Source: a virus. From it: a stretch of 64,000 nt of DNA. The stretch covers positions 1-64,000 of the IMG/VR virus record IMGVR_UViG_3300014325_000011, one strand, 5' to 3'. How positions within the stretch are numbered: the stretch's first letter is position 1; each line of letters begins with the position of its first letter. The position numbers were made by a program, and so were the translations under genes. The notes under the pieces were generated by a model that ran no database searches, had not been told where the DNA came from, and saw only the letters and a list, made by a program, of their open reading frames with translations. Shown piece by piece: positions 1-64,000 of this stretch.

Positions 1-1
1 C

Positions 2-229
2 GCGTGTCTCATCTCTTGGGCGGCGACACGGGCCGCGAAGCAGGGCGTCGGCTTGGTGCGGATCGACGTGTGGTCCACCAATCATCGACTCCACGACTAC
101 TACCGGAACATGGGGTTCCGCTACCTCCGGACGGTTCCCGACACGGTGAGCGGAGCCCTCTTCGATCTTCCGGCTACGGTCGTTGCCGATCTGCCTGTCG
201 TCGAGTGTGGGTCCGTCTGCGCCGGTTGA
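2..229 (+). CDS. GNAT-family N-acetyltransferase, C-terminal part (5' cut by window edge)
   Basis: The frame is open from base 2 to a TGA at 227-229 and gives 75 residues with no start. The stretch containing VRIDVWSTNHRLHDYYRNMG looks like the C-terminal half of a GNAT acetyltransferase: a beta strand ending in D-V-W, then an N-x-R-x-x-x-Y-Y-x-x-x-G-F helix that normally packs against acetyl-CoA. Substrate unknown. It may be a host-adjacent or accessory gene at the left flank. The family call rests on this one motif block because the N-terminus lies outside the window. Confidence 0.7.
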   Translation, partial: ACLISWAATRAAKQGVGLVRIDVWSTNHRLHDYYRNMGFRYLRTVPDTVSGALFDLPATVVADLPVVECGSVCAG

Positions 230-236
230 TCGCACC

Positions 237-282
237 CCCTCATTCTACCCCAAATTCGTACGAATGTTCGATAGAATGAGGG
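237..282. terminator. Inverted repeat after the GNAT gene, overlapping an SOS-like promoter
   Basis: CCCTCATTCTA (237-247) and TAGAATGAGGG (272-282) are perfect 11-bp inverted arms around a 24-nt loop that itself holds the 12-bp palindrome ATTCGTACGAAT. It sits 8 nt after the GNAT stop, so it may end that transcript. The right arm also supplies a TAGAAT -10-like hexamer for the next gene. No T-run follows. Confidence 0.4.
256..271. promoter_or_regulatory. Candidate LexA (SOS) box upstream of the endonuclease VII gene
   Basis: TCGTACGAATGTTCGA differs at one position from the actinobacterial/Gram-positive LexA consensus TCGAAC-N4-GTTCGA. It lies immediately upstream of a TAGAAT -10-like hexamer (272-277), where bound LexA would block transcription of the gene starting at 350. 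A second, core-perfect copy occurs at 9632-9647. Confidence 0.5.
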
Positions 283-349
283 CGACAACGAAACGACCCC
301 GGTAGCGCTCACGACGCGACCGGGGCCTGACAGCCACCCGGAGGCTGCC

Positions 350-1033
350 ATGACTGAGGATACCGCTTCGGGCAGTGGAGTTCGTCGATCCACGGGCGAT
401 CTAGTCGGAGTGAAGCGCTGCGCTAGGTGCGGCGAGACGAAGCCCACGCCAGAGTTCAGCCGGAACAGGAGCGCGACAGACGGCCTCCAGCGGCAATGCA
501 AGGCGTGCAATCACGATTACTACGAATCCAACCGAATGCGGATCAAGGAGTACCGCCAGGCTAACCGTGAGGTGATTAGCGAGTACCAGCGGAGGTGGGG
601 GCAGGTCAATCAGGGCAGACTCGACGAAACTAGGCGCACCTACCGTGAGGCGAATCGCGAACAGATCCGCGAGTACGGGCGCGAGCATCAAGCAACCACG
701 CGCTATGGCTTGACCCGCGCGGAACGCGACTACATCGAAGAGACGCAGTTGCGTCGGTGTGCGGCCTGTCTCGACCCGTTGGGCAGTGACGCGCAGGTCG
801 ATCATGATCACGCATGCTGTGGTCGCGAGACGTCCTGTGGTGACTGCGTTCGCGGAATTGTTTGCGGACGGTGCAACAAGATCGTTGGCCGTTACGAGAA
901 TGGTACGCTGCGCAGAACGGATTTGATCGAGCTGGCTGCCTTCTATGTCGACATGACGCCACTGCGGATGGCCGCGTTTCGGTCCGACCGCACTGACCTA
1001 CGTCGTGATGCAGAGGATGTGGGAGGGGCGTAG
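350..1033 (+). CDS. Endonuclease VII-like recombination/HNH nuclease
   Basis: 227 residues. An N-terminal zinc knuckle (C24-x2-C27 ... C50-x2-C53) precedes a charged coiled stretch rich in R-E-x-N-R-E (about 60-115). The C-terminal endonuclease VII domain has C137-x2-C140, the catalytic VDHDH block at 150-154 and C172-x2-C175-N176. Members of this family resolve branched DNA or cut during phage DNA packaging and repair. The ATG at 350 is chosen because CCGGAGG (338-344) lies 5 nt upstream. The LexA-like box at 256-271 suggests damage-inducible expression. The first 20 residues before the zinc knuckle are low complexity. Confidence 0.85.
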   Translation: MTEDTASGSGVRRSTGDLVGVKRCARCGETKPTPEFSRNRSATDGLQRQCKACNHDYYESNRMRIKEYRQANREVISEYQRRWGQVNQGRLDETRRTYREANREQIREYGREHQATTRYGLTRAERDYIEETQLRRCAACLDPLGSDAQVDHDHACCGRETSCGDCVRGIVCGRCNKIVGRYENGTLRRTDLIELAAFYVDMTPLRMAAFRSDRTDLRRDAEDVGGA

Positions 1034-1064
1034 CCCGAGCGTCATCCCGCAGGACCCCGGCAAC

Positions 1065-1352
1065 TCAGACCGGCGGTAGGCGTGCCGGGTTGGCCGGTTG
1101 GGTCTCCCCCTGCTCGTCACGCCGTCGGGCGGCCTGCGGTCCCTCGCCGTCCCGCCACCGGGTGCGACAGGTGCAGCCCGCAGGTCGTGGCCCCGGTGGT
1201 CGCGGGTCGTTCTTCTCTCCTGGACGAGGCCGGGGTGGGGTTTCCCGGTCAGCCGCGACCGCTTCCCGCTCAGCACGGCAGGCCGGGCAGGGGATCGCGG
1301 CGAACCGTATGCACGGCTGTCTGGGCGGTGACGGCTCACCGTAGGCGCTCAT
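1065..1352 (-). CDS. Small Cys-containing protein, hypothetical
   Basis: 95 residues. The start lies 8 nt after the stop of the upstream leftward gene, so translation could be coupled, but no clear ribosome site is seen. Residues 21-25 read PCPAC and about 60-62 CTC, a possible loose zinc ribbon; the rest is Arg/Pro/Asp-rich and probably disordered. No family recognised. This frame is preferred over the overlapping opposite-strand frames because it continues the operon and has paired cysteines. It might be spurious in such GC-rich DNA. Confidence 0.4.
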   Translation of the reverse strand: MSAYGEPSPPRQPCIRFAAIPCPACRAEREAVAADRETPPRPRPGEKNDPRPPGPRPAGCTCRTRWRDGEGPQAARRRDEQGETQPANPARLPPV

Positions 1353-1359
1353 CGTTCGG

Positions 1360-2310
1360 TCACACGGTTGCCGCCGTCGGCCAGCCACCGAGTCGGCCGA
1401 CCAGGGCGTCATACCCGCCCTTACCGCCTGCCGTCTGCGCCTGACCCCGTACCGACGCGGCCAGCCATGCAGTGGGCCTCTGGGCGGACACATCCAACGC
1501 CCGCCCGGCAAGCGCCGCACCCTCATCAAACCGGCGGCCGGCGACCGCGGCCGAAGCCCGGTAGACAAGCACCGCCGACGCCATCCCCGGAGCAGCGTGC
1601 TCGTCGAACACGGCGTCAGAGAGACGGTCCGTCGCCTCGTCAAGCCTTCCCGCTCGGATCAGGGCACAGCCGCCGAACGCGGCAAGCTGGCCGGGGCTGA
1701 ACTCGCCGGGTCGCGGTTCGGGCAGCAGCCGGGCTGCTGTGTCCGCGTCCCGCAGCACGTCGATCACGTCGGATGCGGAGCCCGGTCCTCCCCGTGCGAG
1801 GATCGCCGCCTCGATCGACGCGGCGGCGACACCAAGCCACGATGTGCCGGCGCGGCGCCGTGCGGCCCGTGTCATCTGCAACGGGATCGCAGAGTCCGGG
1901 GCAACCGCGTCGTGGACCTCTGCCGCGACGAGTGTTGCCTCAGCTTCGGTGGCCGTGTCGCCGCAGGCCCGGCCCAAAACCCGGGCTTTCTGCGCTTCGG
2001 CAAGCGCTGGAGTCGTCTCGCCCAGGTCAGCGTGGGCGCGGGCCGAGAGCAACGCAACCCGCCCCGCGGTGGCCTGCCACTTGCCGCTGCCGGCACCGAA
2101 CTGGCGGCACAGGTACGCCCAGTGGTGGGTGGCGTTGAGGACGTCGACGAGGTTCGTCGACTCCCAGCGGGCGACTATGCCGGCAACACCCGTGTCGATG
2201 TCGGTGCGGACGCTGGTCGTGCTGGCGCCGACTGTTCCTCCGGCGTTCATGAGGCCCACCGGGAGGAGAAGTCCAGCGGTGAGGATGCGGCGGCGGTCGG
2301 TGTGGTCCAT
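1360..2310 (-). CDS. Helical TPR-like protein with N-terminal hydrophobic leader
   Basis: 316 residues from the ATG at 2310, chosen because AGGAG lies 6 nt upstream; an ATG 6 nt earlier would sit on the Shine-Dalgarno. Residues 3-30 have an R-R-R followed by a hydrophobic stretch (Tat- or Sec-like leader, then a small-residue cleavage region). The remainder is alpha-helical with repeating A-x-L/A-x-x-A spacing, resembling the TPR halves of Streptomyces regulators but without their HTH. Location outside the membrane is inferred from the leader. Function unknown. Confidence 0.6.
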   Translation of the reverse strand: MDHTDRRRILTAGLLLPVGLMNAGGTVGASTTSVRTDIDTGVAGIVARWESTNLVDVLNATHHWAYLCRQFGAGSGKWQATAGRVALLSARAHADLGETTPALAEAQKARVLGRACGDTATEAEATLVAAEVHDAVAPDSAIPLQMTRAARRRAGTSWLGVAAASIEAAILARGGPGSASDVIDVLRDADTAARLLPEPRPGEFSPGQLAAFGGCALIRAGRLDEATDRLSDAVFDEHAAPGMASAVLVYRASAAVAGRRFDEGAALAGRALDVSAQRPTAWLAASVRGQAQTAGGKGGYDALVGRLGGWPTAATV

Positions 2311-2385
2311 GGACATCTCCTGTCCGGTGCGGGCGGACGGTGGCACACGTGTGTCTCCCCGTGAGCGTGTGGGATCGGCGGGACG

Positions 2386-2610
2386 CTAGTCCTTGGAATC
2401 GCGGGCAGTGGCCGGGTTGAGCCGGGTGAACTGGAACAGCAACGCCTCTTCGTCCTCGACGTCCGGGCCGGCAGTGTTCAGCCCAAGCCCGGACGGAAGC
2501 GTCCGAAGACCCCAGATCAGCGCAGCCGACGGGATACGGACGGGGACACGGACATCCCAGTCGTCGGAGCCGGCGGTGTGGGTTATGACGACGACCGACG
2601 GGCCGTTCAC
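2386..2610 (-). CDS. Hypothetical protein in the left operon
   Basis: 74 residues. The start overlaps the stop of the upstream gene by 4 nt (ATGA), the hallmark of coupling in this element. The protein begins with a strand-like VVVITHTAG segment and ends with a charged tail. The neighbouring 142-aa gene has a similar hydrophobic/acidic makeup, so the two may act together. No family recognised. Confidence 0.55.
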   Translation of the reverse strand: MNGPSVVVITHTAGSDDWDVRVPVRIPSAALIWGLRTLPSGLGLNTAGPDVEDEEALLFQFTRLNPATARDSKD

Positions 2611-3035
2611 GACGACGCCCCATACAGGTCCGGCTGTGAGCCGGCAGCGTCCGGCGTCGTCTCGCCATCCGGCTGTGTGCCGACGATCGCGGCGAGCCCG
2701 GCCTCAAGGTTCAGCGTGGCCAGGTCTGCACCCAGGTCCGCGCGGTCCGCGGCGAGCATCCGGTCAACGACGCCGTCCGGCTCGTCCGGCTCGAACACCA
2801 GTAGCGCCATTCCAGAGCCGTCATCAGGTCGGGTGTCGACGAGCCGCACCCCGCCGGGTAGGTACATGGACAGGCCGCGGACCAGGTCCAACACTGATGT
2901 GCCGATCGCGATTCGGGCTTCCCAGCCATCGGTCACGTGGCTGTGCCAGATCGAGAATCCGCCGTCGCGGGACGTTCGCTGTGGTCTGGGCGTGGACTGG
3001 TCCGGCGCAGGGTCCGTCGGGGATGATGTGGACAT
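2607..3035 (-). CDS. Hypothetical acidic protein, first gene of the left operon
   Basis: 142 residues, first gene of a leftward run that continues at 2386-2610, 1360-2310 and perhaps 1065-1352. A Pro/Ser-rich N-terminus (1-25) precedes a compact region with alternating strands (I-W-H-S-H-V-T-D-G-W-E-A-R-I-A-I) and an acidic C-terminus. No known domain recognised. The start faces the divergent AlpA-like gene at 3213. Confidence 0.6.
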   Translation of the reverse strand: MSTSSPTDPAPDQSTPRPQRTSRDGGFSIWHSHVTDGWEARIAIGTSVLDLVRGLSMYLPGGVRLVDTRPDDGSGMALLVFEPDEPDGVVDRMLAADRADLGADLATLNLEAGLAAIVGTQPDGETTPDAAGSQPDLYGASS

Positions 3036-3212
3036 ACGGCGCCCTCCGATGGCGTCGTGCCCCGGGTCGGCCCGCCAGCCTGCCCGGGGCTTTTCTGTCT
3101 CAAAGCAACGCGACCGTTGCGGCGCGCGACTGGGACGTCAGGTTAGCGCGTCGAGGACCATGTCGGAAGTACGTACGGGGGAACCGCACGGTCAGCCCCA
3201 GCGTGTGAACCT
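3036..3212. promoter_or_regulatory. Divergent intergenic region between the left operon and the AlpA-like gene
   Basis: 177 bp between two outward-facing starts. It contains the 8-bp palindrome GTACGTAC at 3170-3177 and must hold the leftward operon's promoter. No convincing -35/-10 pair stands out on either strand. The small HTH protein encoded at 3213 is a plausible ligand of the palindrome (inference). Confidence 0.35.
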
Positions 3213-3473
3213 GTGGACAGCACCGACGGGCAGGGGGCAGACGACGGCCGGGCAGCCCCAGGCGAGCTGATCACCATTGCCGAGATTCGGCTGTGGCTGG
3301 GCGTGGCGAAGACCCGCGCCTACCACTTCTCGCGCTATCGGGACTTCCCGGCGCCGTGGTGGACGTCCGTGGACGGGCGCGTGAGGGTATGGCGCCGGCG
3401 AGATGTGGAGCCATGGCTCGACCGCAACAGACCCGGGTGGCGTGCGGAACGGGACAACACGGACATCTCGTGA
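3213..3473 (+). CDS. AlpA/excisionase-like HTH DNA-binding protein
   Basis: 86 residues from GTG. Residues about 20-70 follow the MerR-like winged-helix pattern of AlpA/Xis proteins: I-T-I-A-E-I-R-x-W-L-G-V-A-K-T-R-A-Y then a wing containing P-A-P-W-W and a final W-R-R-R-D-V-E-P-W helix. Such proteins bend att-site DNA or regulate early phage genes. No integrase partner is visible in the window. The start lacks a strong ribosome site; no alternative in-frame start would keep the HTH intact. Confidence 0.7.
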   Translation: MDSTDGQGADDGRAAPGELITIAEIRLWLGVAKTRAYHFSRYRDFPAPWWTSVDGRVRVWRRRDVEPWLDRNRPGWRAERDNTDIS

Positions 3474-3551
3474 CGCGACACGCACTTTCGGTTTGTGTTG
3501 TTCCGGGCTGCCCGCCCTACCGTCAGGGACAACCAGCAACCCGGAGGACGC

Positions 3552-4064
3552 ATGCGATTGTCACGCTTCACCACCTACCTGATGGGGCAGATCGCCGAGG
3601 CCGCTGACCCGGCAATCGACGTGGCGGTCACGTTCGCCGACGACACCGACCAGTTCCACGACAAGCCTGCTGGGGTCCGGTTCCGGTTCACAACAGGGGC
3701 GCAGATCTACGTTCAGACCGTGCGGGCCAGCCCGCCCGGCGGCGACGTGGGTGGCGAGCGGATCGTCGAAGGCGCCGCCGCGTTGCCCCCCGTCGCACTA
3801 CCCAACCTCGACGTGACGTCAGGCAAGGTCGACGTGGCACGTTTTGAGAACTGGCTCGCCGCGGTTGTCACCAACGGCGGCTCCCGGGAGATCGCACGGG
3901 TGCGCCGCTACTCGCGTGGCGAAGGAAAGTCCGCCGCCCGGCGGCCCGGTGTCGGTGTCGACTTCCACTCCGGGACGGAAATCTGCCTGCTTTTCGTCTA
4001 CGCACTGTCTGCGGGTCAGCCCCTACGGGCAGATCGCGAGTACATCACCACGGAAAGGATCTGA
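3552..4064 (+). CDS. Hypothetical protein
   Basis: 170 residues from the ATG at 3552, chosen over an upstream in-frame start because GGAGG (3543-3547) precedes it. Mixed alpha/beta sequence with two matching segments: G-V-R-F-R-F-T-T-G-A-Q-I-Y-V near 40-53 and G-V-D-F-H-S-G-T-E-I-C-L-L-F-V near 135-150. This suggests an internally duplicated strand-turn-strand unit. No family recognised. It runs into the next gene with a 5-nt gap. Confidence 0.65.
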   Translation: MRLSRFTTYLMGQIAEAADPAIDVAVTFADDTDQFHDKPAGVRFRFTTGAQIYVQTVRASPPGGDVGGERIVEGAAALPPVALPNLDVTSGKVDVARFENWLAAVVTNGGSREIARVRRYSRGEGKSAARRPGVGVDFHSGTEICLLFVYALSAGQPLRADREYITTERI

Positions 4065-4069
4065 TCGTC

Positions 4070-4258
4070 GTGCCTAGGTGGGGTAGGCAGCCAGATCCGG
4101 ACGAGGCCGATCCGGAGTATGACGACGGACGTGCCAAGGGTCAGTGGGCGACGTGTGGCGCATGCGATTCGACGGTGTGGGCAACTGCTGGGGTCATTTC
4201 GGATCACCAGCATCCGAAGACTCGGCGGACCTGTCCGGGGACCGGCTCGCACGTCTAG
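4070..4258 (+). CDS. Small zinc-ribbon-like protein
   Basis: 62 residues from GTG, AAAGGA upstream. A Pro/Asp-rich start is followed by C29-x2-C32 and H/C residues in the C-terminal 20 (H-Q-H-P-K ... C-P-G-T-G-S-H-V), a pattern expected for a single zinc ribbon. Short zinc-ribbon proteins recur throughout this element (24769, 27154, 17191). Function unknown; nucleic-acid binding is plausible. Confidence 0.55.
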   Translation: MPRWGRQPDPDEADPEYDDGRAKGQWATCGACDSTVWATAGVISDHQHPKTRRTCPGTGSHV

Positions 4259-4386
4259 CGTCCTCCGGCTGGAGGGCCGTTCACCTGCCCCCATCGAACC
4301 CGTGTTCGATCGGTCACCCCCGGTGGCTGTCTTGTGAGCAAACGTGCGCTACCTTCCCCCCGCCAACATCGCAAGGGGGAATGCAC

Positions 4387-4812
4387 ATGCCACGCAACGA
4401 CCACAGACGCTGGACGATGCTCGCCGCCGCCGGGCTCGCCGCTGCCAGTCTCGCAGCCTGCAAGACCTCCACCGGGGCCAGCGCCTCCACCTCAACCGGT
4501 GGGGCGACCGCGAAGGCCAGCGCCGGACCGGCGCACTCGGAGGACGTCGCCATCACCGCCTGCGCGCCCGACGATGCAGGGTTCGCGGCGGCAAAGGTGG
4601 TCGTCACCAACCACTCGTCGAAGGCGTCGAACTACATCGTCAACATCGTGATGGAATCGCCCGACGGCAAAACCCAGATCGGCACCGGACTCGTCTCCGT
4701 CAACGGCCTCGCACCCGGACAGGCATCCTCCCCGCAGGACGCCTCCAGCCTGCAAACCGCCAATGGCCCCTACACCTGCCGGGTTGGGGACATCACCCGG
4801 TACGCGGCCTGA
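4387..4812 (+). CDS. Secreted lipoprotein, hypothetical
   Basis: 141 residues. The second ATG (4387) is chosen because AAGGGGGA lies 6 nt upstream; the ATG at 4381 would abut it. The signal peptide is an R-R-W start, hydrophobic core and lipobox S-L-A-A-C with lipidated Cys near residue 20. A Ser/Thr/Gly linker leads to a strand-rich domain with two further cysteines (T-A-C-A-P and Y-T-C-R-V) that could form a disulfide. Exposed on the outer face of the membrane. Surface lipoproteins on phage or conjugative elements can act in superinfection or entry exclusion; that role is inference. Confidence 0.7.
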   Translation: MPRNDHRRWTMLAAAGLAAASLAACKTSTGASASTSTGGATAKASAGPAHSEDVAITACAPDDAGFAAAKVVVTNHSSKASNYIVNIVMESPDGKTQIGTGLVSVNGLAPGQASSPQDASSLQTANGPYTCRVGDITRYAA

Positions 4813-4883
4813 CGTTCAACCTTGACGGTCGAAAGTTGAACGGCCGCCGTCTGCGTTCAAGGTTTGCCCGTCTTCCTTGAACG
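4813..4883. terminator. Twin CGTTCAA hairpins between convergent genes
   Basis: Two perfect inverted repeats in tandem: CGTTCAAC (4813-4820) with GTTGAACG (4835-4842), and CGTTCAAGG (4854-4862) with CCTTGAACG (4875-4883). They straddle the stops of the convergent genes at 4812 (+) and 4816 (-), partly inside the latter. Position suggests bidirectional termination. There is no T-run, and four copies of one 7-mer could also be a protein site. Confidence 0.5.
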
Positions 4884-5412
4884 TGGACGGCCGGTCGGCC
4901 TCCCGGGCTAGATCATGCAGCACCGCAAGATGCTCCACAGCGGTCGCGATCGTCTCGGCGCTGATCGGCTTCGCTGGCGCGTTCGGAAAGACCGCGGCGA
5001 GCAACTTCCACAGCCAAACCGTCAGGTCTTCCATGCCGATCGGCTCCGGACGGTCCCCGGCCGCGATCTCCGCTTCAAGCTGGCGGCACCGCTGGCGGAT
5101 CTTCTCCCTGCGGGCCTCCGGTATCCGCTCCCACGGAACTGTCATCGACCGCACGAGTCGAAGAAGGTCGCCTTCAGTCTCGGCCAGCGCGGCGCGCAGC
5201 CGCTCGATCTCGCCGGTCGGACGCCACGACTCGGGTTCGACGCTCGGCGCCGGCTCCCAGCCGTCCTCCGCGCAGTCGACGACGTGTCCGCCGCACATCA
5301 CCCCGAAGTCGGCGGCCGTCTCCATCAGCGCGTCCGACAGTGAGTCCCACAGGCCGAACGGGATCGGCTCGGTTTCGATGCGGGCCAGCACCCGGCGGCG
5401 AGGATCACCCAT
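4816..5412 (-). CDS. Hypothetical helical protein
   Basis: 198 residues from the ATG at 5412, which overlaps the upstream stop by 8 nt and has GGGAGG about 9 nt upstream; an in-frame ATG at 5430 lacks a ribosome site. Mostly helical: residues about 70-125 form a charged helix pair (I-E-R-L-R-A-A-L-A-E-T-E-G-D-L-L-R-L-V) suggestive of a coiled coil. Last gene of the leftward early operon. No family recognised. Confidence 0.6.
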   Translation of the reverse strand: MGDPRRRVLARIETEPIPFGLWDSLSDALMETAADFGVMCGGHVVDCAEDGWEPAPSVEPESWRPTGEIERLRAALAETEGDLLRLVRSMTVPWERIPEARREKIRQRCRQLEAEIAAGDRPEPIGMEDLTVWLWKLLAAVFPNAPAKPISAETIATAVEHLAVLHDLAREADRPSTFKEDGQTLNADGGRSTFDRQG

Positions 5413-5587
5413 CACGCCAATCCTCCCCATTCAAGATCCGGCGCACCCGGTAGGCGGCCACCATGCGACCCGACGCCTCCATGGCTACGACCAGGTTCGA
5501 CGTACCGCGGGCCTTCGACGCTTCCGCTTCCAAAGCCTCAACTAGGGCGATCAGCTCCGAGCGGAGCGCAGCCTCGGACGGCGACAT
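5405..5587 (-). CDS. Small helical protein
   Basis: 60 residues from the ATG at 5587, chosen for GGAGG 7 nt upstream. Nearly one amphipathic helix (residues 3-45; L-I-A-L-V-E-A-L-E-A-E-A). Located between two coupled genes in the leftward operon. Function unknown. Confidence 0.55.
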   Translation of the reverse strand: MSPSEAALRSELIALVEALEAEASKARGTSNLVVAMEASGRMVAAYRVRRILNGEDWRDG

Positions 5588-5589
5588 CG

Positions 5590-5967
5590 TCAATCCTCCC
5601 AAGCCCGCATCTTGCGTAGCCGGTACGCGGCTTGCTGCAATACCTCGGTGAGCCAGTCAGAGACATCCGACGGCTCGGGATTGCCGTAGTCCCAGCCCTC
5701 AAGCAGGCGCCACAGGGCCCGCAGGTTCTCCGGCGTTCCGGCAACGGTCTCCGGCTCGACGAAGCCCTCCGCCTGCCACTCGCCGATCTGGCGGCGGCGC
5801 CAGACATGCACCGTCGGCGCGCCGTTCCACATCGGCCGGTCACACGGCTCACCGGAAAGGAAAGCGGCGCCGTTGGCGTGGTAAGACCAACAGCCCGACA
5901 CCGACCCGTCCGGGTTCCGGTGACCCCACTCGACATGGTCCACCGGACTCGGCTCCCACTCGGCCAT
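5590..5967 (-). CDS. Hypothetical protein, Trp-rich
   Basis: 125 residues. The ATG shares a base with the upstream TGA (TGATG), fixing the start at 5967. Trp-rich (W-E-P-S, V-E-W-G-H, C-W-S-Y-H) with a compact N-terminal half and a helical C-terminal half (L-R-A-L-W-R-L-L-E-G-W). The pattern N-P-D-G-S-V-S-G-C-W-S-Y-H-A-N-G-A suggests a small beta domain. No family recognised. Confidence 0.6.
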   Translation of the reverse strand: MAEWEPSPVDHVEWGHRNPDGSVSGCWSYHANGAAFLSGEPCDRPMWNGAPTVHVWRRRQIGEWQAEGFVEPETVAGTPENLRALWRLLEGWDYGNPEPSDVSDWLTEVLQQAAYRLRKMRAWED

Positions 5968-6143
5968 CAGACCAGCCCCCCGATCGCCCGGACCAGCCAG
6001 ACCGACAGCCACACCGAGCCGTAGACCACCGCCAGCATGGTCGGAACGCCGACCGCGGCGACCATCGACCAGGCGAAGACTTGGGCAGCGAGCGGCGGAC
6101 GTTTCGGCTCCGGTTTCGCACGCAGTTCGCAGACATCAGCCAT
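5967..6143 (-). CDS. Small membrane protein
   Basis: 58 residues from the ATG at 6143 (GGAG 6 nt upstream; overlaps the upstream stop by 8 nt). Residues about 18-55 are hydrophobic with two possible membrane segments (A-W-S-M-V-A-A-V-G-V-P-T-M-L-A-V-V and W-L-S-V-W-L-V-R-A-I-G-G-L). Inner-membrane location is inferred. Role unknown. Confidence 0.55.
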   Translation of the reverse strand: MADVCELRAKPEPKRPPLAAQVFAWSMVAAVGVPTMLAVVYGSVWLSVWLVRAIGGLV

Positions 6144-6429
6144 CGAGGGCTCCATTCACACTGTCCGGCGGGTCGAGGTCGACCAGCTCCCAGCCCGCCT
6201 CGGTCTCGATCTCGGCCATCGCGAGCACCGGGCGCGGAGTCAGATCTACGCCGTACAGGATCGTCTCCGCCTGCCGAGTTGATGTTGTCAACGTCAGGCC
6301 TGTGACCGTCGAGCCCAGTTCCGCGTGCCAGCCGAGACGTACCGAGGCGACGATCAGACGGCCGATCCGACGGCCCGCCTCGAACACGGTGTGGGCACGG
6401 CGGATCGTGGTCGAACGCAGATCAGCCAT
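6136..6429 (-). CDS. Hypothetical protein
   Basis: 97 residues, start fixed by the GATGGCTGA overlap with the upstream gene; the same junction sequence recurs at its own end. Strand-rich middle (L-T-L-T-T-S-T-R-Q-A-E-T-I-L-Y-G) and acidic C-terminus. No family recognised; member of a chain of coupled small early genes. Confidence 0.55.
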   Translation of the reverse strand: MADLRSTTIRRAHTVFEAGRRIGRLIVASVRLGWHAELGSTVTGLTLTTSTRQAETILYGVDLTPRPVLAMAEIETEAGWELVDLDPPDSVNGALDG

Positions 6430-6802
6430 CGGAGGTCTCCGGAAGGACCACCCGAACCGTCATCTCCAGACGGGTACCCGGGGGGAAGTCGGCGGCCACC
6501 GCATACCAACCCTCACCAGAGACACGGACATGACCGACATCCTCGCTGTTGGGCGGAACGAACCGCATCGGGCCGACCTTGCCCACAAAGCCAGACAGGA
6601 GTTCCGAGACAACCAGCGTCGTCGTATGCGCAGGAAGATCCGGAGACACGCGGGCACGTCTGTGGTCTTGGCACAGCCAGGTATCCCGATCGGCCAGCAT
6701 CTTCGCGTTATCCCCACCGAGCGCCGCAGGCCACCGGAAGGTCTCAGAACATCCGGGGAAGGTGCAGCGGTACACGATGTAGTGCGGGGAACGGCTACCC
6801 AT
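6422..6802 (-). CDS. Hypothetical protein with Cys pairs
   Basis: 126 residues. Start at 6802 from a TGATG overlap with the upstream gene. The N-terminal third, Y-R-C-T-F-P-G-C ... W-L-C-Q-D-H, is consistent with one zinc site (C-x4-C ... C-x2-H). The C-terminal half is a beta-rich domain (V-R-V-S-G-E-G-W-Y-A-V-A-A-D-F-P-P-G). No family recognised. Confidence 0.6.
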   Translation of the reverse strand: MGSRSPHYIVYRCTFPGCSETFRWPAALGGDNAKMLADRDTWLCQDHRRARVSPDLPAHTTTLVVSELLSGFVGKVGPMRFVPPNSEDVGHVRVSGEGWYAVAADFPPGTRLEMTVRVVLPETSDG

Positions 6803-7224
6803 CAGCCGGCCCTTTGCCACTCGTCGCCGTCGAGCAGCACCGGCGAGCCCGGAAGCGACGCCACCTCACCCCACGGCTCGGGATCGGCGGCCGGCTCCGG
6901 CTGGGCCTCGACCATCGGGGCCACGTACTCCCAGATCGGCCGTTCCATCTCCTTGCCGATACTGAACCGCCACAGGCGAAGCTGCTGGATCACAGCCGTC
7001 TTCGACGGGGTAAGCCCGGCGCCGAGCATCTGGGCGACAGCCTTCCGCGCGGCCTCCAACATGATGTCCGGGATCGGAACACCGTCCGGCGTCTTCGGGA
7101 TCGACGCCTCGGCGAGCCTCACCAGATCGGCGAGGTCCACGCGGATCGCCTCCCCCTCGGCCATATGGGCGTCATAACGGGCAGCCAGGCGACGAACAGC
7201 GGCGAGGACATCGCTGTCAGACAT
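6802..7224 (-). CDS. Hypothetical helical protein
   Basis: 140 residues from the ATG at 7224, which overlaps the upstream stop by 8 nt. Helices dominate residues 1-75; a later segment, L-T-P-S-K-T-A-V-I-Q-Q-L-R-L-W-R-F, may be a DNA- or protein-binding helix. Acidic Pro-rich tail. It follows the DGQHR/ParB-like gene and could be its partner, but nothing shows this directly. Confidence 0.55.
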   Translation of the reverse strand: MSDSDVLAAVRRLAARYDAHMAEGEAIRVDLADLVRLAEASIPKTPDGVPIPDIMLEAARKAVAQMLGAGLTPSKTAVIQQLRLWRFSIGKEMERPIWEYVAPMVEAQPEPAADPEPWGEVASLPGSPVLLDGDEWQRAG

Positions 7225-8104
7225 CGTCGTCACCCTGCCTGCGCGCAACCTCGGTCGCCCGCGGGAACGGCTCGTTGTCCTTCCACACCAGAAGACTGAT
7301 CGTCCGGTCCTCCAACCAAGCGTTCCAGCCCTTGATGTAGGCCGCCAGCAGCGCGCGAGTTTCCGCCTTCCGCGGCACCATCGCCTCGCGGATCAGCCGA
7401 TTCCGCAGCACCCGGATCGGGCTGTTCTCCGTCAGATCCGCACCGTCCATCAGTGGACCCCAAAACACCGAAGCCCGGTCCGGCGCCGCCTGCGCGATGA
7501 TCCAGTAGGCCGCCGACGCCGTCGAGATCCGCGCGGGGATCATCTTCCGCAGCGCCCGGCCCTGCCGGATCGCCGTGTCCAACGACTCGCCATGCTCGTC
7601 AACAAACGCCAGCACCTGCGACAACGATCCGCGCCGAGCCATGCCCTGCTTTCGGCCCAACGTGTTGTTCACATAGCCCCAGCACAACTGCGCCGTCGCC
7701 GCGATGTTGTTCGGATCGGTGACGCCGCGAAGCTGCAACACGTTGCCCGTCGTACGACTGGCACCCTGATCCATCGTGTCCTGCGACTGCGGCGGCAGAC
7801 CCACTGCCAGGACGAACGGCAACGTCACCCGGGCGCGGACCAGCGCCATCAGACGATGCTGACCATCCAGCAGCGTGCCATTGATGTCGAACCGGATCGT
7901 GTCGCCGTTGAACTGCCACTCGCCGCGGGCCATCTCCCCGGCGTAGGTGTCGATCCGGCTCGGCCGGGTCTTCCGGTTGTGCAGGTTGCGAGCCTCCAAC
8001 CAGTAGGCGGCCATCTCCGGGGAGACGTCGACGATCCGAACATCCGGCGTCGGACTGATCGTCCGGTCGATTGTGCGAAGGGGTTCGGCGTGCAGCGCGG
8101 TCAT
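7217..8104 (-). CDS. ParB/DGQHR-like nuclease-fold protein
   Basis: 295 residues from the ATG at 8104 (AGGAG 5 nt upstream); further upstream the frame is low-complexity Arg/Pro and non-coding in character. Residues about 45-80 carry N-R-K-T-R-P-S-R-I-D-T-Y-A-G-E-M then D-G-Q-H-R-L-M-A-L near 75-85, the signature shared by ParB-type N-terminal domains and DGQHR proteins. A long helical C-terminal region follows. Related proteins occur in actinophages without a proven role. Genome maintenance, DNA nicking or sensing are possible. No parS-like repeat was seen nearby. Confidence 0.65.
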   Translation of the reverse strand: MTALHAEPLRTIDRTISPTPDVRIVDVSPEMAAYWLEARNLHNRKTRPSRIDTYAGEMARGEWQFNGDTIRFDINGTLLDGQHRLMALVRARVTLPFVLAVGLPPQSQDTMDQGASRTTGNVLQLRGVTDPNNIAATAQLCWGYVNNTLGRKQGMARRGSLSQVLAFVDEHGESLDTAIRQGRALRKMIPARISTASAAYWIIAQAAPDRASVFWGPLMDGADLTENSPIRVLRNRLIREAMVPRKAETRALLAAYIKGWNAWLEDRTISLLVWKDNEPFPRATEVARRQGDDDV

Positions 8105-8135
8105 GACAACTCCTAGAACCGTTGATGCGGGCGGG

Positions 8136-8651
8136 TTAGAAGGGAGGTTGATCCGAATACGACCCGGTGGGCGCGGGCTGTGACCACGGGTCGTCCGCGG
8201 GTGCCGGACCCTGCTGGCCATAGCCCTGGGCCGGACCCTGCGACTGCTGGCCATAACCCTGGCCGTTGTCCTGCGACGGGCCGCCGCGGGCCGCGCGCTG
8301 CACCTTCGCCGTGGCATACCTGAGACTCGGGCCGATCTCGTCGACGTCCAGCTCGAAGACGGTGCGCTTCTCACCCTCACGGGTCTCGAACGAGCGCTGC
8401 TTGAGCCGCCCCTGGACGATGACCCGGGCGCCCTTCGTCAGCGACTCCGCGACGTGCTCGGCCGCCTGCCGCCAGATCGAGCAGCGCAAGAACAGCGCCT
8501 CGCCGTCCTTATATTCGTTCGTCGCCTTGTCCAGCACCCGGGGTGTCGAGGCCACGGTGAAGCTAGCTACCGCAGCCCCGTTTGGCGTAAAGCGAAGCTC
8601 GGGATCGGATGTCAGGTTGCCCACCACTGTGATGACGGTTTCACCGGCCAT
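8136..8651 (-). CDS. ssb: Single-stranded DNA-binding protein
   Basis: 171 residues. The OB-fold occupies residues 1-115: [16 protein letters not shown], then [14 protein letters not shown] and V-I-V-Q-G-R-L. A Gly/Gln/Pro linker with Y-G-Q-Q repeats leads to an acidic aromatic end, D-Q-P-P-F, matching the conserved SSB tail that recruits partner proteins. It would coat the single-stranded DNA made by the helicase at 9639-10949. The start 3 nt after the stop of the HNH gene suggests coupling. Confidence 0.95.
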
Positions 8652-8653
8652 GT

Positions 8654-9187
8654 CTAACTCGCCTTCCTGGTTGAACGCCGACCACGCGGCGGATCGATGC
8701 GGACGGGGCCCCCGACATGACCCCACGTCCGCCCGTTGACAATGTTGGAGACGCTTGCCACGCTGACCACATATTCAACCGCCAGCGAGACGATCATCTC
8801 GCCAGCAGCGAACCGGTCCCGAATCCGGATGATGTCCTCTTCGGTCAGCTTGGCCTTTGCGTTGCGGCTGCCCCTCGCACCCCGGATGCCAGCTCGGCCC
8901 TTGAGGTGCATGTCCAGAGTGTTGTCGCGGGGCGTCCCGAGGAAGAGATGCTCTGGCCGCACACAGGGCGGGTTGTCGCAACGGTGTAGTACCCACAGAC
9001 CATCGGGGATGGGGCCGTTCGACAGCTCCCACGACACTCGATGTGCTGCCAGGCTCTCACCGTAGAAGGTGAGCTTGCCATACCCAGCCGGGGTCGTTGC
9101 TGCCGTCCACTCCCAGCACTCCGTATCCTTCTGCACTTGGTGCCAGAAGTGCTCGCTGAATCTCGCCTGCCAGCTACACTGAGCCAT
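8654..9187 (-). CDS. HNH homing-type endonuclease
   Basis: 177 residues. N-terminal [14 protein letters not shown] then H-R-V-S-W-E-L and [20 protein letters not shown], the pattern of phage HNH/I-HmuI-like endonucleases. The C-terminal [13 protein letters not shown] followed by an HTH-like segment is a typical DNA-binding tail. GGAGG lies 8 nt before the ATG. It sits between ssb and a terminator hairpin, consistent with a mobile intergenic endonuclease. Confidence 0.85.
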
Positions 9188-9219
9188 GCGATACGCCTCC
9201 CTTTCAGGCTGTCGAAGTG

Positions 9220-9251
9220 GCCTGCGGCGGGTTCTCCGGTCCGCCGCAGGC
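9220..9251. terminator. Hairpin between the zinc-ribbon gene and the HNH gene
   Basis: GCCTGCGGCGG (9220-9230) pairs perfectly with CCGCCGCAGGC (9241-9251), an 11-bp GC stem with a 10-nt loop. It lies 11 nt beyond the stop of the leftward gene ending at 9262. No T-run; Rho-independent strength in actinomycetes often comes from the stem alone. Confidence 0.55.
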
Positions 9252-9261
9252 TGCGTATAAC

Positions 9262-9618
9262 TCAGACTCGGACGGGCACCTGTCGGAGCCGTTTTCGGGC
9301 GAGGGTGCGCAGGGCAAGGCGGGTCATCTGGTTCTTCAGGTACACCGCATGTTCTCCCGCGGGAAGCGTGGCCATCAGGTTATGCATGTACCGGATGCCC
9401 CCATCCCCGTAGGCATTCCAGCCCCATGAGCAGAACCACCGATGGCCGCAGTGGGAGCAGACATACGCCGCGCACCAGCCATCCTCCCCGCGGTTCCACC
9501 ACTCGACGTCGTTCCACAAGGCCACGGCCTTCGGAACCTCCGCCTCGTCCCAGCCATACAGGCAGCCCTCGGGGCAGCGATCCGAGAACGGTGGCGGCAC
9601 GAACTCTCCCACGGCCAC
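9262..9618 (-). CDS. Zinc-ribbon protein, hypothetical
   Basis: 118 residues from GTG with GAGAGG just upstream. Two Cys pairs (C-P-E-G-C near 15-19; C-S-H-C-G-H-R-W-F-C near 54-63), a Trp-rich middle and a basic C-terminal helix (R-L-A-L-R-T-L-A-R-K-R-L-R). Nucleic-acid binding is likely from these features. A LexA-type box (9632-9647) lies just upstream of the start, suggesting SOS control. A hairpin (9220-9251) follows. Confidence 0.55.
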   Translation of the reverse strand: MAVGEFVPPPFSDRCPEGCLYGWDEAEVPKAVALWNDVEWWNRGEDGWCAAYVCSHCGHRWFCSWGWNAYGDGGIRYMHNLMATLPAGEHAVYLKNQMTRLALRTLARKRLRQVPVRV

Positions 9619-9631
9619 TATTCTATTCCTC

Positions 9632-9647
9632 TCGAACGTCAGTTCGC
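9632..9647. promoter_or_regulatory. Candidate LexA box with perfect core
   Basis: The core CGAACGTCAGTTCG (9633-9646) is a perfect CGAAC-N4-GTTCG match and the flanks add one of two outer bases. It overlaps the last codons of the dnaB-like gene and lies 14 nt upstream of the GTG at 9618. It could therefore make the zinc-ribbon gene and those after it separately SOS-inducible. Confidence 0.5.
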
Positions 9648-10949
9648 CATGTCGACGAAACGCGAATAGTGGCCTTGGAACGCGACCGTCACAACACCTG
9701 TCGCCCCGTGCCGGTTCTTGTCCACAATCAGGTCTGCTTCACCGGCACGCGACGACTCCGGACTCACCGCGTCCTCACGGTGGATGAGGATGATCCCGTC
9801 GGCGTCCTGTTCGATCGCCCCCGAGTCACGCAGATCCGACTTCTGCGGACGCTTCTCGGCCCGGTGTTCTGATTGGCGGTTCAGTTGCGCCAAGGCGATG
9901 ACGGGGATCTCCAGTTCCTTCGCCATCGCCTTCAGGCCGGCGGAGATCTCCGAGACCTCGGTCTGCCGGTTCTCGCCCCGGCGCACTGGAGACATCAGTT
10001 GGAGATAGTCGACCGCAACCAGACGTAGATCCCGACGCTGCTTCAACCGCCGAGCCGACGCCCGAATCTGCGCGATCGTCAAGCCGGAGCGGTCGTCGAT
10101 GGACAGGGGTGCATCGGACAGCATCTCCAGCCAATACGAAATCCGCTCCCACTCTTCCGGCCCGACCTGACCCGAGCGAAGCGCATGCAGGCCGATGCGG
10201 GTGTCCGCGGCAAGCAGTTTCATGGCGATCTCGGCGCGGGGCATCTCCAGAGAGAAGAACGCGGCCGGCATCTTCTTGTAGACCGCGACGTGCCGCAGCA
10301 TGTCAAGTACGAGGGTGGTTTTGCCGACACCCGGCCTGGCTGCGATCACCCACAGGTGGCCCGGCTGCAATCCGGATGTGAGCGCGTCGAAGTCCGTGAA
10401 CCCAGTCGGCACGCCAGCGTGACCTGCCTTGCCCTGCTCGACATCTTCGAGTACCGAACCGAGGACATCGCCAAGGTCGACCATGGATGTGCCGGTGTCC
10501 CCCGACGACAGGGCAAGCATCTCGTCCTGCGACTGCGCGACAGCGTCGGTCGGGTCGGCGCCGGGTGCGTGTGCCCGCTGGTAGGCGCGCATCGCGGTCT
10601 CTGCCAACCCGCGTAGCGCCGCCTTCTTCGCGACGATCCCTGCGTAGTGCCCGGCGTTCGCCATCGAGGGCACCGATGCAACCAGGTCGTGCAGATAGCT
10701 CTGACCGCCAACCGTCACGAGGTCGCCACGTCGACTCAGTTCGTGGGCGACCGATAGCGGATCGACTGGCTGCCCATCCCCCCGCATCGCAACCATCGCC
10801 GCGAACACGGTGGCGTGCGCGGGGCGGAAGAACATCGGTGGTGTCATCTCGTCCGAGAGACGTTCGCACCACTGTGACGACAGCATCATCGACCCGAGCA
10901 CGGCCATCTCCGCGTCGATCGCATGCGGTGGAAGCAGGTCGTCACTCAT
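9639..10949 (-). CDS. dnaB: Replicative DNA helicase, DnaB family
   Basis: 436 residues; the ATG at 10949 overlaps the upstream stop. The N-terminal primase-binding helical domain (about 1-110: P-P-H-A-I-D-A-E-M-A-V-L-G-S) is followed by a RecA-like motor with Walker A A-R-P-G-V-G-K-T-T (K210), Walker B V-A-V-D-Y-L-Q-L (D314) and downstream N-R-Q-S-E-H-R and S-D-L-R-D-S-G-A-I-E-Q-D-A-D DnaB motifs. Length is close to bacterial DnaB (about 450). It should unwind the element's DNA, loaded by products of the two preceding genes. Confidence 0.95.
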   Translation of the reverse strand: MSDDLLPPHAIDAEMAVLGSMMLSSQWCERLSDEMTPPMFFRPAHATVFAAMVAMRGDGQPVDPLSVAHELSRRGDLVTVGGQSYLHDLVASVPSMANAGHYAGIVAKKAALRGLAETAMRAYQRAHAPGADPTDAVAQSQDEMLALSSGDTGTSMVDLGDVLGSVLEDVEQGKAGHAGVPTGFTDFDALTSGLQPGHLWVIAARPGVGKTTLVLDMLRHVAVYKKMPAAFFSLEMPRAEIAMKLLAADTRIGLHALRSGQVGPEEWERISYWLEMLSDAPLSIDDRSGLTIAQIRASARRLKQRRDLRLVAVDYLQLMSPVRRGENRQTEVSEISAGLKAMAKELEIPVIALAQLNRQSEHRAEKRPQKSDLRDSGAIEQDADGIILIHREDAVSPESSRAGEADLIVDKNRHGATGVVTVAFQGHYSRFVDMAN

Positions 10950-11547
10950 CGCCAACCGCCGGGGTGTAGACGTCCGCAAGACCCGCGATCATTCTTCGGA
11001 TCGCGACCTGACCGTCCGGGTTCGGGGGCGGCGCCTCCGGTGGCAGAACACCCCACCCCCCGGGCAGGGCCTTCGGCTCGGCGAGGCGCGCAGCAAGCAC
11101 CGGGTATGGGGTGGTAGCCAGTTCCCGCATCGCTTCGTCTCGCGCCGCCGCATAGCCAGCGACGAACCGGCCACGCGCGTAACGGTCGTCCTCGTCGAAG
11201 ACCAGCCAGCCAACCGTCCGAGCACACGCGAGGGCCGCAGGGTGGATGGAAGGCTCCGGGCCGATGCGACGGTCCAGCCAGTGGCGGAACCTGAGCGCCT
11301 GGGCGTAGGCGGTCTCCGGGTCCGGCGGTAGCGCGCCTATCTGGTTGGCGACCCGCCGGCGAATGTCGGCCACGGCGATGAACGGACCTGTAACGGCGAA
11401 GTGCTCGTGGACTGCCGCGGTTGCCGCGTCGGCGGGGATGTCGGCGAGAGCGGCACCCCACACCTCTGTCGTGTTCTCAGCGAGCGGCATCGAAGGCGAG
11501 TAGGCCGCGATCAGGTCGATCAGCTCTTGTGTTTCGAGACTGTTCAC
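10942..11547 (-). CDS. Putative helicase-loader/replication accessory protein
   Basis: 201 residues from GTG (4-nt GTGA overlap with the upstream gene). Helical N-terminus (E-L-I-D-L-I-A-A-Y), then W-G-A-A-L-A-D-I-P-A-D-A-A-T-A-A-V-H-E-H-F, a pattern seen in small phage loader-like proteins encoded just before DnaB. No Walker motif, so not a DnaC-type ATPase. Role inferred from position between initiator and helicase. Confidence 0.6.
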   Translation of the reverse strand: MNSLETQELIDLIAAYSPSMPLAENTTEVWGAALADIPADAATAAVHEHFAVTGPFIAVADIRRRVANQIGALPPDPETAYAQALRFRHWLDRRIGPEPSIHPAALACARTVGWLVFDEDDRYARGRFVAGYAAARDEAMRELATTPYPVLAARLAEPKALPGGWGVLPPEAPPPNPDGQVAIRRMIAGLADVYTPAVGDE

Positions 11548-12629
11548 GCGGTCTCCCCGTCGATCACGATTGGGTACAGCGACGTCTGACTAGCCGGAGG
11601 CTGACCGAGGGGCGGCATGCCAAGACGGGCCCGGTTCTCAGCCCGAATCCGCGCCGAACGCTCGGCCGCGGACTCCGGACGTGAGCCGGCGACAGCTCGC
11701 GGCCGGGCCGAACCGGGCCTACGCCCGTCGATGGCCTGACGGATGTACTTCGCGAGCAGTCCAGGACCGACATCGGCACCGGCGCGCTGGTCCTCGCGGA
11801 GAAGTTGCAGTGCGGTTCGCACTCGCTTCTCGTCGATGCCCTCGGCGAGGTGCGTCTCGATGGCTGCCGACGCCCACTCGCGTTCCTTGCGCGGAGGCGT
11901 CGACGGGAAGCTGTCGAGGTACTCGTCGAGCAGTTCGCTGCCAGTCATCGTCGCCGGAGGCAACGGGCGACGCCCGGTGGCCTGCGTATCGGCAGGTGAG
12001 GCGGGTTGCGTCCCGGTCGAGCGACGGCCAGCCAGGGAAGCGACGGTCGCTTCGGACGAAGCGTCGCCCGCTTCCGCGCGCGAAGCGGGTTCAGGTTCGG
12101 GTTCGGGTTGCTTCACGCTTCCCGAAGGGAAGCTGTGAAGCGTAGACGCTTCGCTCTGCGAAGCGAAGCCCGCTTCGTCTGTCGAAGCGTCGTTCGCTTC
12201 GATTGAAGCGTCGTTCGCTTCGTCGCTTCGTGCGTCCCGCTTCGCCCGTCGGGCCTCGCCGGACCTCTTTCCGCCGCGTCGTCCCAGCTCAGCCATGTCG
12301 ACCGACGATCGACGCACTCTCTCTGATCGTTCAGGCCGGTCTGTCGGCGCCTTCTCCGGTGCGGCGTAGTCGCCCCAGTCGTGGAACCGCCAGCCGCCGC
12401 CGTCGCATGGCTCCCACAGTCCGGCTGTCACCAGCGCCCGTGCGGCCTTCGCACCCTTCGACCCGAGCAGGCGCCGCGGATACTCCCTCGGGATGAACCC
12501 GTTGAGCCCGTTGCGGTGGGTGTAGGTGTTGGCGCAGGTGTGCAGGGTGATGCTGCACGGGTCGGCGTCGATGGCTGCCATGACCTTCGGGTGGTCGTCG
12601 AAGGTGTCGTCGTACCGCGCCCAGCTCAC
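11544..12629 (-). CDS. Replication initiator-like protein with repeat linker
   Basis: 361 residues; the GTG at 12629 overlaps the upstream stop (GTGA). The N-terminus (W-A-R-Y-D-D-T-F-D-D-H-P-K-V ... R-R-L-L-G-S-K-G-A-K-A-A-R-A-L-V-T-A-G-L-W) resembles the winged-helix domain of phage replication organizers. The central 130-200 region is low-complexity Glu/Ala/Ser/Asp with E-A-N-D-A-S repeats, encoded by a DNA stretch packed with hairpins (12037-12243). A helical C-terminal domain and basic tail follow. As with lambda O, the origin may lie inside the initiator gene (inference). Confidence 0.65.
   Translation of the reverse strand: MSWARYDDTFDDHPKVMAAIDADPCSITLHTCANTYTHRNGLNGFIPREYPRRLLGSKGAKAARALVTAGLWEPCDGGGWRFHDWGDYAAPEKAPTDRPERSERVRRSSVDMAELGRRGGKRSGEARRAKRDARSDEANDASIEANDASTDEAGFASQSEASTLHSFPSGSVKQPEPEPEPASRAEAGDASSEATVASLAGRRSTGTQPASPADTQATGRRPLPPATMTGSELLDEYLDSFPSTPPRKEREWASAAIETHLAEGIDEKRVRTALQLLREDQRAGADVGPGLLAKYIRQAIDGRRPGSARPRAVAGSRPESAAERSARIRAENRARLGMPPLGQPPASQTSLYPIVIDGETA
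12037..12243. repeat. GAAGCG/CGCTTC inverted-repeat array, candidate replication origin
   Basis: Seven GAAGCG and nine CGCTTC hexamers fall in 207 bp. They form consecutive perfect hairpins: 12037-12053, 12058-12074, 12069-12087, 12137-12152, 12148-12164, 12164-12177, 12183-12201 and 12205-12221. An imperfect 32-bp hairpin spans 12110-12141. The last two hairpins are an 18-bp direct repeat at a 21-bp period. The array is inside the initiator-like gene, next to the loader, helicase and SSB genes, as expected for an iteron-type phage origin. Confidence 0.6.
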
Positions 12630-13576
12630 TCGATCACCCCTTGGGCGATCAACTCGGTGGCGCGCTCGTCGAGACGGCGCAATGTGTTCCACACGCAGCC
12701 GGCGAAGTACGGCCACCGACTCCCGTAGGCCAGCCCCTGCTTCGCGGCGGTGACTTCCATGAGCTGGAACAGTTGCTCGGCGGGAACCCCTGCATCCATC
12801 CACCGGGACAGTTGCTGACGCTCGACGGCGGAGAGAATGGGAAGGTTGCGCGGGAAGAGGGACGTCCAATGTCTCGACAGATCGTCGAGATCTGTAAGAC
12901 GACCAGCAGAGTTGCGGCGGATCTCCTCTGCTGCAACTTGCTTAGCCCTTGCCCAGCGGAGCGCATCGGCGGCCACGTCGTCGACGATCGCCGCGTCTGG
13001 CGGAACCGAAGATTTTCCGCCGTTGCAATCGGCGCACGCGGTCACAAGGTTCGACGGATCGTTGGTGCCACCAAGGGCGCGCGGCGTCACATGGTCAACG
13101 GTCAACTGGACTTCGGGTGGCGTACGACCGCAGTACCGGCAGGCGAAGTTATCGCGCCGGAAGATTTCGTAACGGAGACGCCGGGGAACCTTCCCACCCT
13201 TGACAGCTGGTGTGGCGGGAGGAAGTTGCCACGGCCGAATGTCGGCGTAGATGACTAGGTTGGCTCCCAAGCCGTTGACTGCTCGGGCGAGGTAGCCGGC
13301 GTCGACCAGAAGTGGGAGATAGATCGCCACCTCGCTCCAGACCCGGTCCTCGTGGATCTGGTCCGTGAAGTCGTAGGCGTACCCTGGCTGGAGTTCGGAT
13401 AGAACCCAGTCCAAGTAAGCGCGCTCGGTCTGACTCAACTCGCCTTGGACAACGCGGAGCGGCGCACCCTCGAAGCTGTCGAGATCCTCGGGCGTCGCGT
13501 AGACAAGCAGATGGCTGGAGTCGCAAGAATCTTCGCAAAATTCGGCCGACTTGTCGCCAATGAAGGTTACCGGCAT
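12626..13576 (-). CDS. HNH endonuclease with flanking helical domains
   Basis: 316 residues from the ATG at 13576 (GGAAAGG 5 nt upstream). Residues about 45-115 look like a winged helix. A canonical HNH domain follows: R-Y-E-I-F-R-R-D-N-F-A-C-R-Y-C-G, L-T-V-D-H-V-T-P-R-A-L-G-G, N-L-V-T-A-C-A-D-C-N. About 130 residues of helical C-terminal region remain, ending next to the initiator gene. The large extra domains suggest a replication-linked role rather than a plain homing enzyme. A candidate TACGCT -10 lies at 13593-13598, so the replication operon may start here. Confidence 0.8.
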   Translation of the reverse strand: MPVTFIGDKSAEFCEDSCDSSHLLVYATPEDLDSFEGAPLRVVQGELSQTERAYLDWVLSELQPGYAYDFTDQIHEDRVWSEVAIYLPLLVDAGYLARAVNGLGANLVIYADIRPWQLPPATPAVKGGKVPRRLRYEIFRRDNFACRYCGRTPPEVQLTVDHVTPRALGGTNDPSNLVTACADCNGGKSSVPPDAAIVDDVAADALRWARAKQVAAEEIRRNSAGRLTDLDDLSRHWTSLFPRNLPILSAVERQQLSRWMDAGVPAEQLFQLMEVTAAKQGLAYGSRWPYFAGCVWNTLRRLDERATELIAQGVIE

Positions 13577-13635
13577 GGTAGCCTTTCCGTAGAGCGTAGG
13601 TTGGGTTGTCCGGCGGGAACCGGATGGCACACGTG

Positions 13636-13674
13636 AGAGGCCCGGTCACTACCCCCCGAGGTGGCCGGGCCTCT
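13636..13674. terminator. Hairpin between two HNH genes
   Basis: AGAGGCCCGG (13636-13645) pairs with CCGGGCCTCT (13665-13674), with further pairing inside the loop. Located just past the stop of the leftward gene at 13681 and before the promoter region of the gene starting at 13576. On the plus strand it is followed by TGCTG, on the minus strand by CACG, so no T-run either way. Confidence 0.5.
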
Positions 13675-13680
13675 TGCTGT

Positions 13681-14202
13681 TCAGGGGTCCACTGCGGCCA
13701 CCGCCTCGTAGCCGCCGTCCGCGGTCAGCAGCACCCGCCGGCCACCCACGAGCAGCACAGGCTGTGAGGCCGGGTCCAGCCACGAGCGGACCGACCAGCC
13801 CTCGTCAAAACGACGCGGCGAACGATCACAAAGTGCGTGGCAGCCTTCGCCCGCATCCCTGCCGCAGACGTCGAGCAGGTTCGTGACGGTGTGGTCGCCG
13901 TGGCCTCGGCGCTGCCGGTGCTGTACCGAGCTGTGGCCGGGACGTAGGACGGTGCCGCACAGTTCGCAGCGGCCACCTGAGCGGCGGCGGACGACGGCCC
14001 GCACGTCGGTGGTGACCGGGTCGGGCGTGGGCTTGGCGGTCTTCCACCTAGGTGCCGTGAGGCGCCCCGGTTCGGCGCATCGGTGCAGTTCGGACCGGGT
14101 GAGCGTCGACCAGAGCGGCCCGTCGTGCTGTGCCTCGCGTCTGGCGGAGACCTGCCGTAGTGGGCCGCCGCGAGGCATGGGGGTGCGGCGTTGTAGTCCC
14201 AT
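13681..14202 (-). CDS. HNH nuclease-like protein
   Basis: 173 residues from the ATG at 14202 (G-rich ribosome site GGGGGTGGG directly upstream). A basic N-terminal half leads to G-G-R-C-E-L-C-G, S-V-Q-H-R-Q-R-R-G-H-G-D-H and N-L-L-D-V-C-G, then H-A-L-C-D, an HNH-type zinc core common in actinophage accessory proteins. The central Q-H replaces the usual D/H-H, so catalytic activity is uncertain. First leftward gene from the divergent control region. Confidence 0.7.
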   Translation of the reverse strand: MGLQRRTPMPRGGPLRQVSARREAQHDGPLWSTLTRSELHRCAEPGRLTAPRWKTAKPTPDPVTTDVRAVVRRRSGGRCELCGTVLRPGHSSVQHRQRRGHGDHTVTNLLDVCGRDAGEGCHALCDRSPRRFDEGWSVRSWLDPASQPVLLVGGRRVLLTADGGYEAVAAVDP

Positions 14203-14259
14203 CCCACCCCCTGGTCTGTGGCTGCTGTCGGCCGTGTGGGGTCCAGCATGGCACATGCC

Positions 14260-14309
14260 GTCCTAAACGACTAGTCGCCCTTGACGGATCAAGGACAGTC
14301 TAGGACAAT
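14260..14309 (+). promoter_or_regulatory. Divergent control region with sigma70-like promoter and operator-like repeats
   Basis: TTGACG (14281-14286), a 17-nt spacer and GACAAT (14304-14309) make the best rightward promoter seen in this half. CCTTGA-CGGA-TCAAGG (14279-14294) is a perfect inverted repeat over the -35. GTCCTA (14260-14265) and TAGGAC (14301-14306) are further matching arms. The region separates the leftward replication operon from the rightward small-gene operon; a repressor for it was not identified. Confidence 0.55.
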
Positions 14310-14355
14310 GGTTGCGGTGCCCGCACCGCACGGGCTCTGAGCAGGGGGGCTTCTG

Positions 14356-14688
14356 TTGACCATCACCACCGACCAGCCAGCACTCGCCGGCCTGGCCGCC
14401 ATAGACCCGCACGACGCGGCGCTGATCGCCGTCATCTCGGGCGGGGTCGACCCGTTCGAGCCCTACGCCAAGGCGACCTGCCCGGACGGCGTGGACCTGC
14501 ACGACTGGCGCTGGGATCTGCTGGAGGAAGCCCAGAACCTGGCCGTCGGCAACGAGACGCTGGCGGACGCGGTCCAGAAGTTGATCGACGTGTTCTGGCC
14601 GCCGGTCGACGTCGAGGACGTGTTCGACATCGCCCCGTACGGCGTCGACGAGGACATTGACCCGCTCAACCTGGGTGACGCGGCGTGA
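14356..14688 (+). CDS. Hypothetical acidic protein, first gene of rightward operon
   Basis: 110 residues from TTG with AGGGGGGC 5-6 nt upstream. Acidic and helical (W-D-L-L-E-E-A-Q-N-L-A-V-G-N-E-T-L-A-D-A), with a Pro/Val/Asp-rich C-terminus. No family recognised. Starts the rightward chain of overlapping genes. Confidence 0.6.
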   Translation: MTITTDQPALAGLAAIDPHDAALIAVISGGVDPFEPYAKATCPDGVDLHDWRWDLLEEAQNLAVGNETLADAVQKLIDVFWPPVDVEDVFDIAPYGVDEDIDPLNLGDAA

Positions 14689-14945
14689 GCGCCCCGAACC
14701 TGGCGGGACTCGTCGGCCGGAACGTCCGCATTCACCGCCCGGGTGTCTGCTCGGCCAGCGGCACCGTGACAGCCATCGACCTGCCGATCGAGTGGTCGAT
14801 CAGCACCCGCACGCCTGATGGTGTTCGTGACGACGGGAAGGCCGTCGGTCGACTGGTCACCTTCGACAGCGGCAGGTGCGCGGTCGTCTTCGCGGAATCC
14901 ACCATCGAGGTTCTGCCCGAAGAGGCGCAGGCGGTGGCCCGGTGA
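14685..14945 (+). CDS. Hypothetical small beta-rich protein
   Basis: 86 residues, GTGA overlap with the preceding gene. L-V-G-R-N-V-R-I-H-R-P-G-V-C-S-A-S-G-T-V-T-A-I-D resembles an SH3-like barrel opening. No known family; coupled translation implies shared regulation with its neighbours. Confidence 0.55.
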   Translation: MSAPNLAGLVGRNVRIHRPGVCSASGTVTAIDLPIEWSISTRTPDGVRDDGKAVGRLVTFDSGRCAVVFAESTIEVLPEEAQAVAR

Positions 14946-15223
14946 GCGACTGGTCCGACGCCATCGACGCGATGGTGGCCGACGTCGAGAGTCGAGAGGC
15001 GCCAGAGGTGCCGACCGGTTTCGACGCCCTCATCGAGGCATTCCAGATCTTCCGCAGGTACGGCAACCCGTCGTCGCCGACGTTCTGCCAGCACGACGCC
15101 CTCTACGTCTGCGTCGCCTACTCGACGGTGAGTGACGAGGACAAGGCCCGACTGGACGTTCTCGGGTTCTTCGAGAACAAGGAAGACGACGGCTTCATGT
15201 CCTACGAGTGGGGGTCGGCGTGA
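14942..15223 (+). CDS. Hypothetical protein, paralog of the 19173 gene
   Basis: 93 residues from GTG (GTGA overlap). From about residue 22 to the end it matches the 74-aa protein at 19173-19397: T-G-F-D-A-L-I-E-A-F, Y-G-N-P-S-S-P-T-F-C, L-Y-V-C, D-K-A-R-L, D-D-G-F-M-S. The conserved F-C-x-H-D and Y-V-C could bind metal. The extra 20-residue N-terminal helix is unique to this copy. Confidence 0.65.
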   Translation: MSDWSDAIDAMVADVESREAPEVPTGFDALIEAFQIFRRYGNPSSPTFCQHDALYVCVAYSTVSDEDKARLDVLGFFENKEDDGFMSYEWGSA

Positions 15224-15579
15224 GCGCCGTCCTCACGATCCCGACGCCGGACGAGGTTGAGATCGACCCGGCCTCGGGCCGAATCATCGACGTGTACGAA
15301 CAGCCGTCGTCCCTGTGGCAGGCCCGCTGCGCCTGCGGCGTGCTGACCCCAGTCGCGGCTGACCGTCAGCAGGTTGAGGCGTGGGGACGGGGCCACCGAC
15401 ACGAACGGGTCATCGAGGAGTCGACCGGCGGTCTGCTGCCCGACTCGGACGGCCTGTGGATGGTCGTCTGCCCCTGCGGCGCGTTCTCGCGCGGCTGGAC
15501 CCGGGAGAAGGCCGACCTCGTGTGGCGGTGGCATCTGGAGGACTCCTGCCTGCTGCGCCGTGGGGCGGTGGCGGCGTGA
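15220..15579 (+). CDS. Hypothetical protein with two Cys pairs
   Basis: 119 residues from GTG. R-C-A-C-G-V-L near 38-42 and V-C-P-C-G-A-F near 81-86 are two C-x-C-G knuckles, likely one zinc site. W-x-x-G-H-R-H-E-R and W-R-W-H-L-E-D-S-C follow each. This internal similarity suggests a duplicated C-x-C-G / W...H unit. Function unknown. Confidence 0.6.
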   Translation: MSAVLTIPTPDEVEIDPASGRIIDVYEQPSSLWQARCACGVLTPVAADRQQVEAWGRGHRHERVIEESTGGLLPDSDGLWMVVCPCGAFSRGWTREKADLVWRWHLEDSCLLRRGAVAA

Positions 15580-15767
15580 GCGCCTTCCTGGAGCGGCTGT
15601 CCGATGAGGCGATCGTCGCCGCGCTGGCCGTCGACTTCGCGGCGATGAGCCCCGGCACACTGCGCGACGACCTGTGTGATGCCCTGTTCGACGAGGCCGG
15701 CGGCGACCGGGCCACAGCCCTGTGGGTCAGGGCCTGCGAACTCGACGACGCCCGGCGGAGTGCCTGA
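15576..15767 (+). CDS. Small helical protein
   Basis: 63 residues; GTG overlaps the preceding TGA. Mostly helical and acidic (L-S-D-E-A-I-V-A-A-L-A-V-D-F-A-A-M). It ends by overlapping the next ATG (TGATG). No family recognised. Confidence 0.5.
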   Translation: MSAFLERLSDEAIVAALAVDFAAMSPGTLRDDLCDALFDEAGGDRATALWVRACELDDARRSA

Positions 15768-16003
15768 TGGGCGCCTACCCCGCGATGGTGACGTTCACCG
15801 GTTCCCGCCGTCCGATCCTCCCGCTGATGGTCTCGATTGGAGACAGCCCGCGCGAGATTGAGGACGCGATCCGCAACCACGTCTGGCCGTCGGTGCTCGG
15901 CGACATTGAGGTGCTACTCGACCCCGTCACCGGCACAGGCCGGGTGGTCTCCGGTTCGCGGACCGTCGCCCACTTCGTCATCGAGACGGCGGTGGCCGCA
16001 TGA
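15767..16003 (+). CDS. Hypothetical protein
   Basis: 78 residues; the ATG shares a base with the upstream TGA. Strand-rich (M-V-T-F-T-G-S-R, V-S-I-G-D-S-P-R-E-I-E-D-A-I). The start of the protein loosely echoes a SLOG-type opening but lacks the nucleotide loop. Function unknown. Confidence 0.5.
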   Translation: MGAYPAMVTFTGSRRPILPLMVSIGDSPREIEDAIRNHVWPSVLGDIEVLLDPVTGTGRVVSGSRTVAHFVIETAVAA

Positions 16004-16365
16004 GGACTACCGATCTGTTCGCCTGGCAGTTCGACGGTCACAGGGTCGTTGTCGCCGAGGACCCGCACGGCGACCTGGAGATCACCCCGTACTGCCCGGG
16101 ACTTGCCGACGGGGCAACACCGTGGTGCCGGGTGCCACAGACCTACGGCGGACTGTTGCGTTCCACGTTGGACCCGGCGTCATGGTGCGCGTTCGACCAC
16201 TGGTGGTCTGATCCGCCGGGTGACTGGCTAGCCGACGGCTACACGGTGGGGGCGCTAACTGCGGGTGTGTGGGAGATCGCCTGGAAGGTCGACGAGAGCC
16301 GCCAGGAGCCGATCTGGATGCCGTGGGTGCAGGTCGCCGCGGTCCGAGAGCCGGTGACGGCGTGA
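16000..16365 (+). CDS. Hypothetical protein, Trp-rich
   Basis: 121 residues, ATGA overlap. Many Trp (D-H-W-W-S-D-P-P-G-D-W, W-E-I-A-W-K-V-D, W-M-P-W) on a mostly beta backbone. C-P-G-L ... W-C-R-V may form a disulfide or metal site. No family recognised. Confidence 0.55.
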   Translation: MRTTDLFAWQFDGHRVVVAEDPHGDLEITPYCPGLADGATPWCRVPQTYGGLLRSTLDPASWCAFDHWWSDPPGDWLADGYTVGALTAGVWEIAWKVDESRQEPIWMPWVQVAAVREPVTA

Positions 16366-16817
16366 CAGAACCGTTCCGGGTCCTGGTGACCGGGTCCAGA
16401 TCTTGGCAGGACCCCACTCGGATCGCTGGCCAGTTGGACCTTGTCCCGTGGCGTTCCGATGCGTCCGGACGGCTCGTCGTGGTTGTCCACGGCGACTGTC
16501 CAACCGGCGCTGACCGGTTCGCCCGCGACTGGGCGGAGCGGCGCAACGCCGACGGCTGGCGGGTCGAACACGAGCCGCATCCGGCCGACTGGAACCACCT
16601 CGGCAAGGGCGCCGGGTTCGCGCGAAACGCCCAGATGGTCCGGGCCGGTGCGGACATGGTCCTTGCATTCGCCCGACGCTGCGGGCTGCCCGGCCCCTGC
16701 ATGTACGACCGCCGGCCGCTTCCGCCGGGCCATTTCACCCACGGCACCCACGACTGCGTGACCCGTGCGGTTGGCGCCGGACTTGAGCTTCATATCTATC
16801 GGGAGACCGCGACATGA
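16362..16817 (+). CDS. SLOG-family (DUF2493/YspA-like) nucleotide-binding protein
   Basis: 151 residues from GTG. F-R-V-L-V-T-G-S-R-S-W opens a Rossmann-like fold; V-V-V-H-G-D-C-P-T-G-A-D and the later K-G-A-G-F-A-R-N-A-Q-M match the SLOG superfamily shared by DprA, LOG and YspA proteins. These bind nucleotide-type ligands, and phage relatives are often annotated DUF2493. Possible roles include sensing or processing a nucleotide signal in host-phage conflict; ligand not deducible here. Confidence 0.8.
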   Translation: MTEPFRVLVTGSRSWQDPTRIAGQLDLVPWRSDASGRLVVVVHGDCPTGADRFARDWAERRNADGWRVEHEPHPADWNHLGKGAGFARNAQMVRAGADMVLAFARRCGLPGPCMYDRRPLPPGHFTHGTHDCVTRAVGAGLELHIYRETAT

Positions 16818-17191
16818 CCGCCCTCGACCATCGCCTGACCAGACCTGGCGCCTTCAACGCTGCCGAAACGACCGGCGCCCACCGGATGCCCCGACAGTCC
16901 GGCCCTGACCGCACCCAAGGCGTTCTGGCAGCCGGTGTGCTGACTGCCGGTTTTCTGGCGGTCGGCGCCCTCGGCTGGTCCCGGTGGGACGCGCTGCAAA
17001 CCCCGCCGTCGACGCCCACGGCACCAGTCGTCCAGCCGTCGGATACACAACCCGACCCGACCGCCGAGTCCGGTTGCACCTTCAACGGCCAGCCCTGTGG
17101 TGAGGCCGTGCCGGCTGTCCTCGTCGGACATTCGCCGACGTCGCTCGCCGTGTCGGTGGCCATGGCCGCGGTTGGCCAGGTGGCGCCCTGA
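16814..17191 (+). CDS. Single-pass membrane protein, hypothetical
   Basis: 125 residues, ATGA overlap. One membrane segment near residues 36-56 (V-L-A-A-G-V-L-T-A-G-F-L-A-V-G-A-L-G-W), then a Pro/Thr-rich linker and a short region with two cysteines, probably outside. Function unknown. Confidence 0.6.
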   Translation: MTALDHRLTRPGAFNAAETTGAHRMPRQSGPDRTQGVLAAGVLTAGFLAVGALGWSRWDALQTPPSTPTAPVVQPSDTQPDPTAESGCTFNGQPCGEAVPAVLVGHSPTSLAVSVAMAAVGQVAP

Positions 17192-17343
17192 TGGCCCGCG
17201 CGCTTACGCCGATTCCCGACTCGTCGCTGACCTCCGACCAGCAGGCCAACCTTGGCCACACCTTCGAGTCGAACCCGGACCGTCCGGGCTGTTGCGCACT
17301 GTGTGGCGAGAAGCCGGCCGCGGAGGCACACCGTGCGGCCTGA
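17191..17343 (+). CDS. Tiny zinc-knuckle protein
   Basis: 50 residues; the ATG shares a base with the upstream TGA. L-G-H-T-F and P-G-C-C-A-L-C-G-E-K-P-A-A-E-A-H give His/Cys ligands for a small zinc finger, a layout common in actinobacterial phage and plasmid microproteins. Function unknown. Confidence 0.6.
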   Translation: MARALTPIPDSSLTSDQQANLGHTFESNPDRPGCCALCGEKPAAEAHRAA

Positions 17344-17467
17344 CCGTTTCCACCAGCTCCCGTCGGCGGCGGCCCCCCCTTCCGCCGTCGACGGGGTTAC
17401 ACACCCGTCCCGGGCCGGTGTCGGTCCCACCCGGCCCGGGACGGGCACCACGGAGGCCGTCCAGTGA
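17333..17467 (+). CDS. Possible small ORF before the methyltransferase
   Basis: 44 residues from a GTG inside the previous gene. Its TGA overlaps the methyltransferase GTG in the usual 4-nt manner. The product is low-complexity Pro/Ala/Thr and its DNA contains the 15-bp hairpin at 17404-17445, so it may instead be a non-coding leader with chance overlap. Confidence 0.25.
   Translation: MRPDRFHQLPSAAAPPSAVDGVTHPSRAGVGPTRPGTGTTEAVQ
17404..17445. promoter_or_regulatory. Strong GC hairpin upstream of the methyltransferase
   Basis: CCCGTCCCGGGCCGG (17404-17418) pairs perfectly with CCGGCCCGGGACGGG (17431-17445), a 15-bp stem with a 12-nt loop. It lies just before the ribosome site (CGGAGG, about 17451) of the gene at 17464. 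It may be a partial terminator, an RNA processing site or a stabilising stem that tunes methyltransferase expression. Confidence 0.55.
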
Positions 17468-18846
17468 CTCTGACAGTTACAGACCTGTTCGCTGGGGCCG
17501 GCGGCTCATCCACGGGCATGGCGAAGGCAGGGCTGCGCGTCGTCATCGCGGCGAACCACAGCGAACTTGCGGTCCGCACCCACCAGGCGAACCACCCGGA
17601 AACCGATCATGATCTTGCGGATATCTCACAGGTTGACTTCCGCCGCTACCCGAAGACCGATTTCCTCTGGGCCAGCCCGGAATGTACGAACCACTCGTTG
17701 GCCAAGGGCCGCCGCCGTGTCACTGGCCAAGGCGACCTGTTCGGCGCCGAAGACGACGACGTCGCAATCCGATCCCGGGCGACCATGTTCGACGTCCCCC
17801 GCGCCCTCGAAGCGGGCGTGCTTCGTGGACGTCCCTACCTGGCTGGTGTCGTCGAGAACGTCGTTGACGCGGTCGACTGGATGTACTGGGACAGTTGGAT
17901 TCGTATGTTCGACGCGGCCGGTTACCACGTCCGGCCCGTATTCCTGAACTCGATGCACGCCCAAGACGGCCTCGGCGCCCTGCCCGCACCGCAGTCCCGG
18001 GACCGGTTGTACGTCGTGTTCTGGTCGAGGAAGCTCAGCCGCACCCCGGATCTTGACATCCGCCTGCCTGCCTGGTGCCCACGCTGCGAATCCACGGTCG
18101 ACGCAATCCAGTCATGGCGACGGCCTGACCGGCTGTATGGCAAGTATCGGCAGCAGTACGACTACGCCTGCCCTGAGCCGAGGTGCCGCACGGTCGTCGA
18201 ACCGGAGGTACGTACCGCCGCCGAGGTCATCGACTGGTCTGATCTCGGCGGACGTATTGGCGACCGGACGCGCCCGCTTGCCCCTGCGACGCTCGCGCGG
18301 ATCGCTGCCGGGCTGCGTAAGTTCGCCCGGCCGATGCTCACTCCGGCCGGTGGGACGTGGAACGACGGAGCGTCGTCGGTCGACGAGCCGTTCCGCACCC
18401 GGACCACAAGAGAAACCGAAGGTATCGCCTGCCCTCCGCTGATGGTCCCGACGGAGCAACGCGCCGAACCGGGGCGCACGGCGTCGGTGCTGGGACCGTG
18501 GCGGACTCAGACGACCCGCCAGGACTTGGCGCTGGCGACCCCTCCAGACGGTCATCTGCTGATGGCCTACTACGGCAACGGCACCTGCACACCGGTTGCC
18601 GCCCCAGTGCCAACGCAGCCAACCCGGGACCGTTTTGCGCTGGTCGGTGGCGAGATCGAGGTCGAGGATTGCACGTTCCGCATGTTGCAGCCGAAGGAAA
18701 TCGCCGGCGCCATGGCGTTCCCCGAGGGCTACGTTCTGCTGGGTACCAAGCGGGACAAGGTGAAGCTTCTAGGAAACGCAGTAACACCGCCTGCTGCTGA
18801 ACTGTTGATGCGCCGCCTGGTGGACATGGTCGAGGCTGCCGCATGA
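17464..18846 (+). CDS. DNA (cytosine-5) methyltransferase
   Basis: 460 residues from GTG (GGAGG upstream). Motif I D-L-F-A-G-A-G-G (7-14) binds AdoMet. The catalytic loop reads A-S-P-E-C-T-N-H-S with nucleophile C74, not the usual P-P-C. Motif VI E-N-V at 131-133, motif VIII Q-S-R-D-R-L-Y at 177-183 and a late G-N-A-V-T-P-P-A-A motif X complete the family. An inserted C-P-R-C ... C-P-E-P-R-C zinc finger (about 205-245) sits in the target-recognition part. No cognate restriction enzyme is adjacent, so an orphan phage methylase protecting element DNA is likely. Confidence 0.92.
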   Translation: MTLTVTDLFAGAGGSSTGMAKAGLRVVIAANHSELAVRTHQANHPETDHDLADISQVDFRRYPKTDFLWASPECTNHSLAKGRRRVTGQGDLFGAEDDDVAIRSRATMFDVPRALEAGVLRGRPYLAGVVENVVDAVDWMYWDSWIRMFDAAGYHVRPVFLNSMHAQDGLGALPAPQSRDRLYVVFWSRKLSRTPDLDIRLPAWCPRCESTVDAIQSWRRPDRLYGKYRQQYDYACPEPRCRTVVEPEVRTAAEVIDWSDLGGRIGDRTRPLAPATLARIAAGLRKFARPMLTPAGGTWNDGASSVDEPFRTRTTRETEGIACPPLMVPTEQRAEPGRTASVLGPWRTQTTRQDLALATPPDGHLLMAYYGNGTCTPVAAPVPTQPTRDRFALVGGEIEVEDCTFRMLQPKEIAGAMAFPEGYVLLGTKRDKVKLLGNAVTPPAAELLMRRLVDMVEAAA

Positions 18847-19145
18847 GCCGTCAAACTGCCCGCCGGTTCGAGACGACTGTGGATCTGCGCCGCATCGCAC
18901 CAGACACGGTCACGATCCGCCGGCTTACCTCCGTCCCAGACGACGCGCTGCGGGACGAGCCGCCAACGGAGCCCGTCGTCCTGGCGTCCACCCGTTCACG
19001 TCTACGCCGGACGTTCGGAGCTGTCTGCCTCACCCTGTCGGCAGTCGTGTTCCTTGCCGCTTTGGTGTCCGCGGGCGCCTGGCTGGGCTACGCCTACGGG
19101 CTCGGCCGGTCGGCCACCGTCGTCTGCCCAGTCGACCGGCGCTAA
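18843..19145 (+). CDS. Single-pass membrane protein
   Basis: 100 residues, ATGA overlap with the methyltransferase. A basic N-terminal 55 residues is followed by one membrane span near 58-85 (V-C-L-T-L-S-A-V-V-F-L-A-A-L-V-S-A-G-A-W). A short external tail has one Cys. Function unknown. Confidence 0.6.
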   Translation: MSRQTARRFETTVDLRRIAPDTVTIRRLTSVPDDALRDEPPTEPVVLASTRSRLRRTFGAVCLTLSAVVFLAALVSAGAWLGYAYGLGRSATVVCPVDRR

Positions 19146-19172
19146 CCCCCAACTCCCTCCTGAAGGAGAGAC

Positions 19173-19397
19173 ATGCCCGCCGACCCAACCGGTTTCGACG
19201 CGCTGATCGAAGCGTTCACGATTTTCCGCAAGTACGGCAACCCAAGCTCGCCGACGTTCTGTGACCACGACGTTCTCTACGTCTGTGCCGACTACCACGC
19301 CGTGAGCGACGACGACAAAGCCAGGCTGGAAGTGCTCGGGTTCATCCGCAACGAGGCCGATGACGGCTTCATGTCGTTCGACTTCGGCTCGGCCTGA
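19173..19397 (+). CDS. Hypothetical protein, paralog of the 14942 gene
   Basis: 74 residues; GAAGGAGAGAC precedes the ATG. Shares T-G-F-D-A-L-I-E-A-F, Y-G-N-P-S-S-P-T-F-C, H-D-x-L-Y-V-C and D-D-G-F-M-S with the protein at 14942-15223, so one is a duplicate. The shared Cys/His pattern may bind metal. Followed by a long hairpin (19416-19475). Confidence 0.65.
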   Translation: MPADPTGFDALIEAFTIFRKYGNPSSPTFCDHDVLYVCADYHAVSDDDKARLEVLGFIRNEADDGFMSFDFGSA

Positions 19398-19415
19398 CCC
19401 TCAGCCCCCCATACC

Positions 19416-19475
19416 CCCGCCGTCCCGGTGGTACCCCGCACGCCCACCCCCCTCGCGTGCGGCCGGGACGGCGGG
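19416..19475. promoter_or_regulatory. Long nested hairpin between genes
   Basis: CCCGCCGTCCCGG (19416-19428) pairs with CCGGGACGGCGGG (19463-19475). Inside it CCGCACGC (19436-19443) pairs with GCGTGCGG (19455-19462), giving a nearly continuous 21-bp stem. It ends 21 nt before the ATG at 19496. Resembles the hairpins at 17404 and 24410 in position and composition. Confidence 0.5.
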
Positions 19476-19495
19476 TCACAACCCGGAGGAGAGAA

Positions 19496-19774
19496 ATGGC
19501 CTTCACGATCACGCACGCCACCGACGCCGACGGCTATGGCGAGAACCTTTATGTCCGCCACGACGGCGTCATGGTCGGCAGCCTGAACATCCAGCACGAC
19601 TGCCCCGAAGACCACACCGTCCGCCGACTCGGACTGATCACCTTCATCCAGCGCCTTCTACTGGCGGCCGGCGTCGATGACGTGGCCGTGCAGACGGTGA
19701 CGGCGTCCGCCGACGACATCGAGGACATCGCGGACGCCATCGCGCTTGAGGTCGCCGATCGGACTGGCGCCTGA
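19496..19774 (+). CDS. Hypothetical protein
   Basis: 92 residues; CGGAGGAG precedes the ATG and defines the start. Beta-rich N-terminal half (A-F-T-I-T-H-A-T-D-A-D-G-Y-G-E-N-L-Y-V-R-H-D-G) and a helical second half. No family recognised. Confidence 0.6.
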   Translation: MAFTITHATDADGYGENLYVRHDGVMVGSLNIQHDCPEDHTVRRLGLITFIQRLLLAAGVDDVAVQTVTASADDIEDIADAIALEVADRTGA

Positions 19775-20064
19775 TGACCATCTTCACGGCCCGCAAGAGG
19801 CCAGTCGAGGTGCAGATCGCTGGCCCGTGGGACGGCACCGACGCAATGGCCGCCGAACTGGTCGCCTTCACCGGCGACGACGAGGGTAGCGATCCGGACT
19901 TCGACCCGCACGACGGGGCCGAAGTGTGGAACAGCGAGGAAGGTTGCTGGATCAGCGTGCCGCCCGGCCACTTCATCATCCGCGGGCCCCGAGGCGAGCA
20001 TTACCCAATCTCACCTGAAGCGCTGGCGGAGACCTACGACCTGATCGAGACAGCCGATGTCTGA
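19774..20064 (+). CDS. Phage-type hypothetical protein
   Basis: 96 residues; the ATG overlaps the upstream TGA. The C-terminal W-I-S-V-P-P-G-H-F-I-I-R-G-P-R-G-E-H-Y-P and S-P-E-A-L-A-E-T-Y follow the pattern of small phage proteins of unknown function that end in a ...G-E-x-Y-P-x-x-P-x-x-F/L-x-x-x-Y motif. An acidic middle (F-T-G-D-D-E-G-S-D-P-D-F-D) precedes it. Confidence 0.65.
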   Translation: MTIFTARKRPVEVQIAGPWDGTDAMAAELVAFTGDDEGSDPDFDPHDGAEVWNSEEGCWISVPPGHFIIRGPRGEHYPISPEALAETYDLIETADV

Positions 20065-20410
20065 CCGCCGCGAACTCCAGCCCGGCGACCGGGCCGCCAT
20101 CTACGAGGCCGACGTGTCCGGCACTGTCAGGTCGTCGAACCTTGCGGTCACGGTCCTCGACGGCGACGACCACGTCACTTACACCGTGCCGACGATGCTG
20201 GTCTCCTGGATACCGCCAGACGATGACCCGGTCTTCGAGATCGGCGCCGCCTACCGAGACGCCGACGAGCCCGGCGGCGAGCGGTACTGGTTCCTCCCGG
20301 ACTCGACTACCGACACGCCGTTCATCGCCGTAGTGGCGACGGCGAACAAGCTCTACCGCCGTTACTTCCGGCGCGACCAGTTGCCCCGACAGATCGAGGA
20401 GGTGATCTGA
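20057..20410 (+). CDS. Hypothetical protein
   Basis: 117 residues; start overlaps the preceding gene by 8 nt. Beta-strand-rich acidic protein (G-D-R-A-A-I-Y-E-A-D-V-S-G-T-V opening suggests an SH3-like barrel). Function unknown. Confidence 0.55.
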   Translation: MSDRRELQPGDRAAIYEADVSGTVRSSNLAVTVLDGDDHVTYTVPTMLVSWIPPDDDPVFEIGAAYRDADEPGGERYWFLPDSTTDTPFIAVVATANKLYRRYFRRDQLPRQIEEVI

Positions 20411-20411
20411 G

Positions 20412-20813
20412 ATGACCCTGACTGAGACGCCACTTCCCAACATGCCCGACGCCCCGCCAGGCTATGAGCCGTTCTCCTACCCGGCTCACCGGGCCCACGT
20501 CACCGCGGAGCGGATCGTCCAGCACCTGACCGCCGAAGCGCAGACGTTGGCCGTCGAGACGCGGAAAGCAGTCAAGCGGGCGAAGGTCGACGATGCCGAC
20601 GGCGCGGAGATCTACTTCGCGTTGAGTGCCGCATGGGTCAACCAGTATGCGCTGATCCACATCCTCCGCGAGTTCATCAAAGCCGCACCCGACCGGGCGG
20701 AACAGGCTGTGGCCGCCGTCTGGGAGGCGTGGGAGGACGGTGGCCTTCCCCACGAGCTGGTCTGGCAGTGGGGCAAAGAGTATGGCGTTCCGCGAGACGG
20801 GGAGATGGTCTGA
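20412..20813 (+). CDS. Hypothetical helical protein
   Basis: 133 residues with GGAGG upstream of the ATG. After a Pro-rich N-terminus, helices dominate (H-V-T-A-E-R-I-V-Q-H-L-T-A-E-A-Q-T-L-A; V-N-Q-Y-A-L-I-H-I-L-R-E-F-I). No family recognised. Confidence 0.55.
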   Translation: MTLTETPLPNMPDAPPGYEPFSYPAHRAHVTAERIVQHLTAEAQTLAVETRKAVKRAKVDDADGAEIYFALSAAWVNQYALIHILREFIKAAPDRAEQAVAAVWEAWEDGGLPHELVWQWGKEYGVPRDGEMV

Positions 20814-20935
20814 TGGCCCGCATCGGAGAGCCGAACCGCTGGTGGGACGAGCCGGAAGACGACCCGCTCGTCGCCCCCGTACCTACCGAGCCGGTCCCAG
20901 AGCCGATTCCTGAACCGGTGCTGGTGCCGGCGTGA
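20813..20935 (+). CDS. Small Pro/Glu-rich protein
   Basis: 40 residues; TGATG overlap with the preceding gene and GTGA overlap with the next. Starts R-I-G-E-P-N-R-W-W-D-E-P then P-V-P-E-P-I-P-E-P repeats. Probably a short unstructured peptide; real because both junctions follow the operon's overlap rule. Confidence 0.45.
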   Translation: MARIGEPNRWWDEPEDDPLVAPVPTEPVPEPIPEPVLVPA

Positions 20936-21930
20936 GCGTGATCGCCTACCGGACGTGGAACGCAGCGCCGTTCGCCGGGATCCTCACCCCGGCGAACGGC
21001 AGCATGTACGCCGACCGGCGGAACCTGCTGCAATGGGAGCGCACCTGGGAGACGCCGGCAGTAACAGCGGTCTGTCATGTCGAAGGACTCCCGCCCCACC
21101 GGGCGCCGGCACCGGGCTGTACCTGCGGCATCTACGCATGGAAGCGGCCCATCGATCCAGGCTGGATCAACCAGTGGAACAAGGGAGGTCGGGACAACGT
21201 CGTCGTCGGTGTGGTTCGCCTGTGGGGCCGGATGTGCGACGGCCCCGGAATGACTGGCTACCGCGCCCAGCGTGCCCGCATCGTCGCACTGGTCCCGAAC
21301 GACAACCGCAACGTCGACCTTGCCGCGCAGTATCCGGACGTCCAGATCTACCCGGACCTGTTCACGATGTACTCGGAGTGGGACACCACCCCGGAACTTG
21401 GCTTCGCGATGAACGCAGACGTCGCCGACACCCGCCGCCGCGTGGCACGGCGGGTCGGATGGTACGGCTTCTGCCTCGGCTGCGGCGATCGGATCACAGG
21501 CCGGCAACAGACCGTCGACTACGACGGCCTGAACCCGTGGGCTGACGGCGAGGAGAGGCCGGCGCGGTTCCATCGCCGCGCGGCCTGCCTCATCAACCTG
21601 CCGAAACCGGCGAAGCCCGCGAAGGGGCAGATAGTTGTCCACCCGCAACTACCGGCTGCGGCGAATTCGGCGCAGACCTTCGACCGGGCATGGGCCTACG
21701 CCAACCGGAAGCCCCGAAAGCTCTACTGCCCCGGCGTCCGCACCGACCATCAGGACGACACGTTCACCTGTTCCCTCGGCGAAGACGGCTGCACCGCGGC
21801 GGGCTGGCGGAACGGCGACCTGATCCAGCACGCCAGCGTCAAACAGTGCCATGACGAGGGCTGGCCGTGCCATGTGTGCGAGTTCGTCTGCGGCGGACTG
21901 ATCCGCTTCGACGACAAGGACCCGGCGTGA
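20932..21930 (+). CDS. Hypothetical multi-zinc-ribbon protein
   Basis: 332 residues from GTG. P-A-P-G-C-T-C-G-I-Y-A near 62-70 is a motif common in actinophage/plasmid proteins; F-C-L-G-C-G-D-R-I near 180-188 and C-H-V-C-E-F-V-C-G-G-L near 315-325 add two more Cys clusters. A central W-G-R-M region could be an alpha/beta core. Nucleic-acid association is plausible; no activity can be named. Confidence 0.65.
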   Translation: MSVIAYRTWNAAPFAGILTPANGSMYADRRNLLQWERTWETPAVTAVCHVEGLPPHRAPAPGCTCGIYAWKRPIDPGWINQWNKGGRDNVVVGVVRLWGRMCDGPGMTGYRAQRARIVALVPNDNRNVDLAAQYPDVQIYPDLFTMYSEWDTTPELGFAMNADVADTRRRVARRVGWYGFCLGCGDRITGRQQTVDYDGLNPWADGEERPARFHRRAACLINLPKPAKPAKGQIVVHPQLPAAANSAQTFDRAWAYANRKPRKLYCPGVRTDHQDDTFTCSLGEDGCTAAGWRNGDLIQHASVKQCHDEGWPCHVCEFVCGGLIRFDDKDPA

Positions 21931-22394
21931 CCGATCACATCCGCGACCTGATCGACCGGTCGTCGCTCGGCACGTCTGGTGCCCGCGCCTTGCGTGCCCG
22001 AACCTCCGACGCTGAGGCGGCGGCGGTAGGCCAGATGTCCCGCGAGGCCGACATCCTGACCCAGCTCGACTCTGGCCTAGCCGTGGTGGTCCGCCTTCCC
22101 CCGTTCCGCAAGCCCTACAGCGCGTTCCTCAAGCGGCTGTCCGCGGAGGGCCGGCTGGTACGGATCTCCCGTCCCGGCCCGTGGGGCAACCCATACCGGC
22201 TGGCGCCGGGTGCTGGCGAGGCGGAGCGGGCGCAGGCCATCGACGCCTACGCCCGGCACCTTGACCGGTCGCCCGAGCTGCTGGCCCGGCTGCCCGAACT
22301 ACGCGGCAAGGCACTCGGGTGTTACTGCGCACCACTCGCCTGCCACGGAGACGTCGTGGCGGCGCGAGTCAACGCGCTCGGAGCCGAACCGTGA
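21927..22394 (+). CDS. DUF4326-like protein
   Basis: 155 residues from GTG. The C-terminal 85 residues match the DUF4326 pattern: R-I-S-R-P-G-P-W-G-N-P-Y at about 88, a helical spacer, and L-R-G-K-A-L-G-C-Y-C-A-P-L-A-C-H-G-D near 133-150 with a C-x-C/C-H metal-like cluster. Found in phages; biochemical role unknown. The N-terminal 70 residues are helical and additional to the domain. Confidence 0.75.
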   Translation: MTDHIRDLIDRSSLGTSGARALRARTSDAEAAAVGQMSREADILTQLDSGLAVVVRLPPFRKPYSAFLKRLSAEGRLVRISRPGPWGNPYRLAPGAGEAERAQAIDAYARHLDRSPELLARLPELRGKALGCYCAPLACHGDVVAARVNALGAEP

Positions 22395-22836
22395 GCCTGC
22401 GCCTAGTCCCGATCTCGTTCGCCGACGCATGCGGCTTCGTCGCGATGTGGCACCGGCACCACGCCCCCCCGTGGGCCACAAGTTCTCGATCGGTGTGGCC
22501 AACGGGGAGGTGCTGGTAGGTGTGGCGATCGTCGGCCGACCTGTCGCCCGGCATCTCGACGACGGGCAGACGTTGGAGGTGACCCGCACGGCGACCGACG
22601 GGACGGCCAACGTCAACTCGATGCTGTACGGAGCCTGCTGGCGGGTCGCATCCGGGCTCGGCTACCAGAGGCTGGTGACCTACACGCAGCAGGGCGAAAC
22701 CGGGGCGAGCCTGCGGGCTGCCGGCTGGCGGGTCATCGCCGAACGGCCTGCGCGCCCGGGTTGGGATCGACCGTCCCGTCCCCGTGAGGACCGGGGTACT
22801 GCGGGGATTCCTCGGACCCTGTGGGAGGCGGCGTGA
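22391..22836 (+). pseudogene. XF1762-family protein gene, frameshifted at a C-tract
   Basis: The frame from GTG 22391 reads L-R-L-V-P-I-S-F-A-D-A-C-G-F-V and W-H-R-H-H-A-P-P, then stops early at 22517-22519. The continuing homology (V-G-H-K-F-S-I-G-V-A-N-G, E-V-T-R-T-A-T-D-G-T-A-N-V-N-S, S-M-L-Y-G-A-C-W-R) lies in the next frame to 22836. The break is at a run of seven C (22464-22470); eight would restore one 148-residue ORF. True mutation, sequencing error or slippage cannot be separated here. The family is acetyltransferase-like in parts and of unknown function. Confidence 0.7.
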
Positions 22837-23095
22837 CAGCTTCGGTCTGCCGGTCGATCTCGTCTTGCTCGGACCAGCGGTGGTTCCACAACTCGAAGGC
22901 CACGTAGGAGCGGGTACCGCCACCCGTGTGGCTGTCCCAGCCGCAGGAACAGGTCACATCGAACCTGCGGACGCGACGGAGGTGGCCGAGTCTGACCCGT
23001 TCGCGGACGCCGGCTGTTTCGTAGACAGCCCACCAAGAGGCCCGATGAGCCTTCATGATCTCCGGGCGGATCAGGGCCGCCGGGTTGGCGTTCAC
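22733..23095 (-). CDS. Hypothetical zinc-knuckle protein
   Basis: 120 residues from GTG, 3 nt after the upstream stop. V-T-C-S-C-G-W-D-S-H-T near 48-58 and E-L-W-N-H-R-W-S form a likely small metal site. The Pro/Gly-rich C-terminus overlaps the end of the opposite-strand XF1762 gene by about 100 nt. Part of a three-gene leftward island. Confidence 0.55.
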   Translation of the reverse strand: MNANPAALIRPEIMKAHRASWWAVYETAGVRERVRLGHLRRVRRFDVTCSCGWDSHTGGGTRSYVAFELWNHRWSEQDEIDRQTEAVTPPPTGSEESPQYPGPHGDGTVDPNPGAQAVRR

Positions 23096-23098
23096 GAG

Positions 23099-23539
23099 TC
23101 ACGCCACCCGAGTGATCTGACGGTTGACGACCTCGTCGTAGCGGGCAACATCCGCCGCCTGGCGCGCCCGGAACCACATTTCGGCCTCCGCGCTGTTGGA
23201 CAGATCCGCGTCGACCATCTCGCCGAGAAGCGCGGTCCACTCCCACGGCGAGATGTTCTCCAGTACGGCGCTCTGGACGCTGTTGATCCGACGGCCGCCG
23301 ACGTACTTGTCCCAGTGGCGCAGTACGGGGACGGCGGTCCAGAGAACTACGGTCACCTCGTCCGAGTAGGAGCCGGGGTACAGGGTGGCGGTGTCGATCC
23401 GGTCGACGATGTCGTCGCGGAGGCGGTGGTTGCCGAGAGCGGTCCAGCCGTCGCGGTTCCAGCGGGTGCGAGGACCGATCCGGTGGGCCTTGCGAAGGGC
23501 GCGGGTCAGTTCGGTGCCCTTGGTCGCCTCGGTAGCCAT
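23099..23539 (-). CDS. Hypothetical protein
   Basis: 146 residues; GGGGAG lies 6 nt before the ATG. A basic N-terminus, a middle with L-Y-P-G-S-Y-S-D-E-V-T-V-V-L-W and a helical C-terminus. No family recognised. Middle gene of the leftward island. Confidence 0.6.
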   Translation of the reverse strand: MATEATKGTELTRALRKAHRIGPRTRWNRDGWTALGNHRLRDDIVDRIDTATLYPGSYSDEVTVVLWTAVPVLRHWDKYVGGRRINSVQSAVLENISPWEWTALLGEMVDADLSNSAEAEMWFRARQAADVARYDEVVNRQITRVA

Positions 23540-23587
23540 CGAGATCTCCCCTTGCTGGTCGGTGTGGCCCCAGCTTACATGAAAGCC

Positions 23588-23866
23588 CTAGCCATGCCTA
23601 GAGCTATCTTCGGGTGGGATCGCCTCCGCGCGGAGTTTCCGTGCCCGCGCGAGAAGGGCGTCGAGTCTGGCTTCGTTCACCTCAAGAAGGGTTGCGGCGG
23701 TGGCCCTCCCACCTCTCCCGAGGAGTGCAACAAGCTCCGCGGTTGCGCGCGCTCGGTCATCTGCTGCACGTCCGCGGATGGCCTCTGCGGACTCGACTCG
23801 GGCCTTGGCGTCTTGGGCGCGGCGGAGGGCATCGGCGGCTTCAGGGGTTAGGTCTGCGGGATCCAC
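23588..23866 (-). CDS. Coiled-coil protein
   Basis: 92 residues from GTG. Almost continuous helix with heptad-like Ala/Leu spacing (A-D-A-L-R-R-A-Q-D-A-K-A-R-V-E-S-A). No cysteines or membrane segment. Both ends abut CTAG-containing repeats (23585-23600 and 23893-23913), which may regulate it. Confidence 0.5.
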   Translation of the reverse strand: MDPADLTPEAADALRRAQDAKARVESAEAIRGRAADDRARATAELVALLGRGGRATAATLLEVNEARLDALLARARKLRAEAIPPEDSSRHG

Positions 23867-23880
23867 TCAGCCAGTATCCC

Positions 23881-23919
23881 CTACCCATGGGGCTAGACAT
23901 AAGCTCTAGACATGGGTAG
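23881..23919. promoter_or_regulatory. Operator-like repeat cluster between divergent genes
   Basis: CTACCCATG (23881-23889) and CATGGGTAG (23911-23919) are perfect inverted arms. Between them CTAGACAT occurs twice (23893-23900, 23906-23913) in direct orientation. A related sequence, AGCTCTAGGCATGGC, lies on the minus strand at the other end of the neighbouring gene (23591-23605). CTAG is a scarce tetranucleotide in most genomes, so this clustering points to a bound regulator. Confidence 0.5.
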
Positions 23920-23957
23920 AGTTTTAGGTGTCAGAGAGCGACACCAAGGGGGCGGCG

Positions 23958-24401
23958 ATGACCACCACAACCGACTACGACCCGTTCGCGATCTTCGGCG
24001 ACGACGTCGAAATCAGCGACCGGATGTGGGAGCAGTTCCTGGCCGCGGCCACCACCCCCGCCCCCGTCGAGCCCACCCCAGTCATCCGCTGCCAGGGCTG
24101 CGGTCGGCCGTTGAAGTCGAAGATCAGCATCGCCCGGGGCTACGGAAGCGAGTGCTGGCGCAAGGCGCACCGTCGTGACCGCATCGCCGCACTCTCCGTC
24201 GGCTACACCGACCGGCAGGTCGAAGACGCCATCGAAACGATCGAGCTGGGCGGCGCGGTCCGCCTCCGGGGCCGCATCTTCCTGATCGTCGGCCACAACG
24301 GCGACGTCTACCGGGCGACGACGACCGGCCAGTGCCACTGCCGGGCGGGACTCGCCAGCAAGACCTGTTTTCACACCCTGACCGCAAAGCTCGCGGCCTG
24401 A
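23958..24401 (+). CDS. DUF6011-like and SWIM zinc-finger protein
   Basis: 147 residues from the ATG at 23958 (AAGGGGG upstream; a GTG 30 nt earlier is a weaker start). C-Q-G-C-G-R-P-L-K ... G-Y-G-S-E-C-W near 43-67 is a DUF6011-type zinc site. The end, G-Q-C-H-C-R-A-G-L-A-S-K-T-C-F-H, is C-x-C-x(n)-C-x-H, a SWIM finger. SWIM fingers bind DNA or protein. Followed by a 12-bp hairpin. Confidence 0.75.
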   Translation: MTTTTDYDPFAIFGDDVEISDRMWEQFLAAATTPAPVEPTPVIRCQGCGRPLKSKISIARGYGSECWRKAHRRDRIAALSVGYTDRQVEDAIETIELGGAVRLRGRIFLIVGHNGDVYRATTTGQCHCRAGLASKTCFHTLTAKLAA

Positions 24402-24409
24402 TCCCCTCG

Positions 24410-24438
24410 CCGCTCCCGCCCAGACCGGGCGGGAGCGG
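24410..24438. terminator. Perfect 12-bp hairpin after the SWIM gene
   Basis: CCGCTCCCGCCC (24410-24421) and GGGCGGGAGCGG (24427-24438) with a 5-nt loop. Starts 9 nt after the stop at 24401 and ends 24 nt before the ATG at 24462. It could terminate or stabilise the upstream message; the next gene has no obvious promoter of its own. Confidence 0.6.
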
Positions 24439-24461
24439 CCCCAGCCGAAAGGACCGACACC

Positions 24462-24779
24462 ATGCGTGACCTGATCGCCGAGACCGTTCTGACCGACGGG
24501 CCGATCCGCTGGCACCACGAGCACCGGCACAGCCTCGACGACGTCGCCGACTACGTCGTCGTCGCAACCCGCCGGACCGGCGAGGCGATCTACCGCCGCG
24601 ACCTGGCCATCGTCGAGGACGCCGGCCAGGCGGTGGAGATCGCGCACGCCGAGCGCCCCCGGGTGGACATCTCCGACGGTTACGCGGTCGTCGAGTCGGT
24701 TTTCACCTGCGGCTGCCGCTCCGATGCCCTGCTGTACCAACAGTCGCGCCGAACCGAAGAAAACACCCATGAGCAGTGA
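24462..24779 (+). CDS. Hypothetical protein
   Basis: 105 residues; GAAAGGACCGACACC precedes the ATG, and almost the same leader precedes the gene at 25009. Mixed alpha/beta with V-F-T-C-G-C-R near the end. No family recognised. Its end overlaps the next gene by 11 nt. Confidence 0.6.
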   Translation: MRDLIAETVLTDGPIRWHHEHRHSLDDVADYVVVATRRTGEAIYRRDLAIVEDAGQAVEIAHAERPRVDISDGYAVVESVFTCGCRSDALLYQQSRRTEENTHEQ

Positions 24780-24951
24780 ACTCCCCGACCGGCCCACCGC
24801 GGAGCCCCGCCACCTGGTCACCGTGGGCGTTGACGTGACGGCCTGCGGCCTCACCCGCCCGTGGGATCGAGGGCTGGACTACACATCCGCTCTGCGCCTT
24901 GTGACCTGCGCCCGCTGCCGGGCAACGAGTCGGACCGCCGCGAACGCGTAG
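24769..24951 (+). CDS. Small zinc-ribbon protein
   Basis: 60 residues. H-L-V-T-V-G-V-D-V-T-A-C-G-L-T and L-V-T-C-A-R-C-R-A-T give a C ... C-x2-C arrangement like the short zinc-ribbon microproteins of actinophages and plasmids. Overlaps the previous gene by 11 nt. Function unknown. Confidence 0.6.
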   Translation: MSSELPDRPTAEPRHLVTVGVDVTACGLTRPWDRGLDYTSALRLVTCARCRATSRTAANA

Positions 24952-25008
24952 CCATACCCACCCCGACCCCCTGACCCGGGTCGACGCCATTCGAAAGGAC
25001 CAGACGCC

Positions 25009-25191
25009 ATGGACATCCGCATCGAGGCCGCGGACGAGGGTGAGCTGCGTCGGCGGCTTGACGTCGTACTGGGACTGCACACTCCCGTCGGGCATCCGAA
25101 GGACCAGATGTGCCGTGTCTGCATGAACCACCAGGGCGTCAACGCCGCCTGGCCCTGCCGGACGGTGCGCGCTGTGCGAGGTGAGACATGA
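25009..25191 (+). CDS. Small hypothetical protein
   Basis: 60 residues; GAAAGGACCAGACGCC upstream of the ATG mirrors the leader at 24462. C-R-V-C-M-N-H near 36-42 plus a later Cys suggest a metal knuckle. Ends in an ATGA overlap with the next gene. Confidence 0.55.
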   Translation: MDIRIEAADEGELRRRLDVVLGLHTPVGHPKDQMCRVCMNHQGVNAAWPCRTVRAVRGET

Positions 25192-25406
25192 AGGGCGACA
25201 GCGGCCGGTTCGCTGTTGGCGATGCCGTAACCGTGACCGGCCACTTCATGTGGGCCGGGAAAGACACCCACGGCATCTCGGGGCGAATCGTCGCCATACA
25301 CGAGAACATGCCAGGCGAGCCTCCCTTGTACGAGGTGCAGCCCGGGGCTGACGCAGTCGGTATCCCGTTCTTCGGCGGCGAGTTGGCGACGGCGGACGTC
25401 ACGTAA
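25188..25406 (+). CDS. Small beta-rich protein
   Basis: 72 residues, ATGA overlap. G-D-A-V-T-V-T-G-H-F and I-S-G-R-I-V-A-I-H resemble a KOW/SH3-like barrel. Last gene of this rightward group before a leftward gene. Function unknown. Confidence 0.55.
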   Translation: MKGDSGRFAVGDAVTVTGHFMWAGKDTHGISGRIVAIHENMPGEPPLYEVQPGADAVGIPFFGGELATADVT

Positions 25407-25429
25407 GCCAGTCCAGCCGTGGCCAAGAC

Positions 25430-25768
25430 CTAGCCTTCGACCTGCTTCGAGCCCTCGTCGTCTTCGGCGGGGGCATCGTCGCCTCCGAGTTCGGACAGTG
25501 GCCGCGGGTCGGCGAGGTAGCTGCGTACCGCGTCGATGACCAGCAGATGGGGTGCGCGTCCCTCAGTCAGGGCTCGCAGCAGCAGCATGGGGACCATCCC
25601 CTTGGGCGCGTCGCCGCGGAACGCGATCCCGAACTCGCTGGCGGCCGAGTTCGACCAGCCGTCCTCGCCGTCGCGGGCTTGGCCGCGTTTCCAGATCGCC
25701 TGCGGCGCGCTGATGTGGTAGCGGCCCTTCGCCAACCTGTCTCCCGGTAGTGGGCTATGCGTGGGCAT
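25430..25768 (-). CDS. Hypothetical protein
   Basis: 112 residues; ATG lies inside a direct repeat of TATGCCCACGC, without a clear ribosome site, so the start is uncertain. The region W-K-R-G-Q-A-R-D-G-E-D-G-W and helices around A-P-K-G-M-V-P-M-L-L-L-R-A-L are followed by an acidic tail. No family recognised. A lone leftward gene. Confidence 0.5.
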   Translation of the reverse strand: MPTHSPLPGDRLAKGRYHISAPQAIWKRGQARDGEDGWSNSAASEFGIAFRGDAPKGMVPMLLLRALTEGRAPHLLVIDAVRSYLADPRPLSELGGDDAPAEDDEGSKQVEG

Positions 25769-25999
25769 AGCGTGGGCATGACGATCACAGCAGTCTAGCT
25801 GCGGAAACAGAAAAAGCGTGGGGCTACGGCGATTTGGGGTTCCCCTGCCGAGAATTCCCGGCTATTGTCGGAGGCGACAACCACATAGGACCAAGCCAGC
25901 CCGCCCGCTCCACCGGGTGGGCCCCAGGCGCGAGGACTCCACTCCCCGAGCCCGGGACCGCTTGGTCCGCCCACCTGAACCCGCAGGTAGGAGAACCCG
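25769..25999. other. Intergenic region between divergent genes
   Basis: 231 bp with no ORF I can support. It contains TTGTCG-GAGG-CGACAA (25865-25880), a perfect 6-bp inverted repeat that could be an operator. It must hold the promoter for the WhiB gene; no clear -35/-10 pair was found. Confidence 0.35.
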
Positions 26000-26407
26000 T
26001 TGGCCAGCGTGCCATGCGGCGTGCTCGAACGCGCGCCGACTCGTGATGTTGCGTCCAAGATGGGCGTCAGCAGTCCTCCCCGTGACCTCCGCTTCGACAT
26101 GCGGCAGGTCCGCCAGCTCCTCGGACTCCCCGAACCCGGCGCCGCCAACTGGCGTGAGCATGCCGCCTGCATCGGACTCGATGTCGACGACTTCTACGCC
26201 ACGGTCGGCGCAAGCGTCGAACCCGCCCGCCGTATCTGCAACGGCTGCCCGGTCCGCCGCGCCTGCCTCGACGAGGCCATCAACAGGGGTGAGCCCCACG
26301 GACTGTGGGGTGGCATGACCCCTGGACAGCGCCACAGAGAAGCGAAGCGCCGCGGGATCGCGGTCCCCGTTGAGTCGGACAGCGACGTCGACGAGGTGGC
26401 CGCATGA
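26000..26407 (+). CDS. WhiB-family iron-sulfur transcription factor
   Basis: 135 residues from TTG (AGGAG 6 nt upstream); an ATG at 26060 has no ribosome site. Four conserved cysteines, C57 and C80-x2-C83-x5-C89, ligate a [4Fe-4S] cluster. W-R-E-H-A-A-C, D-D-F-Y, C-N-G-C-P-V-R-R-A-C-L, the G-L-W-G-G turn and a basic A-K-R-R-G tail are diagnostic. WhiB proteins act with the principal sigma factor; phage-borne ones can repress host WhiB genes and alter septation. It heads the predicted transfer operon. Confidence 0.92.
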   Translation: MASVPCGVLERAPTRDVASKMGVSSPPRDLRFDMRQVRQLLGLPEPGAANWREHAACIGLDVDDFYATVGASVEPARRICNGCPVRRACLDEAINRGEPHGLWGGMTPGQRHREAKRRGIAVPVESDSDVDEVAA

Positions 26408-26655
26408 GCCGCTACCGCAACGCCGAGGTACCGAGCTACGGCTCTGCGTCCGACCCTCACCGCGACCGGCAAATCCACGAGCTGCACGCCGAGGTCCAAC
26501 GGCTTCGCGACGAGAACCGGGCGCTGTTCGACAACGCCCGCGCGGCCCGCCTGGAAATCCGCCGCATCGAGAAGGCCGGCACGGTGACGATGGACGACGT
26601 CTACGGCATCGAACTTGCGCTCGACGGGCACGCGGCTGGGGACGGTGCCCGATGA
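26404..26655 (+). CDS. Coiled-coil protein
   Basis: 83 residues, ATGA overlap with the WhiB gene. Long charged helix D-R-Q-I-H-E-L-H-A-E-V-Q-R-L-R-D-E-N-R suggests a coiled coil or dimerising helix. No family recognised. Confidence 0.55.
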   Translation: MSRYRNAEVPSYGSASDPHRDRQIHELHAEVQRLRDENRALFDNARAARLEIRRIEKAGTVTMDDVYGIELALDGHAAGDGAR

Positions 26656-26972
26656 GCCGCCAGCCTGACCAAGACCGCACTCCGATCTCGTCGACCCTTG
26701 CCGAGATCGCCGACCACCGGGCCGCAGCCGCGAACTACCGGATACAGGCCGAACAGGCGGACATCGAAGCGGGCGTCGCCTACAGCCAGCTGGTCGACCA
26801 GTTCATGCCGGCCGACGACTGGGTCGAGGACGGTCCGATGGACCCCTACCGGCGGGCCAACGCCGCACTTGCTCCCGCCTACGCCGAGATCAGACGGCTC
26901 GAAGCTGTCGCCGCCGGCCTGGAAGCGAAGGCACGGCGGCTGGAAGACCAGATCGCCGGAGGTGCTGGGTGA
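26652..26972 (+). CDS. Coiled-coil protein
   Basis: 106 residues, ATGA overlap. Two helices flank a loop with M-P-A-D-D-W-V-E-D-G-P; the second (A-E-I-R-R-L-E-A-V-A-A-G-L-E-A-K) is heptad-like. Probably an interacting partner of the neighbouring coiled-coil proteins (inference). Confidence 0.55.
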   Translation: MSRQPDQDRTPISSTLAEIADHRAAAANYRIQAEQADIEAGVAYSQLVDQFMPADDWVEDGPMDPYRRANAALAPAYAEIRRLEAVAAGLEAKARRLEDQIAGGAG

Positions 26973-27157
26973 ACGTCACCGATCCCCGGCAGCTGGTCTC
27001 CATTGCATACCGCGAGGCCCGCGAAGCGGAATTGAAGATCTTCGACTTGCAGCGCACCAAGAGTTGGACCACCGAAGCCGAGATCCGCGGCCACCTCGCC
27101 CAGGCGATCGAAGCGCTGACCGAGGTTCGAGCCCAGTTCGGAAGCGACGACACATGA
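26969..27157 (+). CDS. Small helical protein
   Basis: 62 residues from GTG (GTGA overlap). Helical throughout (Q-L-V-S-I-A-Y-R-E-A-R-E-A-E-L-K). No family recognised; both ends overlap neighbours by 4 nt. Confidence 0.5.
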   Translation: MNVTDPRQLVSIAYREAREAELKIFDLQRTKSWTTEAEIRGHLAQAIEALTEVRAQFGSDDT

Positions 27158-27240
27158 ACCACGACGATCTTGCCTGCTCGGAGTGTGGCCGGATTTTGGG
27201 TGACCACGACTCGATCTGCTCCAAGGGTGGCGCCTCATGA
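27154..27240 (+). CDS. 28-residue zinc-knuckle microprotein
   Basis: Begins with an ATGA overlap and ends overlapping the next ATG. The sequence holds L-A-C-S-E-C-G-R-I-L-G-D-H and S-I-C-S, matching the zinc-knuckle half of Streptomyces plasmid proteins. Tiny, but both junctions and the Cys spacing support it. Confidence 0.5.
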   Translation: MNHDDLACSECGRILGDHDSICSKGGAS

Positions 27241-27563
27241 ACCGCGACTTGGCCAACGAACCGCCTCGCGACCGGTTTACCGACGCCCAGTGGGCCCGGA
27301 TCCGGATCGGCCGATGCCCCGAGCGGGGCTACATCACCCCCGACCTGCCGTACTTCTGCAACCTGCCCGCAGTCCCCGGCGAAGTGCTGTGCGACAGCCA
27401 CATGATCGCATACCTGGCCGCGGAGACAGAACCATCGCCGGCCTGGAACGACCAGGAGGCCCGTCCGCCGGCCCCGGTCTCGCCGGCCACCGTTGCCGTT
27501 CTCCTCTTCGCCGTGGCCGCGAGCCTGGCGATCATTCTTCATCTGCTTGGAGTCCTCAGATGA
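27237..27563 (+). CDS. Tail-anchored membrane protein
   Basis: 108 residues. The N-terminal half has C-P-E-R-G-Y ... F-C-N-L-P-A ... L-C-D-S-H, a possible metal site. The last 25 residues form one membrane helix (V-A-V-L-L-F-A-V-A-A-S-L-A-I-I-L-H-L-L-G). This would place the cysteine domain in the cytoplasm if tail-anchored. Confidence 0.6.
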   Translation: MNRDLANEPPRDRFTDAQWARIRIGRCPERGYITPDLPYFCNLPAVPGEVLCDSHMIAYLAAETEPSPAWNDQEARPPAPVSPATVAVLLFAVAASLAIILHLLGVLR

Positions 27564-27949
27564 CCTCGAGTCCCTACTTTGGCCGCGAGCGGCAACCAGT
27601 CGAAGACCAGCCACTCGGGTACGTCGACCAGTACGACGACGACTACGAGGACAAGGCCCCGACAGTTCCGCAGCGCACGACCTCGACGGTGAAGGACCGT
27701 CTGGCCGTCTGGTTTTACGGTTCCACCATTGAGGGGTGGACGCCGCGGATTGTCCTCACCGCCGCCGGCCTGTTCGCCCTGACCGGCTGGCATCTGCGCA
27801 ACGGCGCCGCCGCCGGGCTCTCCCTGATCGCCGTCCTCTACTGCGTCCAGATTGGGCGGTCCTCACGGGTCGGCCGGTTCTGGTTCGCCCGTCCGATTGT
27901 CGGGGCCCTGTGCGCTCTCCTGCTCACCACGCTGGTGCTCGTCCGATGA
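27560..27949 (+). CDS. Membrane protein, hypothetical
   Basis: 129 residues, ATGA overlap. An acidic Tyr/Asp-rich N-terminus (Y-V-D-Q-Y-D-D-D-Y-E-D) then two or three membrane spans from about residue 55. Resembles the small multi-span Spd-type membrane proteins next to transfer genes on Streptomyces plasmids in position only; no sequence family named. Confidence 0.6.
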   Translation: MTSSPYFGRERQPVEDQPLGYVDQYDDDYEDKAPTVPQRTTSTVKDRLAVWFYGSTIEGWTPRIVLTAAGLFALTGWHLRNGAAAGLSLIAVLYCVQIGRSSRVGRFWFARPIVGALCALLLTTLVLVR

Positions 27950-28230
27950 AGCCGCCGTCGGACGTCCCCAACACAGCCTCCCGCAGGCTGCCCCCGTCCG
28001 TTCTCGCCTTCACCGCCGCGCTAACCGTCATCGGCCTGGCGACTGTCTTCCACCGTCTTCACGGCGGCATGTTCGTCTCCCTGCTGCTCATCGCAGCAGG
28101 CTGGTCGACCGTCCGCCTTGTCGCGCTCGGATTCCGCCGCGAGAAGGCCACTGGCTGGTGGAAGCGCCAGGCAGCACTCTCGGTCGGTCTCTTCGTCGCC
28201 GCGTTCGTGACTGCGGGGGTGATCGGCTAA
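27946..28230 (+). CDS. Small membrane protein
   Basis: 94 residues, ATGA overlap. Three hydrophobic segments (L-A-F-T-A-A-L-T-V-I-G-L-A; F-V-S-L-L-L-I-A-A-G-W; L-F-V-A-A-F-V-T-A-G-V) around a basic loop. Function unknown; in the membrane-protein run before the DUF2637 gene. Confidence 0.6.
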   Translation: MKPPSDVPNTASRRLPPSVLAFTAALTVIGLATVFHRLHGGMFVSLLLIAAGWSTVRLVALGFRREKATGWWKRQAALSVGLFVAAFVTAGVIG

Positions 28231-28703
28231 TGGTCGACACCGACACCGCAGTCATGACCCCACGCGGCGGTTCGGGCGTAGCCGCCCCACGTGCCGGCAG
28301 CTCGGTCTCCAAGACTGAGCCGGTCGTGCTGTCCGGGTTCGCGAACTTCGTCGCGGCGAACGCCCAGCCGATGCGCTGGCGCGACCTCGGCTGGGTTCAC
28401 AGGGCCAAGCCCGGAGAGCGTCCCCCGAAGCTCAGCGCCGAGGATCGGAAAAAGCAGGCCAGCGAAAACGGCGGCCTGTCCGACCGGGGCACATGGAATG
28501 TCCACCTCGCGGTCTTCACCGGGCTCTGCGTGGTCGGCACGGTGGCGCTCCTCATCGCCTGGACCATCAGCGTCGTCGGCTGGATCTGCCACCTGTGCTC
28601 GTCCCACACGCTGCGCCTCGCCGCCGGGCTTGTGATCGGCCTACTCGGCTGCTGGGCGGCAGCCCACTTCGGCCATGTCCACGTCCACGTGTGGCGTAGC
28701 TGA
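28230..28703 (+). CDS. Membrane protein, hypothetical
   Basis: 157 residues; ATG overlaps the upstream TAA. About 85 soluble N-terminal residues with K-L-S-A-E-D-R-K-K-Q-A, then two membrane spans (L-C-V-V-G-T-V-A-L-L-I-A-W; L-V-I-G-L-L-G-C-W-A-A) and a His-rich end (H-F-G-H-V-H-V-H-V). The C-terminal His cluster might bind metal. Function unknown. Confidence 0.6.
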   Translation: MVDTDTAVMTPRGGSGVAAPRAGSSVSKTEPVVLSGFANFVAANAQPMRWRDLGWVHRAKPGERPPKLSAEDRKKQASENGGLSDRGTWNVHLAVFTGLCVVGTVALLIAWTISVVGWICHLCSSHTLRLAAGLVIGLLGCWAAAHFGHVHVHVWRS

Positions 28704-28740
28704 CCACCTCCTACGCCCTATGAGAGAAGGTCCCAATCCG

Positions 28741-28968
28741 ATGGCCAAGGTGGCTGTTGGCCTGCTCGTCACGCTGTCCGTCGGCATACCCCTCGGATTT
28801 GTCTGGCGGCGGCGTGTGCTCTGGCCCGTTGCGCTGCTGCTTGTCGTCTGCGGCATGACTCTGTGTGTCACGACCGGCTTCTACCGAGCGGGAGCGCGCT
28901 GGCAGGACGACCTGAACCAGTGGATCAGCCAGGCCCGCAAGCCGGCGATCGCGGGCAGCACACGATGA
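28741..28968 (+). CDS. Small membrane protein
   Basis: 75 residues from the ATG at 28741 (GAAGG about 10 nt upstream; an in-frame ATG at 28720 is an alternative). Two membrane spans around F-V-W-R-R-R-V-L-W. Ends overlapping the DUF2637 gene by 4 nt. Confidence 0.55.
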   Translation: MAKVAVGLLVTLSVGIPLGFVWRRRVLWPVALLLVVCGMTLCVTTGFYRAGARWQDDLNQWISQARKPAIAGSTR

Positions 28969-29768
28969 GCGCCAAGGGCAAAGGGCGGCGGTGGCCAACG
29001 GTCAACGAGGCCGGCATCTTCGGCGTCGGCCTCGCCGCCGCCGCCTTATCCTTCGACACGTTGAAGGGCCTTGCCGGGCTGCTTGCCTACCCGTGGGCCC
29101 TGACCTACCTGTACCCACTGGCCTACGACCTGTACGGGCTGATCGTCGCCCGGGTGTGGCTTGCCGCAGGCGCCCAGTCGAAGAAGCTCCGCAACTGGGC
29201 GATGTGGAACACGATGCTGTCGATCGCTCTGTCGGTCGCCGCGAATGCCCTGTACCACGCACTCATCAACGGCCTGTGGACGAAGGTCGAGCCGGGTCTG
29301 GACGGCCAGCCGGCGCTGCACGTCGCGATTCCGGTGGTGATCGCCGCGTCGGCTATCCCACCAATCGCCCTCGGCCTGGTCATCCACCTGTACACGGTGA
29401 TGACCCGGGAACAGGTCGAGTCGGCCCAGACGGTCCTGCCAACCCCGTCTCCTACGGCAGACGGACCGATGACGGCACCATCCTTGGCGGACGCCGCCGC
29501 CGCCCGGACCAGCATGGCCGACACCGAGATCCTTGACGCAGAGGTGGTCGACGAGCTTTCCGCCACGTCGGGGTCGTCGCAGACCCGGGCGGCAATCGAA
29601 TCCCCGGAAGCGTCCAAGAAGTCCGCGGTCGTCGCCGAACTGATCCGCCTCCGCGACGAGGAAGGCGTGAGCTGGTCGAGGCGTGGACTCGTCCCCGACC
29701 TTGCCCGCCAGTTCGACGTGTCCCGTTCGCTTGTCGAGCAGGCGAAGACCGTGGCGGCGAAGGGATGA
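28965..29768 (+). CDS. DUF2637-type membrane protein (plasmid spread-like)
   Basis: 267 residues, ATGA overlap. Four membrane segments in the first 140 residues, with F-D-T-L-K-G-L-A-G-L-L-A and W-A-L-T-Y-L-Y-P-L-A-Y-D-L-Y-G as the DUF2637 signature. The C-terminal 120 residues are soluble, Ala/Ser/Thr-rich, and end in a helix-turn-helix-like tail (G-L-V-P-D-L-A-R-Q-F-D-V-S-R-S-L-V-E-Q). DUF2637 proteins are frequent near tra/spd genes of actinomycete plasmids and integrative elements. Role in mycelial spread of the element is inference. Confidence 0.75.
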   Translation: MSAKGKGRRWPTVNEAGIFGVGLAAAALSFDTLKGLAGLLAYPWALTYLYPLAYDLYGLIVARVWLAAGAQSKKLRNWAMWNTMLSIALSVAANALYHALINGLWTKVEPGLDGQPALHVAIPVVIAASAIPPIALGLVIHLYTVMTREQVESAQTVLPTPSPTADGPMTAPSLADAAAARTSMADTEILDAEVVDELSATSGSSQTRAAIESPEASKKSAVVAELIRLRDEEGVSWSRRGLVPDLARQFDVSRSLVEQAKTVAAKG

Positions 29769-31756
29769 GACGCCTTCTGGCGTGGGCGGCGGCGCTGGTC
29801 ATTGTGGTCGGCGCCGCCAGTCCGCTCGCGCTCGCCACCCCGGCCCACGCGGACGGCGTCAACGTCGGTGCCGCGATTGCCTTCGCGCGGGCGCAGGTCG
29901 GCAAGCCCTACGTGCTCGGTGCGAACGGGCCGAACTCGTGGGACTGCTCCAGCCTCGTCCAACATGCCTACGCCGCCGCCGGCCTCGCCCTGCCGCGGGT
30001 GACCACAGAGCAGATCGGCGCCGCCGGCTGGGTACCCCTCTCGCAGATCCAGCCCGGCGACCTTGTGTTCCGCTCTGGGTCCGAGGCCGAGAAGCCTGGC
30101 CATGTCGGTCTGTACGCAGGCGGCGGGCAGGTCATCGAAGCCAAGGGCTCCGCCTGGGGCACCGTCGTCACCCCCCTGTCGGTGTGGCATCCCCTCGCGG
30201 TGATCCGCCCCGGCGCGCCGGGCGTCAACGGCTTCATCGACCAGGCTGCGGCCCGGACCGGTGTTCCCCGGGATCTCCTGCGTGCCCAGATTTGGCATGA
30301 GTCCGGCTTCAACCCGACGATCGGTTCACCTGCCGGCGCGCAGGGCATCGGCCAGTTCATGCCCACCACTTGGAACGACGGGCACGGCGGCGGCCGTGGG
30401 GTCGACGGCAACGGCGACGGGAAGAGGAACATCCTCGACCCGGCCGACGCCATCCCTGCGATGGCTGACATGGACGCCGACCTGATCCGCGCCAACAACG
30501 GCGACATCGGCATGGCCCTGGCCGCGTACAACGCCGGACAGGGAGCCGTCAACAAGTTCCACGGCATCCCGCCTTACACAGAGACCCAGAACTACGTCAC
30601 GAACATCCTTGCCTCCGCAGACCTGAAACCCGGCCGGATCGACCTCCATCCCACCGCGCCACCGGCCCCGCCGATCGCCACACTGGTCCGGGAAGCGGCC
30701 ATCGCCGCACTGCCCACACCGGTACTTCCCACCAGCGTTGTGGACTGGGTAGGAGACCTCACCTGGGCTCTACTCACCATCGCCGCCGGGCTGACGCTTC
30801 TTCGCTGGCTCGCCCCGCATCTCTACACAGCATGGAAGGCCCGCGCGCAGAAAGCCACACGCCGCATGTACGCCACAGTCCGTACCCGGCCAAGGCCACA
30901 GCGCAGCACACCGACCGCCCGGTGGATCGCGCGGGAGTACACCGCGCGGGCCACAGTCGCCGCGGAACGAGGTGCGGTCAAGGGTGCGGCGATCCGCGAC
31001 GGCCGGGCCTATCGCCACACGCGCCTTGCTGTCACCACACGGCGCGCCCAGCCAACACCACACCGCTCCGGACGAGCACCGCATAGGCCGCCGCTGACTC
31101 GCCACACCACACCCGGCAGCACACAGGGTCGCCCCGTCATCCTCGCCGTCCTGTCCGGGCTGCGGTCAGGACTCGGCTGGCTCGCCACACTGCGCCGGCC
31201 CCCGAACACCACACCGCTTCCGAACACCACACAACCCGGGTCGACACCACATGCCGGAAGGCCACACGCTTACGCGCCCCCGCCGAACACCACACCCACC
31301 CCTCCGGCCGACACCACACCCCTCGTTGGAGTGGTCGAAGCCAGACCACACCGCCCTGACTGGACACCGCACACCAGGAGCCGACCCATGGACCTGCCCA
31401 CCCCGCTGTACAACGCGAAGTGGCGCGAACATCTGACGAACCCCAGCTTCGAGGCCGGTCTCCAGACCCGGCATGCGATCACCTCCCTCGAACTCGACTA
31501 CACACACGAGGTCGACGCCGTCGCCGAATACCTCATGGAGCTGTGCTCGGGCCTGTCCGAAGCACTCACCGTCTATCACGACGAGGTGCATGTCCGCGAC
31601 TACGACGAGTCGATCGTCGTCGACATCGCCGCTGCCGCCGAAGACCTCAACAGAGCCGCGAACAACCTGTTCGCAGCCCACAAGGCGTTCCCCGAGAAGC
31701 ACCCGGACTACTTCAAGGTCAAGGGCGCCCGCGGCATCGAACGCATCGGCGCCTGA
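29765..31756 (+). CDS. Secreted NlpC/P60 peptidase plus lytic transglycosylase, with unusual C-terminal extension
   Basis: 663 residues. Signal peptide 1-29 (cleavage near A-H-A). An NlpC/P60 domain (35-150) has catalytic C61 in W-D-C-S-S-L-V-Q and H113 in G-H-V-G-L-Y. A lytic transglycosylase (SLT) domain (155-282) has E179 in H-E-S-G-F-N, G-I-G-Q-F-M and A-A-Y-N-A-G-Q-G; a calcium-like loop D-G-N-G-D-G-K lies inside. A membrane span near 325-345, a basic Pro/Thr-rich region and a helical domain from about 542 follow. The last could start separately at ATG 31388 (AGGAG 7 nt upstream). Likely opens peptidoglycan for DNA transfer. Confidence 0.85.
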   Translation: MRRLLAWAAALVIVVGAASPLALATPAHADGVNVGAAIAFARAQVGKPYVLGANGPNSWDCSSLVQHAYAAAGLALPRVTTEQIGAAGWVPLSQIQPGDLVFRSGSEAEKPGHVGLYAGGGQVIEAKGSAWGTVVTPLSVWHPLAVIRPGAPGVNGFIDQAAARTGVPRDLLRAQIWHESGFNPTIGSPAGAQGIGQFMPTTWNDGHGGGRGVDGNGDGKRNILDPADAIPAMADMDADLIRANNGDIGMALAAYNAGQGAVNKFHGIPPYTETQNYVTNILASADLKPGRIDLHPTAPPAPPIATLVREAAIAALPTPVLPTSVVDWVGDLTWALLTIAAGLTLLRWLAPHLYTAWKARAQKATRRMYATVRTRPRPQRSTPTARWIAREYTARATVAAERGAVKGAAIRDGRAYRHTRLAVTTRRAQPTPHRSGRAPHRPPLTRHTTPGSTQGRPVILAVLSGLRSGLGWLATLRRPPNTTPLPNTTQPGSTPHAGRPHAYAPPPNTTPTPPADTTPLVGVVEARPHRPDWTPHTRSRPMDLPTPLYNAKWREHLTNPSFEAGLQTRHAITSLELDYTHEVDAVAEYLMELCSGLSEALTVYHDEVHVRDYDESIVVDIAAAAEDLNRAANNLFAAHKAFPEKHPDYFKVKGARGIERIGA

Positions 31757-32195
31757 CCGTCACCACACAGAACGTCCGACCTTCGAGAGGCCCGACCGCA
31801 CATGTCACCGGAGCCCCGCGCCCAGCTCGCCGTCACCACACGGCGCACCACCCCTGCCCGGGAACACCACACCCCCGCTCGCCACACCACACCGAGGTTC
31901 CGTCTCGCTGTGGCCGCACCCTCCGTGGCTGTGGTCGCCGCGGCGGTGGCCGGTGTGGTGATCGGCCTGTGGTGGGTCGTGCTGCTGTGTGGTGTTCTCG
32001 CGGTCACCACGGTCGGGTTGGTAACGGCCCGGCGGGGTGTGGCCACAGGGCTCCGCCGGGAACTCGTCACCGCCGCGGCTGGTGTGGTGACGGTCGCCGT
32101 TGCTGCGGCGGCCGGTGTGGTGATCCATCTTGCGATCCCCATCGTCATCCTCACTATCGGGGCAACGGTGCGGATCACCACACACCCGACCACAC
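31033..32195. repeat. CACCACAC octamer cluster, candidate translocase recognition sites
   Basis: Sixteen copies of CACCACAC or its complement lie in 1.16 kb. Plus-strand copies start at 31033, 31056, 31105, 31207, 31225, 31288, 31312, 31761, 31834, 31865, 31885 and 32176. Minus-strand copies lie at 31953-31960, 31987-31994, 32082-32089 and 32115-32122. Two further 7-mers ACCACAC occur at 31345 and 32189. The first eleven all point the same way. Copies fall in more than one reading frame and one is intergenic, so peptide repeats do not explain them. Confidence 0.6.
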
Positions 32196-33721
32196 GGGCT
32201 CGCCGTGAAGCCGAGAAGGCCACACAGGCCCGCCAGGCTGAGCTTGTGGCCTACGCCGACGACTGGCCACGCATCGTCCGTCTCGCGAAGCTTCCGAAGG
32301 ATGTTCTTCTCAACGGTCCGGTCATCGACCGCGCCCCGCTCGGACGTACCTACCGGGTCTGCACCCGCAAGGAAGACGGCGACATCGGCTTCCTCGCGGG
32401 CATGGTGCCCGGTCTGACCGTGGCCCTAGATCAGCCCTGGGGTGCGGTCACTGTCGAGGTGTCGAACAAGTGGCCGCGGGAGGCGTTCGTCCACGTCAAC
32501 GACGGCGATCCGCAGGAAGTCGCCCGCGCCACCACCGAGATCCGGCCTGTCGACACGATCGTCGACACGGAACTGTTCGTCGGCGCCTACCGGGCCGACG
32601 GGTCACCGTATGCGCTGCGCTGGTTCGACTCGGAGGTTGGCACCCGCCATCAGATGTCGGTTGGCGACATGGGCATGGGCAAGTCGTCGATCAACATTCG
32701 TGCGTTTGCCCAGCTCCAGGACGCCAGAGACTGGACGATCGTCTGTATCGACGGCGCCCGACGAGACTTCGGCCCGTGGGCGAAAGCGGGGGCCTTCTTC
32801 CGCTACGCCACCGACCCGGCGGACGCCCTGAACATCCTCCTGACCTTGGAGTATGTCCTCGAAGGCCGCGAGCAGTTCATGGACGACAACGGCTGGCGAG
32901 TATGGCAGCCATCGGCCCTGCACCCGGTCCTCGTCGTACTCATCGAAGAAATTGCCAAGTATGCGGAGCATCCCGTTGTGGGCCGGAAGATTCAAAGCAT
33001 TTTGGCCCGTTCGTCGAAGCGGATGCGCGCTGCCGGCATCAAGTTTGTGACCTCCACGCAGACAGGCACAGGCGGCGGTGTTGGCGGCTACGAGTTCCGG
33101 CGGATGATGCAGGACCGGCTGCACTTCTACTCAGTCGAGTCGACAGGGTTTCTGGTCCGCTCGAAGCCTGCCTGGCCGGGAGACATTGGCGAGTTCGCCG
33201 GCTACCTGTTCGCCGAGTCGCTTCGCGAGAAGACCGGGATGCTCATCAAGGCGGCGTGGACGCCGGACGAGGACCGGCCGGACATCATCGCGAACATCGC
33301 CGCGCACATCGCCCGTCCGGAGGATGAATGGCTGGCCGCCGAGCAGGCCCGGGTCCGTGCGGAAATGCCCGCCGACGACGCTCCCGCCACTCCGGCATCC
33401 GCCGTTCCCGCCTCTGCGGATACGCAAACTGTCGAGGGCGAGTACACGGTCCTGTCGGTCCACAAGCCGCCCGTGAAGACCCTCCCCCCGAAGGCGCCGG
33501 AGATGACGTGGGACCAGGCCAGGCGGACTTTGAATGCCATGGTCGAGGATGCGAAGGAACGCGGGGTGGTGATGAAGGAGATCGAGGCCGTGACGGGGCG
33601 GAAGCGCACGTGGATTCGAGACAATCTGACGAATCCGGCGATCGAAGCAGGGTCGATTGTGTGTGTCCGCTCGGGTCGGGATCATCGGTATACGGCTGTC
33701 GAGTACGCCTCCGCCGCATGA
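31802..33721 (+). CDS. FtsK/SpoIIIE/TraB-like DNA translocase
   Basis: 639 residues. A Thr/Arg/His-rich N-terminus is followed by two to four membrane spans (about 35-125). The motor domain has Walker A G-D-M-G-M-G-K-S-S (K294) and a Walker B-like strand V-L-V-V-L-I-E-E, with E in place of the usual D. S-T-Q-T-G-T-G-G-G follows. A Pro/Ala linker leads to a C-terminal winged helix (about 570-639: T-W-D-Q-A-R-R-T-L-N ... G-R-K-R-T-W-I-R-D-N). This matches TraB of Streptomyces plasmids, a hexameric pump of double-stranded DNA whose winged helix reads 8-bp repeats. The octamer array at 31033-32195 is a natural target. Confidence 0.85.
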   Translation: MSPEPRAQLAVTTRRTTPAREHHTPARHTTPRFRLAVAAPSVAVVAAAVAGVVIGLWWVVLLCGVLAVTTVGLVTARRGVATGLRRELVTAAAGVVTVAVAAAAGVVIHLAIPIVILTIGATVRITTHPTTRARREAEKATQARQAELVAYADDWPRIVRLAKLPKDVLLNGPVIDRAPLGRTYRVCTRKEDGDIGFLAGMVPGLTVALDQPWGAVTVEVSNKWPREAFVHVNDGDPQEVARATTEIRPVDTIVDTELFVGAYRADGSPYALRWFDSEVGTRHQMSVGDMGMGKSSINIRAFAQLQDARDWTIVCIDGARRDFGPWAKAGAFFRYATDPADALNILLTLEYVLEGREQFMDDNGWRVWQPSALHPVLVVLIEEIAKYAEHPVVGRKIQSILARSSKRMRAAGIKFVTSTQTGTGGGVGGYEFRRMMQDRLHFYSVESTGFLVRSKPAWPGDIGEFAGYLFAESLREKTGMLIKAAWTPDEDRPDIIANIAAHIARPEDEWLAAEQARVRAEMPADDAPATPASAVPASADTQTVEGEYTVLSVHKPPVKTLPPKAPEMTWDQARRTLNAMVEDAKERGVVMKEIEAVTGRKRTWIRDNLTNPAIEAGSIVCVRSGRDHRYTAVEYASAA

Positions 33722-33867
33722 TCGTTAACCCCACTCCCCCACCGGGGGTGGCTGCACGCTGCGTGATGCTGCCGGACCCTGCCGTTGATCTACCGTCTCG
33801 CGCACGCGCGCGCGTAAGGGTGCCTGTGGCAGGGTCCACGGCAGCGGCAGCGGCAGCATCCCAGTAG
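33718..33867 (+). CDS. Possible small ORF after the translocase
   Basis: 49 residues with an ATGA overlap, but low complexity (Pro, Ala, Arg) and containing the arms of a large inverted repeat. Could be a short coupled gene or simply the terminator region. Confidence 0.25.
   Translation: MIVNPTPPPGVAARCVMLPDPAVDLPSRARARVRVPVAGSTAAAAAASQ
33766..33859. terminator. Nested inverted repeats between convergent genes
   Basis: GGACCCTGCC (33774-33783) with GGCAGGGTCC (33828-33837), nested within ATGCTGCC (33766-33773) and GGCAGCAT (33852-33859). The central loop has an alternating CG run and GGCAGC trinucleotide-like repeats follow. Located between the translocase stop and the stop of the leftward HTH gene, as expected for a bidirectional terminator. 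Confidence 0.5.
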
Positions 33868-33870
33868 GGG

Positions 33871-34125
33871 CTATCCGTCACTCTCCGTAGCAGACTCCGG
33901 GGGTTGGTGAGTCTGGTTCCGCGCCGCGTTCGCCGCCGCGACGACCCGCTGAACCGTCTTCCGCGTAATGCTGAGAATGTCCGCGATCTCGTCGTAGTCG
34001 AGCCCGGCGGACACCGCGGCCAGGATCGCGGGGTCCCGCTCCGAGGTGTATTCGCGGTGCAGGTCGGCGAGTCGTCTGAGGTTCGCTCGCGTGGTGTCGG
34101 CGCTGGCCGGTGGGGGAGTGGTCAC
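33871..34125 (-). CDS. HTH regulator, probably leaderless
   Basis: 84 residues from GTG at 34125; TAGACT lies 7 nt upstream as a -10 hexamer, so the mRNA would start at the GTG. Residues about 42-65 (D-Y-D-E-I-A-D-I-L-S-I-T-R-K-T-V-Q-R-V-V-A-A-A) form a sigma/LuxR-type helix-turn-helix. An earlier in-frame start would translate through the palindromic operator. It likely binds that operator (34148-34180) and represses itself and the rightward train of small genes (inference). Confidence 0.7.
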   Translation of the reverse strand: MTTPPPASADTTRANLRRLADLHREYTSERDPAILAAVSAGLDYDEIADILSITRKTVQRVVAAANAARNQTHQPPESATESDG

Positions 34126-34147
34126 AGAGGCGAGTCTACCGGGCGGG

Positions 34148-34180
34148 ACCACACATGGGACATGATGTCCCATGTGTGGT
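34148..34180. promoter_or_regulatory. 33-bp perfect palindromic operator
   Basis: ACCACACATGGGACAT (34148-34163), a central G, then its exact complement (34165-34180). It lies between two divergent leaderless genes. On the plus strand GGGACA (34157-34162), 17 nt and TATGGT (34180-34185) form the promoter of the gene at 34192, with the palindrome covering the spacer. The ends are ACCACAC, the same 7-mer enriched in the translocase region. Confidence 0.75.
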
Positions 34181-34191
34181 ATGGTGGAGAT

Positions 34192-34461
34192 GTGAGCGAG
34201 AACCGGCATCCCGAAGGGCTGCTACCCGGCGACCTCATCGAGTCGCCGTTCCGGTGCGGCCTTCGGATGCGGTTCACCCACACCGGTATCGCGCGACTCG
34301 CCGACGCCATCGACAAGCCGAACCCGGAACTGGACCCAAACGAGCCTGTGCGGCTCGTGTTCGGCGAGGACCCGACGCATGGCGGGTTGGACCGGTGGGT
34401 GCTCGATCTGAACGGCACGGTGCGGCTTGTTGAGGCCATGCCGAGAAAGGGGGAACGGTGA
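34192..34461 (+). CDS. Hypothetical protein, first of the right small-gene train
   Basis: 89 residues from GTG. The -10-like TATGGT ends 6 nt before the GTG, implying a leaderless message. Compact alpha/beta protein (L-P-G-D-L-I-E-S-P-F-R-C-G-L-R-M-R-F ... V-R-L-V-F-G-E-D-P). No family recognised. Probably controlled by the palindrome upstream. Confidence 0.6.
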   Translation: MSENRHPEGLLPGDLIESPFRCGLRMRFTHTGIARLADAIDKPNPELDPNEPVRLVFGEDPTHGGLDRWVLDLNGTVRLVEAMPRKGER

Positions 34462-34712
34462 ACCTGACCGCAGCACGGGAGCAGGTTCTGCGCGCTGTCG
34501 CCCGGGGCGAGGTGACTCGCAACAACCGTGACGACACGCGACCCTGTTGGGATCGAGGCCGCCGGAAGGCGGTCACGGTGCAGGTGAAATGGCTCCGTAA
34601 TGCGGGGATGGTCACCTACAACGTCGACCTTCGTGCAGGGTGGACGCCGGTCACCCTCACGCCTGCCGGCCGCGAGTGGTTGGACGCCAACCCGGAGAAG
34701 GGAGCGGACTGA
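34458..34712 (+). CDS. Small winged-helix-like protein
   Basis: 84 residues from GTG (GTGA overlap). A-R-E-Q-V-L-R-A-V-A-R-G-E-V then V-K-W-L-R-N-A-G-M-V and L-T-P-A-G-R-E-W-L follow a MarR/PadR-like winged-helix layout, where the last strand-turn-helix is typical. DNA binding is plausible; target unknown. Confidence 0.55.
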   Translation: MNLTAAREQVLRAVARGEVTRNNRDDTRPCWDRGRRKAVTVQVKWLRNAGMVTYNVDLRAGWTPVTLTPAGREWLDANPEKGAD

Positions 34713-34713
34713 G

Positions 34714-34992
34714 ATGGACACCGTGTTCGTGCTGACGTTCACCGACTGGACGAACTCCAAGAGGTGGGGTGACCGGCCGTTCGCGGCGGCCGTCTCACTG
34801 GACCTGGCGAAAGCCGATGCCGCAGATGTGGCCACGCACAGTCTGGGCGACATGGTCGTGGACGACTGGTCGGAGATCGTCGATGGCGACTGGGAGACGC
34901 CGGTGTGGGTCGCCCCGGTCGTCGAGCCGTTCGTGATGCGACGGCAGGTTGGCGTGTTCGAGATCCGCGCCTTCAAGGTTCGGGAGGGCTGA
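34714..34992 (+). CDS. Hypothetical protein, paralog of the 35364 gene
   Basis: 92 residues with GGAG upstream. Shares with the protein at 35364-35639 the frame F-V-L-[TS], W-x-x-I-x-G-D-x-W, P-x-[FL] and a V-G-x-[FL]-E-I end. A beta-sandwich-like small fold is possible. Function unknown. Confidence 0.55.
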   Translation: MDTVFVLTFTDWTNSKRWGDRPFAAAVSLDLAKADAADVATHSLGDMVVDDWSEIVDGDWETPVWVAPVVEPFVMRRQVGVFEIRAFKVREG

Positions 34993-34995
34993 ACG

Positions 34996-35364
34996 GTGGC
35001 CGACTTGAACTGGGTCCAGGTGGGCGCGAAGGTCGCCAGCATGGGCCACACCTCGCTGAGCATCACAACCGTTGAGAAGATCACCGCAACGCAGATCGTC
35101 CTGGCGAACGGAAGCCGTTACTCGCGCAACACGGGCCGCAAGGTAGGCGCCACCGCCTACGACACGCACGAGCTGCTTCCGGTCGACCACCCGCGGATCC
35201 GCGATCGTCGAATCCGCGCCCAGATCCGCCAGCTCGGACACAAGGTCGACGAGCTGTGTCTCGGCATTAAAAGCAGCGACGAGGCCGCGTCGGTGCTGGC
35301 CGAGGTTGAGAAGGCGGTTGCGGCGACCCGTAAGCGAATCACTGAACTTGGAGGGGAGAGCTGA
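34996..35364 (+). CDS. Hypothetical protein with helical C-terminus
   Basis: 122 residues from GTG. A barrel-like N-terminal part (W-V-Q-V-G-A-K-V-A-S-M ... I-V-L-A-N-G-S-R-Y) is followed by two long helices (I-R-A-Q-I-R-Q-L-G-H-K-V-D-E-L; A-S-V-L-A-E-V-E-K-A-V-A-A-T). Preceded by the recurrent GGAGGGCTGA-x-CGGTGGCC junction. Confidence 0.6.
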   Translation: MADLNWVQVGAKVASMGHTSLSITTVEKITATQIVLANGSRYSRNTGRKVGATAYDTHELLPVDHPRIRDRRIRAQIRQLGHKVDELCLGIKSSDEAASVLAEVEKAVAATRKRITELGGES

Positions 35365-35639
35365 TGGACCCGCTGTTCGTGCTGTCCCATGTGGCCTACA
35401 CCGGGTACACGGTCGGATCGGTCTACCCGTTTCGCTCGCTCGCCGGCGCGCAGAAAGCGGCTGACAACTGGGCTGAGGACGTGTCTGGCACGCCGACAGG
35501 TGAGTTCGACGCCTGGCGCGGCTGGGAGCACATCGACGGCGACGACTGGGACCGCACGATGTGGCGCCGCCCGCTGTTCTACAAGGGTGCCGAAGTGGGC
35601 GCGCTGGAGATCGTCCAGTTCGACGAGATCGGCGACTAG
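35364..35639 (+). CDS. Hypothetical protein, paralog of the 34714 gene
   Basis: 91 residues; ATG overlaps the preceding stop. D-P-L-F-V-L-S-H, W-E-H-I-D-G-D-D-W, V-G-A-L-E-I-V-Q-F match the pattern in the gene two positions upstream. Tandem duplication with divergence is likely. Confidence 0.55.
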   Translation: MDPLFVLSHVAYTGYTVGSVYPFRSLAGAQKAADNWAEDVSGTPTGEFDAWRGWEHIDGDDWDRTMWRRPLFYKGAEVGALEIVQFDEIGD

Positions 35640-35641
35640 CC

Positions 35642-35929
35642 ATGCAGCGCGGCGGCCGTACCGGCGGCGTGTCCGACTGGTCGGCCGGCCGGATACACGG
35701 ACGGTCGGCCAGCCGCGCCGCATGGAGACAACAGGCAGTCGACGACCAGATGGGGGAGGGCATGTTCTTCGCCGGTGACGAGTATGCGGGCGACGAGGTC
35801 ACCTCGGGGCCGTACAGCGGTCTGGATGACCCGGACGCCGACGACTACCAGTACGACGATCTTGACGCCGATGTGGCCGACGGCTGGGACTACGACCGCG
35901 AGTACGACGACAACGAGGGGGACGACTGA
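35642..35929 (+). CDS. Acidic Tyr/Asp-rich protein
   Basis: 95 residues. A basic N-terminal third (R-T-G-G-V-S-D-W-S-A-G-R) is followed by a strongly acidic, Tyr-containing tail (D-A-D-D-Y-Q-Y-D-D-L-D-A-D-V). Such DNA-mimic-like tails occur in inhibitors of DNA-binding host proteins, but this is only a compositional hint. Confidence 0.5.
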   Translation: MQRGGRTGGVSDWSAGRIHGRSASRAAWRQQAVDDQMGEGMFFAGDEYAGDEVTSGPYSGLDDPDADDYQYDDLDADVADGWDYDREYDDNEGDD

Positions 35930-36225
35930 TGGGACTCGACATGGCGAAGGTTCGCGAACTCGCGGACGCGGCTGGTGACAGCGGCGACGCCGTGTTCCAA
36001 CTTGGCCAGGAGTTGCTGGGCGCCGAGTACCGGATCGACCGGTCGCTTCACCAGATCCGCGCCGCCTTGGACGAGATCGACAGGGAGCGCGCCCGCGGCC
36101 GGGAGACCGGCGGCATCAACGGCCTGTCGGGAGGCGAACTGGTCGAGCTGTTGACGTCGTTGGGTGAGCGGAACGCGCTGATCCGGGCTGCGAAGCGGCT
36201 CGGCGTCGACGTGACGGCGCTCTGA
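35929..36225 (+). CDS. Helical protein
   Basis: 98 residues, ATG overlapping the preceding stop. Helical throughout (V-R-E-L-A-D-A-A-G-D; R-S-L-H-Q-I-R-A-A-L-D-E-I-D-R-E) with a Gly-rich break near residue 62. No family recognised. Confidence 0.55.
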   Translation: MGLDMAKVRELADAAGDSGDAVFQLGQELLGAEYRIDRSLHQIRAALDEIDRERARGRETGGINGLSGGELVELLTSLGERNALIRAAKRLGVDVTAL

Positions 36226-36233
36226 GGGCTGAC

Positions 36234-36644
36234 ATGGACGCACAGGCGGCGGCTGTCGCCCGGGTTGCGGCGAAGAGTCGCCAGTTCTGGGAGGACCTGG
36301 AGACGGCCGCGGTCGGTCTCGGCCCGGACGAGGACCGGCCGACACCCATGGGCCACATCCCGCATCCGGGGGACAGTTGCCGCGCGGTGGGCTGTCCGGG
36401 TGTCGACGGCTACCGGACAGGCGACTGGGGCGACCTGTACGGCGATGTGGGCGACGACGAAGACAACGGGCCCTGCGATTTCGCCTGGGAGGGCGAATGG
36501 CCCGGTGTTGACGGCCCGGTGCTCGTCTGCCAAACCCACGGACAGAAGTCGCCCTGCGAGCACAGCCCGGAGTTCGACGCGTACGAGCGGGAGTGGCCTC
36601 ACCGTCCGTTCGACGTGAGCGACTACCCGCCGAAGAGGGTCTGA
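36234..36644 (+). CDS. Hypothetical His/Cys-containing protein
   Basis: 136 residues. H-I-P-H-P-G-D-S-C-R-A-V-G-C near 40-54 and C-Q-T-H-G-Q-K-S-P-C-E-H near 99-110 could coordinate one or two metals. Acidic elsewhere. Followed by a hairpin (36652-36696). Confidence 0.55.
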   Translation: MDAQAAAVARVAAKSRQFWEDLETAAVGLGPDEDRPTPMGHIPHPGDSCRAVGCPGVDGYRTGDWGDLYGDVGDDEDNGPCDFAWEGEWPGVDGPVLVCQTHGQKSPCEHSPEFDAYEREWPHRPFDVSDYPPKRV

Positions 36645-36651
36645 GTAAGGA

Positions 36652-36696
36652 GCCTTCGCCCCGCCGTGAGCGTGGGGTGTGAAACCCGGCGAAGGC
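36652..36696. promoter_or_regulatory. Hairpin between small genes
   Basis: GCCTTCGCC (36652-36660) pairs with GGCGAAGGC (36688-36696), loop 27 nt. Lies between the stop at 36644 and the GTG at 36728. A second structured stretch follows the next gene (CCTCTG at 37030-37035 with CAGAGG at 37073-37078). These may be weak terminators or processing sites. Confidence 0.4.
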
Positions 36697-36727
36697 GCGC
36701 GGACAGACACAGGACTGAGGAGGAAAA

Positions 36728-37018
36728 GTGTTCGAAGATCCATCGGGCAGCCTTCGGGACGCCATCAGCGCCATCAGCCTAGGTCCACATCCGGGCGACC
36801 CCGAGTGGCTGGCCGACTGTGTGGGGAACGACCGCCAAGCTGACATCAAAGTCGGGTCGGCGGTCACGCCGAACCTTCGGCCGGGAGTGGATGCGCGTCG
36901 CGCGCCGGTCGGGGTTGTGCTGTGGCGGGAGGTGAAGTTCGGCGTCGGGTACTGCGGCGTGCGCTGGGGCGACGGCCGCGAAGGTCAGGCGCCTGCCTGG
37001 TCGCTGCGGATCGCCTGA
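36728..37018 (+). CDS. Hypothetical protein
   Basis: 96 residues from GTG with AGGAGG just upstream. Two strand-rich segments (I-K-V-G-S-A-V-T-P; V-K-F-G-V-G-Y-C-G-V-R-W). Has its own strong ribosome site rather than an overlap, so it may start a new translational unit. Confidence 0.55.
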   Translation: MFEDPSGSLRDAISAISLGPHPGDPEWLADCVGNDRQADIKVGSAVTPNLRPGVDARRAPVGVVLWREVKFGVGYCGVRWGDGREGQAPAWSLRIA

Positions 37019-37111
37019 CGAGCGCAGAACCTCTGGCGCGCTGATTCAAAGCGCCGCCGGGTGGACCCGGGGCAGAGGCACGTAGACAACAGGAACGATC
37101 AAGGGGGAGTA

Positions 37112-37303
37112 ATGAAGGTCAAGCTGACGGCATCGTCGCCGGCTTCGGTCCGGTTCTCGGCGACCCGCACCGTGGATCTCCACATCGACCGCGAGGACTG
37201 GGACGACATGTCCGACGACGAGCGGCACGCGGAGATCGACGCGGCTGTTGAGGCGTACCGCCGGGAGATCGTCGACATCGACACCGAAATCGTGGAGGGC
37301 TGA
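37112..37303 (+). CDS. Small acidic protein
   Basis: 63 residues; GGGGGAG precedes the ATG. A beta hairpin-like start (K-V-K-L-T-A-S-S) and an acidic helical half (W-D-D-M-S-D-D-E-R-H-A-E-I-D-A). Ends in E-I-V-E-G with the ribosome site of the next gene inside its last codons. Confidence 0.55.
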   Translation: MKVKLTASSPASVRFSATRTVDLHIDREDWDDMSDDERHAEIDAAVEAYRREIVDIDTEIVEG

Positions 37304-37306
37304 CCG

Positions 37307-37663
37307 GTGCCGGACCGAGCAGATAGCGCCCTGTTGGACGCCAAGAAGATTCCCGCCGGAACGACGCATGTTCTCGTGTTCCTTCCGCCGTCGCTCTACG
37401 GGAACGTGAAGGATCGGCTGACCCGGCCGGGCTGGTGGGAACTGCTGACCGTCGACATGTTCCGCGCGGGCAGTTCGGCGCCGAACGGGTGGGATTGGGA
37501 TGGCAGCCGGCACACCGCGGCTAAGGTCCTCGCCGAGCGGGCGGCCGGGATGCTCGGAAGGCCGGTGCGGCTGTCTCGGGGCCGCTGGTCGGTGTCGAGG
37601 GGCGGCCTGCTGTCGATTTCGCACAGCGAACCGCTGTTCTGGGTCCGACCAGCGGAGGACTGA
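37307..37663 (+). CDS. Hypothetical protein, paralog of the 40248 gene
   Basis: 118 residues from GTG. T-H-V-L-V-F-L-P-P-S-L-Y, D-R-L-T-R-P-G-W-W-E-L, S-A-P-N-G-W and E-P-L-F-W-V are mirrored in the protein at 40248-40562 (T-H-V-L-V-F-T-P-P, D-R-V-T-K-P-G-S-W-E-L, S-A-P-D-A-W, E-P-L-Y-W-V). Compact alpha/beta fold; function unknown. Confidence 0.6.
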   Translation: MPDRADSALLDAKKIPAGTTHVLVFLPPSLYGNVKDRLTRPGWWELLTVDMFRAGSSAPNGWDWDGSRHTAAKVLAERAAGMLGRPVRLSRGRWSVSRGGLLSISHSEPLFWVRPAED

Positions 37664-37666
37664 CCT

Positions 37667-38029
37667 GTGGCCGATTCGATGCTCGACATCCTGACCGGCG
37701 CCCGAGCTGGTGTTGGCGACCCGGACATGGTCGGCGAGGAACTGGCCAAGGCCCGTGCCGAACTGCGCGCACTGTACGCCACCTGGGCTGAGGCGGCGAA
37801 GCGCGACCCGATCACCCCGGAGTTCGACTGGCTGGCGCTGCGTGCTGTCGGCGCCGTACCCGCCCTACTCGACACGATCGAGTTCCTACGGGACACGCTG
37901 GCCCGGATCGCCCGTGGCCAGGACCCGACGCGGGCCGAACGGGACGCCTCCGAATGGTGGGGGACAACGGACTACGAGCCGGTCGAGGCGATCGCGTCGA
38001 TGGCCCGACGACTCACCGGGGAGGTGTGA
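37667..38029 (+). CDS. Helical protein
   Basis: 120 residues from GTG. Long helices (E-L-A-K-A-R-A-E-L-R-A-L-Y; L-L-D-T-I-E-F-L-R-D-T-L) and a C-terminal W-W-G-T-T-D-Y-E-P-V motif loosely shared with the W-G-A-T-E-W-K-P-V end of the 38704 gene. No family recognised. Confidence 0.55.
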   Translation: MADSMLDILTGARAGVGDPDMVGEELAKARAELRALYATWAEAAKRDPITPEFDWLALRAVGAVPALLDTIEFLRDTLARIARGQDPTRAERDASEWWGTTDYEPVEAIASMARRLTGEV

Positions 38030-38032
38030 GCG

Positions 38033-38212
38033 GTGGCCGACGACTTGATCCGGGCTGTTATTGCGGATTCGCGAGACGCTGCACAGCGCCGCGCACTCAT
38101 CGCGGTACTTGACCTTGTCGGCACCTGGAAGACGTCGAAGGACAGGTTGGCGGCAGCGGCCGAGGTTCGCAGCGTCATCGTCGATGCGCTCGCACCAAGA
38201 CGGGAGGGCTGA
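38033..38212 (+). CDS. Small helical protein
   Basis: 59 residues from GTG 3 nt after the preceding stop, with GGGGAGG in the previous gene's last codons. Helical (I-R-A-V-I-A-D-S-R-D-A-A-Q-R-R-A-L). Ends R-R-E-G, the recurrent end that carries the next ribosome site. Confidence 0.5.
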   Translation: MADDLIRAVIADSRDAAQRRALIAVLDLVGTWKTSKDRLAAAAEVRSVIVDALAPRREG

Positions 38213-38215
38213 CCG

Positions 38216-38482
38216 GTGGCCGACTCGACGACACCGACGGACCACGCCGGGTTGCAGGCCCTTGCCCGTGAGAACGGCTGGCGAGTCACTACGTCGATCG
38301 TCAACCCGCGCAAATGGTGGGCGAGTCGCGACACCGTCGATGACGTGGAAGAAATCGAGGTGGTCCACACGGTGGATGGCTCTGTCGCCGTCGGTTCAAT
38401 GTGGTGGCCGTCGGCGGCTGGTAGCGGCGAACAACTACCCACGGCTGCCGATGTGCGGGCCGCACTCGAATGGAAGGAGTGA
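38216..38482 (+). CDS. Hypothetical protein
   Basis: 88 residues from GTG. L-A-R-E-N-G-W-R-V-T-T-S-I-V-N and I-E-V-V-H-T-V-D-G-S-V strands suggest a small alpha/beta fold. No family recognised. Same 3-nt stop-start junction on both sides. Confidence 0.5.
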   Translation: MADSTTPTDHAGLQALARENGWRVTTSIVNPRKWWASRDTVDDVEEIEVVHTVDGSVAVGSMWWPSAAGSGEQLPTAADVRAALEWKE

Positions 38483-38485
38483 GCG

Positions 38486-38707
38486 GTGGCTGCCCCCACG
38501 ATCGAAGCGCTCACGGCAGCCCCGTCTCGTGACGCCGCCGCCGACATGCTGTCCGGTCTGACTGTCGCGCAGCTCCGCAACTGCGCCGCCGAATGCCGAG
38601 TGACGTTGCTGAGCCGGGACACCAAGGCCGAGATGATCCGGCGGATCGTCAACGGCACTGTCGGTGTCCGCCTCACCGTTGAGGCGTTCAGAGGGGCCAC
38701 GCGATGA
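38486..38707 (+). CDS. SAP/Rho-N-like small protein
   Basis: 73 residues from GTG. L-S-G-L-T-V-A-Q-L-R-N-C-A-A-E-C-R-V and L-S-R-D-T-K-A-E-M-I-R-R-I-V follow the helix-extended loop-helix layout of SAP/Rho N-terminal-like DNA-binding domains (S/T-x-x-x-L-x-x-x-x then K-x-x-L/M-I-x-R-I). Could bind nucleic acid. Confidence 0.5.
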   Translation: MAAPTIEALTAAPSRDAAADMLSGLTVAQLRNCAAECRVTLLSRDTKAEMIRRIVNGTVGVRLTVEAFRGATR

Positions 38708-38997
38708 CCGTTTCCGATGTCGACGCCCAGCGGGCCGCCGACCGGTGGGCCGAGATCGAGTCCGGCGAGGCGGCGCTGTGCCGTCTGCCGGGCTTCATGG
38801 CCAGGATGGTCATCCGCGAGGACCTCGAAGCCGTCCATCTTCTGGGTGCAGACGACTCGTTCCCCGAGGCGTTGTACCGGCAGATCTGCGATGAGCTGCT
38901 ACCCCGCGACGGAACCGAGATGGACTCGTGGGGTGCCACCGAGTGGAAGCCGGTCCTCGCGCGGGCCCGTGAACTGTCAGGAGGGATGGTCCGGTGA
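38704..38997 (+). CDS. Hypothetical protein
   Basis: 97 residues, ATGA overlap. Helical with W-G-A-T-E-W-K-P-V near the end, similar to the tail of the 37667 product. No family recognised. Confidence 0.5.
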   Translation: MTVSDVDAQRAADRWAEIESGEAALCRLPGFMARMVIREDLEAVHLLGADDSFPEALYRQICDELLPRDGTEMDSWGATEWKPVLARARELSGGMVR

Positions 38998-39401
38998 GGG
39001 CCGACCGTGTGAAGTCCGGCATGCTCGTCAAGGACGACGAAGGCGTCTGGCAGGTCGTCGTTGACCGCCGCGGCCCTGCCTGCCTTGTCTACGCCAACGG
39101 GCATGAGGAGTGGGGCCAGCCCGATGACGACGTTGAGGCTGTCCGGCTGACCGCCCCACAGGTCGAAGCTTTGCGTCGTGCCGCAACTGGCAACCTGTGG
39201 CGCCTTCAGCGGGCCAAGGATGACCGGTGGACGTGGAAGTTCGGCGGCCTGATCCACACCACCATTCCGCAGGGACCATCAACCCACTGCGTCGACCTCG
39301 GCCTGATCGAGATCAGCGGAACTGAGCCGCGCCACGAGTTCTACCGACTGACCCCGTCCGGCCGTGCCCTGCTCGACCTGCTCGACAAGGAGACGGTGTG
39401 A
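38994..39401 (+). CDS. Hypothetical protein with barrel and winged-helix-like halves
   Basis: 135 residues from GTG. The N-terminal half (V-K-S-G-M-L-V-K-D-D-E-G-V-W-Q-V-V-V) looks like an SH3-like barrel. The C-terminal half ends F-Y-R-L-T-P-S-G-R-A-L-L-D-L-L, the last helix pattern of winged-helix proteins. DNA binding possible. Confidence 0.55.
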   Translation: MRADRVKSGMLVKDDEGVWQVVVDRRGPACLVYANGHEEWGQPDDDVEAVRLTAPQVEALRRAATGNLWRLQRAKDDRWTWKFGGLIHTTIPQGPSTHCVDLGLIEISGTEPRHEFYRLTPSGRALLDLLDKETV

Positions 39402-39685
39402 CCGCCACACGACGAGACCTCGAACGAGAGCACCGGATGCTCATCGTTGCGGACAAGGTCGAACGGCGCCTTCTCGCTGGCGGCAGGATTCGCGGTGCCG
39501 ACGCGGAGTTCATCGCCGCCGACATGGCGGTCAGGGCGATGAAGGAGTTGGTCCGCTGCGATGGGGACGTGTCGTGGCTGTTGCCGCTGGACCTTGCAGC
39601 TCTGCGGTGGGCCGGTGTGGACCCGGCCGACCGCGCGACGTGGTTTCTCGAAAGCGCCACCACCAATCCGGAGTCGACACCATGA
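39398..39685 (+). CDS. Helical protein
   Basis: 95 residues from GTG (GTGA overlap). Mostly helical, basic N-terminus, acidic C-terminus. No family recognised. Confidence 0.5.
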   Translation: MTATRRDLEREHRMLIVADKVERRLLAGGRIRGADAEFIAADMAVRAMKELVRCDGDVSWLLPLDLAALRWAGVDPADRATWFLESATTNPESTP

Positions 39686-40251
39686 CCCGCCCCCGGCCGC
39701 GTGTCCTCGACTGGACGACGGCAACCAGCCTCGCCGACCTCGGAGAGTTGACCGCTCGCTACCTCTCCGGCGAGGCCGACGCGTCACCCACCTACGGCGG
39801 CCCGCCGAACGCGGAGACCGCCGAAATCCTCGAACCGTTGCTCGCGTTGAACCATGCCGGTCTGGTCACCCACTGGTCCCAGCCGGGCGTGCCGACCGAA
39901 GGCTGGCAGCAACGCGCCAGCGTGGTCGGCTACTGCACACCTGACCTTGCCATTCGGCTCGCCGAATCCTGCCGCACGGCAGGATTGGACACCACCGTGA
40001 TCGCCCCATCGGACCGCCCCCGATGGCGGACCAGTTTCGCCCGGCGGGTGCCTGTAAGCCTGCGGAACGGCGAAGAGTTCACATGGCTTGGCGCGGTCGA
40101 ATCGACCCATGCGCTTCGCCGCGACTGGGGCTGGGCCCTTGCGCCGACAGGTCTGGCCGCCTTGCTCGACGCCTGCGAGTTCACCGTCCACGACCCGGAG
40201 TGGGGCCGCAAAGACCTGCTCTGGGACACGCTCACCAGGGAGATCCATTGA
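39682..40251 (+). CDS. DUF6919-type protein
   Basis: 189 residues, ATGA overlap. W-T-T-A-T-S-L-A-D-L-G-E-L-T-A-R-Y-L-S-G, E-T-A-E-I-L-E-P-L-L-A-L-N-H-A-G and T-H-W-S-Q-P-G-V ... W-Q-Q-R-A-S-V-V-G-Y match the DUF6919 pattern known from actinomycete plasmids and phages. Function of the family is unknown; it marks this region as plasmid-like accessory DNA. Confidence 0.7.
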   Translation: MTRPRPRVLDWTTATSLADLGELTARYLSGEADASPTYGGPPNAETAEILEPLLALNHAGLVTHWSQPGVPTEGWQQRASVVGYCTPDLAIRLAESCRTAGLDTTVIAPSDRPRWRTSFARRVPVSLRNGEEFTWLGAVESTHALRRDWGWALAPTGLAALLDACEFTVHDPEWGRKDLLWDTLTREIH

Positions 40252-40562
40252 CCACCCGTCAACAGGCAGTCGCCGCCGCCACGCATGTGCTGGTGTTCAC
40301 TCCGCCGCGGATGTACGAGAAGATCCGCGACCGGGTCACCAAGCCCGGTTCCTGGGAACTGGTCACCATGGCCGACTTCAACGATGGGACCTCCGCGCCC
40401 GACGCCTGGGCGATGGAGACCGGACGGGACACGCCGATCGCGGCACTCAAGGCGTGGGCGGGTGCCCTTCTCCGCTATCCGGTGACCTTGACGAAAGGAT
40501 CGGCCCAGGTGGGTCGGCGTTCGGAGCCCCTGTACTGGGTGCAGCGGGAGGAGACCCCATGA
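40248..40562 (+). CDS. Hypothetical protein, paralog of the 37307 gene
   Basis: 104 residues from TTG (TTGA overlap). T-H-V-L-V-F-T-P-P and D-R-V-T-K-P-G-S-W-E-L match the 37307 product, which lies ten genes upstream. The start is assigned by the overlap because no nearer ATG/GTG keeps the conserved first strand. Confidence 0.6.
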   Translation: MTTRQQAVAAATHVLVFTPPRMYEKIRDRVTKPGSWELVTMADFNDGTSAPDAWAMETGRDTPIAALKAWAGALLRYPVTLTKGSAQVGRRSEPLYWVQREETP

Positions 40563-40678
40563 CCATCCGCCGCGTCCTGTCGGCGACCAGCTACCACGCC
40601 GTCGCTGTGGCGCTCGCCGCGCTGATCGTTGCCGCGGTCGCTTCCGAAGCCGAACGGACGATAGGAGCCCGGCAGTGA
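40559..40678 (+). CDS. Membrane microprotein
   Basis: 39 residues, ATGA overlap. One membrane helix (H-A-V-A-V-A-L-A-A-L-I-V-A-A-V-A-S) after a basic start. Ends in a GTGA overlap with the next gene. Confidence 0.5.
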   Translation: MTIRRVLSATSYHAVAVALAALIVAAVASEAERTIGARQ

Positions 40679-40959
40679 GTTGCGCCGAAGCCGTCGAAAC
40701 CCGCTTCTACGTCGAGCGGCCCGACGCCGACGGCTGGATACGGTACATGCCAGCCGTCATCGAAGTCCGCGTCGAGCAGACCGGCGAGGACACGCCGTTC
40801 GACGAACGCTGGCACACGGTCGCACCGCGCGAAATCGCCGACCAGTGGATGACGATCGTCCGCCACCGTATGGTCCGCGTCGACGGTCCAGCACGGTTGC
40901 TCACCGAAGACGAGCATCGGGCACTACTCGCTTCGACGGATCGGGCTCACGCATCGTAG
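40675..40959 (+). CDS. Hypothetical protein
   Basis: 94 residues from GTG. Strand-rich first half (T-R-F-Y-V-E-R-P-D-A-D-G-W-I-R-Y) and helical second. Its 3' end overlaps the opposite-strand gene at 40947 by 13 nt. No family recognised. Confidence 0.55.
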   Translation: MSCAEAVETRFYVERPDADGWIRYMPAVIEVRVEQTGEDTPFDERWHTVAPREIADQWMTIVRHRMVRVDGPARLLTEDEHRALLASTDRAHAS

Positions 40960-41180
40960 GGCGGTCCCTCGATCGCCTCCGCTTCGGCCGCGGTGAGGTG
41001 GCGCGCGGCCAAGGCCCGCACACGCAGTTCAGCCTCTACGAGCGCATCGACTGGCACGTCGAGCGGCGAGTCTCCCGGCCTGCGGTTCGGGTCGGCTGCC
41101 ATCTCGGCGAGGGTACGGCGAACATCGGCTTCGATCTGGGCGCGAACCTCGGCCGGCACGTCAGCAGTGTTGTCAGACAT
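40947..41180 (-). CDS. Hypothetical acidic helical protein
   Basis: 77 residues from the ATG at 41180. Helical and acidic (V-P-A-E-V-R-A-Q-I-E-A-D-V-R-R-T; L-T-A-A-E-A-E-A-I-E-G-P). Isolated leftward gene, convergent with its neighbour. Ribosome site weak. No family recognised. Confidence 0.45.
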   Translation of the reverse strand: MSDNTADVPAEVRAQIEADVRRTLAEMAADPNRRPGDSPLDVPVDALVEAELRVRALAARHLTAAEAEAIEGPPYDA

Positions 41181-41236
41181 GGTCCGGCAGTCTGGACCAA
41201 GATTGCTGCCCAGACCAGCAGGGTAGATCACCCAGC

Positions 41237-41380
41237 ATGTTCGCTGTTTTCGCTGCTGTCTGCTTCCTACTCGCCGCCCTCAACGTCCACGCCGGGGATG
41301 TGAACCTGGTCTGGCTGGGTCTGGCCTTCTGGGCCGCCGACTTCGCCTTCCCATACCGGCCCGGCATGCTGAACCGTTGA
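41237..41380 (+). CDS. Small two-span membrane protein
   Basis: 47 residues. Hydrophobic (F-A-A-V-C-F-L-L-A-A-L-N-V-H-A-G then V-W-L-G-L-A-F-W-A-A-D-F-A-F). Similar small proteins with L-N-V-x-x-G are common in actinophage genomes near lysis genes. Ends 25 nt before a terminator. Confidence 0.55.
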   Translation: MFAVFAAVCFLLAALNVHAGDVNLVWLGLAFWAADFAFPYRPGMLNR

Positions 41381-41404
41381 CACCTGTTTCCAGGCATGCC
41401 GAAG

Positions 41405-41443
41405 ACGGCCCGGCTGCCTCCACCAGGGAGACAGCCGGGCCGT
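41405..41443. terminator. Bidirectional terminator between convergent modules
   Basis: ACGGCCCGGCTG (41405-41416) pairs with CAGCCGGGCCGT (41432-41443), a perfect 12-bp stem with a 15-nt loop, followed on the plus strand by TGTGTGAGTT. It separates the rightward small-gene train from the end of the leftward late operon. Confidence 0.65.
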
Positions 41444-41470
41444 TGTGTGAGTTGATCCGCGAGGCGGAGC

Positions 41471-41824
41471 TTACGGGATCGACGCCGTGTTCGGGTTGCC
41501 GACCTTCTTCGCCACAGCACCCTTCGCCAACGCCAGAACGGCGGCGATCAGGGGTACGTAGGCGTCGGGCACGCCCCACAGGGTGACAGGCAGAGCAGCC
41601 AGTGCGACCTGCAACGCCGTCCACCCAGCTTTCTCGACTGCGGCGGCGAGCGAACCGAACCCGGTGACGCTCGTCAGTAGCCCGCCGAGCAGCGACAGGA
41701 CGGCGGCGATCGGCAAAGCCCACCACACATGTGAGCCGTTGAATGCGGTGACGGCCACGCCGATCGCGGAGAACAGGGCGGTTGCGAACACCCGCCAGGA
41801 CAGATCCTTGCCGAACGCGGACAT
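41471..41824 (-). CDS. Putative holin
   Basis: 117 residues with three to four membrane spans (A-T-A-L-F-S-A-I-G-V-A-V-T-A-F; A-L-P-I-A-A-V-L-S-L-L-G-G-L-L; L-I-A-A-V-L-A-L-A-K-G-A). A charged tail (K-K-V-G-N-P-N) follows. Position at the end of the lysis cassette after the endolysin supports holin function. It would form membrane lesions that release endolysin. Confidence 0.65.
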   Translation of the reverse strand: MSAFGKDLSWRVFATALFSAIGVAVTAFNGSHVWWALPIAAVLSLLGGLLTSVTGFGSLAAAVEKAGWTALQVALAALPVTLWGVPDAYVPLIAAVLALAKGAVAKKVGNPNTASIP

Positions 41825-41854
41825 GCGCGGTCTTCTTTCCGGGGTGGGGTCGGG

Positions 41855-42214
41855 TCAGCCGGCGGCCGGCGGATTGACCGCCCCGTCGGCCTCGGTGGTG
41901 AGGTCTTCGAGCGCCGACGTGTCGACACCGACCGCGGTGTGGACGTCGGCGAGGCCGGAGACGGCGGCGTCGATCGCAGCCTGCGCGGCGGGCGGGATCG
42001 ACTGGCCGGCGGTCTGGAGTGCGGCGACGAGGGCTTGGACGGCGGCGGTGAGCTGGCCGATGACCGCGGCTTCGGCGGATTCGTCGGCGGCGGCTTGGGT
42101 CACGGCGGCGGTCAGGTCGTCGATGCTGGCCATGAGCGGACCGATCCTTTCGGAGAGGGTGTGAACCGCCTCGGCGAGGACGGCGACTGGAGATCGGCGG
42201 CGGCAGAGGCGCAT
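41855..42214 (-). CDS. Helical protein in the lysis cassette
   Basis: 119 residues from the ATG at 42214 (GGGAGG 5 nt upstream); an internal ATG at 42133 is possible. A basic 30-residue start is followed by a long helical Ala-rich region (D-D-L-T-A-A-V-T-Q-A-A-A-D-E-S-A-E-A). Similar coiled Ala/Val/Gln regions occur in the tail of the GH25 protein (43554). Perhaps oligomerises; role unknown. Confidence 0.5.
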   Translation of the reverse strand: MRLCRRRSPVAVLAEAVHTLSERIGPLMASIDDLTAAVTQAAADESAEAAVIGQLTAAVQALVAALQTAGQSIPPAAQAAIDAAVSGLADVHTAVGVDTSALEDLTTEADGAVNPPAAG

Positions 42215-42244
42215 CCGCACCTCCCGGATTGAGGGCGAGACGGG

Positions 42245-43489
42245 CTAGGAGGCGGCGCGGAACGTCCACACCGCCGGGTTGCTGGACGTGCCGACCTGCG
42301 GCAGGTTGGCGCCGCCAATCGAGATCCCCTTGGCGCCCATCCACGCGGCGAACGCCCCCTGGTAGACGGCGAACGCCTTCGCCAACTCCACGTCGGCCGG
42401 GTCGGGCTGCGCCGACGGCACCGGGCTCGGCGGCGGAGTCGGAGTCTGCGTGAGGAGGCTGGCGAGGGCTGTTCCGACGGGCACGCCAAGCCCCGAGTCG
42501 GCATCCCAGCCGACAGACGGCGGGTAGACGTCCCTGCCCCCACCGGAGACGATGTCGACGAACGCCTTCGGGTTGGCGTACAGCAACTCGGCCGCGTTCC
42601 GGATCGGCCCGCCGTTGAGCTGGCACAGCCGGGCCCAAAGCCCGGCCATCAGCGGTGCGACCGCGGAAGTTCCGCCGACCGTGGCCCACTGGCCGCCGGT
42701 CACCATCTGATAGCCCGAGTTCGGATCGGCGTTCCCTGCCAGGTCGGGCAGGCCGCGGTGGGAACCGACTGTGGACGGCTGCCAGGCGGGCCGCGCGAAC
42801 ACCTTGGAGTAGCCGCCACCGGTCGCCGAGTCGGCCGAGTCATCCCAGGGTGTCTCCGACAGCCGCGCCCCCGACGAGTCGAGGACAAGCCGGGTACCGC
42901 CGCAGGCAAACACGTTCGGCGACGACGCTGGGAAGTCGGCGACCTTCCGGCCCGTGCCGTCCAGGTCGCCGCTGTCCCCGGCCGCGCAGAACACGGCAAC
43001 CCCAGCGGCGGCCGCCTTCGCGAACACCGCGTCGTAGGCGCGCATCGTCGCCGCCGTCCACGACGACTCCGGGCCACCCCACGAGCACGACACCGCGCAG
43101 GCGCCCGACGCGATCGCAGCCTCAAACGCGTCCAGAAAGCCCGCATCCGAGTTCTCGCCGAAGAAGACGAGCTGCTTGGCGCCCGGAGCCGCGGCGGCGA
43201 CCACCTCGACGTCGAGCATCACCTCGACATCGGCCCCGCCCGGGTCGGCGACGATCGACGCCCCACCGACCGCGGTTGCGGTCACCGATGGAACGGCGAT
43301 GCCCGAGCCCTTGCAGAACATGGCCAGGTCCGTCGGGCTGTAGGCGCCGCCGAGTTCGACGATCGCCACCGTCTGCCCGGTGCCGTCCGCCGTGGTGGGG
43401 AACTGGTAGGCGCCGGTGATCTGTGTGACGGTGAGGGCCTTCGGGCTGCTGCCCGCGCGAGGAAGGGTAAGGCGGGGGGTTGCTCGCAT
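42245..43489 (-). CDS. S53-family (sedolisin/kumamolisin-like) peptidase
   Basis: 414 residues. Catalytic E89 and D93 in G-G-A-D-V-E-V-M-L-D-V-E, D172 in A-G-D-S-G-D and S275 in V-G-G-T-S-A-V-A-P. A calcium site near the end of the domain (V-D-I-V-S-G-G-G-R-D ... V-G-W-D-A-D-S-G-L-G) completes the family. The usual propeptide is absent: the enzyme begins near L-T-V-T-Q-I-T-G-A-Y. A C-terminal extension of about 65 residues (Pro-rich, then a small domain) follows. GGAGG lies 6 nt before the ATG. No signal peptide. Might cleave virion or host surface protein; unusual next to an endolysin and holin. Confidence 0.9.
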   Translation of the reverse strand: MRATPRLTLPRAGSSPKALTVTQITGAYQFPTTADGTGQTVAIVELGGAYSPTDLAMFCKGSGIAVPSVTATAVGGASIVADPGGADVEVMLDVEVVAAAAPGAKQLVFFGENSDAGFLDAFEAAIASGACAVSCSWGGPESSWTAATMRAYDAVFAKAAAAGVAVFCAAGDSGDLDGTGRKVADFPASSPNVFACGGTRLVLDSSGARLSETPWDDSADSATGGGYSKVFARPAWQPSTVGSHRGLPDLAGNADPNSGYQMVTGGQWATVGGTSAVAPLMAGLWARLCQLNGGPIRNAAELLYANPKAFVDIVSGGGRDVYPPSVGWDADSGLGVPVGTALASLLTQTPTPPPSPVPSAQPDPADVELAKAFAVYQGAFAAWMGAKGISIGGANLPQVGTSSNPAVWTFRAAS

Positions 43490-43512
43490 GTGCGGCCTCC
43501 AGAGGGCATGCG

Positions 43513-43541
43513 AAAAAGCCCCCGGCCGGAGACCGAGGGCT
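43513..43541 (-). terminator. Rho-independent terminator after the endolysin
   Basis: On the minus strand AGCCCTCGG ... CCGGGGGCT forms a GC-rich stem followed by TTTTT. It lies 13 nt after the endolysin stop (43554). It would uncouple the endolysin from the S53 and holin genes or attenuate read-through. Confidence 0.65.
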
Positions 43542-43553
43542 GAAAGAGACGGG

Positions 43554-44654
43554 TCAGACCTGCGGCCGAACTAGCGCTGTCGCGGTCGCGGGTGGCAGCA
43601 CCGCGCGCAGAGTCAGCCCGGTCAGCGCCGCTGTCAGCGCATCCAGCCGTGACAGCACAGGCGTCAGATCAGCCCCACCCGCGGTCGACACGGGCAACGC
43701 TTTGATGGCGGTGAGAACGGCGACAAGCTGCTGGGAGAGTGCGTTCAGCGCGGCTACGACTTCGCCAGTCGGCCCGAGGTAGTTGACGATCTGCCCGACC
43801 TCGGACGAAATCGCATCTGACCGGGCGGCAATAGACAGGTCGCCCTTGTTCCAGCCGAGCGCGGCAATGATCGCGTTGACACCGTTGTAGACGGTCTGCT
43901 CCAGCGACAGGATCGCCTTCTCGGTGGCCGCCCACGCAGGCTGGCCTGCGCCAGTGCCCTCGTTGAGGACGGCGCGGACGATGCCTGCCATCTGCTGGGC
44001 CGTGGGGTCGTCGAGCACGAGACCTCCAAGAGTGGGGAGCCATTCGCGCAGGACGCGGGAACTGTCCGACTTGCCGGGGATACCGGGCTGGACGGCCTGG
44101 TTGGTGTACTGGCGGGCGACGACCTGTGTCCGGTCCCAGCCGGCGGGCAGCGGCATCGCCGAGTCGGCGACGGCGGCGTTGTAGGTCGCGAGGTGCAGAC
44201 GGCGCCAGCCCGGCGGCAGGATGCCCGCGGTCAGGCCGACTGGTGTGGCGTACCAGATGCCGCTGTAGATCACGCCGGTTGGGTAGCCGTACTGGACGAG
44301 CCGGTTGGCGAAGTCGGCGGCATGCCGGCCGCCAAGGTTGGCATGGTCGTTCGGGTCTTCGGCATCCAGACACACCCAGTCGCGGGGACCGGCACCACCA
44401 GCCGCTTCGAGGGCAGCGACGAAATGATCGGCTTCGGCGATGCCGCTGGACTGGGACGGCCGCGCGAAATGGTAGGCACCGCGGGCCAGACCCAACGCGT
44501 TGGTGTGCTGCCACCAGGTGGCGAACAGCGGGTTGGTGTAGCCGACACCTTCGGTGGCTTTCATCATGAGCCGGTCGCGGCCCGAGCGGGCGTAGGTGGT
44601 GAGGTCGAGGCCGGCTTGGTAGGGGTAGGAGACGTCACTGAACTCGGGAGGCAT
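43554..44654 (-). CDS. GH25-type muramidase endolysin with helical C-terminus
   Basis: 366 residues from the ATG at 44654 (GGGAG 5 nt upstream). The glycosidase domain (1-205) has F-S-D-V-S-Y ... L-D-L-T-T-Y, M-K-A-T-E-G-V-G-Y-T-N-P, G-A-Y-H-F-A-R-P and the acidic D97-x-E99 in C-L-D-A-E-D. It should hydrolyse peptidoglycan glycan strands. Instead of a wall-binding domain, residues 230-366 are Ala/Val/Leu-rich helices that may oligomerise or contact a virion part. No signal peptide, consistent with holin-dependent export. Confidence 0.85.
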   Translation of the reverse strand: MPPEFSDVSYPYQAGLDLTTYARSGRDRLMMKATEGVGYTNPLFATWWQHTNALGLARGAYHFARPSQSSGIAEADHFVAALEAAGGAGPRDWVCLDAEDPNDHANLGGRHAADFANRLVQYGYPTGVIYSGIWYATPVGLTAGILPPGWRRLHLATYNAAVADSAMPLPAGWDRTQVVARQYTNQAVQPGIPGKSDSSRVLREWLPTLGGLVLDDPTAQQMAGIVRAVLNEGTGAGQPAWAATEKAILSLEQTVYNGVNAIIAALGWNKGDLSIAARSDAISSEVGQIVNYLGPTGEVVAALNALSQQLVAVLTAIKALPVSTAGGADLTPVLSRLDALTAALTGLTLRAVLPPATATALVRPQV

Positions 44655-44751
44655 GGAGTCTCCCGTAATCGACAGGTGGTTAGCGGCCACATTTCGTGCT
44701 AGGCTTAGCTAGCAGCGGACGCGTTCCGAGCGGCAGCCACAGGGGGACCAC

Positions 44752-45171
44752 ATGCTCACCGAAATCGACAGCAGCACCGACCTCGCGACGATCCTCAACG
44801 CGCCGCCGGCCACCGAGCAGGACGCCGCCGAGACGCCAGCCGACTGGCCCGGGATCGGCCTCATCGGACGCGATGGGGTCATCCACACCTACGACCTCGA
44901 CAAGGCCATCACCACGGCCACCTTCGCCGCACTCGCCGATGGCACGGCCGCCGCCCGCCTCGAAGCAGGCCGGTGGGTTCCCGACCGCGACGAGTGGATC
45001 GACAGTGACCTTGACGCCGCTGTCGTCCGCGACTTCCGCCGGGTCGAAACGTCACAGGGCTCATTCCGCGAGGAAACCGTCCACGACACAATCGAGCAGG
45101 CGAACGCCGCCTACCTCTCGGAGATCGCCGAGATGGAGAAGCTGCGCGACCTGCCCGAGTACCAGCAGTGA
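44752..45171 (+). CDS. Hypothetical protein of the inserted rightward cassette
   Basis: 139 residues; AGGGGGA precedes the ATG. A possible TAGGCT -10 lies at 44700-44705. Acidic and helical, with a V-I-H-T-Y-D-L-D-K-A-I strand-turn. First of three rightward genes inside the leftward late region. No family recognised. Confidence 0.55.
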   Translation: MLTEIDSSTDLATILNAPPATEQDAAETPADWPGIGLIGRDGVIHTYDLDKAITTATFAALADGTAAARLEAGRWVPDRDEWIDSDLDAAVVRDFRRVETSQGSFREETVHDTIEQANAAYLSEIAEMEKLRDLPEYQQ

Positions 45172-45455
45172 CATCAGTCCGGACGAACCGCTTGCTCGCC
45201 CAGTTCGCACTGTCGACCCGGCAGGCGGCGGCGGATAGGCGGGCACTTCTCGCCGAGGCCCTGCACACGGAACTCGGCACTGACGAGGCTGTTGCCGAGG
45301 CGGTTTCAGCACACCAAGGGCGGTCGGTGTCGCGCCCGGCTATCGAGCAGGTGCGGCGCCGCGCAGTCGAGGTGAAAGCCGATCCTGTCCGCTACGCCGC
45401 TGCGCTCGCACTCGGCGGCCCCATCCCAACTGCCAGCACCGCCAGGAGAGCATGA
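45168..45455 (+). CDS. Hypothetical helical protein, possibly DNA-binding
   Basis: 95 residues from GTG (GTGA overlap). T-D-E-A-V-A-E-A-V-S-A-H-Q-G-R-S-V-S-R-P-A-I-E-Q-V-R-R-R resembles a helix-turn-helix pair in size and spacing. Middle gene of the rightward cassette. Confidence 0.5.
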   Translation: MTSVRTNRLLAQFALSTRQAAADRRALLAEALHTELGTDEAVAEAVSAHQGRSVSRPAIEQVRRRAVEVKADPVRYAAALALGGPIPTASTARRA

Positions 45456-45829
45456 TGACCATCAGCACGCTGATCATTCGGCCAACGGTCGCAGACGTGG
45501 CCCCCGGCCAGGACATCGCCAGCGGCATGCTGCGGGTTGGCTGGGATGACCTGCCCGAGCGCGCCCAGCAGTGGGCCACCGAGCACGGCTACGGCCAGCC
45601 CGGCGTCATCCTGAACCTCGCGACTGGCGACCGTACCGCCACCGGCCGGCGGACGCTCAGCGATGGCCGAGTCGTTCCCGTCGGCGTGCCCTACAACATC
45701 CAACACCTGCCGATGCTCGCGATCGACCTGTATGTCCCGCCGACCCCGTACGAGGTCAGGCGAGAGCCATCAGACGCGGAACTTGCTCAGTCGCTTCGCC
45801 GGATCGACCGGATCGAACAGCACCGCTGA
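45455..45829 (+). CDS. Hypothetical protein of the rightward cassette
   Basis: 124 residues from the ATG at 45455 (AGGAG 6 nt upstream; an ATG 3 nt earlier overlaps the previous stop). Strand-rich N-terminus (I-S-T-L-I-I-R-P-T-V-A-D-V) and a charged end. Followed at once by a terminator hairpin. Confidence 0.55.
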   Translation: MTISTLIIRPTVADVAPGQDIASGMLRVGWDDLPERAQQWATEHGYGQPGVILNLATGDRTATGRRTLSDGRVVPVGVPYNIQHLPMLAIDLYVPPTPYEVRREPSDAELAQSLRRIDRIEQHR

Positions 45830-45838
45830 CCTGCCGCG

Positions 45839-45866
45839 AGCCCCCGAGCCAATCCGGCCGGGGGCT
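45839..45866. terminator. Hairpin terminator at the end of the rightward cassette
   Basis: AGCCCCCG (45839-45846) pairs with CGGGGGCT (45859-45866), loop 12 nt. It sits between the cassette's last stop (45829) and the stop of the convergent beta-helix gene (45885), so it can serve both. Confidence 0.6.
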
Positions 45867-45884
45867 GGTGGCATTCGAGCCCAC

Positions 45885-47372
45885 TCAGGCAGCCAGCATC
45901 TGAGGACCGGCTTTCACCTTCGGAATCGTCACCCCGGTGAGCCCACTGGCCACCGTGTTCCCGCTGATCGTGTTGTTCCCGGACCCTCCGGACCATGTGC
46001 CGGTGAGCTGTCCGGGCGCGACGTCGCACCAGTTGCCGGTGATGGTGTTGAACATCGACCGCCGCGCGTCCGACCTGTCGCCGCCGTTCTGGTCCATGTA
46101 GATCGTCACGCTAGCCGGGTTGCCCCACACGTAGTTACCCGTCGCACTGTCGTGGTTGCTGGACTGGATGACGAGGCCGGCAGCGCGCCACGGGTCCAAC
46201 CTGGCACCTTTGCCGTTGCCGGCGATCAGGTTCCCGGTGAAGACGTTGTTCCCGCCGGTCTCGTCACACAGGCCCGAGCCATAGTTCGAGTAGATCAGGT
46301 TCCCGGTGAACGTGTTCCCGCTACTCGGGGACGCCGACACATGGTCGCCGGTCAGCCCGCAGCTCACGTCCATCCACAGCCCCGGGCCGCCGATACCGCC
46401 GTAGGCGATTCCGGCCGGGTTCGCCTTGTGGATCAGATTGCCGACCCACGTCGCGCCGGTCATCAGCGCCATTTTGATCCCGCCATTGTCACCAGGCCCG
46501 GTGTCGACCGCGGTCGACGTGAAGTTGGCGTAAAGCTGGTTGTAGCGAACCGTCGACCCTGCGCCGCCGCCCATGATCCCGTGAGCCTGGTTGTGATGCA
46601 CTGTCGAGTTCTCGATCAGCGACCGGTCGCCCAGCCCGAAACCGGTGTAGCTCCCGGTCAGCTCACAGTTGGCGACATGCCAACCGGAAGCGCCCGGACG
46701 GGCACCGCGGCCATTGCTCTCGATCGCCGAGTAGTAGTAGCCGACCGGGGACTTTCCGCTACACCCCTGGACAGTCATGTTGAAGATCCCGACACCTGTG
46801 GCCGACGAGTCCGAGTTCGTCCACCACACGTTGTTCGTGATCGTCGCGCCCGCACCCTGGCCGTAGAACTGCTGGCCGGCCTTCGGGTACACGACAGACG
46901 GGCCCGTGTAGGTCCCTGCGGCCAAGGCGAACACAGTCCCCGCAGGGTTGGCCTGCGCAAAGCTGTTGATGTTCGCCCCGGCGGGGATCGGCACAGCGCC
47001 TGACGGGATCGCCAGCGGGGCAGGCATCAGCACCCGGTCCGGCCATGCCGACGTGTCCGCCAGGTTCGTCGTGCCACCCCAGTAGACGCCATCCGCCGGA
47101 GGCGGAGTCGAACCACCGGAGCCACCCGAGCCGCCCGGATCGGTGGTACCACCCGACCCCCCCGAACCGCCAGACCCGCCAGGGTTGGTCGACGCCGGCT
47201 GAGGTGCTGGCAGCCACGACACCGACGTGCCGTCCATCAGCACCCACACCGTGTCGCCCACCGACGGGGCAGCCACACCCGCAGCAGCCGAAACGGCGAC
47301 CTGCGCGGCGATCTGCACCGACGGACGGCCCTGCGAGTCAACCGAAACAACAGTGCCCTGAAAGACGGCCAT
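45885..47372 (-). CDS. Beta-helix tail spike/fibre protein (copy A)
   Basis: 495 residues. The N-terminal 60 residues (F-Q-G-T-V-V-S-V-D ... S-V-G-D-T-V-W-V-L-M) resemble an OB/barrel attachment domain of tail proteins. A Gly/Ser/Pro linker with G-G-S-G-G-S repeats follows. Residues about 100-495 form a right-handed beta-helix: W-H-V-A-N-C-E, S-T-V-H-H-N, Y-N-Q-L, W-V-G-N-L-I-H, N-L-I-Y-S-N-Y, G-N-N-V-F-T-G-N-L-I, N-T-I-T-G-N. Such spikes bind or degrade surface polysaccharide. The helix is strongly similar to part of the 48644 gene. Confidence 0.8.
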   Translation of the reverse strand: MAVFQGTVVSVDSQGRPSVQIAAQVAVSAAAGVAAPSVGDTVWVLMDGTSVSWLPAPQPASTNPGGSGGSGGSGGTTDPGGSGGSGGSTPPPADGVYWGGTTNLADTSAWPDRVLMPAPLAIPSGAVPIPAGANINSFAQANPAGTVFALAAGTYTGPSVVYPKAGQQFYGQGAGATITNNVWWTNSDSSATGVGIFNMTVQGCSGKSPVGYYYSAIESNGRGARPGASGWHVANCELTGSYTGFGLGDRSLIENSTVHHNQAHGIMGGGAGSTVRYNQLYANFTSTAVDTGPGDNGGIKMALMTGATWVGNLIHKANPAGIAYGGIGGPGLWMDVSCGLTGDHVSASPSSGNTFTGNLIYSNYGSGLCDETGGNNVFTGNLIAGNGKGARLDPWRAAGLVIQSSNHDSATGNYVWGNPASVTIYMDQNGGDRSDARRSMFNTITGNWCDVAPGQLTGTWSGGSGNNTISGNTVASGLTGVTIPKVKAGPQMLAA

Positions 47373-47440
47373 GGCGGTCTCCGTTCGAGCGCACGAAGAA
47401 GACCGAACACCGCGGAGGCATCCGGCCGAGGGAAGGGGGG

Positions 47441-48046
47441 TTAGCGTTGCGGCACGGTGCAGGTCAGCGGGGCCGCCGGGTAGCCGCGCAGAAACATCTG
47501 CTCGGCGCTGATCCGCCCGTCGAACACGGTGTGCGCGAACGCTTTCGTCGCATCCGACGCCCTCGGACCCGTCAGCAGCGCCAGCGATGCCTGATCGGCT
47601 GCCAGCTCGCCGCGGACGAACGCAACCTCCGTTGCCGTCCGCACCTGCGACACCTGGCAGTTCGCAGCCCGCTCCTGCGCCAACTGGTCAAACTGGGTCC
47701 GGGTTGCCGCCAGATCGCGGGACCGCATCACCAGCACAAGGCCAGTCGAGGCCACCCCACCCAGAATCGTCAGCAACAGCAGGGCGGCGACGACAATGCG
47801 CCGGCGGGTACCCCGCACCTGCGAGGCGACCTCCACCCGCGGTGCCGCATCCTCGGCGACCTGTTCGGTACGGGCCTTCGCCTCGGCAAGCCGATGGTCG
47901 TATTCGACCCGGTCCGCCTCGACCTGCCGCGTCAGCTCCTGGGTTGCCGACAGCAGCCCGTTGAGCGCACCCGTGATGTCCTCGCGACCGTCGGCCAGCC
48001 GGTTCGCCGCATCGGCCAACTGTCGGAGGGCCTCGCTATTCGGCAT
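47441..48046 (-). CDS. Membrane-anchored coiled-coil protein
   Basis: 201 residues from the ATG at 48046 (GGAGG 6 nt upstream). A helical N-terminal domain, then a charged stretch (V-A-S-Q-V-R-G-T-R-R-R), one membrane span (I-V-V-A-A-L-L-L-L-T-I-L-G-G-V-A) and an extracellular helical part with two cysteines. Topology recalls a spanin or an entry/exclusion protein, but no family is recognised. Confidence 0.55.
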   Translation of the reverse strand: MPNSEALRQLADAANRLADGREDITGALNGLLSATQELTRQVEADRVEYDHRLAEAKARTEQVAEDAAPRVEVASQVRGTRRRIVVAALLLLTILGGVASTGLVLVMRSRDLAATRTQFDQLAQERAANCQVSQVRTATEVAFVRGELAADQASLALLTGPRASDATKAFAHTVFDGRISAEQMFLRGYPAAPLTCTVPQR

Positions 48047-48227
48047 CGGGGTCCTCCGGGAGACGGGCCACAAGCTCCGCGATCACCACGTCGTGAAGCG
48101 CAAGCTGGTCGAGGAGGTCCTCGTAAACCTCCCCGGCGTCCGACAAAAGCGTTGAAATCGCCCTCAAACGGCGAGCGGAAGCGGGCGGCAGCACGGCTGT
48201 CGGCATCCGTACCGCCTCATCGCTCAC
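48036..48227 (-). CDS. Small helical protein
   Basis: 63 residues from GTG (GTGA overlap upstream, 11-nt overlap downstream). Helical (A-R-R-L-R-A-I-S-T-L-L-S-D-A-G-E-V-Y-E-D-L). No membrane segment. Sits between two membrane coiled-coil genes. Confidence 0.5.
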   Translation of the reverse strand: MSDEAVRMPTAVLPPASARRLRAISTLLSDAGEVYEDLLDQLALHDVVIAELVARLPEDPDAE

Positions 48228-48625
48228 GGTGCGCCCGCCCGCCTCGCCAGTTCGTGCAGATGCTCGCGGGCGAGATCATTCGACCGGACCAGCGCATCCG
48301 TCGACCGGGTCAATGCCGGTACCACCTGATCGCGGGTGAACGCGAACGACGTGTCCAACCCGGTTCGCAGCGCGGCGATCTCCCCGTCCTGCTGGGCGAT
48401 CGTCTGCTGCAAAGCGGCAACCTCACGCTGATGGGCCGTCTCCCGGGCGTCCAACTCGTCCCGGTGGGCGGAATCCTGCCTGGACACCACCCATCCGGGG
48501 ACCAGCATCCGCGTCAGCAGAAGAACGACCACGATCCCTAGAACGCCGTAGCCCAAAATCTGGGACAGCACATCCGCGGGAGGACTGTCCGCAGCCACAG
48601 CCGCAGCGGCGAGGACGGCAATCAT
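48224..48625 (-). CDS. Membrane-anchored coiled-coil protein
   Basis: 133 residues. An N-terminal signal-like segment and one span (I-L-G-Y-G-V-L-G-I-V-V-V-L-L-L-T-R) precede a long charged coiled coil (A-H-R-D-E-L-D-A-R-E-T-A-H-Q-R-E-V). Comparable proteins next to actinophage lysis genes may regulate or complete lysis. Position after the tail hub gene supports a late function. Confidence 0.55.
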   Translation of the reverse strand: MIAVLAAAAVAADSPPADVLSQILGYGVLGIVVVLLLTRMLVPGWVVSRQDSAHRDELDARETAHQREVAALQQTIAQQDGEIAALRTGLDTSFAFTRDQVVPALTRSTDALVRSNDLAREHLHELARRAGAP

Positions 48626-48643
48626 CGGCAGCCGATCCGGACG

Positions 48644-51600
48644 CTAGTCGGGTAGGACAGGGGACAGTTGGCAGGTGACCTTCCACGACTGGCCGTCCGG
48701 CTCCACGCTGATGGAATGCGAAAGCGCGTCCACATAGCCGTTGAACGTCCACGAAGGCGCACCCACGGGCCGCAGCACAACCTGGTTCAGATCGGAAATG
48801 TCCATCGACAGCGCCGGGACGAACAGGTCGTCCGGGTTCGCCGACGGCTCGAACGTGAACGCGGACAGCCGAGTCCGCGGCGACGAATACTGGCGGAGCA
48901 GCAGTTGGGCACGTTGCGCCGCGTCCTCATCAAAACCGGTTCTGATCGTCTGCGTGAAGGTCCGCGGAAAGTACTTCGTCATCGACGCCGAGTCGGAAAC
49001 ACTCGCCAACGCCCCACCATCGCGGGTCACCGAAACCTGGTTGTACACATAGGTCGGGTCGGTGTCCGTTTCCAACCCGTCCAGCTCGTAGGGCAGACCA
49101 GTAGCCGGGTCGAACACGTTCACCGGAGTGGCCTGCGACGGCCGGTAGGAACGGTCCTCGAAGCAGGGCGCCCCGTCGGCCAAGCTGTACACTTGGCCTT
49201 TGTCGGCGTCGCCCTGATCTTGGATCGAATCCAACGCAGACTGGCCGCCCAGACCCGACAGGCCGAACGTCCCCGCCGAACCGGCATAGGTCCGGCCAGG
49301 CATGACCGACCTGAGGTTCTTCGGCCATCCCCAATAGTTCAGAACCCGGTCGACACGTTCCCCGGTAGTTTCAGGAACATAGCCGGCCGCCGGGCCATAG
49401 CCGCCGTACACACCGACGACCCAGTGAGCGTTGACCCGCGTTTCGGTGAGTTCCTTGTTGTAGAATGCGACATGGGAGACGAATCCGTTGTACTGGTTGG
49501 CGGTCGCTGTCGTCCCGATCCAGTCGCCGCCGATAACCGTGTGGGCCACCGGGTTGCCGAAACTCGCCGTCCCCTGCCACAGATACTCGTGGGTCCCATC
49601 GGTCAGCCAACCGGCATAGTTGCCCGCATACAAGGTGATCACACCCGTGTAGCTGACGGTCACAGCCGCATAGTTGCCAAAGCCGCCTCCCAACAGAATG
49701 CCGCCCGACGACTCGTAGACCTTCGTCCCGCCGACATACAGGGTGAGCTGCTGGGCGACAGTCCGACCCACCATGATCTCGATGCCTGTTTTGTTACCGG
49801 AGCCGTCGAGATGGCAGAAAATCGGCGCCGAGGTTGGGGTCGTCGTTCCGTCCTGGCCGAAGAACAGGTCCATCGACCACGGGCCGCCCATAAAGTTCGC
49901 GTCGTTCCCCGCAGACAGGTCCAACACATCTGCCTGATAGGGGAAGCTCGTCGACGCGGACGGGTTGAGCCGCAGCGCAGCCCCCCCGTCGAAAATGATC
50001 GTCTGGCCGCCGAACGTCGACTTGCCGCCGCCCGCCGACGCGGACACCAGCTTCGCCAGCGACCCGGCGGCCGCCACATCCCCAGCGCCACCGGTCGACG
50101 CCGATTCGGCCAGCGGGTAGAACGCCACCGGCCCGTCGAGCAGCACTTCCTGCTCGTAGGTGGTCCGCATCGTGCCCTGGCTGAGTGCGGCCAGGGAATC
50201 CACACAGGTGATCTCCGGAAGGGACAGTGATGGTGTGACCCATGTCTGCGGCCACCGCTCGACAAACCCGGCCCACAGCGGGTAACGCAAACCCCGCCAG
50301 ATCGCAGTCACCCGGATCGGGACCAGCGGCACAAGATCCGGCGAATACGGCCCGGCAGTGTTGGTCGGGTCGAACCGGCCGCCCGAGTTGTCGACAATGA
50401 TCGACGCGGTGCCAGCCTCGAACCTGTCCAACTCGTACTGTCGGGACGCCCGGTTCAACTCCAAGCCGCGGACATAGCGGGAGATGTCCGTCCACGGGAC
50501 CGCCGACGTACATTCGATGCCAGCGATGACGTGCTGCTCACCTGCGGCGAGCCCCACCCAGCCGACGACCAGGTTCAGCCGGGACGCCCCAGCTGCGGGT
50601 GTCGAGGTGATGGTGACGGTTGTCCACCCGGTCGCCGAGTCGGCGAACGTCTCCACATCCTGGTTGGTGGAGGTCGCATTGGCTGCGTCTGCCCACTCGG
50701 CGGTCACACCACCGAACCGCGGCGACAGCCCGGCGCGAACCCGCAGGGTGATCGTGTACTCGACGCCGGGGATGATGGTCCCCGCGTCGGTGATCAGTAG
50801 CACCCCCGCAGCACCGTCGGTCAGGGCGGTGACCAGCAGGCAGTTACGCCACGGCGCGGGGGCGAAGTTCTGCCCCCACAGCAGGCTGGAGTTACCCGAA
50901 GTGCCCCACCGTCCGATCGACCGTGAGAACGTCGCCGAGTCGCCAACGATCGGCGGGTAGGCCAACGGCGACGCCGGATCCAACCCGAATCCAGCCTCGA
51001 CAACCACCTGGGGCCACAGCGTTGACCCGACAGTGCCGATCCCGCCGCCGCCAACACCCCCACCTCCGCCACCGCCACCACCTCCGCCGCCACCTGTGGG
51101 GGCTGCGGGGACGATCTCGAAGACGATCCACGACAGATCCCCGAAGGGCGCCGTGGTCGCGATCTCCATCGTCGTCCCGGCGGACACCGGTGAGGTGTAG
51201 GACAAGACGGCGCCGGTCATCGACCCGGTGATCGACGAATAGCGGCTGCCAGGTGAGACGGTGGGTGCGCCGGAGCCCGACAGGTCGGCGTAGATCGCCC
51301 ACAGTTGGGAGCCGGTGCGGGTGCAGGTCATCGACTGGGCCATGAGCGACGACGGACCCGACGGGGTGCCACCCCCACCGCCGGTACCTGTGCCGGTGGT
51401 TGCCTGCGGACCGGCGAGCAGGGTCGGAACGGTGACTCCGGAGAATCCGCCGACGACCGTGTTCCCGGAGATCGTGTTGTTTCCCGAGCCGCCGGACCAG
51501 TTACCGGTGATCTGCGCGGGGGCAACGTCTAGATGGTTACCGATGACAGAGTTGTTCTTCGACCGGTTGGCGTCGGCCCGGTCGCCACCCGTCTGATCCA

Positions 51601-53035
51601 TGTAGATGATGACCGAGTTGCCGCCGTTGTTCCAGATGAAGTTGTTCTGCACGGTGTCGTGGTTACTGGACTGGATGGCGATTCCGCATCTGCGGAAGCC
51701 GTCAAGGCCGCTGCCGTACGCATTGCCGACGATCAGGTTATTCTTGAAGACGTTGTTTCCGCCGGTTTCGTCGCAGATGCCACCCGAATAGTTCGAGTAG
51801 ATGATGTTACTATCGTAGACGTTCCCGAACGCCGGATAGTTCCCAGTCCTGTCGGCCAGGTTGATACCGCAGGAGACATCCTGCCAGACACCGTGGCCGC
51901 CAATGCCACCGTAAGACCCGCCGTTTCCATTGCCCTTGTGGATCAGATTGCCGATCCACGTGGCACCGGTCTGCAACGCCATTTTGACGTTCGAGTCGTC
52001 CGCGCCCGAATCGTAATAATTATTCTGGCCGGGGGTCAGGTTGAAAAAGAACTGGTTGTACCGGATGATCGAGCCCTGCTCGCCGTCACCGATAGCCTTG
52101 CCACCGTTGTGATGCAGCGTGCAGTTCTCCAGGATGAAGTTCGGCCCGAGCTGAATGCCAATGTAACAGTTGGTGATCTCGCAGTTGGCCACATGCCAAC
52201 CGCTGGCGGTCTGGTTCTCCGAGAAACACGAGTCGATCGCACCGCGCTGCGAGGTGTTCGGACCCACATCGCGCAACGTCAGATTGAAAATGCCAATGTT
52301 CGTGGTGGCCGAGCTTCCCCGGTGAATCTGAATGTTCGACAGGATCGTTTTACCGGCGCCCTGGCCGTAGAACTGCTGACCTGGGTTAGGAACGATCGTG
52401 TAGCCGCCGCTGTAGGTTCCAGCGTCGAGGACGAACACAGTCCCCGCGCCGTGGCTCGACGCGGCCGACGCGATATTCGATCCGAGCGGAATACGCACCG
52501 CACCCGACGGGATCGGCAGCGCCGATGGCATGATGACCGAGTTCGGGTAGGCGGTCGTGTCATTGACGTTCGTCGACCCGCCGTAGTAGTTGCCGGTGCT
52601 GCTACTTCCGCCGCCCGACGAGCCGCTGGAGCCCGACCCCGAACCGGACGATGGGTTCCCAACACCAGTCACATGCTGCGGGAACGTCGCCGCCAGATCA
52701 GCGCCTGTAAACACCAGCACTTGGACAAACTTCGCACGACTGTTATCGGACGCGCCGACAACTGTCACCGTCCGCGGCGCCGCCGCCGTCGCGATCGTCG
52801 CCCAAAAATCGACCTCGGCGGTTGTCGACGTCGGCGCCCGCCAATCCCAGCGGGGCCAGTCCAACCTGCCCGAGTCGAACGCGAACGCGCCAACCGTGGT
52901 CCCATCGGCGCGGGGCGCCATCGCCGCGAGAATGACGATGACCGACCCGGCGGGGGCCGTGAACGAAGCTGTCGTCGCGTTGCCGGTGGCGACGTAGACC
53001 GCGGGCGGGGACGACGGGTCGACAGCGAGAGTCAT
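48644..53035 (-). CDS. Giant tail protein: beta-helix fused to tail hub with inserted lectin-like domain (copy B)
   Basis: 1463 residues from the ATG at 53035 (GGGAG 5 nt upstream). About 1-140 is a beta-sandwich-like domain; 155-560 a right-handed beta-helix nearly parallel to the 45885 protein. Poly-Gly linkers near 560 and 660-680 follow. The C-terminal part is a minor-tail/hub-like domain (W-T-D-I-S-R-Y-V-R-G-L-E ... F-D-P-T-N). It carries a laminin-G-like insertion (D-G-P-V-A-F-Y-P-L-A-E ... G-F-V-S-H-V-A-F-Y-N). Position after the tape measure is where siphophages encode the distal tail/hub. Combining receptor-binding helix and hub in one chain is unusual. Confidence 0.75.
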   Translation of the reverse strand: MTLAVDPSSPPAVYVATGNATTASFTAPAGSVIVILAAMAPRADGTTVGAFAFDSGRLDWPRWDWRAPTSTTAEVDFWATIATAAAPRTVTVVGASDNSRAKFVQVLVFTGADLAATFPQHVTGVGNPSSGSGSGSSGSSGGGSSSTGNYYGGSTNVNDTTAYPNSVIMPSALPIPSGAVRIPLGSNIASAASSHGAGTVFVLDAGTYSGGYTIVPNPGQQFYGQGAGKTILSNIQIHRGSSATTNIGIFNLTLRDVGPNTSQRGAIDSCFSENQTASGWHVANCEITNCYIGIQLGPNFILENCTLHHNGGKAIGDGEQGSIIRYNQFFFNLTPGQNNYYDSGADDSNVKMALQTGATWIGNLIHKGNGNGGSYGGIGGHGVWQDVSCGINLADRTGNYPAFGNVYDSNIIYSNYSGGICDETGGNNVFKNNLIVGNAYGSGLDGFRRCGIAIQSSNHDTVQNNFIWNNGGNSVIIYMDQTGGDRADANRSKNNSVIGNHLDVAPAQITGNWSGGSGNNTISGNTVVGGFSGVTVPTLLAGPQATTGTGTGGGGGTPSGPSSLMAQSMTCTRTGSQLWAIYADLSGSGAPTVSPGSRYSSITGSMTGAVLSYTSPVSAGTTMEIATTAPFGDLSWIVFEIVPAAPTGGGGGGGGGGGGGVGGGGIGTVGSTLWPQVVVEAGFGLDPASPLAYPPIVGDSATFSRSIGRWGTSGNSSLLWGQNFAPAPWRNCLLVTALTDGAAGVLLITDAGTIIPGVEYTITLRVRAGLSPRFGGVTAEWADAANATSTNQDVETFADSATGWTTVTITSTPAAGASRLNLVVGWVGLAAGEQHVIAGIECTSAVPWTDISRYVRGLELNRASRQYELDRFEAGTASIIVDNSGGRFDPTNTAGPYSPDLVPLVPIRVTAIWRGLRYPLWAGFVERWPQTWVTPSLSLPEITCVDSLAALSQGTMRTTYEQEVLLDGPVAFYPLAESASTGGAGDVAAAGSLAKLVSASAGGGKSTFGGQTIIFDGGAALRLNPSASTSFPYQADVLDLSAGNDANFMGGPWSMDLFFGQDGTTTPTSAPIFCHLDGSGNKTGIEIMVGRTVAQQLTLYVGGTKVYESSGGILLGGGFGNYAAVTVSYTGVITLYAGNYAGWLTDGTHEYLWQGTASFGNPVAHTVIGGDWIGTTATANQYNGFVSHVAFYNKELTETRVNAHWVVGVYGGYGPAAGYVPETTGERVDRVLNYWGWPKNLRSVMPGRTYAGSAGTFGLSGLGGQSALDSIQDQGDADKGQVYSLADGAPCFEDRSYRPSQATPVNVFDPATGLPYELDGLETDTDPTYVYNQVSVTRDGGALASVSDSASMTKYFPRTFTQTIRTGFDEDAAQRAQLLLRQYSSPRTRLSAFTFEPSANPDDLFVPALSMDISDLNQVVLRPVGAPSWTFNGYVDALSHSISVEPDGQSWKVTCQLSPVLPD

Positions 53036-53067
53036 CACATCTCCCGCTGTCGACGCCGACGTTCAGA

Positions 53068-56000
53068 TCAGACCCCGGCGATACGGGCCAGACCGTTGCT
53101 GGGGTTCCGCCGGTTGTACCGGAGGGATTGCTTCTGGGTGGACTTGAAAACCTTCTGGCCGTCGATGACGACATCGGACGCCTGCACCGTCAGGTTGATC
53201 GTGATGCCGCCTCCGCCGCCCGACGGCTGCATCCCCACCCAGCCGCCGCCAGCCTTCCCGCCGGCCAGAATCGACTTGGTCTCGTTGGCCGGGTGGATGT
53301 AGGCCGGTGCGCCGAACACGGCCAGCTCCGGGCCACGCTCACCGACGAGCACCGCCTGGCCGACGGGCGGGGAACCACCCTCGGCAAACGGGGCAATCTT
53401 GTTCAGGGTGCCGACGAACCCGCCGACCGCCTTGGCGACACCACCGATACCTCCGGTGATGGTGCTGATCGCATGACCGATCGAGTCGAAGATCGGTTTG
53501 AGGACGCCCCAGATCGTGGTAACTGTGGTCTTGATCCCACCCCAGATCGTGTCCCAGGTGATTTTGAGGGCGCGGAGCGCGGCACCGATCGCCGTGTCAA
53601 GCGCCCCGCCAATCGCGTTGAACGTCGGCGACAGGAACGACGTCCACACCGTGGACACGGCAGTGTGGATCGCCCCCCAGATCGTGTTCCACGTGGTCTG
53701 CAAAGCACGCAGCCCAAACCCGATCACAGCGTCGAACGCCGAAGCGATCGCATGGAACGTTGGCGACAGGAAACCATTCCAGATCGCGGAGAGGGCTGTT
53801 TGAATAGCACCCCACACGGCGTTCCATGTCGCCTGGAGCAGACGCAGCCCGAATCCGATGACCGCGTCGAACGCTGTTGCGATCGCGTGGAACGTGGGCA
53901 GCAGCACCGAGTTCCACACAAACGACACGGCGGTGCCAAGCGCCGACCAGATCCCGTTCCAGATCGCCTGAGCTAGGCGAAGGTTACCGATGATGAACGT
54001 TTCGACGCCTGAGACAATCGCATGGAAGGCGGGCAGCAGCACCGAGTTCCACACCCAGTTGACTGCGGTTCCGAGCGCATTCCAAACGGTTCGCCAGGCA
54101 GTTTCCAGCCAGCGGATCGCCGTTCCAATCGTGCCGGTGACGACCGAGGCAACACCCTTGCCGAACGGTTCGAGCACGTTGTGCCAGAACCAGAGGACCG
54201 CCTTGCCGATCGCCCGGTAGGCGATCTCCCAGGCGAGCACCTGCAACCGGATCGGCAGCAGCAGAAGGTTGATCGCCTTCGCGATGGCCTTGAGGATCGG
54301 CTCCAGGAAATGCCAGGTGGCGAGCGCTGCTGTTCTGATCGCACCCCACGTGACCCGGGCCGCGGTCGTCAAAGCGCCTGTGACGGCCCGCCAGGCGGTT
54401 TCAACCCCACCGACGGTCGCCCGAAATGCTGAGACGAACGGGCGAGCGACGGCCGACAGGAACGAGATTGTCGCCCGCCACGCTGTCGACAGTGCCGATC
54501 CGACCGCATGCCAGGCGGTGACGATCCCACCCCACGCCGCCTTGAGGCCGCCGATCATGCCGTTCCAGCCGGCGACGAAAAACCCGGAGACGGCATGCCA
54601 CGCGGTCACCAGCGCGCCGAGGGTCGCCGACCAGGCGATTTTGAGTGCGTCCCAGACCGCGAGCGCGGCGGTTTTCATCGCACCCCAGACGGTCGACCAG
54701 TGCTTGACGAGTTCGTAGATGGCGAAACCGAGCAGCGCCAGAGCCGCGACGATGAGAATCACAATCGCTGTGATCGGTGCGGCGGCGACCTCTGCGCCGA
54801 CCAAGGCAATCCCGAGCGCAACAACAGCCTCAATCACACCGTAGATCCACATGGCGACGGAAAGTGCCATAAGGGCCGCGAACGCTATGACGATGCCCTT
54901 TGTCAGGTTCTGATGGCTCGCGAAAAACTTGGCGATCGCTTCTAGCTTCGGAATCAGCCAGTTGCCAAGCTGGATCATCAGCGCCTTGGCGGACATCTCC
55001 AGTTGCTTCAACTGCTGGGAAAACGAGTTCGCCTGCGTGGACGCGAACGCCTTGTTGATGTCGCCGGTCGCGGAGCCGGCAGCCTTGACCTTCTCCGTGT
55101 AGACCCCGTAGGCGCCGATCATGTCGGAGATCGAGTTGCCGCCCTTGGTCCCGAACATGCTGGTCAGGGCGATCTGCTTCTTCAGATCGGCTTCCTTGCC
55201 CGAGCCGTACAGCTTGTCGAGCGACATCTTGATGTCACCGATAGCCTTCGGCAGGCCGCCTGTCGTAATGTCTTTCGACAGCTTGTCTACGGACAGGCCC
55301 ATCTCGTTGAAGTATTTCGGTGCCGTCGCCGCGGGATGCAGCAGATACTTCATAGTGTTCGTCATCGCCGTGCCGGCAGCGGCGCCGCGAAGGTTCATGT
55401 CACCGAACAGGGCGAGAGACGCCGTCACATCGGTGATCGACAGGCCATAGTTCTTCCAGATCACGACGTTGCCCTTGCCGAAGGCGTCGGACATGTCCTG
55501 CATGGACATGTCACCTTCACCGACAGCAGCAACGAGCTGACCGGCCGCCTTGGAAAGGTTTTCCATCCCGGGCAGGCCGGAGACCATCGCCGCGTCGAGG
55601 GCGTTGGTTACGTCGACCAGGTTCGCCCCGGAGACCGCGGCGGCCTTACCGGCGATCGTCAGGACATCCATCGCCTTCGGGGCGCTGGTCCCCATCGACT
55701 TCGTGGCGGCCTCGACGTGGAGCAGCGCTTCGGCAAGCGAATCCGGGTCTTGGCCGATTTTGCCGGCCAGGGCGAGCACTTGGCCTTTGAGTGCGTTGAC
55801 CTGCGGCATGGTCATGCCCAACTGGGAGTTGAGCTTGACCATCTCCTTGTCAAAGTCGGCGGCCATTTTGACCGACTCGGCTCCGACGGCGATGAATGCG
55901 ACGGCGGACGCTTTGCCGAAGGCGGTGACGGCTTTGCCCATGGAGGCGACGGCCTTCTCACGGGACGCGGCAATCTTCGCGTCCGCGGCGGCCTGCGCGG

Positions 56001-56325
56001 CTACTTGGGCGTCGAGGGCGGCCTTCCACTCGATCGTGCCTACGGTGGCCGCCCGAGTCTGGGCAACCTGCATCGCCAGCGCGTTGCGGTCTGCGGCAAC
56101 AGCCTGCTTCGCCCATTCGGCGTCCCACGCTGCACCCCACTTCGCGGCACCCTCAGCTCCGGACAGGGCCATAGCGTCGCTGGCGGCTTTAACCGCTGCG
56201 GCGCTCGACTCGGCCATCTCCTTGACGGACGCGCCGGCCTCTTTCATGCCAACGGCGAACTCGGCCGCATTGTTGACCAGCTCGATCATGACCGGGGGCA
56301 GAAGGCCCCTCACGGGAGACCCCAT
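53068..56325 (-). CDS. Tail tape measure protein
   Basis: 1085 residues; GGAGG 5 nt before the ATG. The N-terminal 140 residues are coiled Ala/Lys-rich. The tape-measure signature follows (I-G-Q-D-P-D-S-L-A-E-A-L, A-A-V-S-G-A-N-L-V-D-V-T-N-A-L, M-S-D-A-F-G-K-G). Hydrophobic segments near 460-530 could be released for membrane passage. From about 700 a 45-residue Trp-rich unit (V-W-N-S-V-L-L-P-x-F-H-A-I) repeats at least four times. By the usual 1.5 angstrom per residue, tail length would be about 160 nm. Confidence 0.9.
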   Translation of the reverse strand: MGSPVRGLLPPVMIELVNNAAEFAVGMKEAGASVKEMAESSAAAVKAASDAMALSGAEGAAKWGAAWDAEWAKQAVAADRNALAMQVAQTRAATVGTIEWKAALDAQVAAQAAADAKIAASREKAVASMGKAVTAFGKASAVAFIAVGAESVKMAADFDKEMVKLNSQLGMTMPQVNALKGQVLALAGKIGQDPDSLAEALLHVEAATKSMGTSAPKAMDVLTIAGKAAAVSGANLVDVTNALDAAMVSGLPGMENLSKAAGQLVAAVGEGDMSMQDMSDAFGKGNVVIWKNYGLSITDVTASLALFGDMNLRGAAAGTAMTNTMKYLLHPAATAPKYFNEMGLSVDKLSKDITTGGLPKAIGDIKMSLDKLYGSGKEADLKKQIALTSMFGTKGGNSISDMIGAYGVYTEKVKAAGSATGDINKAFASTQANSFSQQLKQLEMSAKALMIQLGNWLIPKLEAIAKFFASHQNLTKGIVIAFAALMALSVAMWIYGVIEAVVALGIALVGAEVAAAPITAIVILIVAALALLGFAIYELVKHWSTVWGAMKTAALAVWDALKIAWSATLGALVTAWHAVSGFFVAGWNGMIGGLKAAWGGIVTAWHAVGSALSTAWRATISFLSAVARPFVSAFRATVGGVETAWRAVTGALTTAARVTWGAIRTAALATWHFLEPILKAIAKAINLLLLPIRLQVLAWEIAYRAIGKAVLWFWHNVLEPFGKGVASVVTGTIGTAIRWLETAWRTVWNALGTAVNWVWNSVLLPAFHAIVSGVETFIIGNLRLAQAIWNGIWSALGTAVSFVWNSVLLPTFHAIATAFDAVIGFGLRLLQATWNAVWGAIQTALSAIWNGFLSPTFHAIASAFDAVIGFGLRALQTTWNTIWGAIHTAVSTVWTSFLSPTFNAIGGALDTAIGAALRALKITWDTIWGGIKTTVTTIWGVLKPIFDSIGHAISTITGGIGGVAKAVGGFVGTLNKIAPFAEGGSPPVGQAVLVGERGPELAVFGAPAYIHPANETKSILAGGKAGGGWVGMQPSGGGGGITINLTVQASDVVIDGQKVFKSTQKQSLRYNRRNPSNGLARIAGV

Positions 56326-56343
56326 GGGGACCTCCCGGGACGT

Positions 56344-56772
56344 TCAGAATCCGAGCGTTCGCCGTATCGCGGTCAGCGCGGCGGTCTGCATTTCGCCGTA
56401 CGCCGTGTTGTAAGCCGGCTGCACGTAAGGCCGAGGTGGCAGTGTTGTGCGATGGTGCCGCCCGGTGGCCCCACCCAGTTCTTGGATGCGGGCGTAGACG
56501 ACTGACGGGCCAACGGCCACATATCCGGGGCGGGTTTCGACCATCACGGAGCGGCGAAGGGTGCCGCTGATGACCGCTGGTGGCGCGTCGGGCGGGGATG
56601 GGGTGGGTGTGCCTCTGCGATGGGAGTAGATCGACAACTGGCGTTTGATCGACGCCTCGGCTACCGCCGCGCCAGCTTTCGCGCCTGCCATCGCGGCAAG
56701 GTCGGCCTTGGCGCCGAGCGCGTTCAGTCCGGCGAGCAACGCCTCCACGTCGACCCGGAGGGCCATCACCAT
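56344..56772 (-). CDS. HK97 gp10-like/minor structural protein
   Basis: 142 residues; TGATG overlap fixes the ATG at 56772. A helical N-terminus, P-A-V-I-S-G-T-L-R-R-S-V, V-G-P-S-V-V-Y-A-R-I-Q-E-L-G-G and L-P-P-R-P-Y-V-Q-P-A-Y follow the gp10-type pattern of tail-joining proteins. In most siphophages this family precedes the tail tube; here it follows the chaperones. Confidence 0.65.
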   Translation of the reverse strand: MVMALRVDVEALLAGLNALGAKADLAAMAGAKAGAAVAEASIKRQLSIYSHRRGTPTPSPPDAPPAVISGTLRRSVMVETRPGYVAVGPSVVYARIQELGGATGRHHRTTLPPRPYVQPAYNTAYGEMQTAALTAIRRTLGF

Positions 56773-57227
56773 CAGCGCGACCTCGCGTCCATCTCGGCGC
56801 GGCGCACATCCCGGTCGTGTTTACGCTGCCGGCCTTCGTCGATCGCTCGCATCATCAGCGGCCAGTCGTCGACCAGCGGCAGCGGAAGCGCATCAACCTG
56901 GTCTGGCGTCCACTGCCAGCGTTCCGCGTACCAGGAGTAGAGCTGGGCGTCGTCGATCCAGTCGGGTAGCGGCGCCTGGTTGGGTCGGAGTTCTTCGCCC
57001 TCGGCGAGTTGGCTCAGTCGCGCGAGGGCACGGAAGGGGACTGCGGGTCCATGCTCGGCTTGGTGTCCCGCCGTCCGTTGATCTTGTCGAGGACGGGCTT
57101 CAACTCGTCTTCCAAGACGTCGATGATGTCCAGGTCGATGGCAGCAAGCGCCTCGTCGTCGAGATCGAGGGGGATCGGAACCGGCTCGCCGCTCTCCGGG
57201 TCCTTCAGCGACCAGGCGACGACCCAA
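56772..57227 (-). CDS. Tail assembly chaperone extension (gpGT-like, -1 frame)
   Basis: The frame that ends at 56772 overlaps the end of the 57014-57451 gene and is in its -1 frame. It has no plausible start codon with a ribosome site before the shared region, and after 57014 it encodes about 80 residues, including L-P-D-W-I-D-D-A-Q-L-Y-S-W-Y and W-Q-W-T-P-D-Q-V-D, typical of gpT. It must be made by programmed -1 frameshifting in the overlap; I could not identify a canonical X-XXY-YYZ heptamer. The true junction lies between about 57014 and 57227, so the left boundary is certain and the right is not. Confidence 0.7.
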   Translation of the reverse strand: MGRRLVAEGPGERRAGSDPPRSRRRGACCHRPGHHRRLGRRVEARPRQDQRTAGHQAEHGPAVPFRALARLSQLAEGEELRPNQAPLPDWIDDAQLYSWYAERWQWTPDQVDALPLPLVDDWPLMMRAIDEGRQRKHDRDVRRAEMDARSR

Positions 57228-57451
57228 TGCCGGAGCAACGCATCGAACGACGCGACCGACGCCGCCCCGACATTGGTGACCTTGCCGTCATCGTCGAGTT
57301 CCACAACGCTGAACGACGCGACCCGCAGATCATCCCGGTCGCCCTTCGTGACCCGCTTGGGGTTGCGGATCTCGGCCCACTGGCCGGTGCCATAGTCCTC
57401 GGTGGCTGGCAGGTCGACGCGCACGGTCTGCGCGCGAGGGTTGTTGGACAA
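57014..57451 (-). CDS. Tail assembly chaperone (gpG-like)
   Basis: 145 residues. Position between the tail tube gene and the tape measure, and a -1 frame extension downstream, are the two hallmarks of gpG. The sequence is acidic with L-D-L-D-D-E-A-L-A-A-I-D-L-D-I-I-D-V-L-E. It should coat the tape measure during tail-tube polymerisation. Confidence 0.75.
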   Translation of the reverse strand: MSNNPRAQTVRVDLPATEDYGTGQWAEIRNPKRVTKGDRDDLRVASFSVVELDDDGKVTNVGAASVASFDALLRHWVVAWSLKDPESGEPVPIPLDLDDEALAAIDLDIIDVLEDELKPVLDKINGRRDTKPSMDPQSPSVPSRD

Positions 57452-57528
57452 GGGAGTCTCCTGCGGTCTGCGCGGTCGAGCCCACCCCCGGTGCGACCGC
57501 CTGCACCGGGGGTGGGAGAACGGGGGAT

Positions 57529-58752
57529 CTACTGGAAAGTCGAACTGGAGATCGCCGACTTGGTGACGATCGTGCAGGCCCCGAAGCCGCCGGAGGCGCC
57601 CACGTTGGTCGTGTTCCCGATCGCCGAAAAGTCGGTTTCGACGGTCGTGTAGTCCTGGCCGCGGCCGACCTTCGCACCCCGATAGGACACCGACTGCATG
57701 GCAATGTCGATGCCTACCAGCGACGCCCCGCTACCGGCTTCGAAGTTGACCGTCAGGGCCGGGTTGGTGGCGTTCAGATAGCGAAGGAACTCGGTTTCGT
57801 CCGCGGCGATGAACGTCAACTTGCCAGTGGCGGCGAGCGGCCCGAGCCACACGGCATAGGGGCCCTGAACGCCGTCAACGGTGTTCAGCACCTTCACGTC
57901 GCGTTTGAGCTGCAACTCGCCGGACTGGACGTAGAGAACCGGGCTACCGCCGATCGACGTCACACCCCGCCACGCGGGAAGCGGCGGACTGATACCCGAC
58001 CACGACGAGGTCGGCTTGGGGATGACACCGGACGGCCAGCCGGTGAGCTTCGCCGACCAAGTCAGCAGAGCTTCCGACGACCAGGTGATCGTCAGTTCGG
58101 ATACGACGCTTCCCGGGTAGGCACGGGCCTTGTTCGACGAGGCACCGGTCAGACCAGAGAAGTCCGCGATGGTCAGCGATTCGGGCTGGCCGCCGCCGTA
58201 CACACCAATGTTGTTCTTGATGTTGAAGGTGTGGCTGTACGGGGCCGACCCTCCGGTGACGGCATAGTCGCCGAGCAGGGCGCCGAGAAAATAGCCGATG
58301 CTCTCCGGGTACACGTCACCGGAGGTGCTGTACTCCGAATGGATGACACCGGGAATCGCCCCGAACAGGCCCACCTCGGAGCCGCGGTAGCCCATGTCCT
58401 CAAGAATGGTCAAGTTGTCGACGGGCTCAAACGTCTTGACCGGGATGTACGCGGTCGGGGCGGCGTTCGCGGCGGTGACGACGACAAGGTTCCCGGCACT
58501 GTGCGCTGCGACGGTCGCCGCACAGGTCACCGTGGTCCCCGACACCGACGTATAGGCGACCGTCTCAACGGTTGTGCCACCAGACGTCGGATCGTAGATG
58601 GTGAGGTTGCCGGAGTTCGGCCAGTTGGTGGTGTCCGAAACCGACAGCGACGTCGCCGACTGGTTCGCGCTCGCGGTCAGGAACGCCCGGTACTTGTCGA
58701 GGGACACGCCTAGGTAGGAGAGATTGGTTGCCTGTGCCGGAGCCGCGCTCAC
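57529..58752 (-). CDS. Major tail (tube) protein
   Basis: 407 residues from GTG (GTGA overlap). Beta-rich, with long A/S/T/G stretches: L-T-A-S-A-N-Q-S-A-T-S-L-S-V and L-K-T-G-like F-T-V-N-F-E-A-G-S-G-A. Length and place (after the completion protein, before chaperones) match siphophage tube proteins. An inserted Ig/fibronectin-like domain (about residues 30-105) is possible, since the core tube fold is about 200 residues. Confidence 0.8.
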   Translation of the reverse strand: MSAAPAQATNLSYLGVSLDKYRAFLTASANQSATSLSVSDTTNWPNSGNLTIYDPTSGGTTVETVAYTSVSGTTVTCAATVAAHSAGNLVVVTAANAAPTAYIPVKTFEPVDNLTILEDMGYRGSEVGLFGAIPGVIHSEYSTSGDVYPESIGYFLGALLGDYAVTGGSAPYSHTFNIKNNIGVYGGGQPESLTIADFSGLTGASSNKARAYPGSVVSELTITWSSEALLTWSAKLTGWPSGVIPKPTSSWSGISPPLPAWRGVTSIGGSPVLYVQSGELQLKRDVKVLNTVDGVQGPYAVWLGPLAATGKLTFIAADETEFLRYLNATNPALTVNFEAGSGASLVGIDIAMQSVSYRGAKVGRGQDYTTVETDFSAIGNTTNVGASGGFGACTIVTKSAISSSTFQ

Positions 58753-58934
58753 TTCCCACCGCCTTTCTTGGGCGTCGAGGCCGGCTCGACGGCGATGGGA
58801 GAGGTATCGGGCGCCGACCAGTGGGGGTCGGGTGGTTCGGGCCAGTCGGCTATCTCGCCGGGCTGAAACCAGCTACCCCGGTCGGAGTAGTAGCGGGCCT
58901 GCCCATCGGCCGGGGCGAACGTGAATGCGGGCAT
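58749..58934 (-). CDS. Small structural-region protein
   Basis: 61 residues, coupled to the tail tube gene by GTGA. Aromatic/Pro-rich (Y-Y-S-D-R-G-S-W-F-Q-P-G-E-I-A-D-W-P-E-P-P-D) with a Lys/Gly-rich end. Might be a tail-joining or decoration peptide; no family recognised. Confidence 0.5.
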   Translation of the reverse strand: MPAFTFAPADGQARYYSDRGSWFQPGEIADWPEPPDPHWSAPDTSPIAVEPASTPKKGGGK

Positions 58935-58964
58935 GCGAAAACCCCCAGCCGAAAGGCGGGTAGA

Positions 58965-59507
58965 CTATGAAATGATGAATTCGGTGACGGTCGTGATGAC
59001 GGCGACTTCAACGTGAAGCCGGTTGTCTTTCAGTTCCGGCTCGCCCGGGTTGATTTCAATGTCTTCGCCGGCCTGCCAGATGACGCCGAAGTCTCGACCA
59101 CCGGTTCCCCAGGTGCGGTCTGCGCGCGCTCGTTCGGCGAGTGCGTCGAGGAATGCGTCGAAGTCATCGATCGCGTCCTCAACACGCGGCTGCCGGGACC
59201 GGAAGTAGGTTTCGAGGTAGACCGTGCGGTCGATCCGCTTTTCGCCGGCTGGCGTGATGCCGTTGGTGCCGCCTCCGCCGATCGACTCTCGCTTCTCCAG
59301 GTGGTTGACGAGGTGAACCGTGCAGACAGCGCCGGAAACCTGGCCGGGCAGGGGGCAATAGTCGTCGTCCTGTGCCTCACGCGGGCCGCTGGTCCAAAGG
59401 GTGCCCAAGAACTTGACGGGGCCATCGCGGTACATCGACGGTCGGGAGGGTTGCGGTCTTCCCCCGAACCAGGCTGCGGTGGCGGCGCGGATTGTGGCCC
59501 GAGACAT
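58965..59507 (-). CDS. Tail completion/terminator-like protein
   Basis: 180 residues. An N-terminal helix, then beta strands with R-T-V-Y-L-E-T-Y-F-R-S and E-D-A-I-D-D-F-D-A-F-L-D-A-L, and a last strand L-H-V-E-V-A-V-I-T-T-V. This layout fits tail terminator proteins that cap the tube. Assignment is by position and fold pattern, not by a clear sequence family. Confidence 0.55.
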   Translation of the reverse strand: MSRATIRAATAAWFGGRPQPSRPSMYRDGPVKFLGTLWTSGPREAQDDDYCPLPGQVSGAVCTVHLVNHLEKRESIGGGGTNGITPAGEKRIDRTVYLETYFRSRQPRVEDAIDDFDAFLDALAERARADRTWGTGGRDFGVIWQAGEDIEINPGEPELKDNRLHVEVAVITTVTEFIIS

Positions 59508-59525
59508 GACGCCTCCGGGCTGGGT

Positions 59526-60680
59526 TCAGACTGCGATCCGCTTGTACCGGTCGAGGATCATCCGTGCGGCTTTTTGGAAGACGTCCATGTCGGTGCCCAC
59601 CGACTTGTCTACCGACGGCGCCCCGGTGTCCGACGACCGGCGGATGAGCACCACGGCCATCTGGCCGACCGCGGTCTTGATGTCTTCGGGCATCGCGCCG
59701 ATGGAGGTACCTGCCGGGTGGGCGTAGGCCGCCGTGCCGACGAGGGGAAGGGTTGCCGGGCCGGTTGTCGGGGTCCACGAGGTGGCGACGCTGACAGCTT
59801 CTTCCGAGCCTGGGTGGTGGATGTTGAGCGTCTGGCCGGGTTGGATGCCGGTGGCGTCCTGTATGGCCAGCGTCGTGGCGGCAGCAGCCGAGGCCGCGGT
59901 GAGAATCGAGATGGGGAAGCCGGCGATGTAGTCGTACTCAACCCACATCCGCTGGCCCGGTGGAGGTCCGCCGAACTGCAACGGTACCGTTCCACCGCCG
60001 CCCGTGAACGGGACGACGATCAGCCCATCCGCGGGCCAGTAGACGGCCGGGGTGGAGTCAGTCATCTGCCCAGGGCTGCCGTAGGCCAACCTGGACAGCG
60101 ACACTGCGGGTACGGTGCCGGAGGTGTGCCGGGGCGACAGGGTGATGGTGCCGTCGCCCGCGACCCGCACCGACTGCCGCTCCGACAGCACTCGGTGCGC
60201 GCCGAGTTGCACAGCGCAGTAGTTGTCGCACCATCTGGACGCCCTCAACAAGATGTTGCCCAGCTCGGCATCGTTCGCTGCCAGCGAGCCGTTGGCGATC
60301 AGGTCGTCAACGTTGGTGCCCGTCGGCATCGCCCTGAACTCGGCGATCGTCACATAGGAGCCGGGCCAGCCGAACACCTGCCCGGAATCGGCATACGCAC
60401 CCGACGGCAGGGCGGTGAACTCGCCGTCGAGGCCGCCGTTCGGTGCGGTTGCCCTGTACCAGTAGGCATACCGGCCCTCGTTCGGCGGCGTGTACACATA
60501 CTCGTACGAGCCGACGCCCAACCGGGTCAGATCGACCAGGTTGGCGGTGACGGTCGACCCGTCGGGCAGCCTGATCGTCAGCGACAGCGTTTCCGGATCG
60601 ACCGGCGTACCGCTGACCGGGTCGACAAGCTGGCAGGGCAGACGAACAGCCTGCCCCGCCGCGTAGGGGGTCGTCGACAT
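59526..60680 (-). CDS. Head-tail connector-like protein with extra beta domain
   Basis: 384 residues. Residues about 1-90 form an Ig-like beta domain (L-P-C-Q-L-V-D-P-V-S-G-T-P-V-D). About 105-165 are helical (I-A-E-F-R-A-M-P-T-G, L-L-R-A-S-R-W-C-D-N-Y-C-A-V-Q), a gp6-type connector pattern. Beta-rich middle and a helical end (F-Q-K-A-A-R-M-I-L-D-R-Y-K-R) complete it. It would join the portal to the tail. Confidence 0.65.
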   Translation of the reverse strand: MSTTPYAAGQAVRLPCQLVDPVSGTPVDPETLSLTIRLPDGSTVTANLVDLTRLGVGSYEYVYTPPNEGRYAYWYRATAPNGGLDGEFTALPSGAYADSGQVFGWPGSYVTIAEFRAMPTGTNVDDLIANGSLAANDAELGNILLRASRWCDNYCAVQLGAHRVLSERQSVRVAGDGTITLSPRHTSGTVPAVSLSRLAYGSPGQMTDSTPAVYWPADGLIVVPFTGGGGTVPLQFGGPPPGQRMWVEYDYIAGFPISILTAASAAAATTLAIQDATGIQPGQTLNIHHPGSEEAVSVATSWTPTTGPATLPLVGTAAYAHPAGTSIGAMPEDIKTAVGQMAVVLIRRSSDTGAPSVDKSVGTDMDVFQKAARMILDRYKRIAV

Positions 60681-60695
60681 GACACCCCCACAGGG

Positions 60696-63308
60696 TCAGA
60701 TCGTCGGACTGCCGGTGAGGACCACGGCGGGTTCGTCGCCGCCGGCCGGCGCTGTCGCCGCGCTTGGGGTGCCGGTGAGGATTGCTCCGCCGAGCATTCC
60801 TCCGTAGTCGCCGCCGCCGTAGCCGACATCCCCGTAGCCGACCGCATCGCCCGGTCCGGATGGGACATCGAGGCCGGTGAGGATCGCAGTCACAATGCGG
60901 GCGAGCGCGTCGGAGTCATCGAGCACGACCGTGTCGACGCCGCCGTTGACCGCCGCGTCGATGTGCGCTTGGTCAACTGCCCGCGAGGATTCGGAGGCGG
61001 TAACCGTGGCCGACATCGGGCCGAACGTGTCGGCACCTGTAATCCCGTCAACACTGAACGCGGTGACGGCAAGTCCGGTCTGGTCGGCCGCAGAGCCAGC
61101 GTCTGTGCTGGCCATACCGACTGCCGGGGTCTGCTCGCCAGCAGCGGCCTGGTCAAGCCCGGCGACGTTGGCGGACAGCGATCCGACCGCCTCCGCCAGC
61201 CCACCCTGATCGGGTGTGGCTGCGGTGACGCCGATCGCGACTGCCACACCCCCGTAGGGGTCGACACCGTAGCCGGCCTCGCCGTAGCCGTCGCCGGCCA
61301 TCAGCGCGGACACGGTGTCAACGTCGGCGACCTGCGCGGACAGGGCTGCGAGGGTGTCGACGGCGACATGGTTGTCACGCGAGGTCAGCGTGACCTGCGG
61401 GGCACCCTCAGCGACCGAGGCTGTATCCGTGTCGGACAGGCCGACGAGCGCCACCTCGGCTACCGCACCGCTGTCACTGGCGGTCAGGCTGGCTGCGACT
61501 GCCGGGGTTTCGCCCGCAGTCGCCCCATCCCCCCCGGCCACCGTGGCATTCAGCGACACCACCGAGTCGGCCGCGGTGATGCTGTCCATGCCGAACACGG
61601 TGGGGGACAGAACAGTCGCATCGGCGGCGGTAGCACTGTCCGAGCTGACCAGCAGGTAGGTCAGCGCACTACTGTCCGCTGCCGTGGCCGCATCAACACC
61701 GGCAACACCGATGGTCGGTGTCGCCTCAACGAACGCCGCCGTGTCCGAACTGGCGATCGACGGGGTGAGTGTCGCGCCGTCGATGGCTGTGATGCCATCA
61801 ACGGCGGCCAGCGAGATGAGGGGAACATCGCCGCCGTAGGAGCCGCCGCCGTAGCCACCTGCGCCGTAGCCATCCCCGGACCCGGTCGCGGCGACCACAT
61901 CAACATCGGCAACCGAGGCGGTCAACGAAACCAGCACATCGGTAGCGGTGACCGTGTCGCTGTCCGATTTGACAACTGCGGTGGCCGTCGTTTCGGAGGC
62001 GGTCGCACTATCCGAACTCGTAGCCGTGCCGGTGACCGCGCCCAAGTCGACGGCCGTACTACTGTCCGAATCGGCCGGCGTGGCCGTGATGGCCGCAGCG
62101 TCGGTAGCCGTCGCCGTGTCTGTCGACGTCGGTCCGACGGCAGGGATGCTTCCCGTGTCGGCGGCGCTGCCGGCGTCCACCGAGGTCAGCGAGGCGGCGA
62201 CCTGGCCAACATCAGCCAACGTCGCGGAATCGACAGGACCAGTCAGGGAGATCGCCGGGGCGGCCTCGCCGAACGTCGCCAGGTCGACGATCGAGGTCAG
62301 GCTGATCGCCAGTGCGGCCCCGTCGGCGAGGCTGGCCGTGTCCGAACCGGTGAACGTGGCGGTGAGCGCTGTCAGGTCCGCCGCGGAGGCCGCATCCGAC
62401 CCGGCCACAGACGCCGACAGGGCGGTGACATCGGCAGCCGTAGCGGTGTCCGCCGAGGACAACACGGTGGTGATGCCCGCGGTTTCAGTACCAGTCGCAG
62501 TGTCCGCCGCCGCCGGAGTGACAGCGATCGAGACGGGGCTTCCTATCCCGCCGCCGTAGCCACCCTCGCCGTACAGACCCGCTCCGTAGCCGCCGGAGCT
62601 GGCGTCCATCTGCGCCGTGTCCGACGCGGTCACCGTCGCCGTGATGCTGGCGGTCGCTGTGGCGGTCGCACTGTCCGAGGAGAGCAGCGTGACGGTCGCC
62701 GTCTCGGTGGCAGTACCACTGTCTGTCGACGTTTTGGCAACCAGCGCCTGCACTGCGGAGGCGACGGTGAACGCCGAGAACACGACGTCGCCGGACGAGT
62801 TGTACGTGTCCAGACCGGCCTTGCTGCCGCCCGTGATCGACGAGTCCGTACCCGACCAGATCGCCGACCCGTTTAGATCAACCTCAAGGGCGGTGCCATA
62901 CACCGAAAGAGTGGTCGTGCAGGGAAACGACGGCGCGGTGAACGCGACCGACGTCAACACGCTGACCGAGCCGGACACGCATTTCAGAACATACATGGTG
63001 CCGGTGTCAAAATGAAAATCGGCCGCGTAAAACGACTGGGAACTCAGCAGCGTGCCCGAGTTCGACATGCGGGCGGCGACACCAGCCGACCGGCCCGACG
63101 GTGCGGCGTTGACCGTGACCGTGACCGCCATGTCCGCCGACGGCACCGACGTGTTGTCACACCGGGCGTAGGCCACCGCGCTGCCCAGCGTCACCGTCGC
63201 AGTGTTACTGCCAGCATTAACCCAGTTGCCGGTGATCTCCGTCCACGACTGGTCGCCGCCAAACGCCGGACTCGCCGACGGAAACGTCTCGGTGTAGTAG
63301 GTGGTCAC
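60696..63308 (-). CDS. Large Ser/Ala/Thr/Asp tandem-repeat protein with Gly-Tyr islands
   Basis: 870 residues. About 1-185 is a lectin/laminin-G-like beta domain (F-H-F-D-T-G-T-M-Y-V-L-K; L-E-V-D-L-N-G-S-A-I-W-S). The rest is built from roughly 18-residue units of the type S-D-T-A-T-A-A-D-x-x-A-L-x-A-x-V-x-x, more than 30 copies by eye. Four Gly-Tyr islands (about residues 234-253, 476-493, 669-685, 821-836; e.g. G-Y-G-A-G-G-Y-G-G-G) break the array. It lies where capsid decoration or head-fibre genes occur. An extracellular fibrous role is inferred. Confidence 0.6.
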   Translation of the reverse strand: MTTYYTETFPSASPAFGGDQSWTEITGNWVNAGSNTATVTLGSAVAYARCDNTSVPSADMAVTVTVNAAPSGRSAGVAARMSNSGTLLSSQSFYAADFHFDTGTMYVLKCVSGSVSVLTSVAFTAPSFPCTTTLSVYGTALEVDLNGSAIWSGTDSSITGGSKAGLDTYNSSGDVVFSAFTVASAVQALVAKTSTDSGTATETATVTLLSSDSATATATASITATVTASDTAQMDASSGGYGAGLYGEGGYGGGIGSPVSIAVTPAAADTATGTETAGITTVLSSADTATAADVTALSASVAGSDAASAADLTALTATFTGSDTASLADGAALAISLTSIVDLATFGEAAPAISLTGPVDSATLADVGQVAASLTSVDAGSAADTGSIPAVGPTSTDTATATDAAAITATPADSDSSTAVDLGAVTGTATSSDSATASETTATAVVKSDSDTVTATDVLVSLTASVADVDVVAATGSGDGYGAGGYGGGSYGGDVPLISLAAVDGITAIDGATLTPSIASSDTAAFVEATPTIGVAGVDAATAADSSALTYLLVSSDSATAADATVLSPTVFGMDSITAADSVVSLNATVAGGDGATAGETPAVAASLTASDSGAVAEVALVGLSDTDTASVAEGAPQVTLTSRDNHVAVDTLAALSAQVADVDTVSALMAGDGYGEAGYGVDPYGGVAVAIGVTAATPDQGGLAEAVGSLSANVAGLDQAAAGEQTPAVGMASTDAGSAADQTGLAVTAFSVDGITGADTFGPMSATVTASESSRAVDQAHIDAAVNGGVDTVVLDDSDALARIVTAILTGLDVPSGPGDAVGYGDVGYGGGDYGGMLGGAILTGTPSAATAPAGGDEPAVVLTGSPTI

Positions 63309-63340
63309 CGACGCCCCCGTCCAGGCTCACCTTCCGCCGG

Positions 63341-64000
63341 TCAGATCGCCTGCCAAGAGGTCCCATCCCAGACGAACGTGATGCCGGTCGTCGCAGAGGC
63401 CGTTGTCGAAAACGACTTTCCGTTCAGCTTGAACACCGCGTTCAGGGTCACCGTCCGGCCGCCAGTGCCGTCCTGCGTGAGCAGCAACGTGAGTTTCTGG
63501 CCCACCACCAGGTAGATCCCGGTGCCCGTGTTCGTACCCGTCAGCGCCGGGGCGCCGACCGTCGTGTTCCCGGTCAGCGTCATCGCGTACGTTTCGGACA
63601 GGAACGGGTCAGGTGTCCAGCTCGACGAGTAGGATAGGGCGTTGAACCCGCCGCCCTGCACACCCATCTGCACCTTGTTCGACCCGATCACACTTGACGC
63701 CTGAAGGGGCGGCATGTTGGTGCTGTTGTCGTTCAACTTGCCGTAGAAGATCAGCTCGACGCGGTTCCCTGTGGCACTTGACGTGATATTCAGCCCGGAG
63801 GCCTGATGGTTCAGGTTCGCCGCCCGATCCCAGGTCAGGCCGGTGACCGTACAGTTGCTGCTACCGCCCAGATCCACCCCGGCGAAGGAGCCGACCGGCG
63901 TGCCCGTGGACGTGCCGTCCGAGGTGCCATTGTGGCTGTTGCTGTCCGCCTCGATGCCGACCAGCGTCTGTCGGCCGCCGCGCACATAGAAGCCCGCGCG
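63341..64000 (-). CDS. Phage appendage protein, C-terminal part (cut by window edge)
   Basis: 219 residues visible; the frame is open to the edge. The first part has beta-helix turns (C-T-V-T-G-L-T-W-D, S-G-L-N-I-T-S-S). The last 80 residues match a tail-fibre end domain: T-L-T-G-N-T-T-V, L-L-L-T-Q-D-G-T-G-G-R-T-V-T, F-V-W-D-G-T-S-W. Likely a receptor-binding or head appendage protein encoded upstream of the repeat protein. Confidence 0.7.
   Translation of the reverse strand, partial: RAGFYVRGGRQTLVGIEADSNSHNGTSDGTSTGTPVGSFAGVDLGGSSNCTVTGLTWDRAANLNHQASGLNITSSATGNRVELIFYGKLNDNSTNMPPLQASSVIGSNKVQMGVQGGGFNALSYSSSWTPDPFLSETYAMTLTGNTTVGAPALTGTNTGTGIYLVVGQKLTLLLTQDGTGGRTVTLNAVFKLNGKSFSTTASATTGITFVWDGTSWQAI

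Follow-up and report, generated by a model that had tools for sequence, protein, structure and literature searches.

An octamer array in coding DNA of a TraB-type gene module of a tailed phage and its possible role as a DNA address

The stretch of DNA considered here (the window, 64,000 nucleotides, positions 1 to 64,000 of the IMG/VR virus record IMGVR_UViG_3300014325_000011) is part of a record of 115,125 bp which encodes a portal protein, a tape measure protein and minor tail proteins and is not a plasmid. Genes for a DnaB helicase, a large serine integrase, a tyrosine integrase and a GntR regulator are also present and, together with the portal and tail genes, they identify the record as a phage, very probably a temperate one. 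From about 26.1 to 33.9 kb the window holds a putative transfer module, whose gene content indicates that an actinobacterial tailed phage carries a plasmid-style, FtsK-type and conjugation-like set of genes. Like parts, namely GntR or WhiB, TraA, TraB and DUF2637 genes, are carried by Streptomyces and related plasmids. In the part of the literature that was searched no phage with such a module was found described, and its novelty is provisional. The features of the module and of the repeat array that it contains are the following (positions in the window):

26099..26407, plus strand: WhiB-like regulator with which the module opens
27560..28968, plus strand: four small predicted proteins, some membrane-spanning, lying between WhiB and the DUF2637-like gene
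28965..29768, plus strand: DUF2637-like (SpdB-type) membrane protein of 267 aa (PF10935, E=6e-4)
29604..29762, plus strand: predicted helix-turn-helix at the C-terminus of the DUF2637-like protein
29765..31756, plus strand: NlpC/P60 and SLT transglycosylase protein of 663 aa with an N-terminal hydrophobic signal, a predicted wall hydrolase (nlpC/SLT gene)
31033..32183, no strand assigned: CACCACAC array of 16 copies, eleven on the plus strand, then four on the minus strand, then one on the plus strand
31033..31319, plus strand: seven octamers in the Thr/Pro-rich linker part of the nlpC/SLT gene, read as NTTP, HTTP, DTTP, VTTR and TPH
31388..31756, plus strand: copy-free block, C-terminal 122-aa domain of the hydrolase, with a possible separate internal start at 31388
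31761..31768, plus strand: octamer in the 45 bp that separate nlpC/SLT from traB
31802..33721, plus strand: TraB-like FtsK/SpoIIIE-type translocase of 639 aa
31834..31892, plus strand: three octamers in the part of traB coding for the cytoplasmic N-terminus
31953..32122, minus strand: four reverse-orientation octamers in the part of traB coding for membrane helices, three of the four reading GVV
32176..32183, plus strand: final octamer, reading ITTH, within traB
33509..33718, plus strand: C-terminal winged-helix region of TraB, which aligns with plasmid TraB C-termini
33715..33887, no strand assigned: conserved non-coding element 3' of traB, candidate clt, in which inverted GGCAG(C) repeats flank a GCGCACGCGCGCG core

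The translocase had been called TraB-like in a first-pass annotation made from the letters of the sequence, and this assignment proved sound, since homology to TraB runs from end to end and includes the C-terminal winged-helix region. In a profile-profile comparison with 16 plasmid TraBs the alignment covered 465 columns with a probability of 99.7%, and the motif RxW was shared in the winged-helix region (G000). The protein matches phrog_1358 (FtsK/SpoIIIE-like, E=4e-10) and PF01580 in Pfam, the latter at E=0.003, below the family cut-off. Two hydrophobic segments (aa 32-77 and aa 87-126) account for the N-terminal membrane helices, and an AlphaFold model built on a two-sequence alignment (pLDDT 39) was too poor to confirm the winged helix. 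Searches with the sequence of the translocase alone gave no match in phages, plasmids, IMG/VR or GTDB genomes, and the sister phages described below were reached via the capsid-like protein.

Sixteen exact copies of the octamer CACCACAC, an element-specific repeated motif within the range of about 7-9 bp that is typical of clt/TRS loci, are present between 31033 and 32183, a span of about 1.15 kb. Before the final copy, those on the plus strand start at 31033, 31056, 31105, 31207, 31225, 31288, 31312, 31761, 31834, 31865 and 31885, and those on the minus strand at 31953, 31987, 32082 and 32115. The count of sixteen, the common orientation of the first eleven and the copy-free gap over 31388-31756 were thus all confirmed as first reported, whereas the end of the locus, which had been put at 32195, has to be moved back to 32183, where the last copy stops. 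The early estimate that chance would give far fewer than one copy also holds, a second-order model yielding a local expectation of 0.07 per 1.5 kb; in dinucleotide shuffles of the window the chance level is 3.5 per 64 kb, with a maximum of 9. A similar density elsewhere in the element would have weakened the case for a dedicated locus, but outside the array CACCACAC occurs only three times in the 115,125-bp record (41721, 46822 and 83370).

This distribution bears on the possibility that the octamers are a polar guide steering the translocase. The KOPS of FtsK and the SRS of SpoIIIE are motifs of the same 8-bp class, read by winged-helix domains within the same translocase superfamily, and a run of eleven copies one way followed by four in the opposite direction would suit such a guide, of the kind that FtsK-type translocases read. 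However, KOPS-type motifs are replicon-wide and skewed, while here 16 of the 19 copies of the 115-kb record are packed into 1.15 kb, a single compact cluster that is neither chromosome-wide nor skewed.

Almost the whole array is laid over coding sequence, with 15 of the 16 copies in genes; the copies fall into five frame/strand classes plus the one intergenic copy. The nlpC gene contains seven (six in one frame and one in another) and traB eight (3+1 in sense and 3+1 in antisense), while under a null of synonymous codons neither gene exceeded four copies. In the same per-gene null the GC-rich linker DNA allowed some other 8-mer to reach 7-9 copies by chance, and so the case rests on the recurrence of one word across two genes and the gap between them, as well as on the sister phage. 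A low-complexity peptide or codon bias in a Thr/Pro-rich linker, with no DNA function, would explain why many of the sense copies are read as xTTP, within a linker that is disordered, but not the five frame/strand classes, the intergenic copy, synonymous nulls below the counts, or a sister phage with another word in the same layout, and we regard it as scarcely credible. The view that the octamers are not just a peptide repeat, which had been taken from their different frames and intergenic positions, is strengthened by the presence of copies on both strands and by the excess over the synonymous null, and the data support a constraint on the octamers at the DNA level.

The orientation of the copies matches what they encode, as sense copies give Thr/Pro in linkers and antisense copies give Val in membrane helices. 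Orientation therefore appears to follow what the protein can tolerate, the direction of a single copy being free. A free orientation tied to linker or membrane-helix coding argues against the polar guide, since the switch from plus to minus coincides with the passage from linker to membrane-helix coding and the arrays of other elements have mixed orientations; only a very slim chance is left to that explanation.

The most informative comparison is provided by a sister phage (G001, 115,477 bp), the capsid-like protein of which is 74% identical. Nearby genes are conserved between the two phages (g054 85%, g071 91.5% and g070 98%), while TraB is only about 31% identical (31-36% by part), the DUF2637-like protein about 30% and the hydrolase linker 41%, and the two traB genes have no detectable DNA similarity. 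At the same place the sister phage carries an array with another word, TCCGCAAC/CTCCGCAAC, the 8-mer being present in 17 copies in the region of the gene before traB and the 5' portion of traB itself, and the 7-mer CTCCGCA occurring 25 times in 1.5 kb; here too a copy-free block covers the C-terminal domain of the hydrolase. A homologous translocase locus devoid of any repeat cluster had been named at the outset as grounds for abandoning the idea of a recognition locus, and the sister locus does have a cluster, made of a different octamer. The array is thus a DNA-level feature, confined to one transfer module and wholly different between sister phages together with the DNA-binding proteins of the module. 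Since TraB, the DUF2637-like protein and the word have all changed while the neighbours were kept, word and module DNA-binding proteins change together, and the presence of a different word at the sister locus suggests that the words act as an address label for a protein of their own locus. The phages compared that bear the module are two, and between them TraB and the DUF2637-like protein have both diverged with the array.

In both phages the 122-aa domain of the hydrolase begins with a conserved Met, and the 31388-31756 block may be an internal gene of its own directly before traB, where plasmids have traA. A further relative (G002, capsid-like protein 80% identical) gave no translocase match, but its shorter record also lacks the genes that flank the module, so it is not a clean negative; at about 78165 (L023, 18165 onward) this phage has six copies of AGTTGTGAG within 1.5 kb, possibly operators. 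In another (G003) an ordinary FtsK-like gene lies at 52-53 kb, and 14 copies of CGCCAACC are clustered in 0.6 kb at the end of the contig (L073 6986-7718, corresponding to G003 66986-67718); this cluster, in a small membrane-protein gene, is partly a 21-bp tandem peptide repeat and was not counted as support.

Short direct-repeat arrays are also typical of centromeres and replication iterons, and the array might accordingly be bound by a partition or initiator protein of a phage-plasmid; repeats of that sort may be illustrated by pWTY27, in which the scan of TraB plasmids picked up short repeats at 338-563, outside the tra genes. On the other hand, no rep or parAB genes were recognised adjoining the array, which lies inside transfer genes, the array of the sister phage occupies the same transfer locus, and both a serine and a tyrosine integrase are present. 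We give this explanation a slim chance.

The locus had originally been interpreted as a new clt/TRS-type site with its own octamer. As a positive control the array scan was repeated on TraB plasmids, where it recovered the published clt repeats (PMC3583192) just 3' of traB, that is TGACACC in pWTY27 and CCGCACA[CG][CG] in pJV1; in most of the other plasmids examined the clt word was of the TGACACC or CCGCACA type. In the plasmids examined clt is about 50-175 bp long, largely non-coding, directly 3' of traB or overlapping its end, and made of 4-9 copies, and its 8-bp repeats are bound by TraB (PMC4170104, PMC12857230). The phage array resembles the clt/TRS of pSVH1, pJV1, pIJ101 and pWTY27 in consisting of short element-specific repeats beside the TraB gene, but differs in being 1.15 kb long, almost entirely coding, 5' of and inside traB, and composed of 16 copies on both strands.

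Moreover, the clt position of the phages is occupied by another candidate. Directly 3' of traB, 176 bp of non-coding DNA are 82% identical between the two phages, with repeats of GGCAG rather than CACCACAC. An alternating core akin to GCGCACGCGCGCG is found 3' of traB also in pCQ3, Amycolatopsis, Nonomuraea and the viral contig L105, so that, the two phages included, it is present in 6 of 32 loci, compared with 0.5% of random windows from the same records. These likenesses in position and core are suggestive of a classical clt at 33715-33887.

The same scan revealed that many TraB plasmids have a second and stronger array, with a word of its own, inside the DUF2637/SpdB-like gene. These arrays consist of element-specific 7-8-mers in 9-29 copies, in several frames and usually on both strands, exceed the synonymous nulls, and lie in the stretches that encode linkers or coiled coils of transfer-operon membrane proteins; their words are CGACACG, CGCGACA, CGCGAAC, CGTGAAC, CGTGAGC, GGTCACC, CGCATCA, GGGGACC and CCGTACG, of which CGCGAAC belongs to pWTY27, CGTGAAC to NBC_01005 and CGTGAGC to pJV1. 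Those located in DUF2637/SpdB-like genes are:

L074 6472-7427
L096 7865-8528
L077 6044-6671
L090 3888-4478
L098 2723-3289
L097 8760-9468
L086 10776-11328
L087 5073-5616
L079 6750-7115

The two words are hardly ever mixed, it being very rare for clt to contain the array word or for the array gene to contain the clt word. Under one fixed criterion arrays were detected in 18 of 32 traB loci but in just one of the 37 control loci (422 kb). Not all of the 18 are SpdB-like-gene arrays: in L082, L089, L094 and L104 the top score goes to other repeats, although L089, L094 and L104 have an array in the SpdB-like gene as well. Several traB loci had no array, and by the same criterion none was found elsewhere in the phages. 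In pJV1 and S. canus the genes fail the DUF2637 model, and it is their position and architecture that mark them as SpdB-like. In the part of the literature that was searched we met no account of arrays within DUF2637/SpdB2 genes, and the novelty of these arrays is provisional. Two other clusters belong to the same survey. In a Streptosporangium plasmid (L088 6568-6762) about nine copies of CGGAACT/AGTTCCG stand at a spacing of about 22 bp immediately before an FtsK gene, and more of them occur within the gene preceding it; in a Thermobispora plasmid (L081 10834-12076) more than 50 copies of CCGGTAC follow traB on its 3' side, within a Gly/Thr-rich gene and past it, and may combine a peptide repeat with a DNA array.

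Pairwise comparisons among these plasmids separate the second array from TraB. NBC_01506 and S. canus share 87% identity in TraB and the same clt, while their SpdB-like proteins are 24% identical and their arrays different; likewise, NBC_01454 and NBC_00040 are 95% identical in the TraB C-terminus and 26% in the SpdB-like protein, again with different arrays. Conversely, NBC_01454 and S. virginiae have SpdB-like proteins 94% identical and the same array, with TraB C-termini 45% identical and different clt. In the plasmid sequences compared, therefore, the second array does not follow TraB, and its word changes between elements that are alike in TraB and clt. The array being located inside the SpdB-like gene, shared descent alone could give the correlation between the two.

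These observations also weigh on an extended form of the clt/TRS interpretation, by which TraB would bind the octamers through its C-terminal winged helix and start the transfer of double-stranded DNA there. The homology of the phage protein reaches the winged-helix region, the binding of 8-bp repeats by TraB provides a precedent (PMC3583192, PMC4170104, PMC12857230), the array borders on traB and runs into it, and between the phages TraB and the array have diverged in parallel whereas the 3' element has remained 82% identical. Against this, the clt sites known among the plasmids examined are short, non-coding and 3' of traB, plasmid coding arrays differ even where TraB C-termini are 83-95% identical, and in the phages another candidate occupies the clt position. 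We consider this explanation unlikely, though a serious competitor. As to the original identification, the position 5' of and inside traB, the existence of long coding arrays on both strands as a system separate from clt and the conserved non-coding element exactly 3' of traB in both phages all speak against it, and the phage array is probably not a classical clt.

Which protein reads the array is a related question. The most likely reader, in a case that we see as evenly balanced, is the DUF2637-like membrane protein, by means of its C-terminal helix-turn-helix; the winged helix of TraB comes next as a less probable candidate, still a live rival because TraB has diverged in the phages too. 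The C-terminus of the DUF2637-like protein is predicted to form three helices (pLDDT 85-90) and gave weak matches to GntR-type DNA-binding domains, which were not significant (probability 0.97, best E 0.29), and by inspection plasmid SpdB-like proteins have HTH-like sequences at their C-terminus. The DUF2637 assignment of the phage protein lies below the curated cut-off (PF10935, E=6e-4), and an hhalign comparison of the phage DUF2637-like pair with plasmid SpdB-like proteins was not significant (1.8%), so that the link between phage and plasmid SpdB rests on the PF10935 match, gene position and architecture. It also counts against this reader that the SpdB2 of pSVH1 has been reported to bind DNA non-specifically (PMC4170104).

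We infer that the array is the phage form of the second array class found in the DUF2637/SpdB-like genes of TraB plasmids, with which it shares its extension over several frames and both strands in coding DNA of a transfer operon. The two differ in location, plasmid arrays lying inside the DUF2637/SpdB-like gene and phage arrays in the hydrolase and TraB genes; no CACCACAC copy occurs in the DUF2637-like gene (28965-29768), and the presence of the array in phage nlpC/traB counts against this assignment. That the transfer module has in this array a second address, which diversifies along with it, is a proposal for which we find acceptance and doubt equally poised. It would serve as the sequence-specific DNA address of the phage module: a DNA-binding protein of the module would recognise the octamer, load in many copies along about 1.2 kb and pin the element's own DNA at the membrane, at the TraB ring and the wall hydrolase, and such pinning would give self-specificity.

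Sites inside a spread or maintenance gene that are read by a protein of the same set have a precedent in the sps palindromes of spdA/spdA2, sps sites being found inside spdA2 (PMC4170104). Yet sps is a plasmid-conserved 12-bp palindrome present in 1-3 copies (PMC4170104), whereas the array word is an element-specific 8-mer in 16 copies. Actinomycete integrative and conjugative elements (AICEs) likewise combine TraB-type genes for the transfer of double-stranded DNA with an integrase, small genes for membrane proteins and regulators of the GntR or WhiB kind, but the element described here has genes for portal and tail and is a tailed phage, 115 kb long or longer.

From a broader perspective, and with some reserve, as a proposal that we find somewhat more open to doubt than to acceptance, TraB-type conjugation might use two address codes, the clt read by TraB and a faster-changing coding array read by an SpdB/DUF2637 protein, with actinobacterial tailed phages having taken over the whole module and exchanging, from one close relative to another, the second code along with the protein that reads it. 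The Spd proteins have been known for decades to be needed for plasmid spreading, and we know of no defined DNA target for SpdB2; the second array in SpdB-like genes offers a testable one and could explain why elements with near-identical TraB and clt do not move each other. Furthermore, the case shows that DNA recognition sites can be kept within coding DNA, in several frames and on both strands, with their orientation fitted to the protein, and the occurrence of the module in phages suggests that a phage genome may also spread by FtsK-type transfer.
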